Source of the DNA: Lobulomyces angularis
Lineage: Eukaryota; Chytridiomycota; Chytridiomycetes; Lobulomycetales; Lobulomycetaceae
NCBI GenBank assembly: GCA_027604685.1
Contig: JADHYX010000066.1
Location: forward strand, 1 to 34,294
Direction of reading: 5' to 3'
Length of the DNA: 34,294 bases
Shown: one piece after another, positions 1 through 34,294 of the stretch
How the letters are laid out: each line of letters starts with the position of its first letter
How positions within the stretch are numbered: the first letter of the stretch is position 1
Position numbers and translations under genes: made by a program
The notes under the pieces: generated by a model
Database searches by the model: none
What the model saw: the letters and a program-made list of their open reading frames with translations, nothing else
What the model was told of the DNA's origin: nothing

Positions 1-70
1 TCCCCTCTCCCACTCCCACTCCCACCCACTCTCCCACTCTCACACTCCCCCCCCCCCTACCACCCTCTCT
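1..70. repeat. C-rich degenerate simple repeat at window start
   Basis: The first 70 bases are almost purely C/T/A on this strand, built from degenerate CCCACT/CTCCCACT-like units and ending in a run of C. The composition is unlike the rest of the AT-rich window. The opposite strand has many GGG runs a few bases apart, so it could form a G-quadruplex. It could be subtelomeric or a satellite edge, or assembly noise at a contig end. It does not match the common TTAGGG telomere unit. Confidence 0.7.
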
Positions 71-2378
71 TTTTTTTTCCGTTACCAACTAAAAACTCAA
101 CTAATACATACAGGCATTATTGGTAACAAAAAATTTTTTTTCATATTGGTTCCTAAATTCGAGGTAAACAAAGATCATAACGCGATTATTCAAATGCTGG
201 ATGAATTATAACTAGTTTAACTAATTTTTTTTAAGTGAAAACTTAGTGTTTTTGTAAAAAATGTAACGCTAAGGGAAAAAATAATTCTTTTTCGCGATAC
301 ACCGTGTCTGAAGCCCTTTGAAAACTACACTAAAACAGCTAAAACTACACAGTGAATTTCATGATGAAGCCCTTTGGTACTACTTCAGTGTAAAGATTTC
401 TTTTAAATCTTTTTAGCGAACTACGAGATTAATTTTCATAAAAAAAGTTTTGTAATGTAATTATAACTAAATTTTTTCTTTTTAAATGGACGAGGTTGCA
501 AAAGTTCGGATTATTATTCATCAAATGCAAGGTATAATGAAGGGTTTTATGAAATGTTTGCCAATTTTTCTTTAACCATTTTTTAATTAAACATACAGAT
601 TAATTAACGCATGTAACATTTCATCCGTACTATATTTGTTTTTTGGCAGGTGAACTTACTATCCAACTTAATGTAAATAAGATATGTTTGATGCTTTTGT
701 TGGTCATTACTGATGCTTGAGGTGCTAACAAAGTTACTACAGTTTCTCGGAGTAAATTTAAGAGCTTTTTAGTTGATAAGTTTATTCCGTCCTTTTAATG
801 ATCAAGTTTTTACACAACAACTTACACTTTGGTCAATCTGTTTTCAAGTAATTTTTTCAATAAATTAAAAGCCGAAATAAAAGGGATTCAATACCTCGGT
901 TTTAAACTACAAACATTCACCCAACCAATGGTATTGTTAATTCTTATTCACTATTCTGGAGTTTTTACTATTTTGCTTTGTTAAAGATGTTTTGCGTTTT
1001 GTTCTTTATTTAATGAAGTATAAAAAGTAATCAATAATTTAACAGTATTTTTTTAAAGTTAACATTCTTATAATTTTTTAGTTGAAAATCGTAAAGCGCT
1101 TTAATCGCAAACAGTTATTGATGTGATAAAATTCCCATCAAGTTGGAAATGTCTTTGTCGAAGAGAAAGTACAATACAATTGAGGGAAATACAGTGAGGA
1201 TCTTTTCATGTATGTGCTAAAAAATATTTAATTAAATCTTGTTTTATTAAATAATGAGCCAATTTTTTTATTTTTCTTTTTTTTAATTTCCGAATACAAC
1301 TTTTTTAAAATTGAGGAATTGTCGCCTTTGGCATACTTTTCATTGCAATAAGCGATTAGTTTTGAGTAAAATAGAATAGCTACGCACAGTTGGTTAACAC
1401 TTTGAGCGGATACAACATCGGAAGAATTGGTTATCATATTAGATTTATGAACAATTGTATAAATTCTTTCATGTTTTAGGATGGTAAATGTAAAATATTC
1501 ATTCTATTATAATTTAAGGTCAATGTTTACATACCCATGCCTATTTCCCAAAGGAAAGTTAAAATATTCCAAGTTATGAAAGAAAAACTGCTTTAGCGAT
1601 GGTGCGGGATATTGATTATTCGGTCAGAATAAAACTAAGCAGTATAGAGGTAAATCTTTCATAAATTCTATTGTCGCAGTTTTATGTTTACCTATTCCTA
1701 GGATTGTTTTTTTATAAACGTTACAGAAGCCGCTTGATTCTATTATGAATTTTCATTGTTGACCTTTTTAGTCTTGTTTTATAGAAGTGTATGTAGCTCT
1801 GTATCGTGATATCAACTTTTTTTGATGTTGCAAGTTTGAGGAATTTTTCTACAAGATTACGTAATCTCAATGTATTAAAAAATTTTATTGTTGCTATTTG
1901 GCGTTTCGTTTTCAAACAAAAAAGAAGTGGTAAATCGCAATTGAAATATTTACAAATTTTAATCAAACATTCGCAATTTTGGTATTTTCAATTCGATTTT
2001 AAATACTTCAATTCGATTTTAAGGATTTACTGACTTTTAAATTGAACTTTCTTTTCTAAAATAATCTTGTGGTATACATAAGTCATCCTATTTTGAACAT
2101 TTTATGTTTAGATGTATTTGATATTCGTGAAAAATATAAATAAATTGGGCTATGATGACCAAAGTGCTTGATAGGAGATTATTCAATGGTGCAATTTATT
2201 TAGTGAAACTTTCATGTTTTACACCTCTAAGATAATTGCAAAATTTAACGTTTCTTAATTAAAAATTTATTTCCCAAAAAACGTTGACTGGTGTATATTA
2301 CATTAAAATAAAAAAACCTAACAAAAATTAAACCAAAACAAAAAACATTATCAAGAATAACTTTTGGACTTCAACATT
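71..2378. other. AT-rich stretch with scattered coding-like islands, no firm gene
   Basis: No gene can be closed here. On the plus strand 486-531 starts with ATG and encodes MDEVAKVRIIIHQMQ before a GTATAA donor-like site. 1575-1649 encodes 25 residues including TALAMVRDIDYSVRIKLSS, a helix resembling a HEAT repeat, before a GTAAAT site. 651-800 and 1109-1198 keep open frames interrupted by single stops. On the minus strand 1228-1437 and 1721-1966 are short open frames of biased composition. The pieces do not join into one reading frame with sensible introns. This may be a decayed gene, a gene with unusually long introns, or chance. Short direct repeats occur at 309-320/365-376 and 1987-2002/2007-2022. 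Confidence 0.35.
1987..2022. repeat. Short direct repeat, period 20
   Basis: The 16-base unit TTCAATTCGATTTTAA occurs at 1987-2002 and again at 2007-2022, giving a period of 20 bases and fewer than two copies. It lies in the non-genic first 2.3 kb. Confidence 0.6.
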
Positions 2379-3453
2379 TCACTTCTTCTTTTTATCATTT
2401 TTTTTATCCTTCTTTTTATCACTATTCTTTTCCTTTACAACTTTAACTGTAACAGGTTTTTCATTAGAAACAGATTTTCTTGCATTTTTCGCGGGAATTG
2501 GTTCTACCTCTTCATCCTCACTGCTGGATTCCTGCTTATTCCTTTTTGATTTTTTACTTGCAGTAAAATTGGAAACTTTTTCCTGTTTAGGAGGAGACTT
2601 TTGAACCTCTTCTAGTTCCTCTTCACCATCTTCATCTGTGTCTTCTTCGTCACTAGCGGAAGGGTAATCTGGAGTACCACGCTCCTCAACTTCCATGGGT
2701 TCCGTCTTTTTTTTAGTTGATCTATCCCTTTTCCTTGACTTCGTAGGCTCTATACCATGTTCTTCGTTATATTTTTTCATTTGCTTTTCATAATTTGGGA
2801 GCGCCTTTAAATACATCTGGTTGTATACCTAGAAAGTAAAATTACATAAATAAATGTGAGTGAAATTTGCATGAAACAAAAATACTTCTTTTTCATTGTC
2901 AGACAAACTATCCCAGTTTGCTTTCAGCTTTGCTTGAAGTTCTTTAAAATCTAAATCAGGATACTTTTCTGCAAATTTGGGTCGATTAACACTTAAATAT
3001 TGGAAAAAAGAAGTAACTGGCCTCTTAGGGGCGTTTGGATCCTTTTTCACTTTTGGCTACAAGTTTAAAAGAAAAAAAAAATTAAATGAAATAATTAAAC
3101 AAACTTTCCACACCTTTTTTGCTTGAGGAGACTTTACATCATCTTTGTTAGAAAAAAAATGGTTAGAGTCAGGAGAATTTTCCATTTTTTTAATGCACTC
3201 CACTAGTTTATGTAATGATGCTGCAGTATTTACTAAATACAAATAATAAAAATTAATTACGGTTTTAATATATATATATAAAGATGAAAACAATAATTTT
3301 CAAATAATTGAAAAAGATGTTAAAGGCAGCTCAGTTAGCTTACCAAGGTTATCTGCAGTATTAGACAGACAAGCAGAGAACTATATTAAAAACTGTATAA
3401 ACGAAAAATATGGTTAATAATTTGGTTACCTCAGATATGTGTTGTAGGCTCAT
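2379..3453 (-). CDS. HMG-box chromatin protein with acidic/lysine-rich tail, 5 exons
   Basis: Predicted 269 residues. Exons, 5' to 3' on the minus strand: 3430-3453, 3344-3380, 3105-3232, 2886-3056, 2379-2828. Residues 1-45 form a helical, serine/asparagine-rich segment with two similar SNTADNL/VNTAASL stretches. One HMG box (about 66-137) opens with KKDPNAPKRPVTSFFQYL, has the core tryptophan in NWDSLSDNEKE and ends near NYEKQMKKY. Splicing at 2829-2885 restores DNEKE-VYNQM, as the fold requires. The C-terminal half is acidic and serine-rich and ends in a lysine-rich tail. Single-box proteins of this kind (NHP6/HMO1-like in fungi) bend DNA and act in nucleosome remodelling or rDNA chromatin; the exact orthologue is unclear. 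The third donor is ambiguous: GTTTGT at 3104 or GTGTGG nine bases upstream, differing by three residues (VWK). Confidence 0.88.
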
Positions 3454-3898
3454 GGTTGTTTAGCGATATGTACGTCAAGGCAACGACAAAAAGACGAATG
3501 AAAAATATTTTTTTTATTAGTCACACAGCGACATTGACTTATCACCTTAGTCCCTCTTTCTGCCCCTCTTTGTGACTCCTGAAAATTTTCTCATTAGCAA
3601 GGAACCACGCCGATGCGGTTCATTATATTGGCAATGTGGGTTTTACATAATTTTACTTCCTTTTTCACCACAACCCATTGCTTTTTTCACGTCAAATTTA
3701 TTCACACAATATAATCATAATAATGAAAAATAGAAATTATTTTGATAAATATAAAAATTATAAACAAAAAAAATATTTGATTATGTAATAAAATAATTAA
3801 TGATAAAACGAAAACCAAAAAAAAAAATTAAAAGCCAATTACTTTTATGATACAGTTCCAATTTCGAAGTAAAAAAGATATATAATAAATTTTATTTT
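3454..3898. other. Intergenic region, no gene seen
   Basis: This lies between the HMG-box start and the ABCC stop. It holds the HMG gene's upstream region and the ABCC 3' flank. Around 3601-3620 there is an imperfect inverted repeat (GAACC...GGTTC) in a locally GC-richer patch. I see no coding frame or RNA gene. Confidence 0.6.
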
Positions 3899-8549
<4,651 letters not shown>

Positions 8550-10055
8550 TGTTAAAGAGCAGAAAAACGGAAGAAAAAAAGAGTAAATGTGGTGTTTTTG
8601 TACATTTTCGATGATTACGTTTTAAATACTTTTCTGATTACTAATTTGAAAAATTGAACTTTGAGGCGGCCCAATTTTCCGTGTTTTCATTCCCACTGCT
8701 TTGCAATTTTAGAGGGGTTAATGTGGAGGAATTCAGCAACAAAAAAACAGGTGGAAAAGAGTTGATCCGTATTTAAATTTGAAGTTCATAAACACACCGT
8801 AAGAACACTGTATTTATAGCTGTTTTTAGCTGAATATCAAAGTAAAACTTTGTAGGAAGGGAATGTTGCGGACAGCCCCCAAATTTCTCAGGCAAGGTCT
8901 GTTTTTTTTTGCTGTTTTTTTAAAGTTTATTTTTGCATCACAACTTTTAGCCTTTGGAGTTTTGTGTCTTGTAGACTGCTTTGTCAAGTTTTACGGCTGG
9001 AAATGATAAGTTTTGTCTATTTTGAAGTTTTGTTTATTGTAAGTCTTTGTCATGATAAGTTTACACTTTAATTTATTAAGGCTACTCCGAAATTGCTCAT
9101 TGTTTGGCGCACTATGTTATACCTATTGCCTATTTTTTATTCCATTAGGAATGGATATTCAATGCCATTCCTATTAGCCAAACGTTTTTTCCCATATCAT
9201 ACCATTTAGTCAAAAAAATGTAATGAAAATAAATTTGATGTTTCCAATTTCAATTATACTACGCTTAAATGCTGGCTTAAAGACTTCATAAGGTCCCAGA
9301 CAAATATAGATTCATCAATATTGTAAGGCAGTTAGTTGATAAATCCTTTATAAAATATCAATTCTGTTTTTTTTTTTTAAGTTTAATTTATTCGTTTTCA
9401 ACAAACTTTTTTAAGTAAATCTAATAAGAAGTATATTAAGAGGATACTACAAACTTGAATGGAAAAAAAATCTGAGTGAAACTGTATAATATTGAAAAAA
9501 ATAATCTTAAGAAAAATTCTGGTTTTTGGTTCAGCGGAAACAACTGGAGTTTTAACAGCATGTTTACTGTGAAGAGTTCAACAAGCAAATATTGATTATT
9601 GAAAGTAGTTTGCAAAATTTAAATAAATGTAACAGAAATACAATGAAATGCAACAACATTTGGAAAAAAGTGAAGTTAAAAAAAATAACTTGTAAACTAC
9701 TTCAAAGAAGCTTTATATTGCTATGCTCTAGAAAAAATTCATTTTCAGAAAGTTGCAGAATGAACACTTTTTTTTAACAAAAAAATTCAACAGTTTTGTT
9801 TAAATGATAGGTGAAAAACCAATAAAAAATCAAGAGTAAACACCTTTACCAAAATTTTTGATCTTAAGATATATTGCTCAGCTTTATGAATTTTTTCTAC
9901 TTCAAAAACACGTTCGGCCACATATGCCAATGTCTACCTCAGTAAAAAAATGAATGTGTTCAGCAATAGCAAATAGGGTTCCATGGTGCACATCTTGCAA
10001 TCTATTTAAACTTGTGATACTTTGCTACAAATTTATTTTTTGACTAAAAAATTAT
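8550..10055. other. Intergenic region of about 1.5 kb, no gene seen
   Basis: This lies between the ABCC start and the TRM44 stop, both on the minus strand. It is AT-rich with homopolymer runs. The only open frame of note (9592-9777, +) is low-complexity Lys/Asn-rich with no flanking splice logic. It presumably contains the ABCC promoter next to 8550. No RNA gene was recognised. Confidence 0.6.
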
Positions 10056-11828
10056 CTATTTTATATTTAAGTTTCTTAAATCTAACTTCAATTTTCTAAT
10101 TAAATTCTTCTCCTTGTCACTTTTTCGTGGTATAAAATCAACACTATTTACCATTTTCTCTATATTTTCTAAAATATCTCGTTCAATTTCTTTTTCCGTT
10201 ACAGAAAATATTCTTTTTCTTGAAATTATTGCTAGATTCTTAGTAGATGGCATTCTTAAAGATTTTTAATAACAAAAAAAATTTTCAAATATACCTTAAA
10301 AATTCATGTTCCGAAGTGTATCCAGCATTTTTTATATGCATATCAATATGATTTATGTAATGCTTATACCTCCCTATATTCTGACATATTTTTATTTTAG
10401 TTATATTCTCAATCTTATTTCAATTTTTTTCTTACCGGATCACTTTCTGTAAACTTTTCTCCAGACAATTTATGAAAGCAACAAGGAATTATGATAAATT
10501 TAATATTGTAACCTGACTTTGCAGCAAAAATGGGAATCCACAAAGTAAGTTCATCAGGGTGGTTACCTATTATCCAGTCAAATCCTTCATATTTTTCCTC
10601 CCTAGGATTTATTATTCGCTCTACGTAACCAATTTACCAATGATTTTTTTATCTTTTTTTACCTTCTAGTGCTACTTCTATATCAAACATGTCCCACAAC
10701 TTGCGTTTTGAAATATCAATGCCTTTACCAAAATAGCCTTCATTAGTTAAAATATATGTCAAAAATCCATTTCCACATCCAACATCCACAAAACTTTGTT
10801 TTTTTTCAACCCCGTTTCTTTGTCCTTCTTCCTCCCACATTAGTATGAGAAATGTCGCTATTAATGTAAAGAAAACATGAATCAAGAAAAAAAAAGTTAT
10901 ACCAATGGCAACATCTTCGAAGACATGTTTTTTTGGGTCAGTTGACTCTGGCCACTTTTCTATCCAGTGAGAATATTTCTCTTTTAGAATGTAATATCTA
11001 TCTTGGTAGTTTATTTTAGGCACGATGATATCATGAATTACTCTCTTTTCGTAATTCGGGTTTTTTAAAAACTTCAAAAAGGTAGTAAGAAGTTTGCCCC
11101 AAATAACCTTAAATCTATCAGATTCTAATTCAATTTCCAAACCTTCAAATGGAACAGCATTGAATACTAATTCTGCAATATTTGGTAAAACAGATTCTTT
11201 TAATACATCATCAAGTTTGGATTTTTCTTTTTCAGTCAATTTAAAATTATTTTCATCTTCAACCACTTTCGTATTTTGTATGGAAATATAGCTACAAAAC
11301 AAAATATTGAATTTTACATAAGTAAATAAATATTACGAATGAGAAAATTGCTTTAATTTAGGATAATAAAATGGTAGGTCACTGGGCTCGATTTCCTTAT
11401 CACTCATTGAAATCGGTTCATAGGTAACTAAATATTCCTTTTTATGCTCAAAATTGTAAAATGATATCTTTTGCAAAACAACTTTGTCTCTTTTAGGCTG
11501 CTTAGGTATACTACAATTTATTTATTTTTAATTCTGGAATGAAATGTATATTTTCATGTACAGTTTTCGATAAATAATTCTCCTCAAATGATTAGAACTA
11601 TTAGAAAAGGTTTCATCTGATATAATCTCTCCGCGTAAACTGTTCCAGAGTTAAAAAAAATTAATTGAAAAGTAAAAAAATTATTTACACCGGCGGTATA
11701 ATCTAAAATAAAAATAATAAAACATAACACATTAAATAAAAAAAATTTACATATTGAGGTTCTTTTGTCCAGACGTCTATAACATTTAGGAAATGCTCTA
11801 ATGTAGCTGTAGTAAAAGCCCTTATCAT
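10056..11828 (-). CDS. TRM44: tRNA(Ser) uracil-44 2'-O-methyltransferase (Trm44 family), 9 exons
   Basis: Predicted 465 residues. Exons: 11751-11828, 11689-11702, 11562-11639, 11337-11510, 10903-11291, 10663-10857, 10436-10620, 10295-10380, 10056-10254. Family signatures include WTKEPQYIIPPV (across exon 2), DLPFYYPKLKQF, FEDVAIATFLILMWEEE, the SAM-binding FVDVGCGNGFLTYIL (about 267-281) followed by GKGIDISKRKLWD, DWIIGNHPDELTLWIP, IIPCCF and LRMPSTKNL near the C-terminus. Trm44 methylates the ribose of U44 in tRNA-Ser in the cytoplasm using S-adenosylmethionine. Several motifs exist only after splicing, which supports the model. The start at 11828 is the first ATG in the exon; an acceptor-like TTCTAG sits just upstream, so an extra 5' exon is possible. 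It is transcribed divergently from the plus-strand gene at 11961. Confidence 0.94.
11689..11702 (-). other. TRM44: 14-nt micro-exon of TRM44 (exon 2)
   Basis: A TTTTAG acceptor precedes 11702 and a GTAAAT donor follows 11689, leaving ATTATACCGCCGGT. Joined to its neighbours it gives PQY-IIPPV-LRGEI; IPPV is conserved at this place in Trm44 proteins. Skipping it shifts the frame. Confidence 0.85.
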
Positions 11829-11960
11829 TATCTAGAATAATTTAAATTGCTTTCGCATTAATCAACGGGTACTTTTTGTAATATATGAATTTGTTGAAGT
11901 TATGGTTTGGAGTTGTATCATAATTAGATTTGAAAAAATGTACCTTTGTGAAAAATAATA
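11829..11960. promoter_or_regulatory. Short bidirectional promoter region between TRM44 and plus-strand gene
   Basis: Only 132 bp separate the divergent start codons of TRM44 (-) and the unidentified gene (+). Both promoters must lie here unless one gene has upstream exons or starts inside the other. No clear TATA box or known operator was recognised among the AT-rich sequence. Confidence 0.4.
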
Positions 11961-13033
11961 GTGAAAAAAAAATTTACAATGATTTTTTCATCCAAACCAA
12001 ATAATAGAAATAAACCGAAAAACCTTTGTCAATTGCCATCATTTTTCAAATGTTTTGTAAAGCAAGGAAAATATTCCAAAAAAAATCAGGAACCTTCTGA
12101 AATTTCAAACGAAGTGCTTGAAAATATTGATACTAAAAAAACCGAAAAAAGTCAATTTTGTGCTTCAAAATCTCAAACGATAATCTTGCCGAATACCGAA
12201 AATGTCAATCGCACAAAAGATAATGAAATAATTATCACTCCAGAATTAGAAAGGAGAGTTTTTGAATTTCTCTTTCCTGAACAAACAAATAACCTTAATA
12301 CAGACTCATCTATTTCAAATAATGATGTCGAGTAATAAAAAATAATATTATTTAAATGAATATATAAGTTACCAATAATTACCGAAAATTTACTTTTTGC
12401 TAGGAAATTCACTTTCGAAAGTTTTTCAATTCAGAAAAGTCAATCTACTGTGGGTCTAACAAAATTTTCTGAAAGCTTAGTTTTCTACAAACCAGTTATG
12501 GGCGAAAATAAATTTTTAGATAGAGATAATTATTCTTTCGAGGAAGATTTGGAAATTACAAACTTTAATTACAGAAATTCATTTTTTACATTCGGAGAAG
12601 AAGTTTTTAATAATTATAAAAGATTTAAATTATTTGATGAAACAGGTTTAGGCAATTCGCAAAAATCCAAGTCAACGGAAGTTGACAATTTTAAATCGGA
12701 ATTAAAAATAATTTTGCAGGTTTTAAGTATAGAAATTTTAGAAGAATTAGAATATGGATTTTATTGTAAATACACCATCGAATTGCTTGATAACTTTCCC
12801 TTCAAACCAAATGCTTATTTCGAGGCATCGATGGTACTTGGCAATATAAGGTTTAAAAAAATTAGCGGAGATGAAAAAATGGTATGTAATTAGGAAAAAT
12901 GTGAAATTTGATGATTTTTAACAGTTAATTTGTCAAGATATTTATGTTTTCTTTGTCTTAAATTTTTATTTTTTAGTTTCAGTTTATTGCTGAACGCATT
13001 TTAAACCAATTACAAAAAATTGTAGGAGTTTAA
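11961..13033 (+). CDS. Unidentified 301-residue protein, 3 exons
   Basis: Not recognised with confidence. Exons 11961-12331, 12404-12881 and 12977-13033 join through GTAATA...CTAG and GTATGT...TTTTAG in consistent phase. The last acceptor could also be the CAG six bases downstream. Residues 1-120 are Lys/Asn/Ser-rich and probably disordered. The C-terminal third (about 215-301) looks folded: ILQVLSIEILEELEYGF, CKYTIELLDNFPF, then an amphipathic helix FIAERILNQLQKIVGV. This hairpin-like part weakly recalls the beta-hairpin of NAP/SET histone chaperones (hydrophobic strand, GF/GY, then an N-P-F/Y turn), but the family's other hallmarks are not evident; an RWD-type fold is an alternative. No signal peptide or membrane segment. 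It is the only plus-strand gene, divergent from TRM44 and convergent with the ABCA gene. Confidence 0.65.
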
Positions 13034-13262
13034 TTAAACAGGTTCTTTTTTTACTATTATTTTTATTAATGTATGGCAAAGTCCAGAGTAGTACTATTTT
13101 TTTCCATGTAAATTTCATTCTATTTTCTTTTTTTTTCTTTTTTATTTCTCAACATGAACTAAAAAAATTTTGGAATCAAATAGGAATGTGTATAAAATAT
13201 TTTTTTAAAAAAATTCTATTTTAATTCTAAAAGTCAAAAAAAATAGCATTAAACTTACATAT

Positions 13263-16200
13263 TTATTTAGCGACTCTAACAAATACATCTTCCAATGTCG
13301 TTTGATTTAAAGCCCAATCTACCATATTCATTTCAGCAGCATAGGTCTGAAGGTTTGAAAAAACCGAAGCTACATCTAGTCCTACTTCGTTTGGGATATT
13401 GAATTGGAGAATAACATTCCATGTTACCTCTGTTGACTCCAGTGTAATTTTTGATAACACGGTAGTAATAGGAGTTTTTGAACGGGATATTACACTTGCA
13501 CTTCTTGATATTTTTTCTTTTATAAGTGACTTCACTTTATCAATTGCATAATTCTCTTTTTCAGTAAATTCTTGTTCACTTGGAAGACTTAATGGCGAAA
13601 AAACTTCAGAAAGGGAAATTTTCATACTCAACTTAAAATATAATATTAGCAAAATCAACCAGGAAATAATAATATAAATTATACCTTCAATCCATCACCA
13701 AATTTATTTTTTAAATGAACTTGATTTCCAATAACTTTCATTTTACCATTCACTACGATTCCAATTCGGGAACATAAAGCGTCTGCTTCCTCCATAGAAT
13801 GTGTTGTAATTATAATGGATCTTCCAGGATCTTGTGATATTTTATTAATCACTTTCCAGATATTCTGTCGTGTATCGGGATCTTTATTTTTTTTCAAAAT
13901 TAATACAATCTATTACTAAAAAAAACAATATTTACCTAATCCAGTAGTTGGTTCATCAAGAACTAAAATACTGGGGGAGGCTGTCATGGCAATAGCAATG
14001 GATAGTCTTCTCCTCATTCCTCCAGACATCTGACTTGCTAATTGATTAAATGGATCTCCATCTTTCGGATTTAAATGATAATTAATAAGTAAGTAACAAA
14101 ATAATAAAAATAATTTTATACCTAAGCCAACATCTTCTGCAATTTTTCTTACAGTTCCACGGATTTTATTCTTTGGAATCCCGCGCAAACGGCAATAAAA
14201 TAATAAATGTTGTTCAATAGTCAAATCTTAAAAAGAAAAGACAGAAAAATTAAATATAAAGATCGTTCATTAATATTTACCTGCCCAAACAGTATCAAAC
14301 TGTGGACATAAGCCAATTAATCTCCATAATTCTTTAACAGTTTTGATGTCTTGTCCAGCAACTTCAATTACTCCATTCGTAGGACTAGCTAATCCAGTGA
14401 AGCAATTAATTGTTGTAGATTTTCCTGCTCCATTAGGACCTTTCAAAGAAAATTTATAAATTTGAATGAATAATATCATACCAAGTAATCCAAATGTTTC
14501 TCCAAATTTAACATTTAACGATATATCAGAAACAGCAATTTTGTTACCAAAAACCTTTTGTAAATGTCCAATATTAATTGCAGATTTCGAATCATTCTTC
14601 TTTCCTAATGATTCCATCACTGTCTGTTGCTCTAAAAGTACATCGGGATCAGTAATAGCATCTTCAGCATCGGTTATATGGGGCAAAAGACTATTTTTTT
14701 TTTTAAATAGGCCAAAAAATGGATCTATAGAAGCTGTCAAAAAAATGAAATAAAACATTAATTTTTTTAACCAATAAACTGTTCATACCTGTATGTTTGC
14801 CAGGTTGAATCATATGCAAATATATTCCCAATAATCCAACAAAAGTACTGCTTGCTATCCAAATACCAATGACAGGACCAAGTACATGAAGCTTGCCACT
14901 AGTAAAACAAATATTTAAGCTATGTGCAAAAGCAATGAATGGAAAAATTGAACTGGCTAATTCAGATAATGCTCCAGTCGACGTATTTGAAGTAATCAAC
15001 ATAAAAGATGCTATGCATGAAGATAGGATATAAATCATGAAAGTTGCCAAGGAACTACTGATAACTTTCTTAAAAATGGAGGAAATTAAAATTGCCATGC
15101 AAACTAAAGAATGAGCCCAAAGAATAAATGCTATAACTATAAACGTAGGGGATTTTGAAGTTTGAAACGGTTTGATTAATAAAAACCCAATAATCATGGT
15201 AAAAATGTTGATACAAAGGCATCCAAGAAACCCATAAATGTAGTTTCCTAACCAGTAGGTAAAAGGACGCAATCCTTGAATACGAAGCATCTCCGTTAAA
15301 TTTTGAGATCTTTCTGTCACAAATAGTGATACCATTCTCGGGAAAAAAAACAGGGTAGCAAAAAAAGTAATAAGAACTGTCATGATATATCCAACTTGTT
15401 GAAAAGAATTTCCTTCGTATATCGTAGGATAAGTTTTCCAAACTGTATCTACGACTGTTTCAGAATTTGGTGCCAGTCCTAGCTTTTTCTTCTGTAACGC
15501 GTTACTCATTGTGTTAATAATGACAGAAATTTGCAATTCCATATCTTTTGAATTATATGGGCTATACAATTCGCCAGCAACTACGCATTCGGTGTCATTC
15601 TGAAAGAAAACTGAAGGATATCCAGAGTCATCTTGTAAAGGTCTGTAAATAAATATATCATACGATACCAGACCTGCTTCCACATTTAAATTTTTTATAT
15701 CTAAACCTAAATCCGGATATGTATTGTTTAAAGTTTGCCAAAATTCGGCAGGTGAAGTTAGAAGAACAAAATTTGTTTTATCTCCAATTAGAGTTGAGCA
15801 AGTACCAGCATTTGCCGTCTTTTCTGGAAGTAAAGCTTTTTGTTTTTGAGAAAAATAATCCTCCATGTTTTGAGTTTGAACGTTGACAGCACTTAATGGC
15901 AGATTCAAGACTTGGGGATTTCTATCAGGAGTAGTAGTAGGCAAAGTTGAAAGATTCACTGCAACATTTGTAAAGAATGATGGATCCAGTAGTGATTGTA
16001 ACGCTATATCACCAGACACAAGAGAATCTTTGTACCAAAATCTAGGTCGTAGCACGGAAACTGTATCTATACCATTTGAATTTGGAACCATATTTGGGGT
16101 TAGAGGTGGCATAAAGAGAAAATTGTCCCTTGAATTGGTACTCAATAATGTTCTAACAATTTGCTGCGGCGAAGATTCCGGTAAACCAGAAAATGGAGAA

Positions 16201-19200
16201 TTTTGATTGTTTGTTGTTTGGTTGACAAAATGTTCAGGGTTGCACGATATTTTAGAATCAAAATTGCTTGAGTATATAAAAGTGGCCCCAGCACAAGTGC
16301 CCCCATCTTCGTTAATGTATCTGCTTGAAAACATTCCCATTGACATTAAAGCCAAGATGATGTTCAACAAGATTATGCACAATGCTGAACAAATGTTTGT
16401 TTTTTTCATTCTTATATCAAGAGATGCATTCTTTATCACTATCCCTTTAATTTGAGAACCAAGTATCCCCTTTGAGGAAGATTGATTTTTAGAACTAACT
16501 GCCAGTTTTTCTATTGCATTATCTTGTTGTGTATTTAACAAAGGGCTTTCTTCTGAAACTTGTTCTTGTAATTGCCAAAATGATTCGAAACTAATAATGT
16601 CATTCTCAGAGTATTGTTTGCTGTTTGTTACACCTAACGCACAAGAATTGCAAATAATATCTAATGGAAATAAGAAGGGTAGTGATTAATAGTGAAATAA
16701 AAAAAAACCGTCGTTTACCTGAAACTACTACTTTTATTCCATTTGCGGTAAAAAGGGTAACAGTTTCAGTATTATTAATATTACAAAGTCTGCAAATCAG
16801 AGTTTTGGTGACTTCCACATTAACAGCATCATTTAATGAGCATAATTTTAAAAACACCTGAGCAAAATAAGAAATCAGAGTTACAAAATTTTTTTTTAAA
16901 TACCTGCTCCAAAGTAGAGTTACTCACAGACCATTCTACTTCCTTTTCTCGCTGAAGTGCTTTTAAAAAAGAAGTCAACTGAACAGAATTTCCTTTTCCA
17001 ACACCAACATTAACAGCACCAGCAGCTGATGATACAATCGTACTACCTGGTAAGACAGTTTTTATCCAATTTTCCAAAGATTTGGTAACGTTTTTTGTAT
17101 TCTCCTCATCAATTCCCTTTCTTAACATTGATATTTGATACCCATCTCCAAAATGATTTTTCAGAAATAGAGGAGTTCCTGATGCTTTTATTTTTCCTGC
17201 ATGCATAATTGTTATATAGTCGGAAAGAGAGTCAGCCTCTTCCATCTAATCAAAATTTAGATTGGATGAATACAAAAAATAAAAATAAAAAATTACAGAA
17301 TGGGTTGTAAGAACAACAATTTTATCTTTTTTTAACTCTTCAATAACTTTCCAAATTCCTCGCTTAGATACAGGGTCTATGAAGGAAATATTAACAAAAA
17401 AAAAGAAAATTAACTAAAAATCATACCTAAACCAGTAGTTGGTTCATCAAGGAAAATAATACTGAGGTCGTCACCAACCGTAGATAGAATTACACTTAGA
17501 CGACGCATCATTCCTCCTGAAAAACCCCCCACTTTTTGATGAGCTGCTTCCAGTAGTTGAACTTGGCTCAATTTACCTTCAACATACTCTTTTAAAGACA
17601 AGTTGCCAAGGTTAACATTTCTAAAGCGCGCATAAAAAGAAATATGCTCCGCTGCTGTTAAGGAGGAATACAAAAGATCCTATATGAGGAAGTTTTCAAT
17701 TATAATTTATTCTTTGAAAACTCTTACATCTTGTGCACAGGTGCCCATTTTCAATCTAATAGAATTCATATCAGTTTTTACATTTAAACCAAAAAGGAAA
17801 GCCTCTCCATAAGTTGGGCTGGTTACTCCCTATAAAAAAGAGGTTTAAGCATTAATAAAAATAGTAAATTTTAACTAACAGAAAGCATGTTTATAGTGGT
17901 AGTTTTGCCACAACCATTGTGACCTAAAATTGAATAAACATTTCCTTTTTCCATTTTTATGGTAAATTCCTTCACAGCGGACGTAGTTTTATAGACTTTA
18001 GAAAGTTTGTGAGTTCTAACACTATCAGATTTCAGACTCAAAGCACGTTCTTCAATTAAGAGATCTCCAAAAGATTCGTACAAATCTTCTTTCTTATTCT
18101 CTTTCTGAATACCAATCCAATAGGCTTTAGTGAAAAGAAAGTAAAATTCTAAAGAATATCCCTGTTCAGTTTCCAGCATTTGATTAAAGTACCATGACAA
18201 AAACAGAAAAAATGGAATTGATAAGATGATAAATATTAAAATTAGCATTGAAGATGGGTGTTGCTGCCATGCAAGGTAAAATGGTGTTCCAATTGTAAAC
18301 GATTCATGCAATGGTGCTAAATTACATAAACTTGAACTAAATTGAGGAAATCCAACATAGCTCTCGGTGTTGTTATTTAAATTACTTTTTTCCACAATGT
18401 TTACCATATTATTAAATATTTGACCATAGCCTTGAAAAAAACAAAAAAATGAAAATAAATAAAACAAGAAAATCAACAACTTAAAAGCTTACCTAACCAT
18501 GGTAGTAAAATGTATAAAATTTTTCCCCAAGCACTTGTAGATATTTGAAGAAAATAAGGAACAGAATTAGTTTCATATGGAAAGTTGGTAAAAACAACCA
18601 AATTTGTTACAACCATTCCGATACCGATTAAACCTGGCATTGGAGTAATAAATGGAAAAAAAAAAATTAGCATTAAGTATTTTGAGATATGAAAAAAAAA
18701 TTACCTTTCGCAACGCTAATATAAAGTGGTTTTGAAAAAATTGAAGATAAAAATAGTCCTACAGAGGAAAGACTTAAGCAAAAGATAAAGGTAACAATAA
18801 AGATAATGGCGGAAGATATATTTTGATTGTTAAAGTCTACTATATTTTTCATAACAAATCCAGTAAACGATACAGCACCAACACTTACAGATGCTGCAAG
18901 TAAGGATACGAAGATCATCGGAAAGAATGAAGAAATCCAGTAAGTGCTTTCTATCAAACCCTAGAAAAACCAATAATTATCAAAATATAAGATAAAATTA
19001 ACCATACCATCCTAAAAAAAAAAAAAAAAAATTAAAAATTAAAAATTAAGTATTTCAATAAATATTGCCTTTTACCTTCTGATTGGATTTAAAAGTTTCT
19101 TTCTTTTTTCATTCGCTACACTAGACAATGATAAACTCAAAACTGGAAGGAAAAAAAAAGGCAGTATTACGGGAATCAAATATGCGTTCATATTTGGACC

Positions 19201-19973
19201 AATTGAGGACGTAGATGAAGAAAATTCCTCGATTTTCCTCAAATTTAAAGGTTTATCTTCCGGTTTAATGAATTTTATAGTTGTGTCAAATTTTTTGTTT
19301 GCGTTGGTGTTAGAGCCACTAGAGGATATTATAGCTTGATCCAATGCTAGCTGTAATGCTGGAATGGATGAAAGAACATGTTCCCGATATATAGAAGTTG
19401 AGGTATACTCCTTCCATACAGAATACTTTGTCAAATTGGAATTTTCCTGCACATCAAAGGAAACAAAAGCAAGTAAAGAAGAGGATCTAAATAAGAAAAA
19501 ATAATTAAAATAAAAAGAGAAAACATGAAAACAAATACTTGATATTTTCATATTCCAGTAAAAATTTATTTGCCATTTCAATTTCATTAGGAAAAGGAAT
19601 GACATTTGTTTGATAGGGTAATTGTTGAGATTGCGCAAAGGCTTTCATAATTTTGGTATGTTTTTCATCATTTGGTTGAAAATAAATATATGGACAGTTA
19701 ACATCACAAAGAGGAAGCTTTAAAGCGATTGGTGCGACAAAATCATTTTCAGTTAGTATTCTTGGAGCAACTGAAGATGATATTGCTGTATTTGCCAACG
19801 AAACGAGGATGGGACCTAGAAACGGAAAGCATATGGTTATGAATAAAAGGATTTTTTTGTTAAATAAAATCTAAAAAAAAAATTTTAAGGAAATAAAATC
19901 ATTTTTAAAAAACCTTGAAGTTCTTTGCAGACAAGGCCCTGAACTGACTAGACCACGTTTTATAGTATTTCAT
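13263..19973 (-). CDS. ABCA-family full-length ABC transporter, 19 exons
   Basis: Predicted 1916 residues. Exons: 19914-19973, 19539-19870, 19076-19486, 19008-19011, 18705-18960, 18493-18633, 17880-18430, 17728-17829, 17427-17679, 17297-17376, 16904-17245, 16719-16857, 14789-16660, 14482-14733, 14281-14439, 14122-14226, 13936-14061, 13685-13881, 13263-13631. Each half has a first membrane helix, a large extracellular loop and a membrane bundle, then an NBD. NBD1: Walker [11 protein letters not shown] (about 573-582), signature [12 protein letters not shown], Walker [15 protein letters not shown]-loop THS. NBD2: [10 protein letters not shown], signature [27 protein letters not shown]. Both ATP sites look intact. 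The post-NBD regulatory parts carry TLEQVFLKL and [12 protein letters not shown], the latter at the C-terminus as in ABCA1-type proteins. The family moves lipids across membranes; full ABCA proteins are absent from budding yeast. The first donor (GTTTTTT) is weak but gives KNFK-ILFNKK, as in other ABCA N-termini. Confidence 0.96.
19008..19011 (-). other. 4-nt micro-exon of the ABCA gene (exon 4)
   Basis: A long polypyrimidine tract ending in TAG precedes 19011, and a GTATGG donor follows 19008, leaving only GATG. Exon 3 ends in phase 2 (AG) and exon 5 begins GGT in phase 0; AG+GATG supplies Arg-Met. The product reads [14 protein letters not shown], matching the conserved Met-Gly-Leu preceding a membrane helix in ABCA proteins. 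Direct splicing of exon 3 to exon 5 gives a stop two codons later (GGG TTT GAT is not in the needed frame). Confidence 0.8.
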
Positions 19974-20549
19974 TTAACAAATAAATAAAAGAGTTTATTC
20001 AGTTGTATTTTTTTTTTTAAATTCAGTTTCAAATACTTATCAATCAATTTTATATGGATTTACAGGTACAAGCATTTAGACACATGCAGAATCCAAACCA
20101 AGAAAGCTTTTCCAGCAAAAAATTTTCTAACCACATTATTTTAGCCACATACCTCCCTCTGTATCCAATTTTATTTTTTCTGTTTATTCAGTTTTTTAAA
20201 ATTTAACCTGATTTACTTTTTATATCAAATTATCAACATTAATAACGTTTCGGAAAGGTTTTGGTTTTGGAAAGCTTATAGGTGATGACTTTGTTTACTA
20301 TCACCAAGTGAAAGCCAAACTGTAGCTTTTTCGGAATATATTGCATTAACATGAAAGATCTTCGCATACAATGAAATTCAGTGAAGGGTAAACACAATTT
20401 TTTATTTCTGTTGTTTTTTATGTGAAATAAAATAATAACAAAAATTAAATATATTTCGCTAAAAAAGTTATTTTTTCTACATTAAAAAAAAATAAATTAA
20501 AAATGAAAATATCATGAGAAAAAACTACAAATTAAAAAAGAATTAAGAC
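19974..20549. other. Intergenic region, no gene seen
   Basis: This lies between the ABCA start and the eEF3 stop, both on the minus strand. It is AT-rich, with nothing resembling a coding exon or RNA gene. It presumably holds the ABCA promoter and the eEF3 3' untranslated region. Confidence 0.6.
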
Positions 20550-23500
20550 TTATAAGAATAAACCATGTTGGTTGGCAAAATCTTCTTCATCAGAGTCCAT
20601 ATCAGCTCCTGATTCTATCTTAGCCTTAACAAGTTTAGTGAAAGCTTTTTCTTCTCTTTTCGTTAACTTCTTTCTTTGTTTGACTTTGGTAACATTACCA
20701 ACAGCATCTGTCATAGTTTCAATAACAGCTGAATCATCAATTTTGTCGGCTTCTTTGTCCATCCAAGCACCAGATTCTCCTTTAGTTGTTAAATGTCCGG
20801 CATCCATAATCCATTCTTCAGTACAAAGGGTACTTACGAATTCATTGTGGTGAGAAATAATAACTACACCTCCTAAAAACCCTTCAATGGCTTTTGCTAA
20901 AGCACCTAATGATTCCCGATCCAAATAATTTGTAGGTTCATCTAAAATCAAAATGTGAGGTTGATTCCATAAAGACGCAGCTAGAACAACTTTGACTTTT
21001 TGACCACCAGAAAGTGCAGACATACGGTAGTGGGATGCGAATTCTGGTTCTAATCCAACATCGGATAAATGTTTCTCAACGTTGACAGCAGAGAGAGTTC
21101 TTTGAGCCATACCTTCTGTTTGAGCAATACGAAGATCAATTGCTTTGCAAGCCTTTTCCCAACCTTGCTTCACTAATACTTTATATGGTAAGAAAGTACC
21201 TTCATTTTTTGCACTTTCACCAACAAATCTAACATCATATTCATATTCTCCAGTTTTTGTAGGACGTCTATTACCAGGAAGATAGTCAATAGTTCTCTTG
21301 ATATCTTTACCAGTTTGCTGATCACGAAGTTTAAATGGTTCTCTTTGTAATTTCTCTTCTTCAGGGGTAAATACCATGGAAACTTTTACTAAAGATTCCT
21401 TATCTTCTCCAAATTCATAACGCCATCTAATGTACTCGTTAGGAGTTTTGTCCAAGTGCTCTTCAATGTGATGGAAAGCGTGCTGGGCGACGTAAGCAAT
21501 ACGCGCTTGATTGTGTTTCCAAACTTCTCCAACTTGAGGAACTAACTCCCCTGTTAAAACTTTGATCATAGTGGATTTACCAGCACCATTTTCACCAACG
21601 CAACCAACTCTGGAAGCCATAGATACTTGAATAGAAATATTGTGTAACGTTGGAGTGTCACGAGTTGGGTATGTGTAGAAACAATTTGACATTTTCATTA
21701 AGGCCTTGGTTCTAGATTTGATACCATGAATGGCACCAGGTTGAGGGAAACTAGCAAATAAAACAATTGATATATATTTTTTTTATAATGTATGAAAGCT
21801 TACTTGAAAGATAATTTAGATGCCTTGATGTTGAAATAAGATTTTGCCTCAGGATTTGATTCGATAAATTTGTTCAAGTTTCCACGAAATTGTTTCAATT
21901 TTAAGTTTGTAATTTGAACAATGTTAGTACAACAATCATTTAAGAAACCAGAGTCGTGGGAGACCATAATACAGGTCACATGCTTTAAGGAATTGATGTA
22001 ATTTTTTACCCATTTGACGTTGATAACATCCAAGTGATTAGTTGGTTCATCTAATAATAAAATATCAGCGTTTTGCAACATAGCTCTTGCCATAGCCAAT
22101 TTCATTCTCCAACCACCAGATAAAGTAGAAACAGGGTGTGAAGGTTTAGCTTTACCATCCTCAACAAAACCTACAGATCCCATAACTTCCAAAACTTTAT
22201 TACGATCAAGTCCTTTTAATCGTTCGTCCATCATAACGTAATCAATACATGATAAATGGGATAATTCACCCAAAATATCAGCTTCAACAAAAACGGTTCT
22301 TACTTCACTTGGGTCCGGGAATCCTTCTAAGGCGCCATTGGCAATGGATCTCATTAGTGTGGTTTTACCGCTATCATTTCCACCAAGTAAACCGTATTTG
22401 GCACCACGTTTTAACTTTAATTGTGTGTTATGTAACAAGATTTTGGTACCGTATGCCAAAGTAAAGGTACAATCGCAGAGCATTTCAGCACCATCGTCAG
22501 CATCATCGTCTTTTTTTGGTAATGGTTTACACATAGCTTCGCATTCTTCTTTCAACTTGGTAATTGCTTCAGGAGTAACTTTTTTGCTAATAACGGAAAG
22601 ATGTTCTGAAATTTCAACCCAATCGGCTTCGTCAAATTTTCGGATAGACATCAAAGAACAACAAAGTGAGGCAACAGAACGTAAGTAGGTGTCAAATTCT
22701 GCACTTTTACCAAATTTGCTTTCAAGAGTTTTCAAAACTCTATCAAGGTCAATATGTTGTTGACGAGTTTTTGCTTCTTCAACTTCCCTCTCTAATCTTT
22801 CTAGTTGACCTAAGGATCTTTCTGCAACTGAACGAGCCTCAGGATCTGACAACATGTCTGCAGCTTTTGTCAAAGCAGGTAATAATTTAGGTAAGAACGG
22901 AGCAGCATCTAATGGGTCATCGACTAGTTTACTCATATTTTCAATAATGACTGCGGACTGACGGACTGTAGCTTTCTTGGTGGAAGCTAAACCTCTTAAG
23001 AGTAACGGAGAAACCATGGCTAAAGCAGGAGATTCTACTGATTGCACAAAGGTAACACCGGCTAATTTGTGCATTAATTCTTCAGTTTCTTCAGGATTAA
23101 CAACAGAACGAACAATGTATTCTGTTAGATGCTCTATATCATGGTTACCGACAACATCACAGGCTGCAGTCTATCATAATATTTTTCAATACATACTATT
23201 AAATGAATATAATTACCAATGCTTTGATAGCAGATTCAGAAACTTGAGTTTTTAAATCAACAACACATTGAGAAACTTCAGGAATAACATCAGGTAAAGC
23301 GAAACCTAATTGATCTGGTGCGTGATCAGCAAATCCTGCAATTATATCAAGGGCACATGCTCTGGTTTGCCATTTTTGTTCGTAATCAACAGCCTCGTGT
23401 AGATAAGGAAGCACTTCTCTCAAAGCATTTGGAGACATTTTAGAACAAATTGTTTTTGCAGCTAACTCTGCTGCATTTCTGGTTTCAGCTGAAGATTTTT

Positions 23501-23886
23501 TATCACCTAAAGCAGCCAAAATAGCAGGTAAGGCCTGATAAATGAAGGAGGTAAGTTAAGATCATTAGTATGGTTACTACCTTAATAAGATATGGTTGAG
23601 ACTGCAGGATAGCTTGATTGGCTAATTCAGTGAATGTAGCTAAAGCAACTAGAGTTTGCTTTTGGTCTTTTTTAGGAATGTTAGAAACATGTTCAGTTAA
23701 TCCTGAGACAGCCTTTTCTAAAGCTTTTAAGTTAGATTTAGCAGTAGCAAGAACTTCCGGTGCTAAAAGAAGAACAAAATTTTAGTACAGGAAGTGAAAA
23801 AAAAAGTAAAAAACTCTTATTAATAGATATAAATATAAGAAAAAGAACATAGGAAGGTAAAAAAAAAACTTACACGCTGCAACCAT
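20550..23886 (-). CDS. eEF3: Translation elongation factor 3 (eEF3), 5 exons
   Basis: Predicted 1026 residues, the usual length. Exons: 23874-23886, 23581-23762, 23217-23534, 21804-23170, 20550-21750; the first coding exon is only 13 nt. Residues 1-320 are HEAT repeats, followed by a four-helix region. ABC1 has Walker A GGNDSGKTTL (about 431-440), signature TLSGGWRMKLA and LLLDEPTNHLD. ABC2 has GENGAGKSTM (about 676), the chromodomain-like insert (about 740-840) that distinguishes eEF3 from other ABC-F proteins, signature ALSGGQKVKV, LILDEPTNYLD and ISHHNEF. The C-terminus is acidic (MDSDEEDF) and lacks the long lysine tail of yeast eEF3, though KQRKKLTKREEK precedes it. eEF3 uses ATP to release deacylated tRNA from the ribosomal E site and is nearly universal in fungi, which supports a fungal host. 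Long exons and less AT-biased codons fit high expression. Confidence 0.97.
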
Positions 23887-24302
23887 TTTTTATAAAATTT
23901 GAAATTTTGAAGCAATGCTAAAAAAAAAAAATTTCAACAGTTGTGGCGGGCGTTGTTGTAAAAACGAGAGTTACTGTTTATATGCCAAAAAACGTGCAGA
24001 TTCTTCAGGAAATGATCAAAATGAAGCACTTTAGCAGGATTTTATTAGAATAACAAATGCATACTATCATTGATTTGAGTCGAAGTTGCCTCGAAGTCGG
24101 TGTAACATTTGTACCTTTTAGTTGTTAACAAACTTCAACTTTACAAAAAACAAAAATTACAATGTTTTCTTATCCATAAAATTAATTTTTATTTTTTGGA
24201 AGGTGAAAATTAAATGAATAAAAAAAATTGAAACCATATTAAAATAAACTAAAAATAAACAAAAAAATTAAATATAACTTGGAAAATTTTTCAATGATAA
24301 TT
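23887..24302. other. Intergenic region, no gene seen
   Basis: This lies between the eEF3 start and the stop of the small zinc-finger gene. The stretch next to eEF3 (23940-24130) is less AT-rich and is the likely eEF3 promoter/5' UTR. No other feature recognised. Confidence 0.6.
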
Positions 24303-24918
24303 TTAATTTTGCAGTTCTGGGGAATCTGGAAAACAAGTCTCATACGTAGATTTTGGATGCTTTCCATCGCTGTGCTCTTTTAGTTGTTTTATAATTGTTA
24401 ACTCCACTTTACACTTTTTTTTAAATATATTAAAATGCAAAAGAAAATTCAGTTTATTACGATAGTGCATCTGTATGCTTTCTTTGGAGGTTTCACTGGT
24501 ACACCACTATGAGTCCTACAAAAAGATTTAAGAAAAAAAATGTTGTAATATTAAAAATAGTGATGAAGGATAATTATTTTCCCCCATGAAAGAATTAATC
24601 TTCAGAAAAAAAAAAAAGATTTTTATTACAAAGGTACCCGCAATCCTAGTCAAAAAAAAAATTTGAAATTTAAATAAAATAACAGATTAAAAGATAATAT
24701 AAAATTCTATTATTGATTTTAGAAATCTCACCTAATGCTTCCTTCTTTTTGTTTTCTTTATTTCTTAAATCTATACAATAAAAATGAATTAAATTTACTA
24801 CATAAAACCAAATTATTTGATTCAAACACTAATTTGAGTACCAAAAATATCAATACACATTATTTAATTTTAGAAAGTTTTTCTTATCTTCATTAATACC
24901 TTTTTTTGTTTGAGGCAT
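24303..24918 (-). CDS. Small zinc-finger protein of the ZNF706/At2g23090 type, 5 tiny exons
   Basis: Predicted 79 residues in exons of 19, 39, 16, 55 and 111 nt: 24900-24918, 24732-24770, 24630-24645, 24461-24515, 24303-24413. No long frame betrays it. The N-terminus is basic (MPQTKKDLRNKENKKKEAL). The C-terminal half has KKAYRCTICKVEL followed by LKEHSDGKHPKS, a C-x2-C...H-x4-H finger, then CFPDSPELQN. This matches the layout of human ZNF706 (basic, Gln/Lys-rich start, CTVC, HFESKHPK-like end, PPEL tail). Such proteins are small and conserved, and function is poorly defined (nuclear or translation-associated roles have been proposed). The finger is split exactly between CTI and CK. Exon 3 (16 nt) is required for phase, since joining exon 2 to exon 4 gives an early stop. 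Exon 3 boundaries are the least certain. Confidence 0.82.
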
Positions 24919-25467
24919 ACTAATTTAAAGGTGAAACTCTGGCAATGAAAAAAAAAAAAAAAAAAAAATTTACCACCAAAAAGTTATCTCATGTATTTTA
25001 AAAAAACAAAACAAAGGTAAATATAACTCAATCGGTAAGGCCGCTGATATCGCTGATCAATGCCAACTATTTTTAATAAATTGGCTGATAAAAACAAATT
25101 TTTAATGATAGTATTCACACACAATTAGAAGATGTGAAGTCAAATAGTTTACAACTTTTCTTTTTACTGAAAGTAAAGTTGGTGGAAAATCCAGTGAAAT
25201 TTTCAAAAAGTTAAAAAACGTATTTCAGTATATAACTGAATCTCTTCCTAAAACCAAATTGATGAAAAAAATTTCTTTGATGCAAAATACAACAATGGGG
25301 AGTAAAATGGCTGCTACAAAGGACTTTTTAGGCTTCTCTTTGATAAAATTCAAAAAATGGTTTTTTTTTAAAGTAATTTAAAGTAATTTAAAACTATGTT
25401 AATGTTTATTGAAAGGTTACAATTTTTCTTTGTAAAGTTATTCTAAAATAAATATTCATAATAACGT
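24919..25467. other. Intergenic region, no gene seen
   Basis: This is the upstream region of the small zinc-finger gene and the 3' flank of the Munc13-like gene. It includes a duplicated AAAGTAATTT stretch near 25370-25392 and long A runs near 24950. No tRNA or exon recognised. Confidence 0.6.
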
Positions 25468-28400
25468 CTATTTGGAATAAATTGTAATAAGTTCTAAAAC
25501 TTCCCTGTAATGAAGATTCTCCAATTCTGGTATAGAAAACCCATCCAAATCGCAATAAAATAGTGTTTTGATCATTTCTACAACTAGACGAATAATCCCC
25601 ACTTTAACTTTATTTTCTTTGGTTATAAAAATTTTATTTCCATTATTAGTTTTTTGCTTTTCTTCATTATATGAATTAAACGACAACAAAAAGACTTTAA
25701 ACGTTTTTAAATACTCCTGCCAAACTAATTTGATAATGATATGAGGTTCTTCAAAACTGCTCTCCAGCTGTAGGTTTCTCTTTGATAAAGTTGGATAATT
25801 TACTTCAATACTTTGTTCTTTTTTTTCTACTCTATCGTTGTTAACATTTTTATTTAAAAACAAAAATTCTTTTTGTTTCAGCCAAGGATTGATCTCTATC
25901 AAGTAATCTCCTAGTGCCGGGTCGATATTTTCCATAAACAGAGAAAACTGTTTATCGGAATAATTGAATAATGGTAAAAGGGCATTTTCTAATTTTTCTT
26001 CTTTTGAAATATCTGCATCTTCCTCTCCTGTCAATACAGACGCAGATGTAAAGGTAGAAGTAATTGATGCAAAAAATCCACTAATTTTGCTTTCACTTGG
26101 AAAAAGTTTATTCAGGCTAGCCTTAAAATATCGGTTCATCTTTGATATATAAAATAGTACAAAAAATTTTAGATTGATTTTTCAGTAAATATGAAACTGA
26201 CCTGATCAACGTACACCTTAACCATGTCATCAATCGTTTGTTTTATCCATTCTTCAGCTTTTTTAACCCACCAAGTCGAATCCTCCCATTCTCCTTCTTT
26301 ACAAATTCTAATATACAATTTTCCTTGAGGTTTCAAATCTATATCCACATCATGACTTAAAAAATCATCGTATAATCTATCTCTTAAAAAAATTTGAGCA
26401 CTACCGCAAATATCATCCTAATGAATATTGTTTTTTTTTTTACAAAAAATTAAAATGAAATAATAAAAAAAAAAATTTACCGCCGTTAATAAATCTTTAT
26501 CAAAAACAATAAGATCTAAAAAACTTTTATTGTCATTTAAATCTTTTGGCAGATAAATAGGAAATGTCTCGTTCCATACTGGATTCAGATTTTTATCTAT
26601 AACCTTAGTTCTGTTCAATTCCGTTCCCTCGTAGCTCAATACAGTATAGGGATCACTTGTTGTCCAATCACAAGCTAGCAAATCTGTAGCTCTGATGACT
26701 GTTACGTTAAATGTGGACGACACTGGATTTGGTTCACTTTTTTTGGCATTTGGATCAAATTTTTGTTCGCCTTTTGAGTTTACACCTAGTTTTTCCAGTA
26801 CTTCCGTCAATTTACTTTTTGCTCCCAACAAATTATTTAGTTTCATGCACGACTGTGCGTGTAAAAAATTAATAATAAAGATGCTTTTCCAATTTAATTA
26901 TATCTACCTGTTTTGTAAAACTATACTCCTCAAAAGAATTTTCTTCTAAAATTAATTTAAATTCCGAAAACATAAGCTGCGTATACTCTTTCAATGCTTT
27001 ACTTAAAGTCTATAGACAAATGATGCTTTAAATATTACCATTTTTTTTTTTTAATTTTTTACCCTCATAAATTTTTGTATTAACTTTTCTTTTTTACCAA
27101 GTTCCTTCCAGTTAAAATTTTCTATAAAGTCCAATGCGTGATGAAAAGTAGTAAACATATCTAACACTGACGAGGAATACATATTTGAAGGTGGTAATAT
27201 AGGCTAAACAATTTAAATTAAAAAGTTAAAAAACTATCTTTCTTACTTCATACTGTTCTACATCAACAGCAGGTTTAACCCATTCTGAGATTTTTTGATC
27301 GGCCATGTCCAGATACTTAATAATATAAGGGTAAAACCATTGTTCTACATTAAAATTCCTAGATATACTTTCATGATTTTAAAATAAAAAAAAAATTCAT
27401 TGAATTTTTACTTACAGCATTTGATTTTCGTTACAAATGTTGTGAAGCAGTTTCACAGCTTGGTATAAATCCAGTGTCTCTTTGATTGCATATTCGTCAT
27501 CTTTGGAAGTGCTATTAATTGTGTATTCCATATTATTAAGCTAAATTAAAAAGAGTTAAAATAACTATTACTTTTAAAATACCTCCAAAATTAGATACTT
27601 GAAGCAGGTTTCTGCAGTTACCAAACTTAAATGGTACCCACCACTTCCATCCTCTTCCTCTAAAACTTTAGTAGGATAATACATGGCATATTTGTTAATT
27701 TCTATATTAATTGCTTTTGCTAATAACGTTAATCTTAAAATTTCTCTTGGCTGAGAAGAAAGCCGGTTATTTAAATGATGATATCTACTATTAATTGATT
27801 CCATTAACAAGTCATATATGTCAGAATTAAGTTGCTTTATTGTTTGGTAGTCAGGTTGGGTTTGCCAAACTGGAGAATTGACAATATCCCTGGAAACTTT
27901 AATAGCCAGCTGCATTGTACCGTCAGAAAAAACAGCCGACTCTGGGGTTAAAACTTTAAAGTCCTCGGAAAAACTAAAAACAAGGTTAAATATAATTTTT
28001 TTTGGAATTTGGTTTCAACCTGGCAAAATAAACTCTTACCGACTTTTTTAAACCTTTCAACGTTGTTAAATAATATACGGTATCAGATTTTTTTAAAGTT
28101 GTTACATCGAAACACAGTTTCAAAACATTTGTTAATTGAGGATACACATCTTCTAAAAGCAATACTTTGGCATGAAACCGTTGAATTAATATGTCTAGAA
28201 GATAAAAAAATTATTAAATACAATTTTTATATTAAAAACCTAAAAGTGCAATTTCTCTAAAAACTTTCCCTAATCTCCAACGCAACGCACATTCTGTTAA
28301 AACTTGCTGCGAATTTTTGGATAAGCCAATTTCTTTTTTTTGATTACTTAGATCATGATCTAAACACTTTGCTAATAGTTTGGTATAATACAAGTGTGAA

Positions 28401-29663
28401 CTTTTAGGAATCAAATCTAACGTGTTTATGCTTTTGTGAGCAACATTATTACCAAACCTGATAAGATTTTGTTTAAAAAAAATAATAATTTTAATAAAAG
28501 AGTGAAAAAAATACCGCAAATCCATGACCTTTTGTAAACCACTAAGCATGTGTAATTCTGAACTTTTCCAACTATTATAAGCTTCAACCGAAGAAAAGTC
28601 TTTTAAAGAACTAAATTTTACACGATCATTCTTTAAGTCATCAATGTAATTTTGAATTTCAGCAAAAACATATTTTTCATTCCCATTTTTTTTGGCATCT
28701 AAAACAGCAGTGTCATGGTAGTCTTTTGGTACATCAAAAACAATTCTTAGCCATAAAGCCAAAAATTGAGAAGATTCGTTGTTAGTATCAGCAGCAGCAT
28801 CTTGGGCTTTGGTGCTTTTAAAAAAAGGTTGAAGTAAACCAGACCAAACTTCTTTTTTGTTTAGAAGGTCACTTTCATGGAACTTTATGCTGCCTAAAAA
28901 AAAAAAAAATTTCCATAAAAAATTTTAACAAATTGTATTAACCTTGTGTAGGAGAAGAAGAAATTGCACCACGAATAATACCCATATACAGTTCGACAAC
29001 CGACTTTAAAAGTTCGTCTGATTCTTCATCACTTCTTGTTTTTTTTGTAGCCCTATCATAATTTTTCATTGCATTTGAAACACACGTTGCAATTAAGACG
29101 AGCAAATCTTTTAAATCTGAAACTATATGGTTTTGGTTTCCTACCGTTTTCAAGAGTTGCAACCCAGCAATACTAAAAAATTTTTCTTTTTCTTTTGGTA
29201 TGTTAGCCATTACCTAGAAAATATAAAAATAAACATTTCTTTTCATTAAAAATGAATTACATTAGCCATTTGTAACAAGCGATCTTTAAATAATACTACT
29301 GCTTTATCAGCCAGTACAACACTAGTCTTATTAATAGTAGTTATATCAGTGGCCAGTCCACTAATTTTTTCATAGTAATGTTCTATTGAAGAAGTACTGG
29401 GGGTAGGTGGTTTTTTTTTTTGGATGCCGGTAGAACTTAAAAGTGGAAATACACAACATCGTAGAGCTTTCAAAAATTAAAAAAAAAAAAATAGAACAGA
29501 AAAATTAAAAATAAAAAAATTAAAAAAAAAATCATTAATTTATTATAATGAAATAAAATCGAAGTGCTTTACCATCTTTATAAAGATTACTATCTGAAAA
29601 TGCCGCTTTGTTAGAAGCAACAGTTTTAGTAACGTATTTTACAGTCCCTTGTCTCCGTTTCAT
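25468..29663 (-). CDS. Munc13/UNC13-like exocytosis protein, MUN-C2-MUN order, 14 exons
   Basis: Predicted 1156 residues. Exons: 29573-29663, 29261-29466, 28943-29213, 28515-28893, 28240-28457, 28020-28194, 27583-27973, 27416-27540, 27247-27358, 27063-27203, 26908-27009, 26481-26852, 26202-26417, 25468-26139. Residues 190-735 are helical and resemble the MUN/MHD1 region, including NFNVEQWFYPYIIKYLDM and DQKISEWVKPAVD. A C2 domain follows (about 782-905): FNVTVIRATDLLACDWTTSD, KVIDKNLNPVWNETF, LIVFDKDLLTADD. Acidic residues in the DWTTSD and FDKD loops suggest calcium-dependent membrane binding. A second helical part (about 910-1156) is the MHD2-like region. A C2 domain between two MUN parts is the fungal layout (Ync13 of fission yeast), unlike animal Munc13. 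Such proteins prime or tether secretory vesicles through SNAREs. Exon 6 ends at an unusual GTTGAA donor that restores the frame. Confidence 0.9.
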
Positions 29664-30052
29664 AACACCTTTAATTGAAGATCAACTAAAAAGTCTTTTT
29701 ATAAAGGAAAAGGAATCTTAAAAATTCTAATGGAGTTTTTGAAAAATGGAGTAAGATTGAGATTGTCTTAAAAAAAAAATTTTTTTTTTCAGCAAAATAA
29801 AAATTGAGTAAAAAACTAAATTAAAAAAAAAAGTTTTATAAGTTTTTTTTTACTTTAACATGTTAGTTTTTCTTCCATTAACAAAAAATAATTCAAATTT
29901 TGTATAGAAACTATTTTTAGTCAGTTTTTCAATTTACTATTACTTAGGTAATATTAATCTTATTAAAATAAAAATAAAAATATTATTTATAAATAAAACA
30001 TCAGTTTAAAATAAAGATTATCTAAAAATGAATTTTTTTGTAAAAATCTAAA
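29664..30052. other. Intergenic region, no gene seen
   Basis: This lies between the Munc13-like start and the Pol5 stop. It is extremely AT-rich with long A and T runs. It presumably contains the Munc13-like promoter and the Pol5 3' end. Confidence 0.6.
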
Positions 30053-33000
30053 TTAAATTAACTTGGAAAGTTCTTTAATAGCGTTTTCTAATCCGTTTAA
30101 ATCTTTAAATTTGGTTAAATGTTCTCTTAAGCAGTCACCATCAATGATCTTATTCAACTAAAAAATAAAAAAATTTTAAATGCTAAATTTTGATGACTAT
30201 ACCTCCTCTTTAGAAAGAAATTTTAAATAAAATTTTAAAATTTGTTTGAATTTTGAGAGACTTTCTTTTAATCTTTTTTGATTAAATTTAAATTTTGTAA
30301 CAGATGCAACTCCTTCCTCGTCTTCGCCTAAACTGTCAGGATCTTGATCTTCACAGTGACTGACATTTTCCTTTTTTAATTCTTCACTGATAAATTTAAG
30401 ACTATCTAAAAAATTGAGACTCAAACATTTTAAACATTTAGTCAAATATTCTTTTTCATCTGGAATTTCCTAGAAGTAAAAATGAAATTACTTAAAAAAA
30501 CTGGTATATCTGCAATTTTTTTGGTTACCTTTTTTGGGATACTGTGTAAAATTTCAGAAAATATCTCAATTCCTTCACAAAATTTGAATAAACTATTATT
30601 CTCAATTGCTTGCACCTTAATCAATTCGCTAAAGTTAAATAAAAGATTCACACTTATTTTTCTATATCGATTTTTTAAATCCAAGAATATATTTTTCGTC
30701 AACTTCGTATTTTTTTTTTGTAAATTTTTAAATGCTTCAGTGTAAATTGATGTTAAGGAAAATTCCTTTTCTACTTTTTTGGATTCCTTCCCAAGTTTCT
30801 ATAAAACAAAACAAAAAGAAAAAAAGTTAGTTCCATTGGATATACAAAGTCTAGTACTTGTTTTTTATGTGACTTTTCAACAGTTTCATCAGAACATTGT
30901 CCAAATATTCTTACAAATAATAAGCAGCAATTAGAGCCTATGTTTATTAAAGGTTTACTCTGTCCATACTTTTTCATTAAATCAAAACATTCCTCCAATC
31001 CATTTAACACTAGTTCTTTCTTTAGCCCCTTTGGTACTTCCTTTACTTTTATTAACTTTTTTGTAAAATTTTCCAGCTTCTGATGCACTTGTAACTGTTC
31101 ACTTTTAATATTTAAGGTATTTTTTACATAAGTTCGCAAAGTAAGACTTAGCAATTTCGGTATGAAATAAACCATTAATTGATTGTGACTCTGTTTTTTG
31201 GAAAAATTTTCCAATAAATCTATTACTTTCAGTTTAAAATGTAAAAGAATCTGCTTAGATGCTAAAAAAAAATAAAATGGAAAATTTAATATAATGCAGA
31301 AATAACAATATTAGAACCTTTTTTTTCTGCAAGAAGCCTTTTTTTTTCCTTAAATATTTCAACTAACTTATGATCAAATGCTCCCATTTCATCATCATCC
31401 AGTCCATCATCAGAGTCTACATTTTCATCTCCTGGAGGCACCAAAACTTTAAATGATTCATTTTCCTCCTCTTCTTCTGATGCATCTTCAATTTCTTCAC
31501 TTTCTTCTTCCGACTCAGACTAGTTTATTTAATAAATAAAAAAAACTTAAAAAATAAAATTTTGTGAATGTAACCTCAGAAACATCCTCTCCATCATCCT
31601 CTATTTCCAAAATGTCAGAATCTCTACCAGTTTGTGGCTCCAATACCTTAATAACAATTAACATCACAACAAAAAATAAAAAAGATAAAACTGAATTACA
31701 TTAAAGATGACATCTAATCCCTTTTCACTAATACTTTCACTGAAGCAGTTAAAACCATAAATTGCCAAATTTCTGATCAAAATACTAGGTTTACTCAACA
31801 ACGTTATAAAAATATCCACTAAGACATCCCCTTCGCCTAATTCTTCAGTTTCCTCAGCACTCTCTAGTGATTTTCTTTTTTTTTTTTTTTTTTCAACCTC
31901 ATTTTTGGCAGATAAAAATAATCTGTCCAATATTAAACTTAATTCAAGACATAATTCCAAAAAGTCACTTTTAGGATCCTCTAAAATTTTTAATAACATC
32001 AAGGATATTAGAGCTTTTAAACTAGTTTTTTTTTTTTTTTCCAGCGTAAGTTCCTTGTCCAACATTGAATTTTCCACTGTTTCAACTTTTAAAATATTAT
32101 TTTCAAGTTCAGTTAAGTTTTTAAAAATTTCCATTAGTTTTGATTCCAATTCTGATCCAAATTTGTGTAAAAAATTTTTTTTGCTTTTCAGCAAATCAAA
32201 CAACAAAGATACGGTTTCAAAGCACCAGTCATCTATAAGATATGAAATAAAAAAATTTTTTATTAATAATTATTTTTTTTTTTTAATTTAAAACTTACAA
32301 TTTTTTTCTCCTTGCTTTATCAAATTATCCAATGAGCTAAAAAAATTTAACCTACTTTCCTCTGATATTTTTTTTGAAACTTTAGGTAATAATCTATTGT
32401 CGTAATTCACATTTTCATTCAAATCTATAAATCCTACTACAGCTAAAAAACCTATGGCCTTTTTTTTCCATTCCTTCCCTGGCAATTTAACATTTAACTT
32501 CAATAGATTTGATAATTTTTCCAAACACCAAATTCTTTTTAGTTCTGTAACGTTAGATTCTAGCTGATCATCCTCCTTTGTGAATGTTGAGAATAAGTGA
32601 TTCAAAAAGTCATTAATTCCTTCTTCAGAAATAGATGACAAAATTGAAGTTACTGTTTGAGTTTTAGTAATCTTGTCAAAATTATGATGCCCATTTTTTC
32701 CTACAAGCTGTAAAAAAAATTGAAAACTAAAGTCTTTATTATCTTTTGCAGTGGAACTTATTGCCTGAGACTAAAAAAAAAAAACAAAAAATGAATTTTA
32801 AAAATTTTTTAAAAATAATCTATTACAGTTTTTTTTGCAACTTTGTGAAGATAAGTTTTTTCCCCACTTAAGTTATTTATTAAACACCTCATAAAATTTT
32901 TTGAAAAAATTGTTGGTACTTCGGAGTTTTTTAATTTGGGAAGAATTATTTGAAATATTTGAAATCCAAGATACTTTCTTTCATGTGTAGAGTTAAAAAA

Positions 33001-34214
33001 TGAGTCTATAGTTTTGAAAAAAAATAAAAAAGGTGACATTCAAATATAATAGTTACCTTCAATAATAAACATCCAAAAATCTTCGACTTTCAAAAAAGTT
33101 TTGTTTCTTTTAAAAATTAAATCAATAAACGACTCCCAAATGCTATGAATGTTTGGATGTGTAACAGTAGATTCTTTTAAAATTTCTCTTACGCAGCTCA
33201 CATTCTCAAGAGAACATACAATTTTTTTGTTTTTAAAATTAACTAAAACCGATTTCCAGTCTAAATTTGGGTATTTTTCTTGCATTTCCAAAGCAAACCA
33301 TAGTTGTTCAGTATTAATGGTCTCCTTATAAAAACAAAAAAAAAAATAAAGGTGTTAATTGAATTATTTTTAATATTGACAATTAAGCAAAAATAGATAA
33401 ATAAATTTTTTTTATTCTAATAGCAAAAAATTTTTAATATGAAAACTTACAATTTTTTCCCCTTTTTTAGGAAAGTAGATAGCTTCGAAACAGCACTGAA
33501 CAAATTCGTCTCTTTGTTCAAAATTCGCATTAATATTTTTTATCAAGTTCAAAATTAAAAAACAACAACTTTCAGCCAAGAAAGATTTTTTTACCAAAGA
33601 ATCACTTAATAGTTTAAGGACTCTTTTTAAATCTTCCAGAGTTGTTTCCTTTCTAAACAAAATTCCTGATCGAATCATTGCCATAACGCCAAAAATTCTG
33701 CCAAACAACACATCTCTTTCTTCCTAAAAAATAAAAATTGTATTTTTAGCCTAAAAGATTACAACTTTAATGTAATTTACCTCCCCTTTCATCCCCCCTG
33801 TGGTAACACAGCTTGTCTCTATTAAATCTAAAACTGTTTTTGAATGCAACCACTCCATTGCTGATAAAAGCTTTTATTTTAATGTAAAGTAAAGAATTAG
33901 TAAAAAATATGGTTAAAAATTTTCACCTCCGTTAATGCTAAACTAAAACCTTGTCTGGCACCATCTCTTCCACTAACTATTCCTTTACAAAGTCGTTTTA
34001 AAGCATAAGATAAATCTTGTTGAATTTCATTCAAATTTTGACCATTGTTTTGAGAAATACCACTTTCGTTGTTATTTAGTGATTGAATTGTAGTTATTAA
34101 ATCCTTGGCAGCTTTTATTCTAACTTTTTCATCCAGGTCTGCCAACTCCCAATAAAATTGCATGGTTGTCTCAGGTAACTTATCCTTTGCTGAGTTCACC
34201 GTAGATGAAGTCAT
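30053..34214 (-). CDS. POL5: Pol5/MYBBP1A-family nucleolar protein, 13 exons
   Basis: Predicted 1149 residues. Exons: 33927-34214, 33781-33870, 33451-33723, 33057-33324, 32827-33005, 32299-32770, 31700-32232, 31575-31646, 31318-31519, 30858-31261, 30492-30798, 30203-30459, 30053-30157. Family signatures: FYWELADLDEKVRIKAAKDL at the N-terminus, YALKRLCKGIVSGRDGARQG, SLALTELLS (only after splicing), EERDVLFGRIFGVMAMIRSG, HERKYLGFQIFQIILP, and an acidic block followed by DGLDDDEMGAFDHKLVEIF (about 755-785). The rest is HEAT/armadillo-like helices with lysine-rich loops. Budding yeast Pol5 is essential and acts in rRNA synthesis and 60S assembly; despite the name it is not an active DNA polymerase. 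The intron at 30460-30491 is only 32 nt and has two equally in-frame solutions. The start at 34214 is followed by a good N-terminal family match; 80 bases of upstream sequence remain in the window. Confidence 0.91.
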
Positions 34215-34294
34215 TATTTATTATTATAAATTTTTTTTTCTAATTCAAATTCTATATCAAAAAAAATTTTAATAATAAAATTTTTTTTCGAATA

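Follow-up and report, generated by a model that had tools for sequence, protein, structure and literature searches.

How does a gene keep its reading frame across a place where two long open exons, each of them recognisable in the proteins of its relatives, cannot be joined to one another without running into a stop? The question is posed by the stretch of DNA that we call the window, 34,294 nucleotides that form the start of a contig (C66, 75,710 bases) in the 20.8-Mb, 533-contig assembly of Lobulomyces angularis, and by the ABCA transporter gene that lies within it. A sequence-only reading of the window had proposed that four bases, GATG, sit between those two exons as an exon in their own right. 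Here, we argue that this is very probably so: judging from the DNA and from related genes and proteins, we put at about 0.9 the probability that the ABCA transporter gene of L. angularis, intact and full-length, has GATG as a 4-nt exon.

It is worth saying first what kind of gene this is. All 18 of its introns are GT-AG, and they run from 42 to 71 nt (Table 1 gives the coordinates). An ABCA transporter is marked by two rounds of an ABC2_membrane_3 domain and then an ABC ATPase, and that is the order we find: Pfam matches ABC2_membrane_3 and ABC_tran in residues 1-855 and a further ABC2_membrane_3 (PF12698) in the second half (15557-14823), the second ATPase being assigned by similarity only. 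Exon 1 (MKYYKTWSSQFRALSAKNFK) is similar to the start of P0078, a protein of the chytrid Entophlyctis luteolus.

Table 1. The ABCA gene and the features around its predicted micro-exon, in window positions
Feature	Positions	Strand	Description
Whole ABCA gene	13262..19973	(-)	19 exons joined, giving 1916 aa
Exon 3	19076..19486	(-)	411 nt, open frame, phase 2 end, ...CCA ATC AGA AG
Intron 3	19012..19075	(-)	64 nt, GTAAAA...T18AG, GT-AG, phase 2 in Arg268
Exon 4, micro-exon GATG	19008..19011	(-)	4 nt: last base of Arg268 and Met269
Intron 4	18961..19007	(-)	47 nt, GTATGG...TTCTAG, GT-AG, phase 0, Met269/Gly270
Exon 5	18705..18960	(-)	256 nt, open frame, GGT TTG ATA GAA = GLIE; aligned to relatives
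Predicted spliced junction, exon 3 end / exon 4 / exon 5 start			ATCAGAAG-GATG-GGTTTG

Both introns, and the four bases between them, are exactly where the sequence-only reading had placed them, and it was right, too, that a stop blocks the direct joining of exons 3 and 5. With GATG skipped, the protein reads ...NPIRRV-stop and is finished at 269 aa; with intron 3 or intron 4 retained, it stops at 268 or 286 aa. With GATG included, exon 5 starts in phase 0, and the frame carries on to its full 1916 residues. The four bases had also been credited with an Arg-Met pair: Met and the frame they do provide, but of the Arg they provide only the last base. Retention of intron 4 (19011-18954) leaves 17 open codons past the Met, VWLILSYILIIIGFSRV, which look like a membrane helix, and then comes the stop. 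If a micro-exon is an internal exon of no more than 15 nt between two GT-AG introns, GATG is one, and splice paths, relatives and Pfam all say that the frame and a conserved motif need it. The micro-exon reading has held up in the Met-Gly pair and spacing of the relatives, in spliced alignment (some queries disagree) and in the intron position of a paralog.

What do the relatives say? We took a segment of 441 residues from the window protein and aligned it with 20 relatives chosen from 77 matches (alignment A1: P0002-P0009, P0013, P0014, P0016-P0022 and P0024-P0026, in which P0006/P0013 from Denticeps and P0016-P0018 from Eimeria are near copies). They share only 17-27% identity with the window protein. 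The end of exon 3 aligns with a helix and with the EKE...MG element of these proteins, in which the distance from EKE to the Gly column is 11 residues in 19 of 20 cases and 13 in one; the residue before that Gly is Met in 13 of the 20, Leu in four, and Trp, Tyr or Ile, once apiece, in the other three. A second search used residues 1203-1600 of the deposited L. angularis protein P0001, a query without the end of exon 3, and found P0078 (34% identity over 93% of that query), the protein sequence that alone represents other chytrids here. Where the window gives RRMGLIES, P0078 reads RRMGLLES (over a longer stretch, KEKQQGLLGVLRRMGLLESALW in P0078 and NEKRKKLLNPIRRMGLIESTYW in the window), and P0082, a transcriptome sequence by its name, reads LRMMGLHE. 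Many ABCA proteins conserve a Met-Gly-Leu element, and it is the Met of this element that GATG would supply.

Could some other route through this region serve the gene as well? We enumerated the paths across 19486-18705, admitting no intron shorter than 38 nt. A path could have one intron, GT-AG or GC-AG and without an upper limit on its length, or two GT-AG introns, each of at most 200 nt. This left 503 open paths (51 with a single GT-AG intron, 25 with a single GC-AG intron and 427 with two GT-AG introns), which we scored against a profile of those of the 20 A1 relatives that have more than 100 residues there, leaving out the window's own row. The path through GATG ranks first of the 503 at 31.2 bits, and its runner-up scores 14.7; the best path with one intron reaches 10.8 bits, and the deposited model reaches 7.1. 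When the GATG, deposited and single-intron models were all cut at the same place and given to Pfam, the first matched ABC2_membrane_3 at 46.6 bits against a cut-off of 31.6, and for the other two there was no match to that domain at E of 10 or less (HMMER filters may hide weak ones).

One might still ask how easily chance makes such an exon. We shuffled the 115-nt interval 20,000 times, preserving its dinucleotides and requiring flanking introns of 38 nt or more. An in-frame internal exon of 15 nt or less turned up 901 times (4.5%), so an in-frame micro-exon is, by itself, not very unlikely by chance. An in-frame 4-nt exon turned up 149 times, one ending in Met 39 times and one reading Arg-Met or Lys-Met 8 times (0.04%). 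For chance to put the correct residues in the correct place is unlikely.

We have also let the proteins choose their own introns, with a script that aligns protein to DNA, charges a fixed penalty (6, 10 or 14) for each GT-AG intron and leaves splice sites unscored. Over the whole gene, P0078 yielded 18 introns at all three penalties; 15, including both introns of the micro-exon, are identical to those of our model, and the remaining three are off, at one end or at both, by 4 to 28 bases. With P0082, too, both introns of the micro-exon came out at every penalty, together with 8 to 11 extra introns and 3 or 4 missed ones. In a regional test against 19560-17700, the 21 queries were the paralog C466, described below, and the 20 A1 relatives (first 1400 residues). 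At penalties 6, 10 and 14, the alignment took the GATG pair with 14, 12 and 10 of the 21 queries and did not take it with 7, 9 and 11, and some of the queries that chose it place an extra intron inside exon 3. The misses at penalty 10 were P0002, P0004, P0014, P0016-P0019, P0025 and P0026, which include Eimeria and two rotifers (by name); at penalty 14, P0009 and P0020 joined them.

The splice sites themselves are of uneven quality. Against a matrix built from the 16 other introns of the gene, with ranks taken among its 312 GT and 320 AG, intron 3 scores 5.7 bits at its donor and 14.3 bits at its T18-AG acceptor, the second best AG of the 320. Intron 4 has a donor of 4.0 bits (rank 37 of 312; leave-one-out range of the other introns, 2.1 to 10.7), tied with a rival donor at 19002 (4.0 bits, rank 36), and an acceptor of 2.7 bits (rank 50 of 320; range -6.8 to 12.4). 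These sites are inside the gene's range but weak. Branch-point-like YTNAY words are present in introns 3 and 4, but they say little, because 17 of the 18 introns of this AT-rich gene carry them.

Might GATG, then, be a real exon whose inclusion is regulated, such that leaving it out brings an early stop and switches the transporter off? The weak sites of intron 4 would suit such a switch, Trichoderma Xlr2 is reported to have a micro-exon under regulation (PMC11121469), and five mis-spliced forms that we constructed all end at 268-286 aa. Early stops, however, are no evidence of regulation, because any exon that sets the frame will show them, and we regard a regulated GATG as improbable.

We hold it very unlikely that the deposited model is the right one. 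P0001 matches our ABCA protein (98% over 98%), and within the displayed portion of that alignment, the differences lie at the micro-exon gap. Its record is named EF-1 alpha, and its first 1020 or so residues belong to another protein, which we take to be elongation-factor-3-like; its ABCA part begins at residue 39, the first 38 ABCA residues being missing. At the site in question, it ends exon 3 at 19171 (CCC/GTAATA, the slash marking the junction) and reads a 9-nt exon, GATGGTATG (19011-19003), and DGM comes to stand before GLIES, with DG replacing 32 residues (VILPFFF...NPIRR) for a net loss of 30. This model stands in the public record, keeps an open frame and has a second donor that scores equal to the GATG donor. 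Yet its profile score puts it at rank 25 of 503, its first intron would be 159 nt long in a gene whose other introns are so much shorter, its donor at 19170 scores 0.7 (rank 112 of 312), the Pfam transmembrane match is lost, and it deletes the element that has the same spacing in 19 of 20 relatives.

Equally hard to credit is a single long intron, 19075-18947, with an AG/C join that reads NPIR-STYW, dispensing with the micro-exon and losing RMGLIE. Its frame is open, it ranks fourth of the 503 paths as the best of those with one intron, and spliced alignment chose it with P0020 (penalty 14) and with P0025 and P0026 (10 and 14); against this, the intron would be 129 nt, its acceptor, which scores -1.9 bits (rank 141 of 320), lacks a pyrimidine tract, and the Met-Gly-Leu element and the Pfam match would both be gone. 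We give as little credence to a pseudogene or to an assembly error, with a single 115-nt intron and a miscounted base in exon 3 or 5. Although the sequence is known from one assembly alone, the remainder of the 1916-aa frame is intact, such an intron would supply no Met and would exceed all the others of the gene in length, the exact length results when GATG is included, as P0078 and the paralog C466 show, and a miscount in T18 would fall within an intron and have no consequence.

If GATG is an exon, where might so small a thing have come from? One search of the genome pointed to two further contigs, and another hit more than a dozen, in many cases at genes for other ABC proteins; the comparison of the Met-Gly-Leu site covers four distant ABCA-type paralogs only, named here for their contigs (C466, C382, C258 and C290). 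C345 (L012), whose frames we take by eye to be ABCG-like, was set aside, and C85 (L038), given a motif scan only, held nothing usable. C466 (L034), a full transporter and the closest paralog among those found, reads ETINRMGLYGSAYW with a single intron, ...GAA ACT ATT AAC AG/GTAAAT...TTTAG/A ATG GGG TTA TAC, and this AG/A ATG GGG junction, recovered whether the query was the window protein or P0078, has the position and phase of window intron 3. C382 (L013) has EMMG/L, with a phase 2 intron in the Gly codon. C258 (L035) has KMNG/L, also with a phase 2 intron in the Gly codon, and C290 (L036) has MKMNGL inside one exon, intronless there; these two were read by eye from the frames, spliced alignment having misaligned the L035 site with the window query, placed it one codon off with P0078 and misaligned the L036 site with P0078. 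At the position of intron 4, none of the four paralogs examined has an intron. The second half of C466 carries an intron of its own, RIQ AG/T L (L034 5939-5989), at the codon corresponding to the Gly of Met-Gly-Leu.

A tree of 11 rows groups the window protein, C466 and Entophlyctis at 100/99 and pairs the window with C466, a long branch, at 83/87 only. Intron positions (residue and phase) common to C466, with 23 found, and the window, with 18, are 131-2, 268-2, 585-0, 1652-1 and 1794-0; the spliced C466 protein used for this comparison holds two stops, and therefore, part of its model is wrong. Intron 3, being common to both genes, predates their split if the pairing is right. Intron 4 was probably gained 4 nt away from that older intron, or else lost in C466, and we favour gain because it takes one step and accounts for the micro-exon. 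DNA matches elsewhere hit the AT-rich end of intron 3, and a brief look at their pattern found no like intron on other contigs, hence no sign of a copied intron.

Two introns less than 50 nt apart in homologous genes make a near intron pair, and here, we have 268 phase 2 (in the window and C466) and 269 phase 0 (in the window), 4 nt apart. According to PMC2891723, the members of such pairs are typically mutually exclusive within a gene, and the filter used there removed genes holding both; the window gene, on our gene model, needs both. It may be that introns have landed repeatedly in the Met-Gly-Leu codons of the ABCA genes of this chytrid (at Arg phase 2, Met/Gly phase 0 and Gly phase 2, all within 6 nt in the five genes examined), that the window holds a near intron pair with both its members and that the micro-exon is a by-product of intron gain, an idea over which we find ourselves evenly divided.

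GATG lies between two introns that are closer than is usually thought possible. How could a cell include it in the mRNA? Its two splice sites would be too close for simultaneous binding, and for that reason, we infer that each short intron would be recognised as a unit and that the introns would be removed successively. Intron definition, which the sequence-only reading put too firmly, is a sound inference by analogy, following the argument made for plants in PMC4674806 (on APC11) and PMC8831610. Were the 64-nt intron, with its T18-AG, to go first, it would leave an ordinary long exon that ends AAGGATG/GTATGG for the second step. As for history, the older intron, common to C466, was most likely followed by a later one, 4 nt downstream, which would have cut the micro-exon from what had been an ordinary exon.

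Such a history is a clear candidate route for the origin of tiny exons, in which a second intron comes to lie 4 nt from an older one that a paralog has as well. Near introns are often taken to be mutually exclusive when they serve as phylogenetic markers, and the case suggests that they may be able to coexist in a short-intron genome. It is also a case in which annotation misread a tiny exon and conserved protein sequence was deleted.

How does GATG stand beside what is known? Among the matches listed, the literature on micro-exons and chytrids shows no chytrid micro-exon in titles or the beginnings of abstracts, the literature on 4-nt exons shows none on a fungus by title, and the match for the L. 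angularis genome concerns snow-algae chytrids. Size is not what is new, because exons of 1-9 nt, though rare, are already published: PMC12940212 reports a 1-nt exon in CYP621A of the fungus Fusarium (published 2026) and cites exons of 2-5 nt in Arabidopsis, Drosophila and human and of 8 nt in Phanerochaete. The sequence-only reading overstated matters when it put four bases at the limit of exon recognition, because 1-nt exons have been published (PMC4674806, PMC8831610, PMC12940212).

CYP621A is alike in several ways, being fungal, with a phase mismatch in a conserved motif through which the exon was found, an exon that annotation missed and a short total intron length; it differs in its single nucleotide and in the 20 orthologs and RNA reads behind it (PMC12940212). 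Its authors see a cryptic exon adopted to offset a lost base, whereas in the window, a paralog with the first intron alone speaks for the arrival (or departure) of a second intron close by. The plant micro-exons of 1-15 nt (for example, APC11 and VPS55), as described in PMC4674806 and PMC8831610, are alike in that they set the frame, are misannotated, are explained by intron definition and stepwise removal and vary in intron number among gene copies; they are RNA-verified and conserved across species, whereas GATG is read from the DNA of one species. The near intron pairs of PMC2891723 are alike in having two positions a few nucleotides apart in homologous genes, and they differ in that, here, both positions occur together in one gene. 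It is the presence in one gene of two introns separated by 4 nt that is less usual, and to that, the novelty of GATG is limited.
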